A stretch of 43,160 bases of DNA from Candidatus Woesearchaeota archaeon (GTDB lineage: Archaea > Nanobdellota > Nanobdellia > Woesearchaeales > GCA-2686295): NCBI GenBank assembly GCA_016784125.1, contig JADHVI010000006.1, positions 1 to 43,160 of the forward strand, given 5' to 3'. Below are positions 1-43,160 of this stretch, in pieces. The notes beneath the pieces were generated by a model that made no database searches, had not been told where the DNA came from, and saw only the letters and a list, made by a program, of their open reading frames with translations. The position numbers were made by a program, and so were the translations under genes. Numbering within the stretch: position 1 is the first letter of the stretch; each line of letters starts with the position of its first letter.

Positions 1-670
1 TATCTAGGTGTAGAAGTGGTATAAATGTTAATACTTTATCTTCTTTTGAATCTGAAGGAATTAATTGTGAGAAAGTCAGCTCAGTAGTTGATTTCGCAAA
101 ATAGTTTGTAATTTTACCATAAATATCCTTTATTATTACACTAATATCTTTACCCTTTTTTGGAGGTGCAGTATTCACATGCGGAGTTATGTACTCTTTC
201 CTCCGATTCTCTACTTCTAATGCTTTTTCTAACGCTTCGACTAAATCGAAGACTGATACTTTCCTCTTTCTTGGCTGTGGTATTCTAGGTTTTATTGTTG
301 GAAGCACTGGTTTATCACTGATAATGGTCCCATCTTCAATCAGTTCTTCCAAGTAATCAATTGTTTCATCTTCAGAAGTTGCTAATAAACTATCAAAATT
401 AGTCATGTCTTGATTCAGTAATCTCATGGATTTCATCTTCAAAAGCATGGAAGATGCAAGAACAATTTTCCCAGATATTCGAAAATCCATATTCTTTAAT
501 TCTTTCAGACGCTTTAAGAATTTCTGCGAAATCAAAGAAATATCTATATTCCAAGGATTCATCTCTTCCTTTTTAACAAGATCATATATTATATTCTGCC
601 AAGTAAGTTCATCCTCTTGAAAAAGAATGTTGAAAATTCTATCGTGTGGTTGCTCTTGCGCCTCTGTCAT
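1..670 (-). CDS. scpA: ScpA kleisin, segregation and condensation protein A (3' end off the window)
   Basis: My own translation from the ATG at 670 gives 223 residues that stay open to the left edge. The N-terminal part (residues 1-90) matches the ScpA family: a segment PWNIDISLISQKFLKRLKEL followed by a helix rich in Met and Leu (GKIVLASSMLLKMKS). A charged, proline-rich linker around residue 125-135 precedes a region that would lead into the C-terminal winged helix, of which only the beginning is present. ScpA is the kleisin that bridges the two SMC heads and acts in chromosome compaction and segregation. A TATA-like element (TTTATATAG on the minus strand, near 708-718) lies about 40 bp before the ATG. 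It is transcribed divergently from the small gene at 771. Confidence 0.85.
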   Translation of the reverse strand, partial: MTEAQEQPHDRIFNILFQEDELTWQNIIYDLVKKEEMNPWNIDISLISQKFLKRLKELKNMDFRISGKIVLASSMLLKMKSMRLLNQDMTNFDSLLATSEDETIDYLEELIEDGTIISDKPVLPTIKPRIPQPRKRKVSVFDLVEALEKALEVENRRKEYITPHVNTAPPKKGKDISVIIKDIYGKITNYFAKSTTELTFSQLIPSDSKEDKVLTFIPLLHLD

Positions 671-740
671 CACTATCACTGAAATACTACTCTAATTTTA
701 CCGTGTTTAACTATATAAATGTTATGATTGCTCATAAAAA

Positions 741-750
741 ATTTAAATAT
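741..750 (+). promoter_or_regulatory. TATA box of the gene at 771
   Basis: ATTTAAATAT centred about 25 bp before the ATG at 771, with no ribosome binding site in between. This is the spacing of a leaderless archaeal transcript. Confidence 0.6.
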
Positions 751-770
751 AACTAAATATTAACTATAAT

Positions 771-1265
771 ATGAGCAGAGAACTTTTATTGGCAGCAATG
801 ATGTATTTAACTCCTTTGGATACTTCTAATATTAAAGAACCTGTACCAGTAGTTATTCAGATAAATTCTGAGACACAAAAACTAGTTCATAGATTAGAAC
901 ATTTGATTACTGAAGATAACACTTTCTTAATGTTTATAGAAGAAACTTCCTTAGGAATGTATTATGACACTAGTTATAGTCAATCAGCCTATTTACAAAC
1001 AGAATTTCCCGTTCTAGATAGTTTAGGACTTGAAAAAGTATACCCTGGTTGGAAAATTAAAAGGTTATATGTAATTAGTTCAGCACCATATACATTTCCA
1101 ACAATCCTCGCATCAGGAGTGTACACTCCAACAGATAGCTTAGGAGGTTTTGAAATTCCTTATAGTGGACCAGTTATTCCATGGTTTAACAAAGAATATT
1201 CTGGAGCAATGAAAACCATTGATGAATTTATAGATTCTTTAACACCTGTTTTGAAAGGTCCGTAA
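771..1265 (+). CDS. Hypothetical protein, 164 aa
   Basis: No family recognised. The protein is acidic to neutral, has no membrane segment or signal peptide, and looks like a compact globular alpha/beta protein (alternating hydrophobic stretches such as VPVVIQIN and KRLYVISS). It is led by a TATA box at the leaderless distance, which supports its being expressed. Its 3' end overlaps the 3' end of hisS by 38 bp in a tail-to-tail arrangement, which is unusually long for this window and may couple the two mRNAs as antisense. The reading frame continues cleanly through the overlap, so I take both genes as real. Confidence 0.6.
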   Translation: MSRELLLAAMMYLTPLDTSNIKEPVPVVIQINSETQKLVHRLEHLITEDNTFLMFIEETSLGMYYDTSYSQSAYLQTEFPVLDSLGLEKVYPGWKIKRLYVISSAPYTFPTILASGVYTPTDSLGGFEIPYSGPVIPWFNKEYSGAMKTIDEFIDSLTPVLKGP

Positions 1266-2529
1266 GATTAATCATTTTTTCTTTCCCAGACTTCATATCT
1301 TTAAGTTTAACTTTTTTCTGATCCAGTTCTTTTTGACCAACAAATATAACATACGGAATATTCATAGCATTTGCAAAATCTAAGTTCTTGCTAATGCCTT
1401 TACCAACTAAATCCATATCTGCTTTGATACCTGCATCCCTCAACTTCTTGCAAATGTTAAAGCATTCCTTAACAGTATTAATTGGGATGACATAAATCTG
1501 AGTTACTGTTTTGTCAGTTTCTTTCTTTTCTAGCTTTAAGACATCATTTATGACATCTAACCCAAAGCTTATACCAATAGCAGGATATTCACGATTATTT
1601 TTTAGAAGTTCAGGTATCATATCATCATATCTCCCACCACCACAAATAGATGATCTAATTTTGCTCTTCTTTGCAAAACCCTCAAATATGGTGCCAGTAT
1701 AATAACCAAGTCCTCTAGCCAGTGTAACTTCAAACTGTATGTTTACTTTTTGTTTATTTGATAAGTACGAGAAAACTTCTTTCATTTCTGCAAGGCCTTC
1801 TTTTCCAACATCATTATTTAAGAATTGCTTTAATGAAGCTAGTTTCTCTTCATTTGTGCCTTTGACATCAAACAAACCTAATAACTTTGCAATCTGAGTA
1901 TCTTCAATTCCCTTTTGTTCCAATTCCTCTCTAACACCATCAACACCAACTTTTTCAAGTTTGTCAATTGAAATGATGACAGAATTAGCTAGTGCTGGTT
2001 TGATACCCGCAAACTCAATTATGCCTTTCAGTATTTTTCTATTATTAACATTTAGATAAGCATCAATACCTAATTCCTTAAAAGCATCTAAGGACAAAGC
2101 CAGAACTTCTGCGTCAACAGCCCCTGATTTACAGCCTACAACATCAACATCGCATTGCCAGAACTGACGGTATCTACCCAATTTAATAGGTCCATCTCTA
2201 AAAACAGGTCCAAACTCGAAGCGTTTGAAAGGCATCTTCATACTTGGATTCATACCAATAAATCTTGCAAATGAAAGAGTGAGCTCAAATCTCAACCCCA
2301 GTTTTCTTTCACCTTGATCTGTGAGCTTGAAAGTCTCTTTCATGGCATCTGCCTCTTCACCAGCGCCTGCTTTCGCAGACAATAAGTCATATCGCTCGAT
2401 AATTGGTGTTTCAAGAGGGGAATAACCATACTTCTCAAAAACAGTTCTGAGTTTGTCAACTACATCATTCCTGAGAATCTTATCCTCAGGTGCAAAATCC
2501 CTAGTTCCTTTTGAATTCTCTAGTTTCAT
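1228..2529 (-). CDS. hisS: Histidyl-tRNA synthetase
   Basis: 433 aa, the normal length for HisRS, a class II aminoacyl-tRNA synthetase that charges tRNA-His in the cytoplasm. Visible motifs: class II motif 2 at about residues 103-128 (RFEFGPVFRDGP then GRYRQFWQCDVD), the histidine-specific loop ARGLGYYTGTIFEGF at 271-285, GGGRYDDMI at 297-305 and motif 3 GISFGLDVI at 319-327. The last 100 residues form the alpha/beta anticodon-binding domain. It is the last gene of a minus-strand run (unknown gene, racemase, hisS; 22-nt gap to the racemase), and tRNA-His(GUG), its own substrate, lies at the head of that run. A Shine-Dalgarno-like GGAGG precedes the ATG. Confidence 0.97.
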   Translation of the reverse strand: MKLENSKGTRDFAPEDKILRNDVVDKLRTVFEKYGYSPLETPIIERYDLLSAKAGAGEEADAMKETFKLTDQGERKLGLRFELTLSFARFIGMNPSMKMPFKRFEFGPVFRDGPIKLGRYRQFWQCDVDVVGCKSGAVDAEVLALSLDAFKELGIDAYLNVNNRKILKGIIEFAGIKPALANSVIISIDKLEKVGVDGVREELEQKGIEDTQIAKLLGLFDVKGTNEEKLASLKQFLNNDVGKEGLAEMKEVFSYLSNKQKVNIQFEVTLARGLGYYTGTIFEGFAKKSKIRSSICGGGRYDDMIPELLKNNREYPAIGISFGLDVINDVLKLEKKETDKTVTQIYVIPINTVKECFNICKKLRDAGIKADMDLVGKGISKNLDFANAMNIPYVIFVGQKELDQKKVKLKDMKSGKEKMINLTDLSKQVLKNL

Positions 2530-2551
2530 AGTACTACCTCCTTGTTTTGGT

Positions 2552-3226
2552 TTATATAATTTTTGTAATAGCTCTCTTTACAACCGCATTTGCTAGTATA
2601 GCAAGAGTATCAATTGTGTCTTCTCCTTTATATAACAGTGGCAATTCAGTACATCCTAAAATAACTTTTTCAGCACCATTTATCTTCATATTAGATATCA
2701 TTGAACACAAAAGATTTTTATCCTCTGAACTTTTTTCCCCGGATAGGATGTTCATTATTATCTTTGTTATTTTCTCCTGATCATTACTATCAGGAATCAA
2801 TAACTTAATATCTTTTAGTAGCTTTTGATATAAACCGCTACCAATTGTTGTTCGGGTTGCTAGAATCCCAACTTTCTTGAGTTTTTGATCTTTGATTATT
2901 TTAATAGTTTCAGCAATTATGTTAACAAAAAAAACATCATCTATAATGAAAGCTGTTGCGGTGTTACATGGAACCGCAATAAAATCAACTTCAGCAGATA
3001 TCAGTTTCTTAATACCATAATCCAATACTCTCTTTATTTCGTAATCGCTTTCAAGATTTTCAACAACATCTGGCAAAGGAAGATTCAAAATAACCATTTC
3101 CGGAAAATCATTGTCATAAACAGCACCATATTTCTTCTGGAATATTCGAATAATCTCTCTGTATAATTCTGCTGTTGCTTCTGGACCCATACCTCCAAGT
3201 ATTCCAATTTTTTTGTAGAGTTTCAT
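2552..3226 (-). CDS. Aspartate/glutamate-type amino-acid racemase
   Basis: 224 aa, typical for the cofactor-independent Asp/Glu racemase family. The N-terminal ILGGMGPEAT (residues 9-18) is the classical start of this family. Two catalytic cysteines are in place, C87 in VPCNTA and C192 in LGCTELPLL, so it should be active. The substrate cannot be read from the sequence; aspartate is most usual for the GGMGPEAT group. The ATG overlaps the stop of the upstream unknown gene by 4 nt (ATGA), so the two are translationally coupled, and hisS follows after 22 nt. Confidence 0.9.
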   Translation of the reverse strand: MKLYKKIGILGGMGPEATAELYREIIRIFQKKYGAVYDNDFPEMVILNLPLPDVVENLESDYEIKRVLDYGIKKLISAEVDFIAVPCNTATAFIIDDVFFVNIIAETIKIIKDQKLKKVGILATRTTIGSGLYQKLLKDIKLLIPDSNDQEKITKIIMNILSGEKSSEDKNLLCSMISNMKINGAEKVILGCTELPLLYKGEDTIDTLAILANAVVKRAITKII

Positions 3227-4035
3227 CTTCCAACCTCCATCAATCTAGAAGCAATTGAAACTGTTTCCTCAAGAGGCACTCCCTTTCTAAAAATAGACAT
3301 ATAACTAGAAACAAATTCTTTGTAGTTATCATCCTCTGAAATAGTTTGCACTATTAGATCTATTCTCATCTTTGACCATAAAACGTTTTCATCACTCAAA
3401 TATCCTGGTTTTCTTGGCCCTAATGGACATAGCAATGAAGAATAATTTATAGAATCTTGTTTCATTATTCCTAATATTCCCTCATCAAAATATTTTTCTG
3501 TTTCAGGCCCGAATTTTATATCAATTGATTCTTTGTTATAAAGATAAATTGCCTCAGCGATTTCTAAAGGCAAGTATAATTTCTTAGAGAGATTATTGCT
3601 TCTTTTGTTAACTTCATTTACAAATCTGCTAGAATCTTTGTTTTTTTCTACAAAGTTATAAGCAATAGAAAATGCCTCAACATAATCACCATCTTCTCTA
3701 AAAATAACTCTTGAATCAATATAATTCGCTTCAAGTTTTGATATTTTGATTAATCTTTTAAGATAATTTGATCTTAAATCACAGTTTCTTCTAAAATATT
3801 CTTTGCATGGTCTATTACCTTCATTTATAATTGTGTTAATAATTGTTTTTGGTTCACCATTTGCTTTGAGAATATTTTTATCTCTGGCTTGGTTTACAAT
3901 TGCATATCCACTTGCATCATAAATGGTCCATTGTATATCTAACTCTTTTTGTAACTTAAGCATCCAAGCAAAGTAATAGAGCATATCAATTCTTTCACCA
4001 TATCTATACAAGTCCGGATTGTAACCAAAACCCAT
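3223..4035 (-). CDS. Unknown protein, 270 aa, main frame of a gene whose 5' end is in another frame
   Basis: No family recognised with confidence. The frame is open from 4077, and the in-frame residues before the first ATG (RRVFIVGRKAFMG) look like a genuine beta strand and glycine turn, so the protein probably starts further upstream. The only good ribosome binding site and ATG upstream (4141) are in a different frame (see the 4046-4141 entry). The sequence is alpha/beta with a helix-rich second half; Cys residues sit at the PCKEYFRRNC and LLCPLGPRKPGY segments. The overall order (Rossmann-like N-terminus, basic helix, long helices) faintly recalls tRNA-dependent cyclodipeptide synthases, but the catalytic Ser, Tyr and Glu of that family cannot be placed, so this is only a hypothesis. 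It is coupled to the racemase by a 4-nt overlap. Confidence 0.6.
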   Translation of the reverse strand: MGFGYNPDLYRYGERIDMLYYFAWMLKLQKELDIQWTIYDASGYAIVNQARDKNILKANGEPKTIINTIINEGNRPCKEYFRRNCDLRSNYLKRLIKISKLEANYIDSRVIFREDGDYVEAFSIAYNFVEKNKDSSRFVNEVNKRSNNLSKKLYLPLEIAEAIYLYNKESIDIKFGPETEKYFDEGILGIMKQDSINYSSLLCPLGPRKPGYLSDENVLWSKMRIDLIVQTISEDDNYKEFVSSYMSIFRKGVPLEETVSIASRLMEVGR

Positions 4036-4045
4036 AAATGCTTTT

Positions 4046-4141
4046 CTACCAACAATGAATACTCTGCGCAGTTCTATTTAATTCTGAACCGTCCAAAGTT
4101 AGTTCGTTGGTATTCATTTTGTTGTTTGTTTTGTTTTTCAT
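4046..4141 (-). CDS. 31-codon 5' frame with strong ribosome binding site; upstream ORF or broken N-terminus
   Basis: A GGAGG 7 nt before the ATG at 4141 starts a 31-codon frame rich in Asn, Lys and Thr that stops at 4046-4048, only 10 nt before the ATG (4035) of the 270-aa unknown gene. The 270-aa frame, which has no ribosome binding site of its own, is open back to 4077 and overlaps this frame. A +1 shift somewhere between 4077 and 4049 would fuse the two into a protein of about 300 residues. It may be a sequencing error, a real inactivating mutation, programmed frameshifting, or a leader peptide; the sequence alone cannot decide. Confidence 0.45.
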   Translation of the reverse strand: MKNKTNNKMNTNELTLDGSELNRTAQSIHCW

Positions 4142-4243
4142 TTTTTATTCCTCCACCAGCTAAAGGATTTTAACCTTCCGGCCAGCATAGAAGTATCTAG
4201 CTTTTGTTTAATGTTGATGAGAATATTTAGAGTTGAATAAAAG

Positions 4244-4317
4244 GGCGATACCCGGGATTTGAACCCGGACCGAAAGATCCACAGTCTTGCATGCTACCAG
4301 ATTACACCAATACCGCC
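4244..4317 (-). tRNA. tRNA-His (GUG), with encoded G-1
   Basis: The minus strand folds into a full cloverleaf. Acceptor stem GCGGUAU pairs with GUAUCGC; the D stem is GUGU/GCAU with GG in the loop; the anticodon loop is CUGUGGA with anticodon GUG; the T arm is CCGGG-UUCAAAU-CCCGG. The nucleotide before the acceptor is G (4317) and the discriminator is C73 (4244), the G-1:C73 pair that identifies archaeal tRNA-His. One mismatch (C27-U43) tops the anticodon stem. CCA is not encoded and there is no intron. It heads the minus-strand run that ends with hisS. Confidence 0.95.
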
Positions 4318-4380
4318 AAAGTTTTTCAAAAACCTTGAGCAAAAGTCGCCTCCCGGTGGTCGGGATGCTATGCATCAAAG
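4318..4380 (-). other. Structured leader between the tRNA-His promoter and tRNA-His
   Basis: A TATA-like CTATTTATT (minus strand, 4395-4403) would start transcription near 4373, leaving about 56 nt before tRNA-His. That leader can form three hairpins in a row: GAUGC-AUA-GCAUC (4364-4376), CCCG-ACCAC-CGGG (4352-4364, sharing one base with the first) and AAGGUUUU-UGA-AAAACUUU (4318-4336). The middle part is much more GC-rich than its surroundings. It may be a small RNA cotranscribed with the tRNA or simply a processing leader. Confidence 0.4.
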
Positions 4381-4639
4381 TTTTTAATTGTAAGAATAAA
4401 TAGTTCGTTTTTAATGTTTTTGATTTTTTTAGAGAAAAAAGTAAAACAACAAAATTTCTTAAGAAATTTTGTGTCTCAAAAAAGTAATATTTTTTTGCGA
4501 GCTCAAAAATTTTAATTTTTGTTTGTTTTGTTTTGGGCAGAGTTTTAAGACTATTAAGAAGTGGTTTATCGATGATGAATACAATCAACTTTTGCCATTG
4601 TAACAATTGTTTTTATTTGATTATTTATAAATTTAATGT
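4381..4639. repeat. Intergenic region with a three-hairpin AT array (4450-4521)
   Basis: No gene is supported here; the one long reading frame runs through tRNA-His. Three hairpins follow each other: the perfect palindrome CAAAATTTCTT/AAGAAATTTTG (4450-4471), CAAAAAA-gtaata-TTTTTTTG (4477-4497) and CAAAAATT-TT-AATTTTTG (4504-4521). The spacers TGTCT and CGAGCT both end in CT. Similar arrays occur at 6337-6444 and 18562-18631. The rest is A- and T-rich sequence without further structure. Confidence 0.55.
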
Positions 4640-5518
4640 TTATAATACTTGTTTCATATAATATCCAGTTCTTCCATTAGAACTTTTAAAACCTGATTTT
4701 CTTGCAGAGTTATCATACAAACAGACAAAATCTTTCCCCATTTGATTCCAATTATCTGGATGTTCTTTAAAAATTGGGTGTGCTCTTGCACTATAAGTAG
4801 TTAATTCTTTTATACCCATTTCTCTTGCGGCTATTTCTGCTACTTTGAGAAGCGTGATTCCAACAGGAACATTTTTTGGTAGAGAACCATTTTTTGATAA
4901 TTGCATTTGAGAAACTAACATTTGATTATTTTGAGCCCAAAAACCAATCACTGCAGTCAATCCTTGTTCTCTATTAGCATCAATGTGATATATTTCCATT
5001 ATAAATGGTGAGTCAGATCGAATTCCTCCTCCAGCAACTCCTCCTGAAACAAGAGTTCCAATTCCCGTATTCGCAGAAATCCTATAATCAGTTAGTCTTT
5101 TACCACCTGGTAAAATTATATCACTTGAATCTCTTTTTAAGACTGAATGAAAAAATCTTCCTGGTTGTTCGGACATTTTTGTTAAAAAATCACCTGTTTC
5201 ATCTTGAATGCCCATGGAAAGAAGATAATTTTTAAAAAGAGCTTCATCCACATGCATAGTTGAATCAAATAATGGAACTAAAGATAAATAGTCTAGATTT
5301 GGTTTTTGTCTTGAAATATCAGTGGTACTTTCATAATAAGGGTCTCTTTGATCAAAAGAGTAAACATCATTTTGCATTAAACTCCAAATTTCTTTTAAAT
5401 CATTTTCTGTAACTGTTGATCTTCCTTCTAAAACTAGATCAGCCACATCTTCGTATAAATATTCTCTTAAACCACTAAACCTTCCTGGACATTTGACAAT
5501 TTTTTTTTTTGCAGACAT
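4640..5518 (-). CDS. Unknown protein, 292 aa, possible acyltransferase-like C-terminus
   Basis: Not assigned to a family. The N-terminus is basic and lysine-rich (AKKKIVK). The middle contains a glycine-rich turn GTLVSGGVAGGGIRSD around residue 155-170. The last third (FIMEIYHID, then VGITLLKVAEIAAREMGIKELTTYSARAHP and a final SGFKSSNGRTGYYMKQVL) has the order of a GNAT-type fold, a strand, a long helix and a C-terminal GF...Y.MKQ-like strand, but a clear acetyl-CoA loop (Q/RxxGxG/A) is missing. It is monocistronic, lying alone between L15e (divergent) and tRNA-His. No signal peptide or membrane segment. Confidence 0.65.
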   Translation of the reverse strand: MSAKKKIVKCPGRFSGLREYLYEDVADLVLEGRSTVTENDLKEIWSLMQNDVYSFDQRDPYYESTTDISRQKPNLDYLSLVPLFDSTMHVDEALFKNYLLSMGIQDETGDFLTKMSEQPGRFFHSVLKRDSSDIILPGGKRLTDYRISANTGIGTLVSGGVAGGGIRSDSPFIMEIYHIDANREQGLTAVIGFWAQNNQMLVSQMQLSKNGSLPKNVPVGITLLKVAEIAAREMGIKELTTYSARAHPIFKEHPDNWNQMGKDFVCLYDNSARKSGFKSSNGRTGYYMKQVL

Positions 5519-5611
5519 GATAATTGTTTTCTAAACAACACTCATTTATAAAGTTTTCCATTATTTCACTACTTCAAAGTAATAAACTCATTTTTTCTTT
5601 TGTTTTCCATT

Positions 5612-5677
5612 AACTTTATAAACAAAAATCATAAATTTTTGAAATAAACCTCATTTTCAATAAACTTTATAAACAAA
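5612..5677 (+). promoter_or_regulatory. Tandem TATA boxes before L15e
   Basis: The 15-mer AACTTTATAAACAAA occurs twice, at 5612 and 5663, exactly 51 bp apart, in similar surroundings. The second copy would start transcription at about 5693, the first base of the hairpin leader of L15e. The duplicated copy may be a second promoter. Confidence 0.55.
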
Positions 5678-5693
5678 TCGTGGTTTTCAGACT

Positions 5694-5733
5694 CATACAA
5701 AGATGTGGGCATTGACTTGCCTGAATTTGTGTG
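5694..5733 (+). promoter_or_regulatory. Hairpin leader of L15e mRNA
   Basis: The predicted mRNA begins with CAUACAAA, which pairs with UUUGUGUG (5726-5733). Inside, GGGCA (5707-5711) pairs with UGCCU (5718-5722) around a UUGACU loop. The two stems are separated by an asymmetric internal loop, GAUGU on one side and GAA on the other. It ends about 18 nt before the GGAGGU ribosome binding site. The shape suits binding by a ribosomal protein for autoregulation; this is inference. Confidence 0.45.
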
Positions 5734-5761
5734 ATTAACAAAACAACGGAGGTCAAAAAAG

Positions 5762-6331
5762 ATGAGTTTATACAAACACGTCAGAGAGGCTTGGAAAAAG
5801 CCAAAAGAAACTTTAAAAGAGCTCAATAAAGAGCGACTTATTTCTTGGAGAAAAAGTCTTGCGACTGTTAGAATTGAAAGACCAACAAGGATAGATAGAG
5901 CCAGGTCCTTGGGATATAGAGCAAAACAAGGCATAATCATGGTTAGACAGAGAGTCTTGAAAGGTGGAAGACAAAGACCACAATTCAAGAGTGGTAGAAG
6001 ACCTAAACACATGAGAAGGAAGAAAATTGTTGCTAAGAACTACCAACAAATCTGTGAAGAGAGAGCCAATAAAAAATACTTGAACTGCGAAGTTCTAAAC
6101 AGCTATAAAGTAGCTGAAGATGGTATGTATTACTGGTATGAAATTATCCTCGTAGATAGATTCCACCCACAAATACTTTCTGATAAGAAACTATCATGGG
6201 TAACTACAAAGCAAGGTAGAGTTTACAGAGGTTTAACAAGTGCTGGTCGAAAATCTAGGGGCCTAAGAAATAAAGGCATTGGTTCTGAGAAAATCAGACC
6301 TAGTTTGAGAGCTCAAGGTAGAAGGCATTAA
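5762..6331 (+). CDS. rpl15e: Ribosomal protein eL15 (L15e)
   Basis: 189 aa, the normal archaeal length, very basic throughout. The family's signature stretches are visible: start [13 protein letters not shown], then [43 protein letters not shown] and the C-terminal [21 protein letters not shown]. eL15 is a large-subunit protein of archaea and eukaryotes. GGAGGU lies 9 nt before the ATG. It is monocistronic with its own tandem promoters and a structured leader, and ends in a convergent region full of hairpins facing the DUF655 gene. Confidence 0.97.
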
Positions 6332-6336
6332 AGCTT

Positions 6337-6444
6337 TTAAGAAATTCTTTTCTTAATTCAAAAATCTAGTTATTTGATTTTTGTTTTCTAATTTTTTTAT
6401 TTTATTAAAACAATTTCAATCTTCAGAAACCAATTTGATTTCTG
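6337..6444. repeat. Three AT hairpins in the convergent L15e/DUF655 interval
   Basis: TTAAGAAA-ttct-TTTCTTAA (6337-6356), CAAAAATC-9 nt-GATTTTTG (6359-6383) and CAGAAAC.CAA/TTG.TTTCTG (6424-6444, one internal mismatch), the last followed by seven T. The final hairpin with its T run would serve as a terminator for L15e. The other two resemble hairpins at 4450-4521 and 18562-18631. Confidence 0.55.
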
Positions 6445-6487
6445 TTTTTTTATAATTTATTCTATAAGAATTTAATTAAGAAGAAAA

Positions 6488-7060
6488 TTATCTGTCTACA
6501 AACAATAAATGTTTCTCATTGCCTGTTAATTCTAGCATAACCCTTTTCTGAATTACTTTTTCAGGGTCAGGCATTAGTTTTACGCGTTTCTTTATATCAT
6601 TAAAATCTTTGAAAGGTTCGCCTCTTCGCTCTTCTACAATTTCCCACATATGTTTTTTTCCAACTCCAGGCAAAAGCTCAATTATATGCATTCTTGTACT
6701 TAGAGGTTGTGCTTTGTTAAAGAATTCTACAAATCTCTTTTGATCTGCGTGTACAAGCTGTGTTATTACATGTTCTAGCTCTGCTTTTGCAGTATGTGTT
6801 AATTTATCATATGCAACTTTTCCATTGATATGATGAATCTTATCCCTCTTCGCATCTCCAATGTAAACATCTTCATAGGGTTGTAAAAAAATCCCTTTCT
6901 TTGGGACTAATTCTAATAGTGTGAAATTCTCTTTACCTATTGCTTGCGCTATAGGCGTTTTCATGTGACTTGGCCTAGAATCAAAGGGGTAGCCGTTTGG
7001 CAAGAAGTCTAGCACTATAGCTTCATCTTCTTTTTTTCTTTGTAGCATTTTAACCCCCAC
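6488..7060 (-). CDS. DUF655 RNA-binding family protein
   Basis: 190 aa from GTG at 7060, or 186 aa from ATG at 7048. DUF655 proteins are archaeal, with an N-terminal OB-like part (EDEAIVLDFLPNGYP) and a C-terminal helix-hairpin-helix (IIELLPGVGKKHMWEIVEERR at about 125-146) that suggests nucleic-acid binding. The order L21e, rpoF, DUF655 found here on the minus strand is conserved across many archaea and links the protein to translation. Either start is possible: GAGG precedes the GTG and GGGGGU precedes the ATG. The exact biochemical function is not known. Confidence 0.9.
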   Translation of the reverse strand: MGVKMLQRKKEDEAIVLDFLPNGYPFDSRPSHMKTPIAQAIGKENFTLLELVPKKGIFLQPYEDVYIGDAKRDKIHHINGKVAYDKLTHTAKAELEHVITQLVHADQKRFVEFFNKAQPLSTRMHIIELLPGVGKKHMWEIVEERRGEPFKDFNDIKKRVKLMPDPEKVIQKRVMLELTGNEKHLLFVDR

Positions 7061-7105
7061 ATCCTCTTTTAGTTTGATTATTTATAAATCTTTTGATTAG
7101 AAAAA

Positions 7106-7453
7106 TTACTCAATATACTCTTTGACAACCTTAATAATTTTACCCATATCTTCATTGCTCATAGATAAAGTGTGTCCTTGAAGTATTACCTTCAATTCAG
7201 CTATAGAAGCAGGTTGTAAATCAACAATTTTGTGGGTAACTTCTTCTTTTAATCTTGTTATGTTCAGCTTTCTTAATTTCCCAATTAATTCATCAGAATC
7301 TTTTTTTGAAAGTTTTGCAAATTCGTTTAGATACTCTTCTGTTTTGTTTCCTCTAAAGGTAAGTTCTCCATCCCTTTTCTTTATAATCTTTAACTCTTGC
7401 TTGAGTTCAATCATATTTATTGGGGCTTTTTCTAGAATTTCTGGTTTTGACAT
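7106..7453 (-). CDS. rpoF: DNA-directed RNA polymerase subunit F (Rpb4)
   Basis: 115 aa, normal for archaeal RpoF, the Rpb4 homologue that forms the stalk of RNA polymerase with RpoE. Mostly helical, with the two conserved helical blocks: the N-terminal INMIELKQELKII.KRDGELTFRGNKTEEYL and the HRDC-like C-terminal part (LQPASIAELKVILQG). Its ATG starts only one nucleotide after the stop of L21e, so the two genes are cotranscribed, and DUF655 follows. Confidence 0.9.
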   Translation of the reverse strand: MSKPEILEKAPINMIELKQELKIIKKRDGELTFRGNKTEEYLNEFAKLSKKDSDELIGKLRKLNITRLKEEVTHKIVDLQPASIAELKVILQGHTLSMSNEDMGKIIKVVKEYIE

Positions 7454-7454
7454 T

Positions 7455-7748
7455 TTAATTCACCTTTTTCAAATGGATGGGATGTACTATTAATGTTTTT
7501 TCCTTATTGATATCCTTTATTTTAACTTCATAACAGGTCCCCGTTCTACCACCTATCGTGCCTGTTTTGCCATGGAATCTCAAGAAGTACTGTCCTTTTT
7601 GATATGCAGGTTCAACCTTCAATACAACTTTATCTCCATCATTGAATGTTTGCAAAAAACTACTTATTCTTACTTTACTCTTTTCACGGATGTTTTTGCT
7701 GAGCTTTTGTCTGCTCTTCCTCATAGTGCTTCCAATACGTTTAACCAT
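7455..7748 (-). CDS. rpl21e: Ribosomal protein eL21 (L21e)
   Basis: 97 aa, the usual length. Signature stretches are GSTMRKSRQKLSKN at the N-terminus and the SH3-like part GDKVVLKVEPAYQKGQYFLRF followed by GKTGTIGGRTGTCYEV. First gene of the L21e-rpoF-DUF655 operon. A TATA box (CTTTATAAAC on the minus strand, centre about 7773) lies 25 bp before the ATG with no ribosome binding site, so the mRNA is leaderless. Confidence 0.96.
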   Translation of the reverse strand: MVKRIGSTMRKSRQKLSKNIREKSKVRISSFLQTFNDGDKVVLKVEPAYQKGQYFLRFHGKTGTIGGRTGTCYEVKIKDINKEKTLIVHPIHLKKVN

Positions 7749-7793
7749 GACGTCAAAGAAAAAATATATGGTTTATAAAGCTTTCCACTAGAA

Positions 7794-8540
7794 CTATTCT
7801 TTTGGCTCTTCTTTTGGAGCTTCAGCAGAACCTTCATCCTTCTTTTCTTCAGCTGGCAAGAGTCTATTAATCACATCTTCATGGATATCAGCATCATGTA
7901 ACTTAGCAACAATAGCAGATCGATCTTTTCCTTGCATAGTCTCAATTATTTTCTTTGCTTCGCCTTCTGCTTTTGCGTGTTTCTCCGCTAGTTCTGCCTG
8001 CATTTTTTTTCTTTCCTCTTCTAGTGAGGCTTTTTCTTCATTAGACAACTCTGTTTTTCCTGATAGAATTTGTTTGTCGAATTTACCTTCCGCAATTTGT
8101 TTCATTGCTTCAGAGGCTTTTATTCCTTCGACCTTTATACCCATTGAATTGCATGTTCCAACAATCTCCTTTACTTTCTCTTTCATTTCTTTTCCTAGGA
8201 GAGCATCTTCTTTCATCTTTGCAATTTTGATTATTTGCTCTATAACTAAATCTGCTACGAATTCTTCTTGTGGTCGTCCTGATCCTTTCTTCACTCCAGC
8301 TTCTTTTTTTATTAATGCTGAAGCAGGAGGTGTTCCTACTCTTATAGAGAATTCTTTAGTTTTATCGTCTACATCCACCATTACTGGAACTTGCATTCCT
8401 TTGAAGGATTCTGTTTTTTTATTGATTGCTGCAACAATGTCTCCAATGTTTACTCCCAATGGCCCTAAAGCAGGTCCTAATGGTGGAGCAGCAGTCGCTT
8501 TTCCCCCTTCAATAAGTGTTTCGACGGTTTGAATTGTCAT
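7794..8540 (-). CDS. rpl11: Ribosomal protein uL11 with long charged C-terminal tail
   Basis: 248 aa; the archaeal protein is usually about 160. Residues 1-145 are a normal uL11: N-terminal domain with GGKATAAPPLGPALGPLGVN and the C-terminal rRNA-binding domain with MKEDALLGKEMKEKVKEIVGTCNSMGI. uL11 forms the stalk base with L10 and binds the GTPase-associated rRNA. About 90 extra residues follow, first a Lys/Glu-rich coiled-coil-like helix, then a small helical segment (DRSAIVAKLHDADIHEDVINRLL) and an acidic KEE/PKE end. TATA box ATTTATAAACGC 26 bp before the ATG; leaderless. Elsewhere in archaea it often follows spt5; here the two are separated by 4.5 kb. Confidence 0.95.
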   Translation of the reverse strand: MTIQTVETLIEGGKATAAPPLGPALGPLGVNIGDIVAAINKKTESFKGMQVPVMVDVDDKTKEFSIRVGTPPASALIKKEAGVKKGSGRPQEEFVADLVIEQIIKIAKMKEDALLGKEMKEKVKEIVGTCNSMGIKVEGIKASEAMKQIAEGKFDKQILSGKTELSNEEKASLEEERKKMQAELAEKHAKAEGEAKKIIETMQGKDRSAIVAKLHDADIHEDVINRLLPAEEKKDEGSAEAPKEEPKE

Positions 8541-8648
8541 AGTCGTGAGAAAAAATGAGGCGTTTATAAATATTCCTATTCAAAATTTAGAAAGATTTAA
8601 ATATCAGAACCTAAAAATACTTAACTATAGTTAATTAAAGGTGATATA

Positions 8649-9062
8649 ATGGAAATATTCAGATGGTTTTCTGAAAACAAAGATTGGGTTACAATCCCAC
8701 TAAGAATAACGCTAGCAATACTCTTCATAGTAGGAGGAGCTGGAAAATTGTTCGGCACGTTTGGCGGACCAGGACTAGAAGGATTTAGTGGAATGCTTGC
8801 AAATAGCGGATTTCCAGCTGCAATGTTCTTCGCAGCATTAGTGGCAGTAGTTGAACTTTTAGGAGGAATAGCACTACTAATAGGATTCCTAACAAGATAT
8901 GCTTCAGTGTTATTAAGCATAATAATGATAGTTGCAATATTGTCAATGCATTTAACAGGCGGATACCAACTAGCATTAACAGCTCTTGGTGGAACACTAG
9001 CACTATTGTTTGCTGGCGCGGGACCACTTTCAGTAGATGCTAAACGTTCGAAAGGATTCTAA
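8649..9062 (+). CDS. DoxX family membrane protein
   Basis: 137 aa with four hydrophobic segments (about residues 14-32, 56-78, 82-102 and 106-124), the size and layout of the DoxX/SURF4-like family of small integral membrane proteins. Typical motifs are RITLAILFIVGGAGKLFG near the start and VAVVELLGGIALLIGFLTR in the middle. The family is linked to thiosulfate oxidation in some organisms and redox stress in others, and the role here is not clear. Ribosome binding site AAAGGTGATATA before the ATG, and a TATA box (GATTTAAATATC) near 8593-8604. Confidence 0.85.
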   Translation: MEIFRWFSENKDWVTIPLRITLAILFIVGGAGKLFGTFGGPGLEGFSGMLANSGFPAAMFFAALVAVVELLGGIALLIGFLTRYASVLLSIIMIVAILSMHLTGGYQLALTALGGTLALLFAGAGPLSVDAKRSKGF

Positions 9063-9095
9063 AAGAAATTTTTTTATTTTTATTTTTTATTTATT
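9063..9095 (+). terminator. Oligo-T terminator after the DoxX gene
   Basis: Runs of 7, 5 and 6 T follow the stop codon within 30 bp. Archaeal RNA polymerase terminates on such T tracts without needing a hairpin. The opposite gene ends at 9091, so this interval separates two convergent genes. Confidence 0.5.
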
Positions 9096-9747
9096 CTACA
9101 AGAATATAATCAAGAATACTAACTAACGAATCACTATTAACTGCCACATTACAAACTTCTGACAATTCATCAGATTTAGAATTAAAAGCAATTGACAAGC
9201 CAGCAATTTTAGCTACTTCTATATCATTCTTATTGTTGCCAACAAACACACATTGTGAGATATCAATACCTTCTTGTTCAGCAACTAACCTCAAACTATC
9301 TGCCTTCTTATCCATGTCATAAGGAGTTGCTTTTCCTCCCGCAATTAAACCACCTTCACCAAACACGAGTTTGTTAATGAAAACATGATCAAATAAAGTT
9401 TGATGCTGTCTGAAAATTTTTTCAATAACAAAGTTTAAACCACCAGATAAAATTATGAGACAATGATTATTCTTAAGTCTTTGAAGAGTTTCTAAAGCGC
9501 CTTCTTGAAGTTCTAATTCAGCAACTGCGTCCATTAAATCATCTTTTGTAGCGCCTTTCTTAGCCCAAAGATTAACATTATGAGCAACCCAGTCTTGATA
9601 AGAAATTCTGCCTTCTTTAAAATCATTATAAGCATTTTTTCTCTCTTCAGGATCAACACCTAGTTTGTCATGAATTACATTCCAAATGTGTTCATCGGAC
9701 TTAATCAAAGATCCCATCAAATCAAAAGAAACAAGTTTATATTTCAT
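9091..9747 (-). CDS. HAD-superfamily phosphatase-like protein with altered motif I
   Basis: 218 aa, similar in size and order to phosphoserine-phosphatase-like HAD proteins. Motif I is FDLMGS (D9), motif II ILSGG, motif III the Lys of GGKATPYDMDKKAD, motif IV FVGNNKNDIEVAKIAG. In active HAD phosphatases motif I is DxD; here the second Asp is Met11, so the general acid/base is missing. It could be a pseudo-enzyme, a binding protein or an enzyme with another chemistry. It is monocistronic, divergent from the SDR gene at 9892 with an AT hairpin (9776-9794) in the gap. Confidence 0.8.
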   Translation of the reverse strand: MKYKLVSFDLMGSLIKSDEHIWNVIHDKLGVDPEERKNAYNDFKEGRISYQDWVAHNVNLWAKKGATKDDLMDAVAELELQEGALETLQRLKNNHCLIILSGGLNFVIEKIFRQHQTLFDHVFINKLVFGEGGLIAGGKATPYDMDKKADSLRLVAEQEGIDISQCVFVGNNKNDIEVAKIAGLSIAFNSKSDELSEVCNVAVNSDSLVSILDYILVE

Positions 9748-9775
9748 AAATTCACCTTTTTGAATTTATGAGGCT

Positions 9776-9794
9776 CAAAAAAGTTTCTTTTTTG
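9776..9794. repeat. Single AT hairpin between divergent genes
   Basis: CAAAAAAG-TTT-CTTTTTTG, 8-bp stem, preceded by GAGGCT. It is related to the hairpins at 18562-18631 but lies upstream of both flanking genes, so it cannot be a terminator for either. Confidence 0.5.
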
Positions 9795-9861
9795 TTGTTT
9801 CATCTAGTTCCGGGGATGACAACCTTTTATAAAATTTGCTGTGATAAAAGAGATAGAAAAG

Positions 9862-9869
9862 TATATAAA
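9862..9869 (+). promoter_or_regulatory. TATA box of the SDR gene
   Basis: TATATAAA, centre about 26 bp before the GTG start at 9892 and no ribosome binding site. This supports the GTG as the real, leaderless start. Confidence 0.6.
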
Positions 9870-9891
9870 TATTCTAAGATAAAAATATTTT

Positions 9892-10548
9892 GTGAAAAGA
9901 GTAATCTTAACGGGAGCAAGTGAGGGCTTGGGCTTTGAGTTATCTAAATTATTATTGAAAAAAGATATTGAAGTTATCGCACTTTGTAGACAAAAACCTT
10001 CTTGTGATGTTGTGCACATTGAAACAGATTTATCTTCAGATGAATCTATCAAAGAAGCAATTGAAAAAATCAAAAATGATTATTCAAAGTTTGATGTTTT
10101 GATTAATTGTGCAGATGTGTTAAGTGTTAAACCATTAGATAAAATAGATTCTGATGAATTGGAGAATTTGTTCAAAGTTAATGTTTTATCTCAAATAAAA
10201 TTAGTTTCAGGACTGCTTTCTTTGATTAAAAAAAATGAGAGTGACATTGTAAATGTTGGTTCAACTGTAGGCCTAAAAGCATACACTGATCAATGTGCTT
10301 ATGGAAGTTCTAAATGGGCTGTTAGAGGAACTACTAAAAACCTACAACTAGAATTAGGCAAAACCAAATGTCGCGTTATCGGTTTTAACCCGGGCGGATT
10401 CAAAAGTACTTTGTTTGAAAAAGCAACAGGACAAAAAGTTAATCTTGAAGGATTCATGGAACCAATTGAGCTTGCAAAGTTAATGATACAAATTCTTGAG
10501 TTACCTAAAACACTAGAAGTTTCTGAAATTGAAATTAATCGTAAATAA
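9892..10548 (+). CDS. Short-chain dehydrogenase/reductase
   Basis: 218 aa, a little shorter than the usual 240-250 of classical SDRs. The NAD(P)-binding loop is GASEGLG (8-14), the NNAG motif is changed to NCAD (72-75), and the catalytic set S124, Y137 and K141 (YGSSK) is complete. It should reduce or oxidise a carbonyl/alcohol with NAD(P)H in the cytoplasm; the substrate cannot be told. Starts with GTG at the leaderless distance from its TATA box. The gene after it (DUF523) has its own TATA box, so the SDR is probably monocistronic. Confidence 0.88.
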   Translation: MKRVILTGASEGLGFELSKLLLKKDIEVIALCRQKPSCDVVHIETDLSSDESIKEAIEKIKNDYSKFDVLINCADVLSVKPLDKIDSDELENLFKVNVLSQIKLVSGLLSLIKKNESDIVNVGSTVGLKAYTDQCAYGSSKWAVRGTTKNLQLELGKTKCRVIGFNPGGFKSTLFEKATGQKVNLEGFMEPIELAKLMIQILELPKTLEVSEIEINRK

Positions 10549-10598
10549 TAATTGCCTATTTAGAAAACTTTTTTAATAACACTCTTTTGTTTTCTAGA

Positions 10599-11015
10599 AT
10601 GATAATTGTTAGTGCTTGTTTAGCAGGAATTGAATGTAAATGGAATGGTAAAGCTGCGCCATGTGAACAAATCATTGAACTAGTCAAAGCAAAAGAAGCA
10701 ATTCCTGTTTGCCCTGAACAGCTTGGTGGGTTATCAACACCCAGACCCCCTTGTGAACAAAAAGGAGCCAAAGTTTTTTCTAAAGATGGAAAAGATTTCA
10801 CATTGGAATTTGAGAAAGGTGCTGATGAAGCATTAAAGATTGCAAAACAATTCAGTTGTAAGAAAGCCATACTTAAACATAAATCTCCTTCTTGTGGATG
10901 CGGAAAAGTTTATAATGGAACTTTTTCAGATAAATTAATTGAAGGCGATGGAGTTACTGCAAAACTTTTCAAAGAAAATGGAATACAAGTTATTACAGAG
11001 AATGATTTAATATGA
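10599..11015 (+). CDS. DUF523 family protein
   Basis: 138 aa from the ATG at 10599, chosen over the TTG four codons upstream because a TATA-like CTTTTTTAATAAC (10566-10578) lies the leaderless distance before it. DUF523 motifs are easy to see: MIIVSACLAG, CKWNGK, PVCPEQLGGLSTPRPPCE and the Cys-rich AILKHKSPSCGCGKVYNGTF. The many conserved cysteines suggest a metal or iron-sulfur site; the function of the family is not established. Its stop overlaps the ATG of dtdA by 4 nt, so the two are coupled. Confidence 0.88.
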   Translation: MIIVSACLAGIECKWNGKAAPCEQIIELVKAKEAIPVCPEQLGGLSTPRPPCEQKGAKVFSKDGKDFTLEFEKGADEALKIAKQFSCKKAILKHKSPSCGCGKVYNGTFSDKLIEGDGVTAKLFKENGIQVITENDLI

Positions 11016-11782
11016 AAATCGCAATTGTTAGCTCAAAGGAAGATGAAGCAGGTATGAATATTCAAAGCTTCTTGAAAGATTTAATTAAGCCCAAAATGGG
11101 TTCTCACGAAGTGAGTTTACAAATCTATGATAAGGAAACAATCTACTTAGAAAACTTAGATGAAGAGCTTGGTTGCGATATGATTATCTTTGCAACAAAG
11201 CATGAAAGCAAATCAGGTGTTCATTCTTTAAGTGTTCATACTCAAGGTAATTGGGGAAAAGCAGGTTTAGGTGGTAAGCCAAATGATTTAGGAATATCTC
11301 CTGCTTGCTGGTTAAAAGAAGCTATGAAAATATTAGAGCAAAAAGCCATTGCTTTACATTATGAAGTAATTCAAGAAGTTACTCATCATGGTCCATCATT
11401 AAGCGTTCCTTCTTTCTTCATAGAGATAGGTTCATCAGTTGAAGAATGGAATAATCCTAAAGCTGGAAAGTTATTAGCAGAAACAATTGTTGAATTGCTA
11501 GAAATGGATGTTCCAACTTATAAAACCGCGGTTGGTATTGGTGGTTTGCATCACACTCCAAGTTTCAAAAAGATAATTCTAAATAGTGATATTGCATTAG
11601 GACATGCTTGTCCAAAATATAATCTTGAAAACCTTGACAAGAAAATGTTAATTCAAGCCATGAAGAAAACTGTTCCAAAAGCAGAACTTGTAATAATTGA
11701 TTGGAAGGGTGTTGGTTCATACAAAGAACAACTTAAAGAAATGCTTGAAGGAATTGATTGGAAACGCACTAAGGATTTCTAG
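11012..11782 (+). CDS. dtdA: D-aminoacyl-tRNA deacylase, archaeal type (DTD2)
   Basis: 256 aa, normal for the archaeal/plant enzyme that hydrolyses D-aminoacyl-tRNA and so keeps D-amino acids out of proteins. Recognised by the N-terminal IAIVSSKEDEAGMNI, the FATKHESKSGVHSLSVHTQGNWG block (about 60-82), EVTHHGPSLSVPSFFIEIGS and the C-terminal GIGGLHHTPSF and GHACPKYNL segments with their metal-binding His residues. The racemase at 2552 could supply D-amino acids, which would give this enzyme a purpose in the same cell (inference). Converges on the next gene with a 14-bp overlap. Confidence 0.95.
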   Translation: MKIAIVSSKEDEAGMNIQSFLKDLIKPKMGSHEVSLQIYDKETIYLENLDEELGCDMIIFATKHESKSGVHSLSVHTQGNWGKAGLGGKPNDLGISPACWLKEAMKILEQKAIALHYEVIQEVTHHGPSLSVPSFFIEIGSSVEEWNNPKAGKLLAETIVELLEMDVPTYKTAVGIGGLHHTPSFKKIILNSDIALGHACPKYNLENLDKKMLIQAMKKTVPKAELVIIDWKGVGSYKEQLKEMLEGIDWKRTKDF

Positions 11783-12212
11783 CTGCGCTTGTTTGTCTAT
11801 CAATGTATAATTCTAAAAGAGTATATTGAGATATACCAAAAAAAGTCACTCCATTTGCAACATTCCATTTCCTTAAAGAATTCTCATCAACAAAATTTAC
11901 TCTTCCTTCTCTGTCTCTTTTATGAATGTCAGGAAGAACTCTATGTATTGATTTATACATAATAACCATATCTGATAATAACAATTCATCTCTTTCTTTG
12001 CCTGTGTACTGTGTTAAAGTTGTAAGAAGCATTGCAGGAACACCAGGATTAAAATAATGTGGGTGTTGTTCGAGATAAGACCACATTAAACTTTTATCTA
12101 GAGTTTGTTCAAATCTTTCTCGCTCTGAGTCAGAAAGAACAACTCTGTCTGTTAAAGGAAGAGATTTTGGTAGTTCTGGTTTTTCAAACTTCCAAAAAGA
12201 TAGTTGAGACAT
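11769..12212 (-). CDS. Unknown protein, 147 aa
   Basis: No family recognised. It is a soluble, charged, probably helical protein with an aromatic-rich C-terminal part (GVTFFGISQYTLLELYIDRQ). A TATA box (CTTTAAATAA on the minus strand, 12233-12242) stands 25 bp before the ATG, so it is leaderless and expressed. A perfect inverted repeat TTCCGA-N5-TCGGAA lies directly upstream of that TATA box and may be an operator. Its 3' end overlaps dtdA by 14 bp. Confidence 0.6.
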   Translation of the reverse strand: MSQLSFWKFEKPELPKSLPLTDRVVLSDSERERFEQTLDKSLMWSYLEQHPHYFNPGVPAMLLTTLTQYTGKERDELLLSDMVIMYKSIHRVLPDIHKRDREGRVNFVDENSLRKWNVANGVTFFGISQYTLLELYIDRQTSAARNP

Positions 12213-12254
12213 AGAAAAGGTGAAGATAAGATTTTATTTAAAGATATAGTAATA

Positions 12255-12271
12255 TTCCGACTTTTTCGGAA
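12255..12271. promoter_or_regulatory. Inverted repeat, possible operator
   Basis: TTCCGA-CTTTT-TCGGAA, 6-bp perfect arms, about 13 bp upstream of the TATA box of the 147-aa gene. The GC content is higher than the surroundings. Position and symmetry suit a dimeric regulator binding next to the BRE. Confidence 0.35.
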
Positions 12272-12388
12272 GAAAACACAATACAAAATTAGGAATTTTT
12301 GAATGTGCAAATAAAAACACATACACAAGTCACTAGACATTCTGCAGTAGTGCTTAAAATTATGAAGGGAAAAAATAATTCATTAGTA

Positions 12389-12424
12389 ACTTAATAGTAG
12401 TAAAAAGGAAAACATTTAAATACC
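12389..12424 (+). promoter_or_regulatory. Shared promoter element and TATA box of the gene at 12447
   Basis: ACTTAATAGTAGTAAAAAG begins 58 bp before the ATG and is followed by the TATA box ATTTAAATA (12414-12422). Nearly the same block stands 59 bp before the ATG at 15971. Outside this block the two upstream regions do not resemble each other. Confidence 0.6.
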
Positions 12425-12446
12425 CTCACAGATTCACAGAATAATT

Positions 12447-13010
12447 ATGGGAATCCTTCAAACATGGAGTGAAAATAGAACTCTAAACAATTTACTTGAA
12501 AATGAGGACACAGGTCTTGTGTCTGAAGTGTCTGAAGAAGTAGTAAGAAATAGAATTTCTAAAGCTATTAAAAAAAAGGATTATAAAACATTAAGAGCTT
12601 TGCATGAATATTATCCTTCAGTAGAGCCTGACAGGGAAGCAGTTCAAAAATCATACTCAAAATTATATGATAAAAATGATTTACCATCAGCCCACGATTT
12701 ATTTAGTGTTTTTGGAATTGAACCAGCGCACCCTTTAAGCGAAGAAGAGACAATAATTGAAATAAAACATCTTAAAGGAGAAGTTATTAGCAGACTTAAA
12801 AAAGATCCGGTAATCTTCAAAGATAAGCATTACCTAGCACTCCAAATTGAAGGCATAGAAAAGCCAGTAATGACAGCAGTATCTGGAAGAGATTATTACC
12901 ATTCTGAAAAAGGAACCAAATGCAGCGTCAAAGTTCCTTTTGTTCAGAAAGTTAACATGCTTGGCCATCCTATTGGAGAAACATATGCACAAGTTGTATA
13001 TATAGATTAA
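12447..13010 (+). CDS. Unknown protein, 187 aa
   Basis: No family recognised. The first 100 residues are helical and charged (SEEVVRNRISKAIKKKDYKTLRALHEYYPS recalls short helical repeats); the last 80 look beta-rich (PVIFKDKHYLALQIEGIEKPVMTAVSGRDYYH, KVPFVQKVNMLGHPIGETYAQVVYID), so it may be two domains. No signal peptide. It is leaderless, with a TATA box and an upstream element shared with the GNAT-like gene at 15971, which suggests joint control. Confidence 0.6.
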   Translation: MGILQTWSENRTLNNLLENEDTGLVSEVSEEVVRNRISKAIKKKDYKTLRALHEYYPSVEPDREAVQKSYSKLYDKNDLPSAHDLFSVFGIEPAHPLSEEETIIEIKHLKGEVISRLKKDPVIFKDKHYLALQIEGIEKPVMTAVSGRDYYHSEKGTKCSVKVPFVQKVNMLGHPIGETYAQVVYID

Positions 13011-13051
13011 AAAATTCTAATCAGAAAATATGGTTAAAGAAAAAAATAAAA

Positions 13052-13660
13052 TTATTCTTCTGAATCGTCTTCGTCTCTTCGAATGACTTTCACAGAATCC
13101 ATCTTAACAGTGATTGGAATCGGTACTGCTGCTTCAAGCAACTCAACAACAACTTCTCCTTTCTGCTTATCTACACGAGTAATTTTACATTTCTCACGTT
13201 TGAAAGGTCCGCTTATGATTTCAGCGATGTCATTCTTTTGTATGTTGACTTCTTTCTTTACTTGTTCAAGCATGTGTTCGATTTCTTTGTAATCAACGAT
13301 ATTTGGAAGTAAGCCTCTTGCGTATGGTATTCCATATGCTGCTTGTTCTGCGCTTGTTCTGTCAGCAGCTTCTACAAATATGTATCCTCTCATACCATGA
13401 GGTCTGATGACTGAGAAAACGTCCAATTTTTTTCTTTCTGCGTTACTTCCCAAAAAGTCCATTACTTGATCTTCTCTATTTGCAGTTGTTCTAACTGCGA
13501 ATATCTTTGACTCAGGAGAAACTCCTTCTGAAGCAACTACTTCTTCTTCTGCCGCAGGATCTTCTAATTGTTCTGCTTCTTTGACTTCTTCTTCTGTCAT
13601 CGCTCCTCTTATCTTTGGTTCAGGAGCTTTTTCCTTATTTTCGTTTACTTCTTTTATCAA
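13052..13660 (-). CDS. spt5: Transcription elongation factor Spt5 (NusG)
   Basis: About 202 aa from TTG at 13660. I prefer this start over the GTG at 13669 because that GTG is part of AAGGTGA, a good ribosome binding site 5 nt before the TTG. After an acidic N-terminal extension of about 50 residues not found in most archaeal Spt5 (EEEVKEAEQLEDPAAEEE) comes the NGN domain (KIFAVRTTANREDQVMDFL, then MRGYIFVEA) and the KOW domain (IAEIISGPFKREKCKITRVDKQKGEVVVELLE). Spt5 clamps RNA polymerase on DNA with Spt4. Sits in the conserved ftsZ-secE-spt5 operon. Confidence 0.93.
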   Translation of the reverse strand: MIKEVNENKEKAPEPKIRGAMTEEEVKEAEQLEDPAAEEEVVASEGVSPESKIFAVRTTANREDQVMDFLGSNAERKKLDVFSVIRPHGMRGYIFVEAADRTSAEQAAYGIPYARGLLPNIVDYKEIEHMLEQVKKEVNIQKNDIAEIISGPFKREKCKITRVDKQKGEVVVELLEAAVPIPITVKMDSVKVIRRDEDDSEE

Positions 13661-13676
13661 TTTCTTCACCTTATGA

Positions 13677-13853
13677 TTATGAAAACAATATTTGATTTAA
13701 TATGTGCAATAAGAATCCCATGATTCCAATTATTGCTATTCCTAATGCCGATGCTTTGACTACTACGTTGTACTCTGCCTTATCGGGTTTCTTTGTAATC
13801 TTTAAAACCCTCCAACAATGACTCATATAAGCTTTAAATCCAGACCAACTCAT
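13677..13853 (-). CDS. secE: Preprotein translocase subunit SecE (Sec61 gamma)
   Basis: 58 aa, translated by hand from the ATG at 13853 to TAA at 13677-13679. It has the standard plan: an amphipathic N-terminal helix (FKAYMSHCWRVLKITKKP, the conserved ...RVLKxTKKPxxxE pattern) and one membrane helix (ALGIAIIGIMGFLLHIL) near the C-terminus. SecE clamps the two halves of SecY. It lies 4 nt after ftsZ and 16 nt before spt5, the order common in archaea. Confidence 0.93.
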   Translation of the reverse strand: MSWSGFKAYMSHCWRVLKITKKPDKAEYNVVVKASALGIAIIGIMGFLLHILNQILFS

Positions 13854-13857
13854 TTTC

Positions 13858-14943
13858 TTAATTGACGAACTCTATTCCTAACTCAGATTCTATTGCTTTC
13901 TTTTTGTCGACTGAGGCCGCTCGTCCCCCCCCAATAATTTGTGAGCTTTTAACTCCAGTTACAATTAACATTACTTTGATTGTGCCTTCCAAGTCTTCTG
14001 ATATTTGTGCACCCCATATAATTCTTGCATCTTCATCTAATCTTGCAGATATTTCTTCTACGACTCTTTTGGCTTCAGCTAGCGTCATATCATTTCCACC
14101 AGCTACATTAATTAGAGCACCATTGGCTCCCGACACATCAACATCCAATAATGGATTGTTCAGTGCTTTTTCAACTGCTTCTTCTGCTCTATGTTCTGTG
14201 TCACTTTCTCCTACGCCTATTAAAGCTACGCCTCCGTTACCCATGACTGCTCTTATGTCTGCGAAATCTAGGTTTACGAGTCCTGCTTTGGTGACTAGTT
14301 CAGCAATTCCTTTTACAGAGTTTGTTAATATTTCATCTGCAACTTTGAATGCTGTGTGTAATGGTAATTCTGGAGCTAACTCCAATAATTTGTCGTTTGG
14401 AATAACAATCAATGTATCAACATTGTGTTCTAGTTTTTCTAATCCTAAAACTGCATTGTCGTAACGTCTGTTTCCTTCCATTTCAAATGGCAGGGTTACA
14501 ACACCAACTGTTAGTGCTCCTTGTTTTTTTGCTACTTCTGCGACGATTGGTACACTTCCTGTTCCTGTTCCGCCTCCTAACCCACAGGTTATGAACACCA
14601 TATCCGCACCTGCTAGTGCTTGTTTTATCTCATGTTCTGATTCGCGTGCAGCTTCTTCTCCCACTTTTGGAACTGATCCTGCTCCAAGTCCTTTTGTCAG
14701 ATCTTTTCCTATCAGGATTTTTTTGTCTGCAGTAGTATATAATAAGTCTTGTGCATCCGTGTTTATTGCAACTGTTTCCGCACCAATAATTCCTACTTCT
14801 GATATCCTATTTATTGTGTTATTACCAGCGCCACCTGCACCAACAACTTTTATCTTTGCTTTTTGTTTTGATAATAATTCTTCTAACTCAGCATCAACCA
14901 TACTTGTTGTATTTGATTCATTCATTGTGATTCCTGCACTCAT
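13858..14943 (-). CDS. ftsZ: Cell division GTPase FtsZ
   Basis: 361 aa. The tubulin/FtsZ fold is clear: [15 protein letters not shown] (32-46), NTDAQDL (61-67), the GTP-binding signature GGGTGTG (123-129), EGNRRYDNA in the middle and the T7 catalytic loop [11 protein letters not shown] (224-234). It polymerises into the division ring. The usual flexible tail and binding peptide are short, only about 20 residues after the core ([11 protein letters not shown]). The ATG follows GGGAGGU, with a TATA box CTTTATATAC near 14998, so this mRNA has a leader of some 30 nt. First gene of ftsZ-secE-spt5. Confidence 0.97.
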
Positions 14944-15004
14944 CTTAAACCTCCCGCAACCATCTTTTTGTTATAATTATTCAGGAGTTTTTTAGTATAT
15001 AAAG

Positions 15005-15805
15005 TTATTGTTTTTTGCTCAATGACTTATCCTCTGGCACAACAGAAACTTCTTGTTTCTGAGTTCCAGAATCTTCTGATTCTGTTACACCAGTATCTTT
15101 GCCACTGATTGTTTCTGTATGTTCATGGTTATGATCATGATCATGTTTGTGGTCATGTTTCTTTGTAACATACTTGATATCTTTTAAACCTACAAGTTTT
15201 TTTGCTTTTTCTTCAAACATTATTTTCTGTTCATTAGACATTTCATGTTCTAAAACAACCATTGCATTCTTCTCTTTTACTGATGCTGAATTGTAATGAA
15301 CTCCTAATAATTGTAGTACTGATTCAAGTTTTTCTTTGTCGCTAGTTACGAATTTAAGTACTTCTACTTCATATATGATTTCTCTGCCTGATAATGGGTG
15401 ATTAAAATCCACTATTACTCTTCCACCACTTACGTTTCTGACAATTCCATACATGCCATCTACATTGACATCCAAGCCCATGTAAGGCATTATGTCTTGT
15501 TGTTTGAATACTTTCATAGGTATGAGTTTTAGTAATTTTGCTGATTTCTTTCCGAAAGCTTCTTCTGGTTCTAGGTTAAAGTCGTATTTTCCGATTGTTT
15601 TACATTCTAACCCTTTTTCTAAAGCGCCTAGGACATGTCCTTCTCCGACACAAACAATTATTGGTCTATAGTCTGCTTCTTTGTTTAAGTTGCTCGCCAT
15701 TGCAACTTCTTTTTTTGTAGTGTCAAATACACTCCCATCTTCTTTTAGTTTACCAGTATATTCCAACTCGATGAAATCTCCCTTCTTTATCTTTTTGCTT
15801 TCCAA
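15005..15805 (-). CDS. FKBP-type peptidyl-prolyl isomerase, SlyD-like, with His-rich tail
   Basis: 266 aa from a TTG at 15805, chosen because GAGGAG lies 5 nt upstream and the longer frame to 15907 runs through the TATA box region. The FKBP domain starts IKKGDFIELEYTGKLKEDGSVFDTT and has an insert-in-flap (residues about 85-150: EEAFGKKSAKLLKLIPM... GLDVNVDGMYGIV...VDFNHPLSGREIIYEVEV), as in archaeal long-type FKBPs with chaperone activity. Then a C-terminal domain of about 65 residues and a KKHDHKHDHDHNHEH stretch that should bind Ni or Zn, followed by an acidic Ser/Glu end. It probably assists folding in the cytoplasm. Confidence 0.9.
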   Translation of the reverse strand: MESKKIKKGDFIELEYTGKLKEDGSVFDTTKKEVAMASNLNKEADYRPIIVCVGEGHVLGALEKGLECKTIGKYDFNLEPEEAFGKKSAKLLKLIPMKVFKQQDIMPYMGLDVNVDGMYGIVRNVSGGRVIVDFNHPLSGREIIYEVEVLKFVTSDKEKLESVLQLLGVHYNSASVKEKNAMVVLEHEMSNEQKIMFEEKAKKLVGLKDIKYVTKKHDHKHDHDHNHEHTETISGKDTGVTESEDSGTQKQEVSVVPEDKSLSKKQ

Positions 15806-15911
15806 TTTAGCTCCTCGTTTTTTCTCGTCTAAAACACATGAGAATGTTATAAAAAAGGAACAGAAGTACTTATATAAATGTTTTGTTTTTACTAAGAGAA
15901 ATAACATAATT

Positions 15912-15946
15912 ACTTAACAGTAGTAAAAAGCGAAAGATTTATATAA
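15912..15946 (+). promoter_or_regulatory. Shared promoter element and TATA box of the GNAT-like gene
   Basis: ACTTAACAGTAGTAAAAAG begins 59 bp before the ATG, followed by TATA box TTTATATAA (15938-15946). Nineteen positions differ at only one base from the element at 12389. A shorter relative, ACTTTATAGTAGTAA, is at 23756-23770, but there it lies downstream of a TATA box. Confidence 0.6.
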
Positions 15947-15970
15947 TATTATTGTCACAAATAGACTAAA

Positions 15971-16705
15971 ATGGCTGAAAAATGGTATTTGGATCAAGAA
16001 ACAATTGAAGATACAATTAAACCTCTTCTCAAACCATTATCAACATTGGCCAATAACAGAGGTCTGACTTTGGAACAAGTTGCACGAGGAGTTGTTCTAC
16101 AATCACAATGCAAGCCAACTACTAGAAAGTTAACAGGCACATTTTTCGTTGTAAACAAAAACCTTGCAGATGTAGCTGCGCAAATACAACAAGAAGCAAG
16201 AGTTTTCGACTACCACCAAATAGCAATCCCTTACAATCTCAAAGAAGAATCCGAGAAAGCTTTAATCGAAGCGTGTGCAGCGGCAGGATATGAACTTGCA
16301 GAAGATATGCCAACAGCAACCATTCTAACAAAGCAACTTACTGGCGCAGCAGAAAGTAAAGAAACTAATGGAGTAAATTTTTATCTCATCGGAAAAGAAG
16401 GAGCAATAACAAAAACCGTTTCAAAGCCAGAGTGGAGAAATCCTGGAGAAGATGTTGCTGGGAAAGCAAGAATGACATTTTCAGGAGATAGAAATGTTGT
16501 CTATCTTGATGGAGTTGAAGTTTTTGAAGGTCATCAAAGACAAGGATTTGCAAGTGCATTAGTTAATGATAGATTAAAAGAAGCAGAGACATCAGGCGCA
16601 AAGTTGGCCGTGACAATAGCGAATGATCAAGGTATAAAAATATACAACAAAAGAGGAGACTTTCAATCAAAAACAGGCATAATGTACTTCAGAAAATCTA
16701 GATAA
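15971..16705 (+). CDS. GNAT-family acetyltransferase-like protein with extra N-terminal domain
   Basis: 244 aa. The C-terminal 100 residues hold a GNAT fold: strand NVVYLDGVEVFEGHQRQGFASAL with the acetyl-CoA loop Q-R-Q-G-F-A, helix LVNDRLKEAETSGAKLAVT, and the ANDQGIKIYNKRGDFQ motif. The N-terminal 130 residues (helical start LDQETIEDTIKPLLKPLSTLANNRGLTLEQVARG, then a second alpha/beta part) are not recognised. Substrate unknown. Leaderless, with the promoter element shared with the gene at 12447. Overlaps the convergent SpoIIM-like gene by 8 bp. Confidence 0.8.
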   Translation: MAEKWYLDQETIEDTIKPLLKPLSTLANNRGLTLEQVARGVVLQSQCKPTTRKLTGTFFVVNKNLADVAAQIQQEARVFDYHQIAIPYNLKEESEKALIEACAAAGYELAEDMPTATILTKQLTGAAESKETNGVNFYLIGKEGAITKTVSKPEWRNPGEDVAGKARMTFSGDRNVVYLDGVEVFEGHQRQGFASALVNDRLKEAETSGAKLAVTIANDQGIKIYNKRGDFQSKTGIMYFRKSR

Positions 16706-17555
16706 CCATATAACTTTGAGCAATTATTCTACCATACAAATCAACATTATTCAAAACAAATGTTTCTACAAATGCACCTAAGAAAAGTATTGCAACAGCT
16801 ATGATTAGAACCCACACATTGTAATTAAACACTCGATTGAAACGAGTACTTTCAAATTTCTCGAGCAATACATCTTTCGATATAACACCACCACTTATAG
16901 CTGCGAGTATATACGACAATATTTCTAGGAACGCATGCGGCAGGACTATCGCCAACACTAGCAGCAAATTAAAAAAAGGATTAGCATTAGAGTAATGAGC
17001 AGCATTCCGAGCTGTAACTCCAAATATAGTTCCCCACATACTGGCATTCCAAGTTATCAAAAAAATAGCTCCATCACCAGTCAATAAAGAAATTAAGAAG
17101 CAGGCTATTAAAACCCACCAATTATTTATCAAGATGCCCCAAAACAAGGAGTCTGTAAAAATAGCTCCACCACTGGCACCCCTCATTTCTAACTGCTCTC
17201 GAAACAAGTCGTTTACTTGAAAGGATGGCAGCACCAATGCACCGATTGCATACACCAAAAAGATCCCCAAACTAATGAATAAATATACTTTGACAAAATC
17301 CTTATTATCCCTATATAGATTTTTGAAAGAAAACTTTTTTTCTTTATCTTCTAAACGTTCCTCAATAGAGAACATTTTGTAAAGTTCTGGTAATAAAAGT
17401 AAAGCTGTAAATGCAACTGCCACCAATGCAGGATCAGCAGGAAATAATACGCTCGCGATAACTATAGCTATAATTGAATAGCCTGCGCCTAGTAAAAAAG
17501 CGTATCCTGACTTCTTCTCAAGCCAATTTTCCGGAAATAGATGCTCTAAAACCAT
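16698..17555 (-). CDS. SpoIIM/DUF95-family integral membrane protein
   Basis: 285 aa with about seven hydrophobic segments and short loops; the first pair (19-60) is followed by a basic cytoplasmic loop (KEKKFSFKNLYRDNKDFVKVY). The C-terminal half has the SpoIIM signatures: NNWWVLIACF, TWNASMWGTIFGVTARNAA and LPHAFLEILSYILAAISGG. Archaeal members are of unknown function; in Bacillus SpoIIM acts in peptidoglycan remodelling, which does not transfer to an archaeon. The ATG lies just 2 nt from the stop of the small secreted protein upstream, so the two are cotranscribed. Confidence 0.85.
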   Translation of the reverse strand: MVLEHLFPENWLEKKSGYAFLLGAGYSIIAIVIASVLFPADPALVAVAFTALLLLPELYKMFSIEERLEDKEKKFSFKNLYRDNKDFVKVYLFISLGIFLVYAIGALVLPSFQVNDLFREQLEMRGASGGAIFTDSLFWGILINNWWVLIACFLISLLTGDGAIFLITWNASMWGTIFGVTARNAAHYSNANPFFNLLLVLAIVLPHAFLEILSYILAAISGGVISKDVLLEKFESTRFNRVFNYNVWVLIIAVAILFLGAFVETFVLNNVDLYGRIIAQSYMVI

Positions 17556-17557
17556 TT

Positions 17558-17962
17558 CTATTCAGTTACTGCATAACAGTTATTCTTTGTTCTCCATTCA
17601 GTGCATTCTCTAACCCAAGAGACTTCTGTTTTCCATTCAGCACACTTGTCATCATAAACAATGTTCCATCCATCACATTGCATCGTTGGCACACCTTCAA
17701 CAACAGGCCAACTATATGTCTCGCAAACCTTATACTCGGCAAATTCGCTCTTCACACAAACAATATCTGATTCGTCAATCCATTCCCAATTTATACAATA
17801 ATCTTCTGAATCACATACAATTCCGGGTTCCCTCACAGCTTGCGAACCAATATTCCTTGAGAAGTCTTGACTAGCGGCAAGAACAGATATTACAGCCACT
17901 AAACTAACCAGTAACATAACTGTTAGCTGATGGGAAGGTTCGCTATGAAGGCTCTTTTTCAT
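17558..17962 (-). CDS. Small exported Cys/Trp-rich protein
   Basis: 134 aa. One hydrophobic helix near the N-terminus (LTVMLLVSLVAVISVLAAS, residues 13-31) acts as signal peptide or anchor, and the rest (about 100 residues) would be outside. The outer part has eight Cys, often paired (VCDSEDYC, CVKSE...KVC, CDGW...DKC, ECTEW...NNC), and many Trp and Glu, suggesting a small disulfide-linked surface domain. No family recognised. It is followed at once by the SpoIIM-like membrane protein. Confidence 0.7.
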   Translation of the reverse strand: MKKSLHSEPSHQLTVMLLVSLVAVISVLAASQDFSRNIGSQAVREPGIVCDSEDYCINWEWIDESDIVCVKSEFAEYKVCETYSWPVVEGVPTMQCDGWNIVYDDKCAEWKTEVSWVRECTEWRTKNNCYAVTE

Positions 17963-17988
17963 CTAATAATTATTATACCCAGTGGTAT

Positions 17989-18534
17989 TTAAATGTTTTC
18001 TTTGACCTCTTTAACCTTCTTTAGAATAATCTCAAAAACTTTTTCAATTGGAATATTTGTTGTATCAAGAATAAAATCAAAGTTATTTTCATCATATGCA
18101 TTAATATCATAATATTTTTTGTAACGTCTTTTATCACACTCCACTCGAGCTAATAATGACGTTTCAACTTCTTCAATAGAATGATATTTTTCCTCATCCC
18201 TTTTCACACTAAAAATTCTTCTTGCTCTTTCGTGAAGACTGGCGGTCAAAAATATTTTGAAAGCATGCGGCACCAAATACTCAGCAATTTTGGCATCCAA
18301 CACAAAATCATCTTCATTTTTACCCATTGCAATTAATTTGTTATCAACATCAACATCTGTCCAAGATTCAGTTTCTCCAATTTTGTTGAGTTCTGCAAGT
18401 GTAATTCCATTTTCTTTTGCAAGCTGTCTACGCATATCACCAGCAGAATAATGTTTGTAACCAAGTTCTTTAGCCAACATCTTGGCCATAGAACTATTCC
18501 CAGAACCTGGTAAGCCTGTAACAGTAATTATCAA
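17989..18534 (-). CDS. cmk: Cytidylate kinase, archaeal type
   Basis: 181 aa, close to the archaeal Cmk length. N-terminal MIITVTGLPGSGNSSMAKMLAKELGYKHYSAGDMRRQLA is typical: P-loop GLPGSGNSS (7-15), then SAGD. Most P-loop kinases have Lys in the loop; many archaeal Cmk have Thr, here Asn13. Later parts VLDAKIAEYL and ERARRIFSVKRDEE match the NMP-binding and LID regions. It phosphorylates CMP and dCMP. Upstream lies a three-hairpin array (18562-18631). Confidence 0.88.
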   Translation of the reverse strand: MIITVTGLPGSGNSSMAKMLAKELGYKHYSAGDMRRQLAKENGITLAELNKIGETESWTDVDVDNKLIAMGKNEDDFVLDAKIAEYLVPHAFKIFLTASLHERARRIFSVKRDEEKYHSIEEVETSLLARVECDKRRYKKYYDINAYDENNFDFILDTTNIPIEKVFEIILKKVKEVKENI

Positions 18535-18544
18535 AATTTCACCT

Positions 18545-18631
18545 CAAAATTTTGGGAACTACAAAAAACTGTGTTTTTTGAGTGCCAGAAAAATAGATTT
18601 TTCTGAGCATTCCAAAAATCTTTGATTTTTG
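18545..18631. repeat. Tandem AT-hairpin array, three hairpins with regular spacers
   Basis: CAAAAAAC-TGT-GTTTTTTG (18562-18580), CAGAAAAAT-AG-ATTTTTCTG (18586-18605) and CAAAAATC-TTT-GATTTTTG (18613-18631), with spacers AGTGC and AGCATTC; a 10-nt palindrome CAAAATTTTG (18545-18554) precedes them. On the minus strand the middle hairpin reads TGC-T-hairpin-GCA, as does the one at 27503. The array lies between two minus-strand genes, after the hydrolase and before cmk, so it might terminate the hydrolase mRNA. Confidence 0.6.
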
Positions 18632-18673
18632 ATATTATCATAATAAGAATAATCTAAGAAATAATATATAAAT

Positions 18674-19657
18674 TTATTGGCCTTTCAAAGCAAGCTTTAT
18701 GATATCTTCAATAGGAAGCTGATTAAGAATGCCTGCTTTCTGAAAGTCTTGCATCTCTGTAACGATTTCATCATGAAAAGGCACACCATTCTGGACATGA
18801 TTTTGTGCAATAGTATTTATAATCTGTTGGTATTGCTCTCCTACTACAGAAAGTTCTTTTCCAGTCAGAAAAGCTAGAGTTTCTATCTGTTCATTACTAC
18901 CAAAACCACTAGCATGCCCGCCTTGATTAGTTATTCTAAGAGTTGCATTATGATCAATTCCTTGATTTTCACAATAAAAAACTAGAGAATTATAAAGATG
19001 TTCAGATCGTTCTGGAGAAACTAAATTGTCATTAGCCGGATGCATTAACATTATTTGTTTTGTGGCCAAAGCATCAAGATGATCATGAAGCATTAAATCA
19101 GTATTGCCATTAATCATATCCATCCACACATCTAAATTAAAACCATCATATGTTGGGAAAAACTTCTCATCTGGTTTTCCGCCAGCAGCAAGATTTTCTC
19201 CTAATTCAACTGCCTTATCTCTAGGATCAGCAGAATATGTTTTTAGCTTTGGTGGACAATCAGTGTAAAACATTCCACCATAAGTAAATATTTTTGTTGC
19301 CTGATCAAAATCAAGACTTGCCATCAAAGCAGGCGATGCACCCAAACATTCACCAAGCAAATGAACTTCACTACTTAGATTTTCAAGTGAAAACTTAATT
19401 AAATCCCTTACATCATCAGTTATAGATAATGCACCATCATTTTTTGATAAGAATTCACCCTTTGAACCCCAACTTCCTCTATAAGGAGCATAAGCAACAC
19501 TGAATCCTAATTGGTTCAAAATAAACATTCTAGAAACTTCTTTTCCAGGTATACCAAGACCTTTTGCATAAACAACTGCAGGCATACCTGTGTCCCCTTG
19601 CATATATTTTACTGCCAATCCTTTGTAATCGGTTTTTTGTATTTCTAAATCACTCAT
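18674..19657 (-). CDS. Alpha/beta hydrolase with cysteine nucleophile motif
   Basis: 327 aa. The alpha/beta-hydrolase order is visible: AVVYAKGLG early (residues 27-35), the YRGSWGSKGEF loop (59-69), nucleophile elbow GECLGA with C104 in place of the usual Ser, acid in LMHPANDNLVSPE and the histidine in NQGGHASGF. Cys nucleophiles are known from dienelactone hydrolases (GYCLGG). About 60 C-terminal residues after the His form extra helices. It is cytoplasmic; the substrate is unknown. Promoter: TATA CTTTATAAATAAG on the minus strand near 19695-19707. Confidence 0.82.
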   Translation of the reverse strand: MSDLEIQKTDYKGLAVKYMQGDTGMPAVVYAKGLGIPGKEVSRMFILNQLGFSVAYAPYRGSWGSKGEFLSKNDGALSITDDVRDLIKFSLENLSSEVHLLGECLGASPALMASLDFDQATKIFTYGGMFYTDCPPKLKTYSADPRDKAVELGENLAAGGKPDEKFFPTYDGFNLDVWMDMINGNTDLMLHDHLDALATKQIMLMHPANDNLVSPERSEHLYNSLVFYCENQGIDHNATLRITNQGGHASGFGSNEQIETLAFLTGKELSVVGEQYQQIINTIAQNHVQNGVPFHDEIVTEMQDFQKAGILNQLPIEDIIKLALKGQ

Positions 19658-19740
19658 TTTTTAACTCCTGAAAATCAGTTGACTTAGGAATATTCAACTT
19701 ATTTATAAAGCTTAGGTTTACTAATACAAAGAGCATTAAG

Positions 19741-19749
19741 TTTATAAAT
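19741..19749 (+). promoter_or_regulatory. TATA box of the thermosome gene
   Basis: TTTATAAAT. Transcription would start near 19767, giving a leader of about 50 nt with GGAGGTG 7 nt before the ATG. Another TATA-like block at 19700 points the other way, to the hydrolase gene. Confidence 0.5.
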
Positions 19750-19816
19750 ACCTTAAAATTCGCAATTATTACTTCTATATAGAGGAATAACATAGCATAC
19801 ATGGAGGTGCTAAAAA

Positions 19817-21463
19817 ATGAATGAAAACGTACAACCAATATTTATTTTACCTGAAGATACAAAGAGAACAAGCGGTAAAGATGCTCAGAGAATGAACATT
19901 GCTGCAGCAAAACTTGTCGCTGAAACTGTTAGAACAACTCTCGGCCCTAAAGGAATGGATAAAATGCTAGTTGATAGCATGGGCGAAGTCACAGTTACCA
20001 ATGATGGAGTTACAATTCTTGAAGAAATGAACATTGATCATCCAAGTGCCAAGATGATAGTTGAAATTGCTAAAACTCAAGAAGATGAGATTGGCGATGG
20101 AACAACTACTGCAGTGGTATTAGCTGGTGAGTTGTTGAAGAAAGCTGAAGATTTATTAGATCAAAATATACATCCGACTATTATCTCAAAAGGTTATAGA
20201 TTGGCTTCTGAAAAAGCTCAAGAGATTCTTAATTCAATGGCTGAGAACGTTACTGAAAATGATTCCAAGACTTTGCAGAACATTGCAGTCACTGCTATGA
20301 CTGGTAAAGGTACAGAGCATTCAAAATCTCTTTTGGCTGATATAACTGTTAAGGCCATCAAGAGTGTTGCTAAAAAAGAAGGCAGCATTACTATTGTTAA
20401 CACCAGCGATATAAAGATTGAGAAGAAAGTTGGTGGTAGCGTTGAAGATACTGAATTAATTGAAGGCGTTGTTGTTGACAAAGAAAGAGTCAGTTCTAGC
20501 ATGCCCAGAGTTGTTGAAAATCCCAAGATTGCATTGATTGATTCTGCTATTGAAATTAAAAGCACTGAAACAGATGCTAAAATCAGCATTACAGATCCTG
20601 AAAAGATGCAGGCATTTTTAGACATGGAAGAAAACATGCTTCGAAAAATGGTTGACAAGATTACAGCTTCAGGTGCGAATGTTATTTTTTGTCAGAAAGG
20701 AATTGATGACCTAGCACAACATTTTTTGGCAAAGAGAGGAATCTTTGCAGCTAGAAGAGTTAAAAAGAGTGATATGGAATTACTATCAAAAGCTACAGGC
20801 GGAAAAATTGTTTCTAACTTAGATGACTTAACAAGTAGTGACCTTGGAAAATCAGGTGTTGTTGAAGAAGTCAGAGTTGGAGATGAAGGCATGATTTACA
20901 TAAAAGAATGTGTAAAAGCCAGAGCAGTTACTATTTTGATTAAGGGAGGAACAGCGCACGTTGTTGATGAAGTCAAGAGAGCAATGGAAGATGCAATTGG
21001 CGATGTCGCGGCTACTTTGAGAAATTTCAAAGCAGTTGGTGGCGCAGGAGCTACAGAGATAGAGCTTGCAAAAGGCATCAGGAAATACGCAGATTCATTA
21101 TCTGGCAAAGAACAATTAGCCGTTGAGGCTTTTGCAGATGCAATGGAAATAATTCCAAGAACTCTTGCTGAAAACGCTGGTTTGGATCCAATCGAAGTTT
21201 TGACAGATTTGAAATCAAAGCATGACAAGAAAATCAAATGGGCTGGCATCAACGTATTCACCGGCAAAGTTATGGATGCTTGGAAAGAAGGAGTAATAGA
21301 GCCTTTAAAGATTAAAACACAAGCAGTTAGTTCAGCCGCAGAAGTTGCATGTATGATTCTAAGAATTGATGATGTAATTGCTTCTGGAAGTTCAGGCGGA
21401 GGAATGCCACCTGGTATGGGTGGAGGAATGCCACCTGGAATGGGCGGAATGCCACCTATGTAA
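19817..21463 (+). CDS. Thermosome subunit (group II chaperonin, CCT-like)
   Basis: 548 aa, full length. ATP-binding motifs: [10 protein letters not shown] (41-50), [10 protein letters not shown] (61-70), GDGTTT (93-98) and the later [11 protein letters not shown]. The C-terminus has the Gly/Met/Pro repeats (GGMPPGM) usual for archaeal thermosomes. It forms two stacked rings that fold proteins in the cytoplasm. Only one subunit gene is in the window. Strong ribosome binding site GGAGGTG. The last 16 bp of the gene recur 75 bp downstream (see the repeat). Confidence 0.97.
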
Positions 21464-21537
21464 TGCAAAAGGCGCGACCATAGGGAGCATCATCTTGATC
21501 AACCTTGATAAAGGTTGGTGTGAATGCCACCTATGTA
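21447..21537 (+). repeat. 16-bp direct repeat flanking a 59-bp insertion-like segment after the thermosome
   Basis: GAATGCCACCTATGTA occurs at 21447-21462, the very end of the thermosome gene, and again at 21522-21537. The 59 bp between include a GC-rich block GGCGCGACCATAGGGAGC that stands out from the AT-rich surroundings, and the hairpin CAACCTT-GATA-AAGGTTG. It could be a short mobile or repetitive element with duplicated target site, or a tandem duplication later altered. Confidence 0.55.
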
Positions 21538-21544
21538 GAAATAA

Positions 21545-22471
21545 TTATTTTTTTCTTAATTCTCTTGGTATTGGAAACTTCACATTTTCTTCTGTGAATT
21601 TTATTTGCTCTATTAGCGAGCCTTCAAATTTTCCTTCTAAGTATAGAACAACTTCTTTAACTAAAACTTCTGGCACCGATGCACCAGATGTTATTCCAAC
21701 AGCTTTAACATTTTCAAACCATTCATCTTTAATTGCTGCTTTGTCAGGTATCAAGTAGGATTTCACTCCTTGCTGCTTTGCTGTTTCGGCGAGTCTATTG
21801 GAATTAGAACTATTATGTGATCCAACTACTAAAATTAAATCTGCTTTTTTTGTTAGTTCCTTTACTGCGTTTTGTCTGTTCTGAGTTGCATAACAAATAT
21901 CATCTTTTTCCGGAGAAATTATTTTTGGAAATTTGTCTTTTAGAGCCCTAACTATTTCTTTTGTCTCATCAACAGATAGAGTTGTTTGCATAATGTAAGC
22001 AACTTTGTCAGGGTTTGGAATTTTAAGTTTTTTAACATCTTCAACTTTGCCAACTAGTTGCATTGGTGCTTCACCCATTGTTCCAATAACTTCTTGGTGG
22101 TTCTTTTTACCAATTAAAACAATGGAGTAACCTTGTTTGTGAAATCTTATTGCTTCTAAATGAACTTTTGTTACTAGCGGGCATGTTGCATCAATTATTT
22201 TCAAATCTTTTTTCTTTGCTTCTTTTACTAAGGTTGGTGGAACGCCGTGAGCGCTGAAAATCAAAGTTGCTTTTTCTGGAACTTCATCTAAGCTATCAAC
22301 GAATACTGCACCATCGCCTTTGAGATCGTTAACTACAAATTCATTATGAACAATTTCATGATTAACATAAACTGGAGAACCAAAGAGGTCTATTGTTCGC
22401 TCAACAATATCAACTGCTCTTGAAACACCACCGCAAAAACCCCTTGGGGATGCTAAGATTATTTTTTTCAT
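21545..22471 (-). CDS. ispH: 4-hydroxy-3-methylbut-2-enyl diphosphate reductase (IspH, LytB)
   Basis: 308 aa from the ATG at 22471; the longer frame from 22513 overlaps the upstream gene and lacks conservation. All three iron-sulfur cysteines are there, C13 (PRGFCGGV), C97 (DATCPLVTKVH) and C193 (DICYATQNRQ), along with HEIVHN, SAHGVPP, QTTLSVDET, GSHNSSNSNRL and GITSGASVPE. IspH makes IPP and DMAPP in the last step of the MEP pathway, which most archaea lack because they use the mevalonate pathway. No other MEP gene is in the window. It follows the TrmB gene after 26 nt. Confidence 0.96.
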   Translation of the reverse strand: MKKIILASPRGFCGGVSRAVDIVERTIDLFGSPVYVNHEIVHNEFVVNDLKGDGAVFVDSLDEVPEKATLIFSAHGVPPTLVKEAKKKDLKIIDATCPLVTKVHLEAIRFHKQGYSIVLIGKKNHQEVIGTMGEAPMQLVGKVEDVKKLKIPNPDKVAYIMQTTLSVDETKEIVRALKDKFPKIISPEKDDICYATQNRQNAVKELTKKADLILVVGSHNSSNSNRLAETAKQQGVKSYLIPDKAAIKDEWFENVKAVGITSGASVPEVLVKEVVLYLEGKFEGSLIEQIKFTEENVKFPIPRELRKK

Positions 22472-22497
22472 TTTAGTTTGTTTAATGTAGTTATTTT

Positions 22498-23673
22498 TTA
22501 ATCTTTCTCCCAAAATAAATCAAATTGTGTTTTGAATGTTTTGTACAATGATTCTGATTGTATCTCAAAAAACATGGGTTCTTCGAATTCTAAGAAGATG
22601 AAAATCCTATTATCTTTAAAGAGATTAATTTGCATCGGAGTTTGATATTCTTTTGGAAATACTTTAACTGCTGCTAGCTTCATTTCAGGATCACCAGCAT
22701 GTGCTAATGAATACTCAACGGATTCTTTTGTTTTTGTTGTTACTAAAAATTTAACAGAAACTTTTCTCTTAACTCGTCTTGTATGAAAGTCAACCAACCA
22801 TGTTCTCATTTCTTTTCCTGCTTCGTTCATATGTGCTCCCATGACATAATATTTATCTCCTTCTTCTTGTTCTTCAAGGACTCTATCATAACGTTGTGTT
22901 ACTTGTTCAAATCCTTCGTAAACAATTACTTTTTGATTCCATAGTAAATCAAATTGTTCTTTGAATGATTTAGCACAATTTTTGTTATCAATAACAATAC
23001 ATATGACTTCATCTGAGTCTCCGATTCTAATGCTTGCTTTATTTCCATAAACTACTATTGTTGCTGGTGATGCTGAACTTGTTGGAAGAATTTTTGCTTT
23101 GAATGAAGAAAGATTTTTTCTTGATTCACAATGTTTTCTCCCTGCATCGGAAAATATTGTTTCTGAGAGTATACCATTTTCTGCTCTTCTTTGATAGTGC
23201 TTAATAAAAAATTTGCTTAGTTTTTCATCCAGGTTTCCAACGATAAAAGTATACACTGTATCTCCTTTTTTCAAAACTTGAAAAATATCATTAAACGCGG
23301 TTTCTAATCCTTTCATCCCCTTATAGATCGTTGCTTCGGATGTATATTGACTGATGGCTTTTTTTAGTTCCAATTCTGGCAAAATACTTTTTAGATCTTT
23401 TTTTTGTGCTTGCAAAGTTTTTTCTTTTTCTTTTAAATAATCCATTATCCTTTCCGGAGGTGCGGCTTCAAAATATTTGGTTCCTGATTTTATCACATAA
23501 CTTGCTAGTCCTTTTTGCATTAATTTATCCAATATCTCATAAATTTTTGATGAAGATGCTCTGGATTTGTCAACAATTTTTCCAGTGGTTGTGCTTCCAA
23601 GTTCCAATAATGCCAAATAAACTTTTGTTTCTGACTGTGTTAGGCCTATTTCTTCTAGTATTCTTAGATCCAT
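22498..23673 (-). CDS. TrmB-family transcriptional regulator with duplicated C-terminal domain
   Basis: 391 aa from the ATG at 23673, chosen because the TATA box TTTTTATACG (minus strand, 23694-23704) stands the leaderless 26 bp upstream. Residues 1-65 are a winged helix (LRILEEIGLTQSETKVYLALLELGSTTTGKIVDKSR...) typical of TrmB, followed by a coiled helix. The rest contains two copies of the sensor part, ending in similar stretches SFKEQFDLLWNQ and TFKTQFDLFWEKD. The ligand is not known. It stands upstream of ispH on the same strand and may control it (inference). Confidence 0.85.
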   Translation of the reverse strand: MDLRILEEIGLTQSETKVYLALLELGSTTTGKIVDKSRASSSKIYEILDKLMQKGLASYVIKSGTKYFEAAPPERIMDYLKEKEKTLQAQKKDLKSILPELELKKAISQYTSEATIYKGMKGLETAFNDIFQVLKKGDTVYTFIVGNLDEKLSKFFIKHYQRRAENGILSETIFSDAGRKHCESRKNLSSFKAKILPTSSASPATIVVYGNKASIRIGDSDEVICIVIDNKNCAKSFKEQFDLLWNQKVIVYEGFEQVTQRYDRVLEEQEEGDKYYVMGAHMNEAGKEMRTWLVDFHTRRVKRKVSVKFLVTTKTKESVEYSLAHAGDPEMKLAAVKVFPKEYQTPMQINLFKDNRIFIFLEFEEPMFFEIQSESLYKTFKTQFDLFWEKD

Positions 23674-23735
23674 AGGTATTTGTAGGTTATTCTCGTATAA
23701 AAAGTTTCTTATTTCTCCCCCCAAAGGGTGAGGTA

Positions 23736-23770
23736 ATACTTATATACTGAAGAGCACTTTATAGTAGTAA
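23736..23770 (+). promoter_or_regulatory. TATA box and partial shared element before the gene at 23797
   Basis: ACTTATATACT at about 23738-23748 and ACTTTATAGTAGTAA at 23756-23770, the latter similar to the elements at 12389 and 15912. The mRNA would have a leader that contains a ribosome binding site, AGAGGTAATAAAAA. Confidence 0.4.
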
Positions 23771-23796
23771 CAACATCGAAAAAGAGGTAATAAAAA

Positions 23797-24471
23797 ATGA
23801 CATTAAAAGAAATCGTACAAAAAGCAAGTAGAACAATCAAGGAAAATTGGAAGGAAGTAGCCGCAGCTAGTTTGATGGCAACAGCAAATATGGCCCCAGC
23901 CCAAGAAATAAACACCGTTGCATCACATCAAGCAATAGCGCCGGAAAACAAAGAACCAATATACAGAGTAGAATTGTTTTCACACCTAGTTCCAAATCAA
24001 TTGCCATTAAACGCAGACATATATTTTACTTGGGAAGGAACAGAAGGGAAAAAAACTCAACTTGCAAGATTACAACTATTAACCAACACAGGAACCATTG
24101 CAAACATCGGACCAACAGCACAATATGTAGATGTTGGACCGGGAAAAATAAGTCAAGAATATGGAATTACTGGAAGATTAAGCGATATGAGCGGACCAAT
24201 AAAATTCAAAGTTGACATGAGAGCATACTTTGCAGAATTAAACTCAAATGATATGACTCGATATATCGCAATGGGATTTGTGAATCATGAAAAATTCAGA
24301 ATAGAAGGATTAGCAGCATATCAACCTAAACTAGAGAGCGGATTTTTCAGAAGTAAATGGGACTACAAAATAAACAAACATTTACAAGTCGGACTAGAAA
24401 CAAAACACCTTTTCACACCAGAAGGACCAAAATCTGCTTACAAAGGTTTGAGAATTCAATTAAATATTTAA
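23797..24471 (+). CDS. Probable exported protein, 224 aa, beta-rich
   Basis: No family recognised. The N-terminus has a basic stretch (residues 1-19) followed by AAASLMATANMAPAQE, which looks like a signal peptide with an A-x-A-like cut, although the hydrophobic part is weak. The rest is rich in alternating polar and hydrophobic residues with aromatic ends (YRVELFSHL, ADIYFTW, FRIEGLAAYQ, LQVGLETKHLF), as in beta-sandwich or barrel proteins. The final residues NI follow a strand-like GLRIQL. It has a ribosome binding site and stands alone between TrmB (divergent) and the small gene at 24518. Confidence 0.6.
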   Translation: MTLKEIVQKASRTIKENWKEVAAASLMATANMAPAQEINTVASHQAIAPENKEPIYRVELFSHLVPNQLPLNADIYFTWEGTEGKKTQLARLQLLTNTGTIANIGPTAQYVDVGPGKISQEYGITGRLSDMSGPIKFKVDMRAYFAELNSNDMTRYIAMGFVNHEKFRIEGLAAYQPKLESGFFRSKWDYKINKHLQVGLETKHLFTPEGPKSAYKGLRIQLNI

Positions 24472-24517
24472 TCTCATCGAAACGTTTATAATTAATTTCT
24501 TTTTTATTATTTTTACA

Positions 24518-24739
24518 GTGAGAATTCGTACAGACAGATCAAATATTCTTTTAGCACACGCAGCACAGGAGCAGTTATATGTTAGCAGAATAGTTGAGAC
24601 TCCAGATGTAATCTTAGATATCCATAGCAGATCACAAAACCAAGGACATGGAAGAACACCTTATGATTCAGCAAATATTCTAACAACAGATCAAATCAAT
24701 AACTATCGCAAGGGATACTTTGTAGATAGAATGGGATAA
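24518..24739 (+). CDS. Unknown small protein, 73 aa
   Basis: No family recognised. Starts with GTG; a TATA-like GTTTATAATTA (near 24484-24494) lies about 29 bp upstream, which suits a leaderless mRNA. Soluble and mixed in charge. The small size and the lack of a ribosome binding site leave some doubt, but the frame fills the gap between two genes on the same strand without overlap. Confidence 0.45.
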   Translation: MRIRTDRSNILLAHAAQEQLYVSRIVETPDVILDIHSRSQNQGHGRTPYDSANILTTDQINNYRKGYFVDRMG

Positions 24740-24770
24740 TTTTTTAAACTTTTAACTGTTCATTACAAAT

Positions 24771-25442
24771 ATGAAGTTGGAGAAGTTCGAAAAAAAGATT
24801 CCAAAAAAGATTTTCTCAGTTTTAAAAAAACGCAAGTTTGCAGAATTAAGACCTTGCCAAACCAAGAGTATTAACAAAGGATTATTTGAAGATAAAAACC
24901 TACTTGTTTGCACACCAACAGCGTCAGGAAAAACTTTGGTTGCAGAACTAGCCATTCTAAATGCAATTTTTCATGATAAAGGAAAAGCAATATATGTTGT
25001 TCCTCTTAGAGCTTTGGCATCTGAAAAATTCAAAGATTTCAAGAAACATTACGATGAGTTCTTCAAAATAGCCATTAGTTCAGGAGATATTGACACTGCA
25101 GATTCTTACTTAGCAAACTATGACCTCATCATCACAACGAGTGAAAAGCTTGACTCATTACTAAGACATAGAGCTCATTGGTTATCTCAAGTTAAAGTAG
25201 TAGTGCTTGATGAGATTCATTTATTGAACGATGCTTCTCGCGGCCCAACTCTCGAGATTTTAATTACTATACTTAGAAAACTATTGCCAAAACTCCAACT
25301 TATTGGATTAAGTGCCACAATTGGTAACCCGGAAGCATTGGCAGATTGGCTCAACGCAGAACTCGTGCTAGATCATTGGCGCCCAGTTCGTTTGGACAAA
25401 GGAGTATTTTTTGACGATAAAATAGAGTTCTCGAAGAAATAG
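24771..25442 (+). CDS. Ski2/Hel308-like helicase, only the first RecA domain
   Basis: 223 aa, while Hel308-type helicases have about 700. Motifs of the first domain are all present: Q-like LRPCQTKSI, I (Walker A) TPTASGKT, Ia PLRALASEKF, II (Walker B) DEIH, III SAT, then the WRPVRLDKGVFF segment that usually leads into domain 2. The frame then stops with KK and TAG, at the domain boundary. Motifs IV-VI are missing from this strand and from the 100 bp after the gene. TATA box TTTTTTAAAC (24740-24749) 26 bp upstream of the ATG; leaderless. Either a gene decayed at its 3' end or a split or single-domain ATPase. Confidence 0.8.
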   Translation: MKLEKFEKKIPKKIFSVLKKRKFAELRPCQTKSINKGLFEDKNLLVCTPTASGKTLVAELAILNAIFHDKGKAIYVVPLRALASEKFKDFKKHYDEFFKIAISSGDIDTADSYLANYDLIITTSEKLDSLLRHRAHWLSQVKVVVLDEIHLLNDASRGPTLEILITILRKLLPKLQLIGLSATIGNPEALADWLNAELVLDHWRPVRLDKGVFFDDKIEFSKK

Positions 25443-25537
25443 TAACTTTTTGTTTTTACTCTAGAATAGAAAACTTTATATAGTAACTAGGCTCTATCTT
25501 ATATAATCTTAAATGATGAGATGAGCGGGTGGTATAA

Positions 25538-26725
25538 ATGTCAAAAAAGATTATTCTTGCATTACTTGCAGTAGTTATAGTTTTAACTGCGTGTAATTCT
25601 TTAGAAACAGGAGAAGATAATATGATTACAGGCGAAGTTATCGAAATTATTCCCGGAAATGATACAACAACTGACAATTCTCAGAATGTCACAGATTTTT
25701 CTCCAATAACTGGACCTGATAATAACACACCAGATTACTCTGATGAACTAGTTAGAATTGAAGGTACTGAAGGAGATCTAATAACTCTGAAAAAAGATGC
25801 TTATGATCCTGACGGAGATACAATAACATACTCATTCACTGAGCCTTTTAATGAAGATGGTGAATGGCAAACAAAAGAAGGTGATGTGGGAGACTATTTA
25901 ATTACCAAAACCGCTTCAGATGGTAAGTTTTCAACTTCAGTAGATGTATTAGTCATTATTAAATCAACAAACAGAGCTCCAGTCATAGAATGTGAAGATG
26001 AATTAACTTTCAAAGAAACTGACTTAATAGAATTAGGATGTAATATCTATGATCCTGAAGGAGAAGATTTAAACATTAAATATGTTGGTTGGTTAACAGA
26101 TGAGACTTATCAAACAGATTACGACGATGAAGGAAGTTATTCTATATTAATAACTGCATCTGATGGAGAGAAAATCACTTCCAAAAACATATCTATTGAA
26201 ATCACAAATCTAAACAGGCCTCCTATCGCAGAAGATATTGGAGTGATTACTGTAGAAGAAACTGATTTGATTATGTTAAACATTGAAGCAGAAGATCCTG
26301 ATGGTGACGACTTAACATTCAAGTTTGAATATCCATTGAATGTAGATGGTGAATGGCAAACTAACTATGGTGATGCAAAAACATATGAATCTTCAGTTAT
26401 GATTTCAGATGGAACTGGCGCAACAAAAATGACTTTTTCAATTGTTGTGACTCAAAAGAATACTCCTCCAAACTTGGATTTTATACCATCAATAATCATA
26501 GATGAGGGACAAACAATAACACTTCCTATTAGCACTTTTGATAGGGAAGGAGCAAATTTGACAATAACTATCAGCGGTTGGTTTAACACAGTGAGCTATA
26601 CAACAACATTTGATGACGCAGGTAACCACAGCATAAATGTAAGTGTTGATGACGGAGAGCTAGTAACTATTCAAGAAGTTGAGATAATAGTTAATGATGT
26701 GGGCAGACCGCCTGTTTGGATATAA
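25538..26725 (+). CDS. Surface lipoprotein with four cadherin-like repeats
   Basis: 395 aa. N-terminal signal with lipobox LTAC (C at residue 19), so the protein should be lipid-anchored outside the membrane. After a Thr/Asn/Asp-rich linker come about four repeats of 85-90 residues, each with a DPDGD-like calcium-type loop (YDPDGDTITY, YDPEGEDLNIKY, EDPDGDDLTFKF, FDREGANLTI), a W-x-x-Y/T segment, and NRAPV/NRPPI/NTPPN/GRPPV junctions. Such Ig/cadherin-like domains serve adhesion and protein contact. Ribosome binding site GGGTGGT. Followed by a second lipoprotein after 12 nt. Confidence 0.88.
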   Translation: MSKKIILALLAVVIVLTACNSLETGEDNMITGEVIEIIPGNDTTTDNSQNVTDFSPITGPDNNTPDYSDELVRIEGTEGDLITLKKDAYDPDGDTITYSFTEPFNEDGEWQTKEGDVGDYLITKTASDGKFSTSVDVLVIIKSTNRAPVIECEDELTFKETDLIELGCNIYDPEGEDLNIKYVGWLTDETYQTDYDDEGSYSILITASDGEKITSKNISIEITNLNRPPIAEDIGVITVEETDLIMLNIEAEDPDGDDLTFKFEYPLNVDGEWQTNYGDAKTYESSVMISDGTGATKMTFSIVVTQKNTPPNLDFIPSIIIDEGQTITLPISTFDREGANLTITISGWFNTVSYTTTFDDAGNHSINVSVDDGELVTIQEVEIIVNDVGRPPVWI

Positions 26726-26737
26726 AGGTGATAAATA

Positions 26738-27088
26738 ATGAAATGGACAATAGTATTATTAACTTTATTGGTCTTAGCAACTGCTTGTGCAAATCAAGTT
26801 GTAGATCAAGATGAAACTACTACAGCAACTCAGTCTGCAACTCAGATCATCGAGTTAAGATTAATTGACGGAATGTTTGAACCTAACACAATCGATGTCA
26901 AAGAAGGCGACACTGTAAAAATACAGTTTATGAATACCGAACCATACATCTTCTTCTTAGAAGAGTTTGGTATTAGCGAAAGAGTTGCAAGTGACTATAT
27001 AGAATTCGTTGCAGATAAAGCAGGTAGTTACAACTTTGAATGTGTGGATTGTTTAGAACCAGCAATCGGCGTGTTAAGAGTAATTTAA
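26738..27088 (+). CDS. Lipoprotein with cupredoxin-like fold
   Basis: 116 aa. Signal peptide with lipobox LATAC (C at residue 17), a Thr-rich linker, then a cupredoxin-type beta sandwich: IELRLIDGMFEPNTIDVKEGDTVKIQFMNTEPYIFFLEEFGISERV, then FVADKAGSYNFECVDCL. The usual copper His after N-x-x-x... is missing, and only the Cys pair C-V-D-C near the end suits metal binding; the His of type 1 copper sites is not seen. It may bind copper through the Cys pair, or be a structural relative. Cotranscribed with the cadherin-like lipoprotein (12-nt gap, GGTGATAAATA before the ATG). Confidence 0.75.
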   Translation: MKWTIVLLTLLVLATACANQVVDQDETTTATQSATQIIELRLIDGMFEPNTIDVKEGDTVKIQFMNTEPYIFFLEEFGISERVASDYIEFVADKAGSYNFECVDCLEPAIGVLRVI

Positions 27089-27106
27089 TTTTTTTATTTT
27101 ATTGAA
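27089..27106 (+). terminator. T-rich terminator after the lipoprotein pair
   Basis: TTTTTTTATTTTATTG directly after the stop codon (7 T, then 4 T). The next gene has its own ribosome binding site CGGGGGTAATAAG. Confidence 0.4.
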
Positions 27107-27138
27107 AATTTGAATAAAAACATACGGGGGTAATAAGT

Positions 27139-27465
27139 ATGGCAAAAAATAGAACTTTTGGAAGCTGGGCTTTTCTTGTAGGCTTCATACTAGCACTAAT
27201 ATTCGGAGCTTTCGGAGCAGTTGATGTTCTTGCATGGCTTTTAGTTGTATTAGGATTAGTTGTAGGTTTCCTGAACATAACAGACAAAGAAACAAAACCT
27301 TTCTTATTGGCAGGCACAGTATTAGTTATCGTTAGCGCTCTTGGAGCAAACGCGATGAGTGTAATCCCAGTAGTTGGTAGCATTCTTAACGCCATCTTAG
27401 CACTGTTTATTCCAGCGACAATCATCGTTGCTTTGAAATCAGTGTTTCAGTTAGCTAAAGAATAA
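27139..27465 (+). CDS. Small integral membrane protein, 108 aa
   Basis: Four hydrophobic segments (about 9-25, 28-48, 54-72, 77-97) with very short loops, so nearly the whole protein is in the membrane. Motif-like parts AFLVGFILALIFGAFG and VLGLVVGFLNITDKET are distinctive, but no family name with a known function comes to mind. GGGGGT ribosome binding site. It stands 50 bp after the lipoproteins on the same strand and may belong with them in the cell envelope. Confidence 0.75.
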   Translation: MAKNRTFGSWAFLVGFILALIFGAFGAVDVLAWLLVVLGLVVGFLNITDKETKPFLLAGTVLVIVSALGANAMSVIPVVGSILNAILALFIPATIIVALKSVFQLAKE

Positions 27466-27502
27466 GTTTAATTTTTTTATTTTTTTACTTTATTTCTTCT
27501 TT

Positions 27503-27532
27503 TATGCTCAAAAATTAAAAATTTTTGGCATA
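27503..27532. terminator. Hairpin between convergent genes
   Basis: TATGC-t-CAAAAAT-TAAAA-ATTTTTG-GCATA, a long stem with one bulged T. It lies 38 bp after the stop of the membrane protein and 8 bp before that of the kinase gene, after a T tract at 27471-27488. It may end both transcripts, but has the same TGC-T-...-GCA build as the middle hairpin at 18586. Confidence 0.5.
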
Positions 27533-27539
27533 CAAGAAA

Positions 27540-28133
27540 CTACCGAATAGTTTCTTTTATATCTTTGAAGAACTTATCATCATACTTTTCTTTGTACTTC
27601 TTAGCAAGTTCTCTTAACTCATCTGTATCCAAGTCAATCTTTTTTTCTTTTAGAAGTCGTTTTACTCTACCAGAAGTTATAAACTGCACTAATTGAGTCA
27701 CATTCTTAGGGTTCTTCACTTCCTTGCATCTTTCAAAATCTATCATTATGGGTTTTTCGTAATGGACAATGATATGCTTGTAGGGATTTGTTAACTCATA
27801 CTTGTTTATACCTATCTCATCCATTTTATGGGCTTGGTTAAGTGATTCCTTGATAACTTTTACTATACCTGTTTTTGGCGCTCTTTCAAAGAAATCAAGT
27901 ATACGTTCTCCGTGAACAAATTCCATGAAAACCTTATCTTCCTCTTCTTTTAAGAGCTTTGGACCAATTCCTATTTCATTAACCATTTTTAAGAATTTGG
28001 CTTCACTTTTAATAACATCTTCTGCTTCAGAATCAGGATTAACTTCTTTGACACACACTTCTTTTCCATCTACGCTAGACTTGTAAGTATATACCTGTCC
28101 TCTCTTCCCTTTAGCTAAGAATTTTTTGTCCAT
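27540..28133 (-). CDS. Predicted archaeal Ser/Thr protein kinase (COG2112-like)
   Basis: 197 aa, a minimal kinase. Glycine loop AKGKRGQVY (7-15), catalytic Lys in CVKEV (K29), Glu in SEAKFLKM (E44), a region LNQAHKMDEIGINKYELTNPYKHIIV in place of the usual HRD loop, and IDFE (131-134) in place of DFG. Archaeal short kinases of this type are close to the RIO/Bud32 branch; the phosphorylated partner is unknown. Overlaps the methyltransferase gene upstream by 19 bp, so both are made from one mRNA. Confidence 0.8.
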   Translation of the reverse strand: MDKKFLAKGKRGQVYTYKSSVDGKEVCVKEVNPDSEAEDVIKSEAKFLKMVNEIGIGPKLLKEEEDKVFMEFVHGERILDFFERAPKTGIVKVIKESLNQAHKMDEIGINKYELTNPYKHIIVHYEKPIMIDFERCKEVKNPKNVTQLVQFITSGRVKRLLKEKKIDLDTDELRELAKKYKEKYDDKFFKDIKETIR

Positions 28134-28648
28134 TTAATTTCGTAAACATATAAATCTTCGAATTCTATATGTTCTCTTGCGATCTCCTTGTATTTATAGT
28201 TTTCTTCTTTTAGAATATTAATAATCTTCTCTTTCTTAGAAAATGAACTGAAAAGCAAGAGTATAGTTCCATCCTCATTTAAGTGTTCCTTGGCTTGCTT
28301 CAAGAACGCTCCTATGAGTTCATATCCTTCTTTACCACCATCTAATGCAATGTCTGGAGCTCTTGGCTCATTTGGCAAGTATGGTGGATTAAATACTATT
28401 AGATCGAAGTTTTCCGTAATATTTGAAAACAAATTGCTCTGTCTGAATTCAATGCGAGGTAATTTCTTTTCGCAATGTTTGATCGCTTTTTCGTTAATGT
28501 CAACAGCTAAAACCTTGTCAGAGAATTTTGCTGCTTCCTCTGCCTGTATACCAGAACCTGTTCCCATATCAAGAATAAATCCTTTCGCGTAATTCTTTAT
28601 CTGCTTTTGTAGTAAGAAGGAATCCTCTCTCGCCTCATAAAAATTCAT
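28115..28648 (-). CDS. HemK2/Mtq2-type N5-glutamine methyltransferase
   Basis: 177 aa, the short archaeal/eukaryotic form lacking the N-terminal domain of bacterial PrmC. N-terminal YEAREDSFLL is typical, followed by the SAM-binding LDMGTGSGIQA (26-36), AVDINEKA and the catalytic NPPY motif FNPPYLP (86-92). It is expected to methylate the GGQ glutamine of release factor aRF1. The ATG lies 46 bp from that of the divergent DUF202 gene, with a common TATA-like box in between. Confidence 0.92.
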   Translation of the reverse strand: MNFYEAREDSFLLQKQIKNYAKGFILDMGTGSGIQAEEAAKFSDKVLAVDINEKAIKHCEKKLPRIEFRQSNLFSNITENFDLIVFNPPYLPNEPRAPDIALDGGKEGYELIGAFLKQAKEHLNEDGTILLLFSSFSKKEKIINILKEENYKYKEIAREHIEFEDLYVYEIKWTKNS

Positions 28649-28665
28649 ATTTCAATAGAAACATA

Positions 28666-28678
28666 TTTATATTATAAA
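28666..28678. promoter_or_regulatory. Bidirectional TATA box
   Basis: TTTATATTATAAA, nearly symmetric, centre 28672. The ATG at 28694 lies 22 bp to the right and the ATG at 28648 24 bp to the left. Both genes lack a ribosome binding site, so one TATA element seems to feed two divergent leaderless mRNAs. Confidence 0.55.
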
Positions 28679-28693
28679 GCTTCTGAAATAGTA

Positions 28694-28987
28694 ATGAAAA
28701 AGGGGATAGAAAAAATAGAAAGACTTTCTAAAGAGCGAACAGTTCTTTCTAAAGAAAGAACCGTTTATGCAGAAGAAAGAACATTTTTAGCCTTGATTAG
28801 GACGGTTGTTACGGTCGTTGGATTATTTGTTTTTGTTGTAAAAATGTTTACACAAGATGAATTTTACACTAAACTTCTAATTATATTGTTGATTATAATT
28901 GGATTAGTCATATTCATAGAGAAGCTTCACAAATACCATTTGATAAAAGAAAAGTTGAGAACCTTGGAAGAAAGGTTAGAAGATTAG
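28694..28987 (+). CDS. DUF202-family small membrane protein
   Basis: 97 aa. The AEERTFLALIRTVVTVVGLFVF motif of DUF202 begins at about residue 27, followed by a second membrane segment (LLIILLIIIGLVIFI). The N-terminus carries extra copies of the start of that motif: SKERTV, SKERTV, AEERTF in steps of 8. Function of the family is not known. Leaderless; convergent 4-bp overlap with the MBL gene. Confidence 0.82.
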   Translation: MKKGIEKIERLSKERTVLSKERTVYAEERTFLALIRTVVTVVGLFVFVVKMFTQDEFYTKLLIILLIIIGLVIFIEKLHKYHLIKEKLRTLEERLED

Positions 28988-29667
28988 TTTTCTTTTGCCA
29001 AATCTATCTTTGATGTTATGAATTCTGAAATATTTTTTGTTATTGGAGCGTTATGTCCGCCAAGTATAATGGTTGGTTTTTTATACAATATTTTTTTTAG
29101 AGATGAAATATACTCTTTGTTATTGGAATCTTCAAAATCTAAGTACATTTTACCATCATAAATAGTGTCTCCTGAAAACAATATCTTCTTTTCATTTTCA
29201 AATAAAGAAATGCTACTTTCATCATGACCTGGCGTGAAAATTATTTCAAAATTGAAGTCTCCAAGATTAATTATACTCTCATTTTTAATTTGTTTGAATT
29301 TGTTTTCATTTATATTAAATTCTTTATGAGATATCTTCTCAAAAGCATTGTTCTTAAAATCTTTTTTTTTGAAATATTTCAAACCAACATCCTTATTTTT
29401 TAGATTGTTTTTATTGGCCAGAGCCATATCAAATTGATCAGAGCCCGCAAAGTGATCAAAATGAAAATGGGTTATTACAACTACTAGCTCTTTATCTTTA
29501 ACAAAACGATTTTTAATCTCGTTGAAATCAATTAAACCAACTCCCGTATCTATTAAAAGACATTTCTTACTTCCAACAATTAAATAACAATTACTGTGTT
29601 CTAAGTAGTCCATCTCCTCAATAAGATATATCTTCTCGTTCATCTTCGTTATTTTAATATTAGTCAT
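28984..29667 (-). CDS. Metallo-beta-lactamase-fold hydrolase
   Basis: 227 aa. The metal-binding motif HFHFDH (67-72) is complete, followed by TPGHDESSI, FSGDTIY and GGHNAPI, which provide the other metal ligands. The family includes glyoxalase II, lactonases and other hydrolases; the substrate here cannot be told. Expected to be cytoplasmic. Overlaps the GNAT gene upstream by 4 nt (ATGA), so the two are coupled. Confidence 0.88.
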   Translation of the reverse strand: MTNIKITKMNEKIYLIEEMDYLEHSNCYLIVGSKKCLLIDTGVGLIDFNEIKNRFVKDKELVVVITHFHFDHFAGSDQFDMALANKNNLKNKDVGLKYFKKKDFKNNAFEKISHKEFNINENKFKQIKNESIINLGDFNFEIIFTPGHDESSISLFENEKKILFSGDTIYDGKMYLDFEDSNNKEYISSLKKILYKKPTIILGGHNAPITKNISEFITSKIDLAKEN

Positions 29668-30380
29668 TTTAATTTATATAATGCTAAAAAGCCATAATCT
29701 AAGCTTTCAGGATCATCCATCGCGTTTGGTATAACTGAAACAGCTTTTGCTCCGTTAAAAACATGAAAACGTGCACCGTAATCTGCAGGAAGATTCGTTG
29801 ATGGTTTTTGTTTTAACAAGTGTTTTTCAGCATCATGCACTGTTGCGCTTGTGTGATCTTCATGCATTTGAGGTAATCGCCCATATCCCAACACAAATTC
29901 AGTTCCATCTTTTTTGGCTTCAACTATAGTATGATTTATCATATGATTTACCAAACCATGACCTTTTAAAGCACTGTCAATACCAACACCTATTAGAAAT
30001 ATGCAGTTTGATTCTTTGTTATGCGTTGAATTAACACCGTTGTTTATATATCCATTATTTGTTGCCTCATACCAGTCTTTAGGCAAACCATGTTTTTTTA
30101 CTATTTCAGTCCATTCCAGTAATCCATTTTCTTTGTAATTTTGATGTATGTTATTTAATATTTTAGGGTTTGTGAATGCTGGTTGTTGAAAACTTATTAT
30201 GCCTGCTGGCGTATTATTTAGGTAAAGCAGATACATAAGCCCTAATTCAATACGTGTTTTAAACTTATCATATTCAGCCACCATACCATCACCTATATCA
30301 GGCCATGCAGCTTTTTCAACAGCAACTATTGTTTCCAAGTCATTGATTGTTGGTTTTACAATTTCAATTTTTTTCATCAT
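29664..30380 (-). CDS. GNAT-family N-acetyltransferase
   Basis: About 238 aa from ATG at 30380; the ATG at 30392 is part of the ribosome binding site ATGGAGGT. The N-terminus VKPTINDLETIVAVEKAAWPD is a standard GNAT start, and FLIGVGIDSALKGHGLVNHMINHTIVEAKKDG is the core with an acetyl-CoA loop (L-K-G-H-G-L). An insert of about 45 residues (NIHQNYKENG...NSTHNKES) separates the two parts, and the C-terminal VFNGAKAVSVIPNAMDD...GFLALY ends the fold. Substrate unknown. Coupled with the MBL hydrolase. Confidence 0.82.
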   Translation of the reverse strand: MMKKIEIVKPTINDLETIVAVEKAAWPDIGDGMVAEYDKFKTRIELGLMYLLYLNNTPAGIISFQQPAFTNPKILNNIHQNYKENGLLEWTEIVKKHGLPKDWYEATNNGYINNGVNSTHNKESNCIFLIGVGIDSALKGHGLVNHMINHTIVEAKKDGTEFVLGYGRLPQMHEDHTSATVHDAEKHLLKQKPSTNLPADYGARFHVFNGAKAVSVIPNAMDDPESLDYGFLALYKLK

Positions 30381-30600
30381 TATAACCTCCATGTTTTTAG
30401 TCTTAAAAAAATAAAAGATTTGAACAAAAAAATTAATTGTGAATGAGCTAACTCTATCTTCTTTTGAAGATGTAAGAATTCTTATCTATTTGAACTTTCG
30501 AATTAGCAATCATTTTCTTTCAAATATACTAAAACAAATCTGCCTTTTAAATTCTCCGTCTAAAAATAGACATTTTTAACTATAATGTTCGAAACAAAAC

Positions 30601-30610
30601 ATTTAAATAT
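30601..30610 (+). promoter_or_regulatory. TATA box of the ACT-domain gene
   Basis: ATTTAAATAT, 26 bp before the ATG at 30632. The preceding 200 bp (30400-30600) hold only AT-rich sequence and no gene that I can support. Confidence 0.6.
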
Positions 30611-30631
30611 GTTAACTCATTATAGAATTCT

Positions 30632-31261
30632 ATGAACATAACAAAAGAAACAGAACAATATGTTTTTGAAAGACCGAGCATAAAAGATTCTTTGAAAAAA
30701 AGTCTAATAAATTACTCTAAGCTATCAAGACAAATTATAAAAAACCAAGAATTAAAAAAAAAAGATTTCGATGCAGTACTAGTTGCCTTACGAAGATTAG
30801 AGCACAAACTAAAAAAGAAACAAAGCTTTGAAAAACCCATAAGAGTCTTGTTAAAAGAAACAAGCCTTGAAATAAAGAACAAAGTAATGGTTTGCATAAT
30901 AGAAAATAACACTTTTCACAACAACATTTTAGAACTACAAAAAGAGATTAAAAATCTTAAAGGAAAGATACAAATAGTGGAAGGCATACAAGCAATTACG
31001 TTGATAACAAGCCAAGAGTTCGAGAATATTATCGACAAGTACTTCAAGAATCAAATTATTAAAAAAAGCAAAGACCTAATAGAAATAATATTGCGCAGTC
31101 CAGAATCATTAGAAGAAGTTCCAGGAGTTATGGGTTATCTCTACTCATTGTTCTCCGAACAAGGTGTGAATATTGTAGAGACAATGAGTTGCTGGACAGA
31201 CACAATATTTGTGGTAGAAGAAAAGAATATGAAAAAAACTATTGAAATGATGAAGTTTTAG
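30632..31261 (+). CDS. Helical protein with C-terminal ACT-like domain
   Basis: 209 aa. Residues 1-140 are helical and strongly basic (KKSLINYSKLSRQIIKNQELKKKD) and may bind nucleic acid or other proteins. The last 65 residues fit an ACT domain: LIEIILRSPESLEEVPGVMGYLYSLFSEQGVNIVETMSCWTDTIFVVEEKNMKKTIEMM, as in aspartokinases and amino-acid-sensing regulators (GVMGYLYSLFSEQGVNI being the ligand-binding loop). The amino acid is unknown. Leaderless; the SPL-type radical SAM gene follows after 19 nt. Confidence 0.7.
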   Translation: MNITKETEQYVFERPSIKDSLKKSLINYSKLSRQIIKNQELKKKDFDAVLVALRRLEHKLKKKQSFEKPIRVLLKETSLEIKNKVMVCIIENNTFHNNILELQKEIKNLKGKIQIVEGIQAITLITSQEFENIIDKYFKNQIIKKSKDLIEIILRSPESLEEVPGVMGYLYSLFSEQGVNIVETMSCWTDTIFVVEEKNMKKTIEMMKF

Positions 31262-31280
31262 ATATAAAACAGAGAATAAG

Positions 31281-32090
31281 ATGAAGATAGCCATAAGAAA
31301 AGCAAAGAGTATAATTACAAAAAGTAACTTGCCAGATGCAGACTATGTAATTAACCCATATGTGGGATGTCAGCACGCATGCATCTATTGTTATGCGGAC
31401 TTCATGAAAAGATTTACAGATCATACTGATGATGAATGGGGTAAATTTGTTGATATTAAAGAGTTTGATGGTTTGAATATAAAACCTGAAAAACTTAATG
31501 AAAAAAGTGTATTAATTAGTTCTGTAACGGATCCATATCAACCAGTAGAAGCAAAGTATAAAGCGACTAGACAAATATTAAAAAAATTGTCTGGAACTAA
31601 AGCCAGGATAGATATTCTAACAAAATCTGCACTTGTACAAAGAGATATAGATTTATTGCAAACATTTGAAAATCTCAGAGTTGGGATTTCAATGAATACT
31701 ACAAATCCTGAATTATCAAAAGCCTTAGAACCATTTGGTGCAACACCTATTGCAAGATTAAAAGCTCTAAAAAAAGTGCATGAAGCAGGCATTGAAACAT
31801 ATTTATTCATTTCACCATTTTTTCCAGGCATAAGTGATTACCGGACAATTATTGAACAAGTAGGGAGCTCTGCAGACACAATACTATTTGAAAATATAAA
31901 TATTAGACTAAACAATACTCGAAAAGTATTTGCGTTTTTAAAAAAGTTTAAACCAAAATTAGTTCCCATGTACCAACAACTCAAACAGTATCCTGAACGA
32001 TGGGACCCTATTGAAAAAGAGATTAAAGATTATTGTGTGACTAATAATATATCTCACAAAATATATTTTCATCACGGTGGGTTCAAATAA
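31281..32090 (+). CDS. Radical SAM protein, spore-photoproduct-lyase-like
   Basis: 269 aa. Cluster motif C-x3-C-x2-C at C30, C34 and C37 (GCQHACIYCYAD), preceded by NPYVGC. SSVTDPYQPVEAKYKATRQIL and ILTKSALVQRDIDLL are typical for the SplB/Rv2578c group of small radical SAM proteins. These split SAM to a 5'-deoxyadenosyl radical; true spore photoproduct lyases repair thymine dimers, but many members have unknown substrates. Follows the ACT-domain gene by 19 nt, probably in one mRNA. Confidence 0.85.
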   Translation: MKIAIRKAKSIITKSNLPDADYVINPYVGCQHACIYCYADFMKRFTDHTDDEWGKFVDIKEFDGLNIKPEKLNEKSVLISSVTDPYQPVEAKYKATRQILKKLSGTKARIDILTKSALVQRDIDLLQTFENLRVGISMNTTNPELSKALEPFGATPIARLKALKKVHEAGIETYLFISPFFPGISDYRTIIEQVGSSADTILFENINIRLNNTRKVFAFLKKFKPKLVPMYQQLKQYPERWDPIEKEIKDYCVTNNISHKIYFHHGGFK

Positions 32091-32106
32091 TTATTGAAGA
32101 ATAAAA

Positions 32107-32505
32107 TTATTTATTTTTAGACTTTTTGTATTCTAACCATTTATCGTTCTTCAATGCAACTTTATCTGCTAATTGAAATATTTGACCATATTTAGTTGTA
32201 GGGACTTCATTTGTTCGATGGTTCAAAATACAATCACTGATTAAATCTTTAAGCTCTTCATATTCAGGATGTTGTGTTAAGAATTTCTTAAGAAAATCCA
32301 AGCTTATTATCTGGTGATTATCTTTGTCTATTTTTCTTCCAATATCATGAATCCAACCAGCAATAATAAAAACTTCTTTTTTTAAATTAGAGTTATTGGC
32401 CATATTTAGACAGGCATCAATTACACATTCTGAATGAATCTTTATTTTTTCATCATTCCATTCTTGAACGTAGAAACCAAACGCCTGTTTGTTTGCTTTA
32501 TCCAT
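32107..32505 (-). CDS. HD-domain phosphohydrolase
   Basis: 132 aa from ATG at 32505; the longer frame from 32532 would overlap the radical SAM gene more. HD fold: His in KIKIHSECV, the HD pair in GWIHDIGRKIDKDNHQ, a further His in CILNHRTNEV and a late Asp in FQLADKVAL. It would need divalent metal and hydrolyse a nucleotide or phosphate ester. Overlaps the stop of the MoaA-like gene by 8 nt, so it is the third gene of the 34388-32107 operon. Confidence 0.85.
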   Translation of the reverse strand: MDKANKQAFGFYVQEWNDEKIKIHSECVIDACLNMANNSNLKKEVFIIAGWIHDIGRKIDKDNHQIISLDFLKKFLTQHPEYEELKDLISDCILNHRTNEVPTTKYGQIFQLADKVALKNDKWLEYKKSKNK

Positions 32506-33475
32506 ACATACCACTCCAAAATCTGTTTTCATGATGTGATTGCTGAAATATATTTATAAGTTTTTTTAAACTTGTTCGAAATTGTTCTGGTGTTTCAGCT
32601 TCAAAATGAGCAGGTGATAATCTACAAGGAATCAATTTTTTATTTGGACTGTACAAGACAGTATATAACCCTTCTTGACAAGGCAAAGCGTTGCAGTCAC
32701 CACAAAATTCTTGAGAATATTTTGTACCAGCAGTACTATCTTTAATTCTTACAATTATTCCTGCTTTGGTTTCATACTCTAATGAAGGAATTCCAAAATT
32801 TTTTGTATATGTTACTTGTCTGGCAGTAGTAGATCTAGATTCAACAATTTCCCTTGCTTTGTCTAATGGAGAATACATATTTTTCCAAAGTTCTAACGTC
32901 GCAGATGTGGCATACATATCAAATAATTTTAAGTTAATTCCCAGTTCTTCACAAAAATCAATCATTGACTCAACTTCATCAACATTTTCGCTTGTTACAA
33001 CCATAGCCACTCGTTTAAGAATACCTACATCTGTAAGCGCGTGTATGTTGTCCATAACAATTTTGTACTGTCCTTCAACACCACAAATTTCATTGAATTT
33101 CTGTTCATGTAGTGTGTCCAAGCTAATTCGAAGATCTAATCTAGACAAATCACTCAACGCATCTATATGTTTTCCCACCAAACTTCCATTTGTAGCCAAT
33201 GCATATTCCAAACTAGTTTTGTTTTCAAAAAAAGTTAGTAAATCCATTATTCCTTTAACAACAAGCGGCTCTCCACCAGTTATTCGAACTTTGGTTATAC
33301 CTTCTTCTTCTGCAATTAAAACTTTTTCTTCCAAATCTTCCAAATCAGGCTTTTGATTTTCAGTTCCAAATCCTTCACCAAAACCACCTTTTTCAGTAGG
33401 ACTGCAATAGCCACATCTAAAGTTACAGCTATTAGTAATTGCGATTGTTAGGTATGGTTTAGCTTCTGAATCCAT
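32498..33475 (-). CDS. MoaA-like radical SAM protein with Cys-rich C-terminus
   Basis: 325 aa from ATG at 33475, directly after AAAGGAGGAAAGAAA; the in-frame TTG further up is part of that site. Cluster motif C17, C21, C24 (CNFRCGYC), SAM-binding ITGGEPL, then ISLDTL. The C-terminal FCGDCNALPCQEG...PNKKLIPC (C258, C261, C266, C284) resembles the second cluster of MoaA, but the spacing differs from MoaA's C-x2-C-x13-C and the GTP-binding arginines are absent, so it is probably not the molybdopterin enzyme. No other moa gene is near. Overlaps its neighbours by 17 and 8 nt; middle gene of a three-gene operon. Confidence 0.85.
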   Translation of the reverse strand: MDSEAKPYLTIAITNSCNFRCGYCSPTEKGGFGEGFGTENQKPDLEDLEEKVLIAEEEGITKVRITGGEPLVVKGIMDLLTFFENKTSLEYALATNGSLVGKHIDALSDLSRLDLRISLDTLHEQKFNEICGVEGQYKIVMDNIHALTDVGILKRVAMVVTSENVDEVESMIDFCEELGINLKLFDMYATSATLELWKNMYSPLDKAREIVESRSTTARQVTYTKNFGIPSLEYETKAGIIVRIKDSTAGTKYSQEFCGDCNALPCQEGLYTVLYSPNKKLIPCRLSPAHFEAETPEQFRTSLKKLINIFQQSHHENRFWSGMYG

Positions 33476-34388
33476 TTTCTTTCCTCCTTTCAATTAAATC
33501 ATAGAATCTATCAGCAATTGTTGGATCTTTCATCACATGATGAAAACTGACACTTCTGAGAAGTCTGTTGTCTTCATTATATGCAAGGGCAGCACCTACA
33601 AAACCAATGTATGATTGTTCTTTAGAATCCGCTTTAGATGCAAGTAATTGCCAGGTTCCTCTTCGTCTAATTTGATCCAATCTAATACTTTTAATCTCAT
33701 CAAATACTTGAGAAGCCGATTCAAACTGAGGGTTGTTATCTAATAACACTCCATATCGTTCTTTTATCCTTGAAACAACTGCATCATTGTCTAAAATTAT
33801 TCTTATTAGCTTGTCTCTTGTAGCAGTATACTTCATGAGGTAATTACATCCCTTGCCTGCGAAGAAGAAATCTTTTTCCGAACCATAACCATTCAATCTT
33901 AATAATTGATAGCCTAATACTTCAAGTTCTTTTATTCCAACTTCTTCAAAAAAAGTGACTCCTGTGTTTGGAGTAAATAATTGACTTTGTGCTAATTCTC
34001 GATCAGCGGTTTGAGATATGGATTTACATTTATCTTTAACTATTTCAGCATCTACTAAATGATCCAATCCTAATAACTCATAATCAAATTGAAGATCAAA
34101 CATCTCTTCTGCAGATATATATTTAGAATTTTGATGTGCTTGCAAAATTTTGTTTTTTCTTTCAGTTCTAATATTTAATAATCTTCGTCTGAACTCCGGA
34201 TCTTCTAGCGTATCTTCTAGAAACAAAAATAATGGTTGTGAATCTATACAAATCTGTGTTGATTCTTCGTTATAAGCAATAATTCCTGATGATGGAAGCT
34301 GATATATTTCTCTTAGCTGTTCTCTGTGTGCTTCCAGCATTATTTCTCTTAATGGTTTTTTTGGGATATCTCTTTTTGTTGTTTCCAT
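33459..34388 (-). CDS. Unknown protein, 309 aa, first gene of a radical SAM operon
   Basis: No family recognised. Charged and mostly helical, with the basic N-terminus TTKRDIPKKPLREIMLEAHREQLREIYQLP and many Arg/Lys pairs; no signal peptide or membrane segment. C-terminal SFHHVMKDPTIADRFYDLIERRK could be a helical domain. It may be a partner or substrate carrier of the radical SAM enzyme encoded next, because the genes overlap by 17 nt. The start is preceded by GGGAG within the loop and stem of a hairpin (34394-34407), so its translation is likely regulated by RNA structure. Confidence 0.65.
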   Translation of the reverse strand: METTKRDIPKKPLREIMLEAHREQLREIYQLPSSGIIAYNEESTQICIDSQPLFLFLEDTLEDPEFRRRLLNIRTERKNKILQAHQNSKYISAEEMFDLQFDYELLGLDHLVDAEIVKDKCKSISQTADRELAQSQLFTPNTGVTFFEEVGIKELEVLGYQLLRLNGYGSEKDFFFAGKGCNYLMKYTATRDKLIRIILDNDAVVSRIKERYGVLLDNNPQFESASQVFDEIKSIRLDQIRRRGTWQLLASKADSKEQSYIGFVGAALAYNEDNRLLRSVSFHHVMKDPTIADRFYDLIERRKENGFRS

Positions 34389-34393
34389 TTTCT

Positions 34394-34449
34394 ATAGCTC
34401 CCGCTATCTTAGCGTTTTTTGTCTGACGGATTATAGCTCTCGCTAATCC
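34394..34449 (-). promoter_or_regulatory. Leader with two GNRA-loop hairpins; ribosome binding site inside the second
   Basis: Minus strand: GGATTA-GC-GAGA-GC-TA-TAATCC (34449-34428, two-base bulge) and ATAGC-GGGA-GCTAT (34407-34394). Both loops are GNRA type and the 16-bp cores, WTAGCGRGAGCTATAR, are near copies of each other. The second loop and its 3' side supply GGGAG, 9 nt before the ATG at 34388. An upstream CCTG/CAGG pair may form a third stem. Confidence 0.5.
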
Positions 34450-34544
34450 TGGTTTTTCCTTTCAGGGCGCAATGTTTTTAATCCGTGCGATTTAATATTT
34501 TTTTAGAGTTTTTGCACAGACTCATTCCGGGGTGATTGTGATAT

Positions 34545-35045
34545 TTACGGTTCTTCAATTGTTGTCATAAAGTTTTCTCGTTTCAAATCGTTGATGATCT
34601 GAAACTCTTGTTTTTCTTCAATCCTAAATTGACTTTCCATTTCTTTCTTGAAATTCATATACTCTTTGACATTCTCATGCACAGTTTCTACCAAGTAGTC
34701 ATAGCCAGTATTTATTTGGTATACTGAGTTGACATTTGGGTGTGCTAGTAGGAATTTCTCAAAGTCTCTGTTTTGGAAATCACTTAGTTTTATCGCTGTT
34801 TTCTGCCAGTGGTTGAACCCTAGTTTTGCATAATCGATTAGTGTTGTATGCTTTCTTACCACATTTTCTTCACAATCTTTTATTTTCAAAAACACTGTCG
34901 ATGTTGGTATCCCTGTTTTCTTGGAAATGTTTGTTATGCTTTCCCTTGCATTCTTTCTCAGTTCCACTAATATTTTTTTGCAACTGTTTTTCATGGTTTT
35001 TCCCATTTTGTTGTTTGTTTTCCAGCTTTGTTGGAAATCTTCCAA
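34545..35045 (-). CDS. Lrp/AsnC-family transcriptional regulator
   Basis: Up to 166 aa; the N-terminal 13 residues are doubtful and the start may be the ATG at 35006. Residues 20-60 form the helix-turn-helix (KKILVELRKNARESITNISKKTGIPTSTVFLKIKD), and the rest is the alpha/beta sensor domain with FEKFLLAHPNVNSVYQINTGYDYLVETVHENVKEYMNF. Lrp proteins form dimers to octamers and respond to amino acids. It lies upstream of the radical SAM operon on the same strand and divergent from the AbrB-PhoU gene, so it could control either. Confidence 0.85.
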   Translation of the reverse strand: MEDFQQSWKTNNKMGKTMKNSCKKILVELRKNARESITNISKKTGIPTSTVFLKIKDCEENVVRKHTTLIDYAKLGFNHWQKTAIKLSDFQNRDFEKFLLAHPNVNSVYQINTGYDYLVETVHENVKEYMNFKKEMESQFRIEEKQEFQIINDLKRENFMTTIEEP

Positions 35046-35113
35046 AATACTTTTTTAACTTAATCTAAGCTGTTTATAGGTAATAGGGGCCCAACATATA
35101 TATACTTAACCAA

Positions 35114-35126
35114 TATATTTTTATAC
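35114..35126 (+). promoter_or_regulatory. TATA box of the AbrB-PhoU gene
   Basis: TATATTTTTATAC, about 28 bp before the ATG at 35150. The 100-bp gap to the Lrp gene also contains a perfect GGGCCC and further TATA-like repeats (ATATATATA), so several promoters in both directions are possible. Confidence 0.5.
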
Positions 35127-35149
35127 TAGTACATATTATATATACTTAA

Positions 35150-36115
35150 ATGGAAACTCGAAAACTAGTAAGATCCGGAAACACCAGTTTCACGACTGCA
35201 CTACCAATAAATTGGGTGCGAAAAAACAATCTAAAACCAGGTAGTGAAATACAAATAACTGAAACTAGTAGAGGAAATTTACTAATAACTACCACGTCGC
35301 CAATCGAACCAGATTCAGAGAAAAAAACTTCTACAACAATAAAAGTTGATGGAAAAACAAATGAAGAGATAAGAATTGAACTTTTAATAGCATACATAAG
35401 AGACATGTCTTCAGTTACATTAGAAGGAAAAGAAATAAATATCAAATCCAAAATGATTATAGAGGCAATCCATGATTTTATAGGCTTTGACATCATGGAT
35501 CAAAGCGATAAATACATCACCATTAAGAATTTTTATTCCCTAGATCAAGAAACTGCTCCACGTAATATCAACAAGAAGATTCACGTGATAAACTTAGCTT
35601 CATTTGAATTATTAAAAACATTCTTTGAGAAGGGACTAACGCAAGAAAACGTATTTGAGTTGAGAAAGTTTCATAATCAAAACAAAAAATTATCCAATCT
35701 CACAGAGAAGAGTATCTTGAAAGCATTCAATGACCCCGCCCTTATGAGACAGATTCAGACAAACAGGCTTCAACTAATAAAAGAAAAGAAAATAGTATCT
35801 GCTTTCAAGAAGATTTCATATAGACTTTACTACTTGGGAAAGCTTCTGTCTTTTATTGAGAGAAAAAGTCCTGAAGTAGAACTATTTAAAGTTGAGTTCT
35901 TGAAAATAAAGGAGCATTACACAAGCTTAATAAACGCAATTGCTAATAAAGACAACGAAGAAAAAATAGTACTTCTCCAAAAATTCAAAAAACATGATAA
36001 ACTAATTGATGATATGATAAATCGTTTTGAAGATCCACTAATGATTCAAGCCGGAATGTCACTTCTCATAATAGAATTAAATCTAAAAGATATAGGCTAT
36101 GAATCACTCACTTAG
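35150..36115 (+). CDS. AbrB/PhoU-domain regulator (archaeal phosphate uptake regulator type)
   Basis: 321 aa. N-terminal METRKLVRSGNTSFTTALPINWVRKNNLKPGSEIQI is an AbrB/SpoVT-type DNA-binding swapped hairpin (1-45). From about residue 165 two helical bundles follow (LLKTFFEKGLTQ..., LYYLGKLLSFIE, ...HYTSLINAIANKDNEEKI), as in PhoU. Such fusions are archaeal and are thought to control phosphate uptake, though this is not shown for all. Leaderless. Overlaps the convergent PLP enzyme gene by 8 bp. Confidence 0.85.
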   Translation: METRKLVRSGNTSFTTALPINWVRKNNLKPGSEIQITETSRGNLLITTTSPIEPDSEKKTSTTIKVDGKTNEEIRIELLIAYIRDMSSVTLEGKEINIKSKMIIEAIHDFIGFDIMDQSDKYITIKNFYSLDQETAPRNINKKIHVINLASFELLKTFFEKGLTQENVFELRKFHNQNKKLSNLTEKSILKAFNDPALMRQIQTNRLQLIKEKKIVSAFKKISYRLYYLGKLLSFIERKSPEVELFKVEFLKIKEHYTSLINAIANKDNEEKIVLLQKFKKHDKLIDDMINRFEDPLMIQAGMSLLIIELNLKDIGYESLT

Positions 36116-37145
36116 AAGACTGATGTTTATATTTTACCTGGCCAGTATTAACAATCAATATTTTCTTGTTCTTAGGGATTGAATCTTTATTTTGAAGAAG
36201 CAAAGCCAAACCAGCAATACCAGAGGGTTCACAAATAATTCCTTGCTTCTCTGCAAGCTCTAAAGCCTCATCAATAAAATTTTCTCTAATAAGATAAACA
36301 TTTGAGTTTTGACCGCAAAAACCAGATAGACGAAAACATCTAATCCATTGTTCTTCAAAAACAGAAAATGGTCTGTGTGGAGCAAAAAGCTTATCTGCTT
36401 TACTCTTAGGGTTATTAACAGTGGCACCTAAGAATTCACAATTTTTTAGAACATTTACATCACCACTGAATCTCGGATCATGATGAACACTAGAAACCTC
36501 TCTTTTATTTATATTAAGAATATTTTCATACAAATGTCCACTTCCAAAAGGAATAAAACAATAATCAGGCGATTGATTTATTATTTCATAACTAAGCCAA
36601 TCATAAAATCTTGTAGTAGGATCTAGACCTTGACTTGAAGTAACATCAATACCAGTAGTATTGCTTGTGAGCTCTAATATTTCTTTCCAATTGAAGGCTT
36701 TTCTAGAGAGATCAACAAAGAATAATTCACATCCTAAATGTTCAAGTTCTGCAACAATCTTTCTATGTAGCTCTAAGTCTACCAAACATTTCAAATGTGG
36801 AAGATTATATTTATTCAAAGCTGTTTGAATAGCTACACCAGTGGCCCCAGAAGTGATTATAGATAGATGAGGTAGTTTTTCCTTCATTACACCTTCTTTC
36901 TTGGCCAATAACATATCTCTATAAGTTACAACCATTTCCCAAGCCATTCTATCCTTATGCGTTCCTGTTGGATTATGACTTTCATCTTTCAACCAAACAT
37001 TTGAGAAACCAGGAACCTTAATTTTATAAGAAGGAGTGGCAGGAAATTTCGGATCATCTGCTGGAAACTCTGGCTTGTTAGGATTATTTTCTGAAGCTAC
37101 TTTAATAGAATAAAGAGTTTTTCTTTCCTTGTCAGTAAGTGTCAT
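36108..37145 (-). CDS. PLP-dependent enzyme, threonine synthase-like
   Basis: 345 aa, fold type II. The PLP lysine is in NPTGTHKDRMAWE (K64), the phosphate-binding loop is ITSGATGVAIQTA, and the C-terminal CEPSGIAGLALL and IVNTGQ follow the family. The family includes threonine synthase, cysteate synthase and cysteine synthase; the sequence is not close enough to one of these for me to choose. The N-terminal 40 residues are short compared with classical threonine synthase. Monocistronic with AT-rich promoter near 37150-37190. Confidence 0.8.
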   Translation of the reverse strand: MTLTDKERKTLYSIKVASENNPNKPEFPADDPKFPATPSYKIKVPGFSNVWLKDESHNPTGTHKDRMAWEMVVTYRDMLLAKKEGVMKEKLPHLSIITSGATGVAIQTALNKYNLPHLKCLVDLELHRKIVAELEHLGCELFFVDLSRKAFNWKEILELTSNTTGIDVTSSQGLDPTTRFYDWLSYEIINQSPDYCFIPFGSGHLYENILNINKREVSSVHHDPRFSGDVNVLKNCEFLGATVNNPKSKADKLFAPHRPFSVFEEQWIRCFRLSGFCGQNSNVYLIRENFIDEALELAEKQGIICEPSGIAGLALLLQNKDSIPKNKKILIVNTGQVKYKHQSSK

Positions 37146-37193
37146 TAAAAATAGTAAATAAAAATAAAGTATATAAAAATTTCGAAAAAATTA

Positions 37194-37742
37194 TTATTTC
37201 TTTTCTTCAGGCTTTTTTTCCACCTTAGGTTCGTCTTTAGGAGCTTCTTCCTTCACTTCTTTAGGTTTAGCCTCGTCCTTCACTTCTTCCTTTGGAGCTT
37301 CCTTTTTCTCTTCTGGAGCTGCTTTGACTTCAGCTGGTTTAGCTTCGCCTTCAGCCGGTGCCACCTCCGCTGGTACTTCTTCTAGAGGTGATTTGCCTAC
37401 TTTTAGAACTTTGAGGTTTATCTGAGCTGTTTTTGGATTTACTTGATTACCTGCAACTGTTCGTCTTAATCTCATTCCCGCTCTATTGTGTCTTGTTCCA
37501 ACGCCACCAACAATTAAAATTCTTTTTCTGTTTATTCCAGACACATCCTTTCTCATAGGAAATCCACTAGAATCTGAACCACCTGTAATTTCGAATTCAT
37601 AACCAGAAAAGCCTATTTTATCGCCCTTTATTGTATCGCCAATTTTCTTCCCTAGAAGTTCTTTTGCTTCGTCACCGACGATGTCTTTCTTGTGTGTTTT
37701 CCCAGACTTTGGGTTTCCGATGTTAACTTTAAATTCTGCCAT
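37194..37742 (-). CDS. rps6e: Ribosomal protein eS6 (S6e) with long charged tail
   Basis: 182 aa from ATG at 37742, preceded by GGGAGG; a longer frame to 37769 runs through that site. Residues 1-115 are eS6: FKVNIGNPKSGKTHKKDI, GYEFEITGGSDSSGFPMR, and GVGTRHNRAGMRLRRTVAGNQV, the conserved RNA-binding part. About 65 residues of Lys, Glu, Pro and Ala repeats (KEEVKDEAKPKEVKEEAPKDEPK) follow that most archaeal S6e lack. Small-subunit protein. Its mRNA has a structured leader. Confidence 0.95.
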   Translation of the reverse strand: MAEFKVNIGNPKSGKTHKKDIVGDEAKELLGKKIGDTIKGDKIGFSGYEFEITGGSDSSGFPMRKDVSGINRKRILIVGGVGTRHNRAGMRLRRTVAGNQVNPKTAQINLKVLKVGKSPLEEVPAEVAPAEGEAKPAEVKAAPEEKKEAPKEEVKDEAKPKEVKEEAPKDEPKVEKKPEEKK

Positions 37743-37750
37743 TTTTTTGC

Positions 37751-37804
37751 CTCCCGAGGATACTGCCAAGTTTTTCTCTCGACATCACTTTAATGTGTCC
37801 TCAG
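37751..37804 (-). promoter_or_regulatory. Structured leader of S6e mRNA
   Basis: TATA-like TTTTTAAAA (minus strand, 37826-37834) would start transcription near 37804. There CUGAGGA (37804-37798) can pair with UCCUCGG (37760-37754), which overlaps the GGGAGG ribosome binding site, and GACA/UGUC pair in between. CCUC can also pair with the GAGG of the ribosome binding site. It could block translation when formed. Confidence 0.4.
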
Positions 37805-37949
37805 CAGAACCAAAGAAAAATCCTTGTTTTAAAAAGCTTTTTATTTATAGAATAAAGATAGGATTAGATCATTAACTTCTTTAGCTATCTTTATCAAAAG
37901 ATTTTTATAGTTTTACTCTCATAAGCACACACAATTATGGAGGGATATA

Positions 37950-38312
37950 ATGAGATTATATAATGAACAGCAATCTACAGACCCAGACAACAGTTCTCCA
38001 ACAAAGTTGGAATTAGAAGTGGATGTTTTCTTTCCGTTTGAAGGTGGCGGACATTTAATGACTATTCCACCAACAACTTCTTCAAAAGTGTCTAGTTTAG
38101 ACGACAATTGTCAAAATACAGATGAGGTAATCGAAGAATCCACTACACATCCAACTAATGTTCAACCAAAAATAAATGGTGCGCCTATAGTTATAACAAA
38201 AAACCATGATAGCTCCATATATAAAGAGTTTAATCCATGTAAGAACACTTTGTTGTACCCAACACATAGCAGAATGCTTGGCGTAGATTTACCTGACAAA
38301 GATTATTCATAG
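37950..38312 (+). CDS. Unknown protein, 120 aa
   Basis: No family recognised. Rich in Asn, Ser, Thr, Pro and Asp; mostly without predicted regular structure, except perhaps VDVFFPFEGGGHLMTI. No signal peptide. A good ribosome binding site (GGAGGG 6 nt before the ATG) and a TATA-like ATTTTTATAG (37901-37910) support expression. Stop is 26 bp from the convergent gene. Confidence 0.55.
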   Translation: MRLYNEQQSTDPDNSSPTKLELEVDVFFPFEGGGHLMTIPPTTSSKVSSLDDNCQNTDEVIEESTTHPTNVQPKINGAPIVITKNHDSSIYKEFNPCKNTLLYPTHSRMLGVDLPDKDYS

Positions 38313-38338
38313 CAGAAAAAAATCATCACACCTTAGTT

Positions 38339-38689
38339 CTAAAGATTTAACTCTTCGTCCTGAATATATTTGACTCCTTTCTTTAGCGCAGTATATGCTT
38401 TTTGCAATTCACATCCAAGATAAGCTGCATGCTGCATATTCGTGATCCAACCATCTTGGATTATTTGATAGTAAATGTCTATTGGGTGATCTCCACAGTA
38501 TTTTTCTAGTTCTTTTTGTTCTTTGACAAAGTCGCCTTGTTTATGAGGATCTTGGATCGCCATTATGCAGACTTCAATTTTTTCATCTTTCAATCTAATC
38601 AAAACATAACTCTTGGGATCCATTTCCCATTCGTCCCAATCTCGATGCTCAACTTTAATCCACTCTTTGTCTTCCACCATTTTAATCAT
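38339..38689 (-). CDS. Small unknown protein, 116 aa, DUF4346-like
   Basis: Soluble, rich in Trp/Tyr and acidic residues. The WEMDPKSYVLIRLKDEKIEVCIM stretch, the QKELEKYCGDHP middle and the AAYLGCELQKAYTALKKGVKYIQDEEL end resemble DUF4346 proteins, but I recognise this only by pattern. ATG at 38680 is an alternative start. TATA-like TTTATATATA on the minus strand near 38705-38714 gives a nearly leaderless mRNA. Divergent from the ferredoxin. Confidence 0.6.
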   Translation of the reverse strand: MIKMVEDKEWIKVEHRDWDEWEMDPKSYVLIRLKDEKIEVCIMAIQDPHKQGDFVKEQKELEKYCGDHPIDIYYQIIQDGWITNMQHAAYLGCELQKAYTALKKGVKYIQDEELNL

Positions 38690-38754
38690 TAGCGTCTTAT
38701 ATATATAAATGTCTTTCGATAGATTTATAAAAAGTATTCTTGTATGATAATTCT

Positions 38755-39003
38755 ATGAAAAAAGTTAAAATTGTATATACCAGGGACAATTGTATTGGCG
38801 CAACTGTTTGTGTAAACTTAGATTCAAAGCACTGGATTATGAACAAAGCCGATGCAAAAGCCAATCTAATCGATGGAACTCAACAAGGTGACAAATGGGT
38901 TTTAGAAACTGAACTTACTCAAGAAGTTCAGATGGCAGCTGAGCAATGTCCCGCAGGAGTCATTGAAGTATATGATCTTGAATCTGACGAGAAATTATTC
39001 TAA
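38755..39003 (+). CDS. Small ferredoxin, single cluster
   Basis: 82 aa from ATG at 38755. The TTG five codons upstream is less likely because the TATA box ATTTATAAA (38723-38731) is 28 bp before the ATG. Cys positions are DNCIGATVC in front and EQCPAG at the end. The usual second Cys (C-x2-C-x2-C) is Ala, leaving three Cys, which suits a [3Fe-4S] cluster. Electron carrier in the cytoplasm. Overlaps YecH-like gene by 4 bp in convergent orientation. Confidence 0.82.
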   Translation: MKKVKIVYTRDNCIGATVCVNLDSKHWIMNKADAKANLIDGTQQGDKWVLETELTQEVQMAAEQCPAGVIEVYDLESDEKLF

Positions 39004-39233
39004 TCATGATCACAGACATTACCTTCATTTATGTATGCCTTTTCATCTTTGAAATGTAGCTTATCTGCTTCTTCTAAGAATTTTAATAGTTCTTCTGCAG
39101 TCATGTTTTCCTTTGAACAAGTATGAAATTTTGCATCACCAAATTCTTTTTTTATTGTTGACAACAAATTTTTTTTAAGTATTGGTTTTGTATGAATAAA
39201 TTCTATAACTTCATGTCCATGTAAAGATGTCAT
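39000..39233 (-). CDS. YecH-like small metal-binding protein (DUF2492)
   Basis: 77 aa. The start TSLHGHEVIEFI and the FHTCSKENMTAEELLKFLEEADK core with a final VCDHD match the DUF2492/YecH pattern closely, with the His, Cys and C-D-H residues that are taken to bind metal. Function is not known. It stands between the ferredoxin and tRNA-Gln. Confidence 0.82.
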   Translation of the reverse strand: MTSLHGHEVIEFIHTKPILKKNLLSTIKKEFGDAKFHTCSKENMTAEELLKFLEEADKLHFKDEKAYINEGNVCDHD

Positions 39234-39303
39234 GCTCTAAGATAAAGTCAATAATATATAAAACTAGTTGAACAGTATACAAAGAGAAACTATGTGAGTA
39301 GAA

Positions 39304-39500
39304 TAGTCCTGCCCGGACTTTCGCCAAAGGTTCCGATTTGCGAAGCAAATCCTTCGCCCGAAGGGAAGAATTTCGTCGTCAATGGGCGAAACCTTTGTTT
39401 CGAACCGAGGTCCTCAGGCCCAGAACCTGAGATGATTGACCTAAGATAACATCTTGGTCTTCAAGACGCCAGTCTTGTTTGGCCACTACACTACAGGACT
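39304..39500 (-). tRNA. tRNA-Gln (CUG) with two introns at non-canonical positions
   Basis: Acceptor stem AGUCCUG/CAGGACU with discriminator A73 (39304), as in other archaeal tRNA-Gln. The full cloverleaf forms when two segments are left out. Intron 1 (about 39436-39478, 43 nt) lies in the D loop: GGCC and GGUC pair as a 4-bp helix with three-base bulges AAA and AAU. Intron 2 (about 39318-39398, 81 nt) lies in the T loop: outer helix CUCGG/CCGGG, bulge AGU, helix UUCG/CGAA, bulge AAA, inner helix CAAAGGUU/AACCUUUG. The anticodon arm UCAGG-UUCUGGG-CCUGA carries anticodon CUG and no intron. Mature length is 73 nt with D-loop GGCCAAUC and T loop UUCGAAU. CCA is not encoded. Confidence 0.9.
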
Positions 39501-39535
39501 TTATAATAAGTATAAAGAAAAAAAATTAATTAAAA

Positions 39536-40924
39536 TTATGCTTTTGCTTTCTTCTTTGAAGTTTTTGTTGAAGCACCACATCCACACCCTTTACATCTGT
39601 CAGCCCATAATTCTTTGTACATCTTATGAACTTCTTTCGAATATTTATCCAGACCTTTCTTGACACTTGGCTTCATGATAATCTCTTCAGCACCATCATG
39701 TGTAGGGTAAACATTACAGGAAGCGTGTACTTCTCTGCTAACTTCAGGATTATCTATCCACATACATGGCAGAAACAAGTTTTCCGTGTATGGTTGTTTG
39801 CTTCTCAATGTTTTGAAATACTTTGAACTCATTATTTGCTTCATGGATTTGTTCTTGATATTATCTTCTGCAAAGTGCGAAAAGATACAAGGTTCTGCGT
39901 CCCCTTTTGAAGTTATATGTACATATTCTCTACCAGCAATACATCCACCAACAGAAGGAGCATCGTTCCAGAAGTCAATCATAAAAATTGGTTTTGTTGC
40001 TCTTATTTCTTCTATTCGATGATATTGTGCTTTTCTTTGCTTCGGTGTTGGCATTAAAGATAAATCTGCATCTCTACCTATTGGCATGTACAAGAAGTAC
40101 CAGCCAACAAATGCGCCGTTTTTGATTAACATATCAACATACTCATCGCTCGTAACATAATCAGCATTTTTACTTGTAACAGCTGTTGAGAATCCAAATG
40201 GAACTTTGTGTTTCTTAAGTAGCTTCATTGCTTTAATGACTTTTTTGTATACACCTTTGCCTCTTCTCCAATCGGTTTGTTCTTCGCTTCCTTCAATGCT
40301 CAATACTGGCATTGCGTTTCCTAGCTTTGCTAGCTTCTTTACTTTTTCTTCATCTAACAAAGTACCATTTGTATAAATCTGGAAGTATGTATCATTGTGT
40401 TTTTTGAGAATGTCAAAGAGATCTTTTCTAATGAAAGGTTCTCCCCCCAAAATTGTGAAAAATGCTGTCCCCATTGCTTTGGATTCAGTAACAACTTTAT
40501 CAAAAAGTTCAAATGATAAATCATCTTTCATAGTATAATTTCCGGCATAACAACCAATGCAACGAATATTACATCTCATGGTTGGGCTTATTAGAACTGT
40601 TGAAGGTGCATATGACCCTTCTTTCTGTGTTTTCTTTCTTTTTGCATCGTTGATTAAGAATCCTTTTGCTATGAGGTTGGTTGCGATTTTGTCTCGACAT
40701 TTTTTGTTTGTTTCGTTAGTTATTCTTCTTACTAATTGAATTCCCGGATGATTTTCTTTGATCATTCCTCTTATGAGTTTGATTCGATCTTTATTTTCTT
40801 TGTCACCACTCATCTTCTCCATGAAGGCACCAATTCTATCTAGATTTTTGTCAGAAGCATTTGACATAAGTTTTACTACTTGTTTTATTCCCTGTTCTTT
40901 TATTTTGTCTTTTATCGCTTGCAT
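39536..40924 (-). CDS. Radical SAM protein with SPASM-like C-terminus
   Basis: 462 aa. The cluster motif C118, C122, C125 (RCNIRCIGCYAG) follows a helical N-terminal region of about 105 residues. FTILGGEPF is the SAM-binding part and VLSIEGSEEQTDWRRG follows in the barrel. C-terminally there are more Cys in GGCIAGREYVHI, EPCIFSH, LPCMW, ASCNVY and a CKGCGCG end, suggesting one or two auxiliary clusters as in SPASM proteins. The substrate is unknown. GAGGG before the ATG; tRNA-Gln follows 35 nt downstream on the same strand. Confidence 0.85.
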   Translation of the reverse strand: MQAIKDKIKEQGIKQVVKLMSNASDKNLDRIGAFMEKMSGDKENKDRIKLIRGMIKENHPGIQLVRRITNETNKKCRDKIATNLIAKGFLINDAKRKKTQKEGSYAPSTVLISPTMRCNIRCIGCYAGNYTMKDDLSFELFDKVVTESKAMGTAFFTILGGEPFIRKDLFDILKKHNDTYFQIYTNGTLLDEEKVKKLAKLGNAMPVLSIEGSEEQTDWRRGKGVYKKVIKAMKLLKKHKVPFGFSTAVTSKNADYVTSDEYVDMLIKNGAFVGWYFLYMPIGRDADLSLMPTPKQRKAQYHRIEEIRATKPIFMIDFWNDAPSVGGCIAGREYVHITSKGDAEPCIFSHFAEDNIKNKSMKQIMSSKYFKTLRSKQPYTENLFLPCMWIDNPEVSREVHASCNVYPTHDGAEEIIMKPSVKKGLDKYSKEVHKMYKELWADRCKGCGCGASTKTSKKKAKA

Positions 40925-41179
40925 ATTCTTCCCTCACTCAATTTTATTTGTTATTAAAATTTGAAAAAAACTATGTTTTTAAAGTTTCTCGCAACTTTCA
41001 TTTTGGATAGTAAAAATAGTTCTTCTTCTCACTGACGAGACTAAAAAGAACCCCCCACCATTTAAAAATATTACTATATTTATTATTACTATGCAGCGAT
41101 TTTATCTGTTTACATCTGTTAGCCACTAAATGTTTTCAAAGCAAAACATATATAAATACCCAATTTTTTCTCAGACATC
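40925..41179. other. Divergent gap before L10e, one hairpin
   Basis: Besides the promoters of the flanking genes, only one structure stands out: GUUCUU pairs with AAGAAC at 41018-41050 and encloses UCUC/GAGA around ACUGAC. It lies upstream of the L10e start point and is followed by CCCCCCACC. No gene is supported here. Confidence 0.35.
41148..41158 (+). promoter_or_regulatory. TATA box of L10e
   Basis: CATATATAAAT, 26 bp before the ATG at 41180; leaderless. Confidence 0.65.
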
Positions 41180-41734
41180 ATGGCAAAGCTAAGAAAAGCA
41201 ATCGCTTATAGGAGGATAGAAAGGCCTTACACAAGGAAAAGTAAGTACCGAAGTAAACAGTTTGTTAGAGCTATGCCCCAAAACAAAGTAGTAAAATTTG
41301 TTCAGGGAGATTTGAAAAAGAATTTCCAATATGTTGTATCTTTAAAATGTGGCTCAAATATCCAAATCAGACATAATGCTTTAGAATCAGCCAGATTAAC
41401 AAGTAACAGATATTTAGAGACAAAATGCGGTAAAAATGCTTATAGATTACAAATCAGAGTTTTTCCTCATCATGTATTGAGAGAGAATCCTTTAGCAGCA
41501 GGTGCTGGTGCTGATAGAATGAGTACTGGTATGAAAAAGTCTTTTGGAAAACCAGTTGGACTTGCAGCTCAAGTTTCTAGGCATCAAATCATAATCCAAG
41601 CTTACGTTGACAAACAGTTCTTAGACTTTGCAAAAATAGCTATTGATCGAGCAAAGCATAAAGTTCCTTGTAGTTGTAGTTTACACATCGAAAAGATAGA
41701 ACCTAAAATTGTTGAAGAAAAAGTCGCTAAATAA
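41180..41734 (+). CDS. rpl10e: Ribosomal protein uL16 (archaeal L10e)
   Basis: 184 aa, normal for the archaeal L10e form. Recognised by the basic N-terminus LRKAIAYRRIERPYTRKSKY, ALESARLTSNRYLETKCGKNAYRLQIRVFPHHVLRENPLAAGAGADRM and GMKKSFGKPVGLAAQV. Large-subunit protein near the tRNA A site. Its leaderless promoter is described at 41148. The stop codon directly abuts the stop of NOG1 on the other strand. Confidence 0.96.
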   Translation: MAKLRKAIAYRRIERPYTRKSKYRSKQFVRAMPQNKVVKFVQGDLKKNFQYVVSLKCGSNIQIRHNALESARLTSNRYLETKCGKNAYRLQIRVFPHHVLRENPLAAGAGADRMSTGMKKSFGKPVGLAAQVSRHQIIIQAYVDKQFLDFAKIAIDRAKHKVPCSCSLHIEKIEPKIVEEKVAK

Positions 41735-42691
41735 TTAGTACTTTTTGAAACCTTCCAACACTTTTTCTTTTAGAATTGTTATATCTGTTATTGCTTGAAC
41801 TTTCTTTTTGAAAGCAGCAACTTTTTTCTTATCTAAAATGTCTGTTTTGCTAAGATATAGCACTATTGGTTTATCAAATTCTTTCAAGTTTTCTAAGAGT
41901 TGTTCCTGATCTTTTAGGGTGTAGTGTTCTGATAAATCATAAACATATATTATCATGTTCGCACAATACTTAATCGCAAGGTATGCTATCTGTTCTATCT
42001 CATTCATCTTTGATATCCTATTCAGGGTTCCAGGTGTATCTATGAATTGGATTTTCACAGTGTTCTCCTTTATGTAACCCACATTAAGAGTTGTGGTTGT
42101 AAATGCGTATGATTGTATATCTGGTTTAGAAGTTGTTAGTTTGCTTAGCAAAGTTGATTTTCCAACGTTTGGAAATCCTGCAATTGCAACTGTAAACATT
42201 TCTTTTATGGTTGGAAAGTTTCTCATAATCTTTCTTGTTTCTTCAAGGAATTCAAGATTGCTTCTTATTTGCCTCATGACAGAGGAGATTCTACCATAAT
42301 ATTCTTTTCCATATCTTCTTATTGATTGTAAGTCTTGGGTTTTTCTTATACTGGTTTTGAATTGTCTTGAAAATTCAGGTATTTTTTTCTTTGCCCAGTT
42401 TAACGCTCCAAGCGATTTTTTTAATTCTTTGTAGTCAATCAACGTAGATACTAATTCTGTGTAAAACTCCACTAAATTGTCAAAGTTTGGAAATGAAATA
42501 ATTATTTTAGCCAGCTTTGATGTTAGTACATCATTCACTGTTTCAATCTTTTCAAACTCTAAGACTTTTGATTTACTAAATCGATCCATCTTGAGTGAGC
42601 TTCTCTTCTCTGAAGCTTTTTTTCTCGCGTTGTTGAAAGCCACATCTAAGTAGAACTTGTAATTTTCAACTTTGGGAACATCGAATGACAT
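41735..42691 (-). CDS. NOG1 GTP-binding protein
   Basis: 318 aa. The helical N-terminal half (1-160) is specific to NOG1: DVAFNNARKKASEKRSS and the later LQSIRRYGKEYYGRISSVMRQIRSNLEFLEE. G motifs: G1 GFPNVGKST (172-180), G2 TTTTLNVGY, G3 DTPGTLNR, G4 SKTD (usually NKxD). Binds the 60S-type large subunit during its assembly. The C-terminal part of eukaryotic NOG1 is absent, as in other archaea. Confidence 0.93.
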   Translation of the reverse strand: MSFDVPKVENYKFYLDVAFNNARKKASEKRSSLKMDRFSKSKVLEFEKIETVNDVLTSKLAKIIISFPNFDNLVEFYTELVSTLIDYKELKKSLGALNWAKKKIPEFSRQFKTSIRKTQDLQSIRRYGKEYYGRISSVMRQIRSNLEFLEETRKIMRNFPTIKEMFTVAIAGFPNVGKSTLLSKLTTSKPDIQSYAFTTTTLNVGYIKENTVKIQFIDTPGTLNRISKMNEIEQIAYLAIKYCANMIIYVYDLSEHYTLKDQEQLLENLKEFDKPIVLYLSKTDILDKKKVAAFKKKVQAITDITILKEKVLEGFKKY

Positions 42692-42768
42692 ACTCTTAGA
42701 ATAGATGATTGTTTTATAAATATTCTTTTATCAAAAAACTTTTATAATGATTAATGCATTTATATAGT

Positions 42769-43160
42769 ATGGAAGTTGTTTACATGATCTGGATTGCCGT
42801 CGGATTATTCATTGTGCTGTCGCTTCTTTTCAAAAGATATTTTGGCGCGCTGATCTATGATTATGTTGTTGACTTTGGTCTTTCTACTCTTGATAATTTC
42901 TTGATGGGTGCTGGAACTCTTGGCTTAGACATTGGTGATTGGGCAGCAGCAGTACTAATTTTCAAAAAAGAAAAAAAAATATCCTATATGTTCATTGCTT
43001 TTTTAGCGGCTTGGGAAGCTACAAACTTGCTGCCTTTAAGCTTTATTCCTATTTTTGGTGAACTGTTGGAAGTAATTCTTAATCTCTGTCCAACAGTATT
43101 CATATTAAGACTTATCTTTAGTCGTTATGGGCAAGCTGATAAGGCTGAGAAGAGATTTAA
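42769..43160 (+). CDS. Membrane protein, open at the right edge
   Basis: 130 codons to the edge, translated by hand. Hydrophobic segments at about residues 6-22 (MIWIAVGLFIVLSLLF), 53-65 and 73-85, then FIPIFGELLEVILNLCPTVFILRLIF, so at least four membrane spans. No family recognised. Two TATA boxes are candidates: TTTATAATG (42741-42749) fits a start at 42769, and TTTATATAG (42759-42767) fits the ATG at 42784. The C-terminus (QADKAEKRF) may be close to the end. Confidence 0.65.
   Translation, partial: MEVVYMIWIAVGLFIVLSLLFKRYFGALIYDYVVDFGLSTLDNFLMGAGTLGLDIGDWAAAVLIFKKEKKISYMFIAFLAAWEATNLLPLSFIPIFGELLEVILNLCPTVFILRLIFSRYGQADKAEKRF

Follow-up and report, generated by a model that had tools for sequence, protein, structure and literature searches.

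Transfer RNA genes interrupted by several introns at non-canonical positions, and large-scale transposition of such introns, are described for the Thermoproteales (Pyrobaculum and its relatives; Fujishima et al. 2010, as reported in PMC4090602). Reviews connect homotetrameric splicing endonucleases solely with canonical introns, and the non-canonical ones with enzymes encoded by two genes (PMC4090602, PMC3218864). A mobile-element model for Caldiarchaeum subterraneum has a tRNA fragment, an element and a tRNA gene in direct-repeat order alongside intron gain, and in 2012 direct evidence for a connection between disrupted tRNA genes and mobile elements was described as lacking (PMC3293823). Eukaryotic introners are short dispersed elements that turn into introns upon insertion.

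Here we describe a tRNA-Gln(CUG) gene of a Woesearchaeota archaeon that is divided into three exons (22, 37 and 14 nt) over 197 nt of the minus strand (39500-39304) of the window, that is, the whole 43,160-nt stretch of DNA that was analyzed (Table 1). As in the Thermoproteales, there are several bulge-helix-bulge (BHB) introns per tRNA, at D- and T-loop positions of which 59/60 is on the list in PMC4090602, and very similar introns occur in different isodecoders at different positions. In contrast to the Thermoproteales, in which the endonuclease is a two-gene heterotetramer, the present lineage is marine, belongs to the DPANN archaea and has a single-gene, homotetramer-type EndA; moreover, the family to which its T-loop intron belongs, R1, is also found beside and outside tRNAs, between direct repeats and in both orientations. 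The repeat arrangement resembles that of the Caldiarchaeum model, whereas the latter concerns one recombinase-bearing insertion at one tRNA locus and R1 comprises non-coding sequences of ~55-200 nt at dozens of loci within one order. R1 likewise resembles the introners, except that these are spliceosomal and occupy mRNA genes, and R1 introns are of the BHB type and occupy tRNA genes.

Table 1. Features of the interrupted tRNA-Gln(CUG) gene in window coordinates.
Feature	Position	Strand	Basis
Exon 1: acceptor 5' strand, D-stem 5' strand, D loop to GGCCAA	39479..39500	(-)	ARAGORN; same as D arm of intronless tRNA-Gln(UUG)
D-loop BHB central helix, 5' strand GGCC (exon)	39481..39484	(-)	Sequence, fold, relatives
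Intron 1, 43 nt, D loop, 21/22 (may slide 2 nt)	39436..39478	(-)	Comparison with relatives, fold, cut search
D-loop BHB central helix, 3' strand GGUC (intron)	39438..39441	(-)	Sequence, fold
Exon 2: D-stem 3' strand, whole anticodon arm, variable loop, T-stem 5' strand, UUCGAA of T loop	39399..39435	(-)	ARAGORN
Anticodon CUG	39421..39423	(-)	ARAGORN
T-loop BHB central helix, 5' strand UUCG (exon)	39401..39404	(-)	Bulge AA^A next to it, 39398-39400
Intron 2, 81 nt, T loop, 59/60, R1 family member	39318..39398	(-)	R1 covariance model match
T-loop BHB central helix, 3' strand CGAA (intron)	39320..39323	(-)	Bulge AG^U next to it, 39317-39319
Exon 3: U60, T-stem 3' strand, acceptor 3' strand, discriminator A73	39304..39317	(-)	ARAGORN

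Neither ARAGORN nor Rfam RF00005 detected a tRNA at 39304-39500 in the unspliced stretch. When both introns were removed, ARAGORN (introns off) called a 73-nt tRNA-Gln(CUG), which it did for neither single splice, and when two cuts were varied along the real sequence, 3857 of the 14700 combinations yielded a tRNA of >65 nt, against none in any of 12 shuffles. The D arm and the T arm of the spliced product, which cover both junctions, are the same as those of an intronless tRNA-Gln(UUG) that this genome also encodes (G000:C8:706-778), and the identical arms of this paralogue thus fix both junctions. An earlier, sequence-only reading had proposed a tRNA-Gln(CUG) interrupted in the D and T loops that forms no conventional cloverleaf until both introns are removed, with consensus loops restored by the two cuts and an anticodon loop free of introns; its coordinates proved exact and each of these points held, the anticodon arm lying without interruption within exon 2. 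The CCA end is not encoded. No other tRNA-Gln(CUG) was found in the same genome, whose 32 contigs total 953 kb at a completeness of 83.6%. Orthologues without introns exist in five genomes of the same order (G025, G028, G029, G035 and G039), one of which has a very similar acceptor stem, AGTCCTA/TAGGACT.

Two other kinds of disrupted gene were considered. A split or permuted tRNA is ruled out by the order of the three exons within 197 nt, and a group I intron by the Rfam search, which gave no match in the window at the gathering threshold except tRNA-His. The latter, an ordinary, intronless tRNA-His(GUG) at 4243-4316 (-), is the sole tRNA that standard tools detect in the window.

The T-loop intron is located between A59 and U60. 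At its junction the T stem serves as the outer helix, UUCG/CGAA as the central helix, AAA as the 5' bulge, AGU as the 3' bulge and CAAAGGUUUCG/CGGAACCUUUG as the inner helix. The sequence-only reading had identified these elements and had overlooked one additional unpaired G between the inner and central helices. Homologous T-loop introns, 29 across the order in various tRNAs and genomes, share the identical position and the same BHB arrangement; their hosts according to ARAGORN include Gln, Pro(UGG, GGG), Gly(UCC), Phe, Tyr, Leu, Ala, Val and Ser, and the present intron is identical at 74 of 81 positions to that of tRNA-Pro(UGG) in genome G003. In a 39-column junction alignment of the 29 introns, whose cells are not independent because the introns are related, pairing was found in 100% of cells for the T stem, 99.1% for the central UUCR/YGRA helix and 72% for the inner helix. 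Both-sided changes occur in nine pairs, all four pairs of the inner helix show double changes, and any of five pairing measures was reached in 0 of 500 shuffles, with slid-partner controls all far lower. Exon position 57 covaries with intron position -6, G57 occurring with C in 12 of 12 cases and A57 with U in 16 of 17 (Fisher 2.5e-7; the sole break is L055), and this pair is kept in 8/8 introns that were found by a 5'-core model alone, so that their 3' ends played no part in finding them. As judged from this alignment, the T-loop junction is a clear bulge-helix-bulge of near-canonical geometry.

Two further readings of the T-loop junction were rejected. The 3' end of the intron is not a mere direct repeat of the T loop, as A57 exons face intron UGAA, the complement, and an alternative register for the inner helix pairs in only 28% of cells. 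Separately, we observed a second conserved module, CACACCTGACGC-hairpin-GCGTCGCNACTGAAAGGAGCATGATGGTGTCGACGGAAATGACCGTCG, in the 3' part of the long T-loop introns L055, L056, L057, L058, L059, L083 and L085. The module, for which Rfam gave no match, also occurs in L103 (an anticodon-loop intron of this genome) and downstream of the L060 tRNA, thus recurring at different tRNA positions and behind tRNAs.

If the D-loop cut is made within the drawn bulges, its position in standard numbering is 21/22, and it may slide by 2 nt because both ends carry AA. The central helix and bulges that the sequence-only reading had drawn here are present, although its weak inner helix was misplaced: the weak element is the outer helix, which is the three-pair D stem and makes this junction a relaxed BHB, while the inner helix is extended by a stable hairpin (z = -2.6; the inner fold of the homologous intron in G007 is weak, z = -1.0). 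Among nine D-loop introns, comprising this one and those of relatives, exon GGCC stands opposite intron GGUC, GGCU or GGCC. Homologous 43-nt introns occupy the same place in tRNA-Gln(UUG) of G004, G005 and G007 (41, 38 and 37 of 43 positions identical, respectively), yet the tRNA-Gln(UUG) of this genome has none, so that the intron would have passed between isoacceptors or been lost from one. Within the genus, Gln genes carry from zero introns up to three (L059, L060). The D-loop intron lies outside the R1 family. In G032, an 87-nt tRNA-Gln(CUG) call (L041) fits a D-loop intron of ~14 nt, with exon GGCC opposite intron GGCC.

Using a covariance model of R1 that covers the first ~57 intron bases and leaves out exon sequence, we identified at least 91 matches in at least 27 of 99 relatives; the match in the present gene (39334-39398) has an E value of 5.5e-11, with this copy included in model training. 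Across 234 genomes drawn from the class, matches were confined to the same order, and the named congeners that carry the T-loop form are marine Woesearchaeota or Nanoarchaeota MAGs, which agrees with the DPANN origin suggested by the earlier reading. That reading did not recognize the T-loop intron as a member of a family that is dispersed and apparently mobile. About 68 of the 81 R1 copies inspected, the training copies of the model included, lie within tRNA genes or adjacent to them, as established by ARAGORN on raw or computationally spliced sequence (44), by the T-loop junction test (15) or by eye (9). The placements comprise the T loop, the D loop, the anticodon loop, the position directly behind a tRNA, and the interval that separates a complete tRNA gene from a partial copy of it. 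In this genome all six R1 matches are at tRNA genes: in the T loop of Gln and Tyr, in the D loop of Arg, in the anticodon loop of Ser and probably of Thr, and between copies of tRNA-Arg. Similar intron sequence thus recurs in different tRNAs and at different positions, as it does in the Thermoproteales.

The copy between tRNA-Arg sequences (G000:C21, ~6620-6745; L118/L103) separates a truncated tRNA-Arg 5' end from a complete tRNA-Arg, with a direct repeat of ~24 nt, AAATATTGGCCCTATAGCAWAGCC. Genome G048 contains a longer R1 variant with a conserved tail ending in ...AACTCCATG (L172-L175, L194 and L197), several copies of which stand right behind CCCC and some directly at tRNA ends. When 16 intron-bearing loci were scanned with Rfam for C/D or other known RNAs, tRNA alone exceeded the threshold. 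A search of viral contigs, plasmids and phages gave no match to R1 and revealed no transposase, integrase or autonomous relative for it.

Direct repeats of 18-41 nt flank 17 of the 81 R1 copies; the scan required the left repeat to end at the start of R1, and the counts were still well above those of shuffled controls. The second repeat copy stands 0-93 nt beyond the modelled R1 core and in most of the 17 cases coincides with one end of an intact tRNA. The repeat runs from the tRNA 5' end to the D loop if R1 and the tRNA have the same direction, and comprises the 3' end to the T loop if they are opposed; the repeat copy adjacent to R1 is often the decayed one (GATCCGA for GATTCGA). For at least seven R1 copies the neighboring tRNA is encoded on the opposite strand and its 3' end recurs as a direct repeat, and in L196 (G039:C133), away from any tRNA, R1 is accompanied by a 41-nt direct repeat of an apparent protein-gene start. 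The repeat-flanked copies lie in genomes from several families and contain no cargo of integrase size. Dispersed copies and target duplications of this kind suggest a mobile element, some of the duplications possibly being tandem ones.

To account for the excision of such introns, the sequence-only reading had called for an endonuclease of broad specificity, of the epsilon-2 or heterotetrameric type, a proposal that the genomes do not support. One significant PF01974 gene was found per genome, in this genome and in 19 of the 19 relatives tested, with a second, non-significant match in G005 only. The encoded EndA (206 aa) aligns best with the Nanoarchaeum catalytic subunit and the M. jannaschii homotetramer subunit; the regions of its catalytic Tyr, His and Lys align to 1a79, and it has no loop insertion relative to M. 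jannaschii. The single gene, the ~180-200 aa size class, the lack of a visible second subunit gene and of a crenarchaeal or ARMAN loop are all features of the homotetrameric (alpha4) kind, to which EndA would belong unless a second (beta) subunit divergent from PF01974 escaped the search. Since the T-loop BHB is near-canonical, a homotetramer-type EndA could plausibly cut it, and a special broad-specificity enzyme appears neither indicated nor required. The genome also encodes RtcB. In L022 (G000:C26; annotated by eye) the EndA gene adjoins, and is divergent to, an RNase Z-like (tRNase Z) gene.

By its position other than 37/38, its BHB junctions and the presence of the endonuclease and RtcB, the locus is assigned to the archaeal class of non-canonical BHB tRNA introns, with excision predicted. 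The gene very probably gives rise to a functional tRNA-Gln(CUG), from which two BHB introns are cut by EndA and whose exons are joined by RtcB, and its T-loop intron would be a spreading R1 copy and not ancestral; splicing itself, the direction of gain and the movement of R1 as DNA are the steps that we infer. In the precursor, exon GGCC would pair with intron GGUC at the D loop and exon UUCG with intron CGAA at the T loop, the single EndA would cut the flanking 3-nt bulges (AA^A/AA^U in the D loop, AA^A/AG^U in the T loop), and RtcB would ligate the exons to the 73-nt tRNA. The T-loop intron would not have been inherited with this tRNA from the ancestor of the order; R1 would be a small structured element that spreads among and around Woesearchaeales tRNA genes and is tolerated inside a tRNA if the target and the 3' end of R1 together form a full BHB.

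It is very improbable that the locus is instead a tRNA pseudogene, broken by a mobile element and left unspliced. An intact Gln(UUG) isoacceptor does exist and could read CAG by wobble, so that loss of a functional tRNA-Gln(CUG) would be survivable, and other R1 copies lie outside functional RNAs. Against such decay, the acceptor stem is a perfect 7 bp and its differences from the Gln(UUG) paralogue are compensated, quite unlike a pseudogene; the anticodon and T stems are perfect as well. The BHB pairing, moreover, is kept with compensatory change over 29 loci, and the affected tRNAs include Phe-GAA and Tyr-GUA, isoacceptors that are indispensable to an archaeon.

The route by which R1 spreads is less certain. 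Excised R1 introns might reverse-splice into BHB-compatible loops, followed by reverse transcription and recombination, or tRNA genes with common T-arm sequence might undergo gene conversion. The single position and sense orientation of the T-loop introns (29/29) favor this, as does the 41/43 identity of the D-loop intron to that in a congener's Gln(UUG), which isoacceptor exchange predicts; we nonetheless regard it as rather unlikely, given the R1 copies beside opposite-strand tRNAs with a repeat of the 3' end and those away from tRNAs, such as L196, neither of which fits reverse splicing into tRNA. An opposite orientation cannot come from reverse splicing into a tRNA, and part of the spread is therefore simpler at the DNA level. 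A doubtful reading, of much the same weight, holds that the direct repeats arose by ordinary tandem duplication or as att sites of an integrase, in either case independently of intron gain, and that R1 is a structured repeat that is transcribed. It gains from L185 and L195, which look like tandem repeats of a whole unit, and from the partial tRNA copies that SSV/pNOB8-type integrases leave (PMC3293823), and it loses from the ending of the left repeat at the R1 start in 17 cases, which the scan required but which number well above the shuffled controls, and from the presence of such cases, with 18-41-nt repeats and no integrase-sized cargo, in genomes from several families. Because tandem duplication explains L185 and L195 and no moving enzyme was found, we rate the likelihood that R1 moves as DNA at about one half. 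Our estimate is similarly balanced for the proposal that R1 is an archaeal counterpart of the introners, namely a miniature DNA element of the Woesearchaeales that prefers tRNAs, inserts in either orientation, often with a target duplication of 20-40 nt that leaves the tRNA intact, and becomes a BHB intron if it lands in sense in a loop that pairs with its 3' end.

In its dispersal R1 represents a new form of the archaeal tRNA-intron transposition that had been described for the Thermoproteales. Our search for literature on tRNA introns of the Woesearchaeota or Woesearchaeales found only a paper on a group I intron; subscription journals were mostly outside it, and an earlier description is possible. 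Relative to the literature searched, four points appear to be new, namely the lineage concerned, an endonuclease encoded by a single gene, how large the T-loop family is, and the additional occurrence of this family as a repeat-flanked element next to tRNAs. The accepted rule is that abundant non-canonical introns go with two-gene endonucleases (PMC4090602, PMC3218864); the findings go against it, and unless a very divergent second subunit was missed, this lineage would be an exception. The tRNA counts of Woesearchaeota MAGs, on which claims of missing tRNAs are based, are probably too low, since the standard model placed only 17 tRNAs over its cut-off in this genome. Finally, R1 is seen in many genomes in two states, as an intron and as an insertion flanked by repeats next to intact tRNAs, so that the question of how archaeal tRNA genes gain introns can now be tested by strain comparison.
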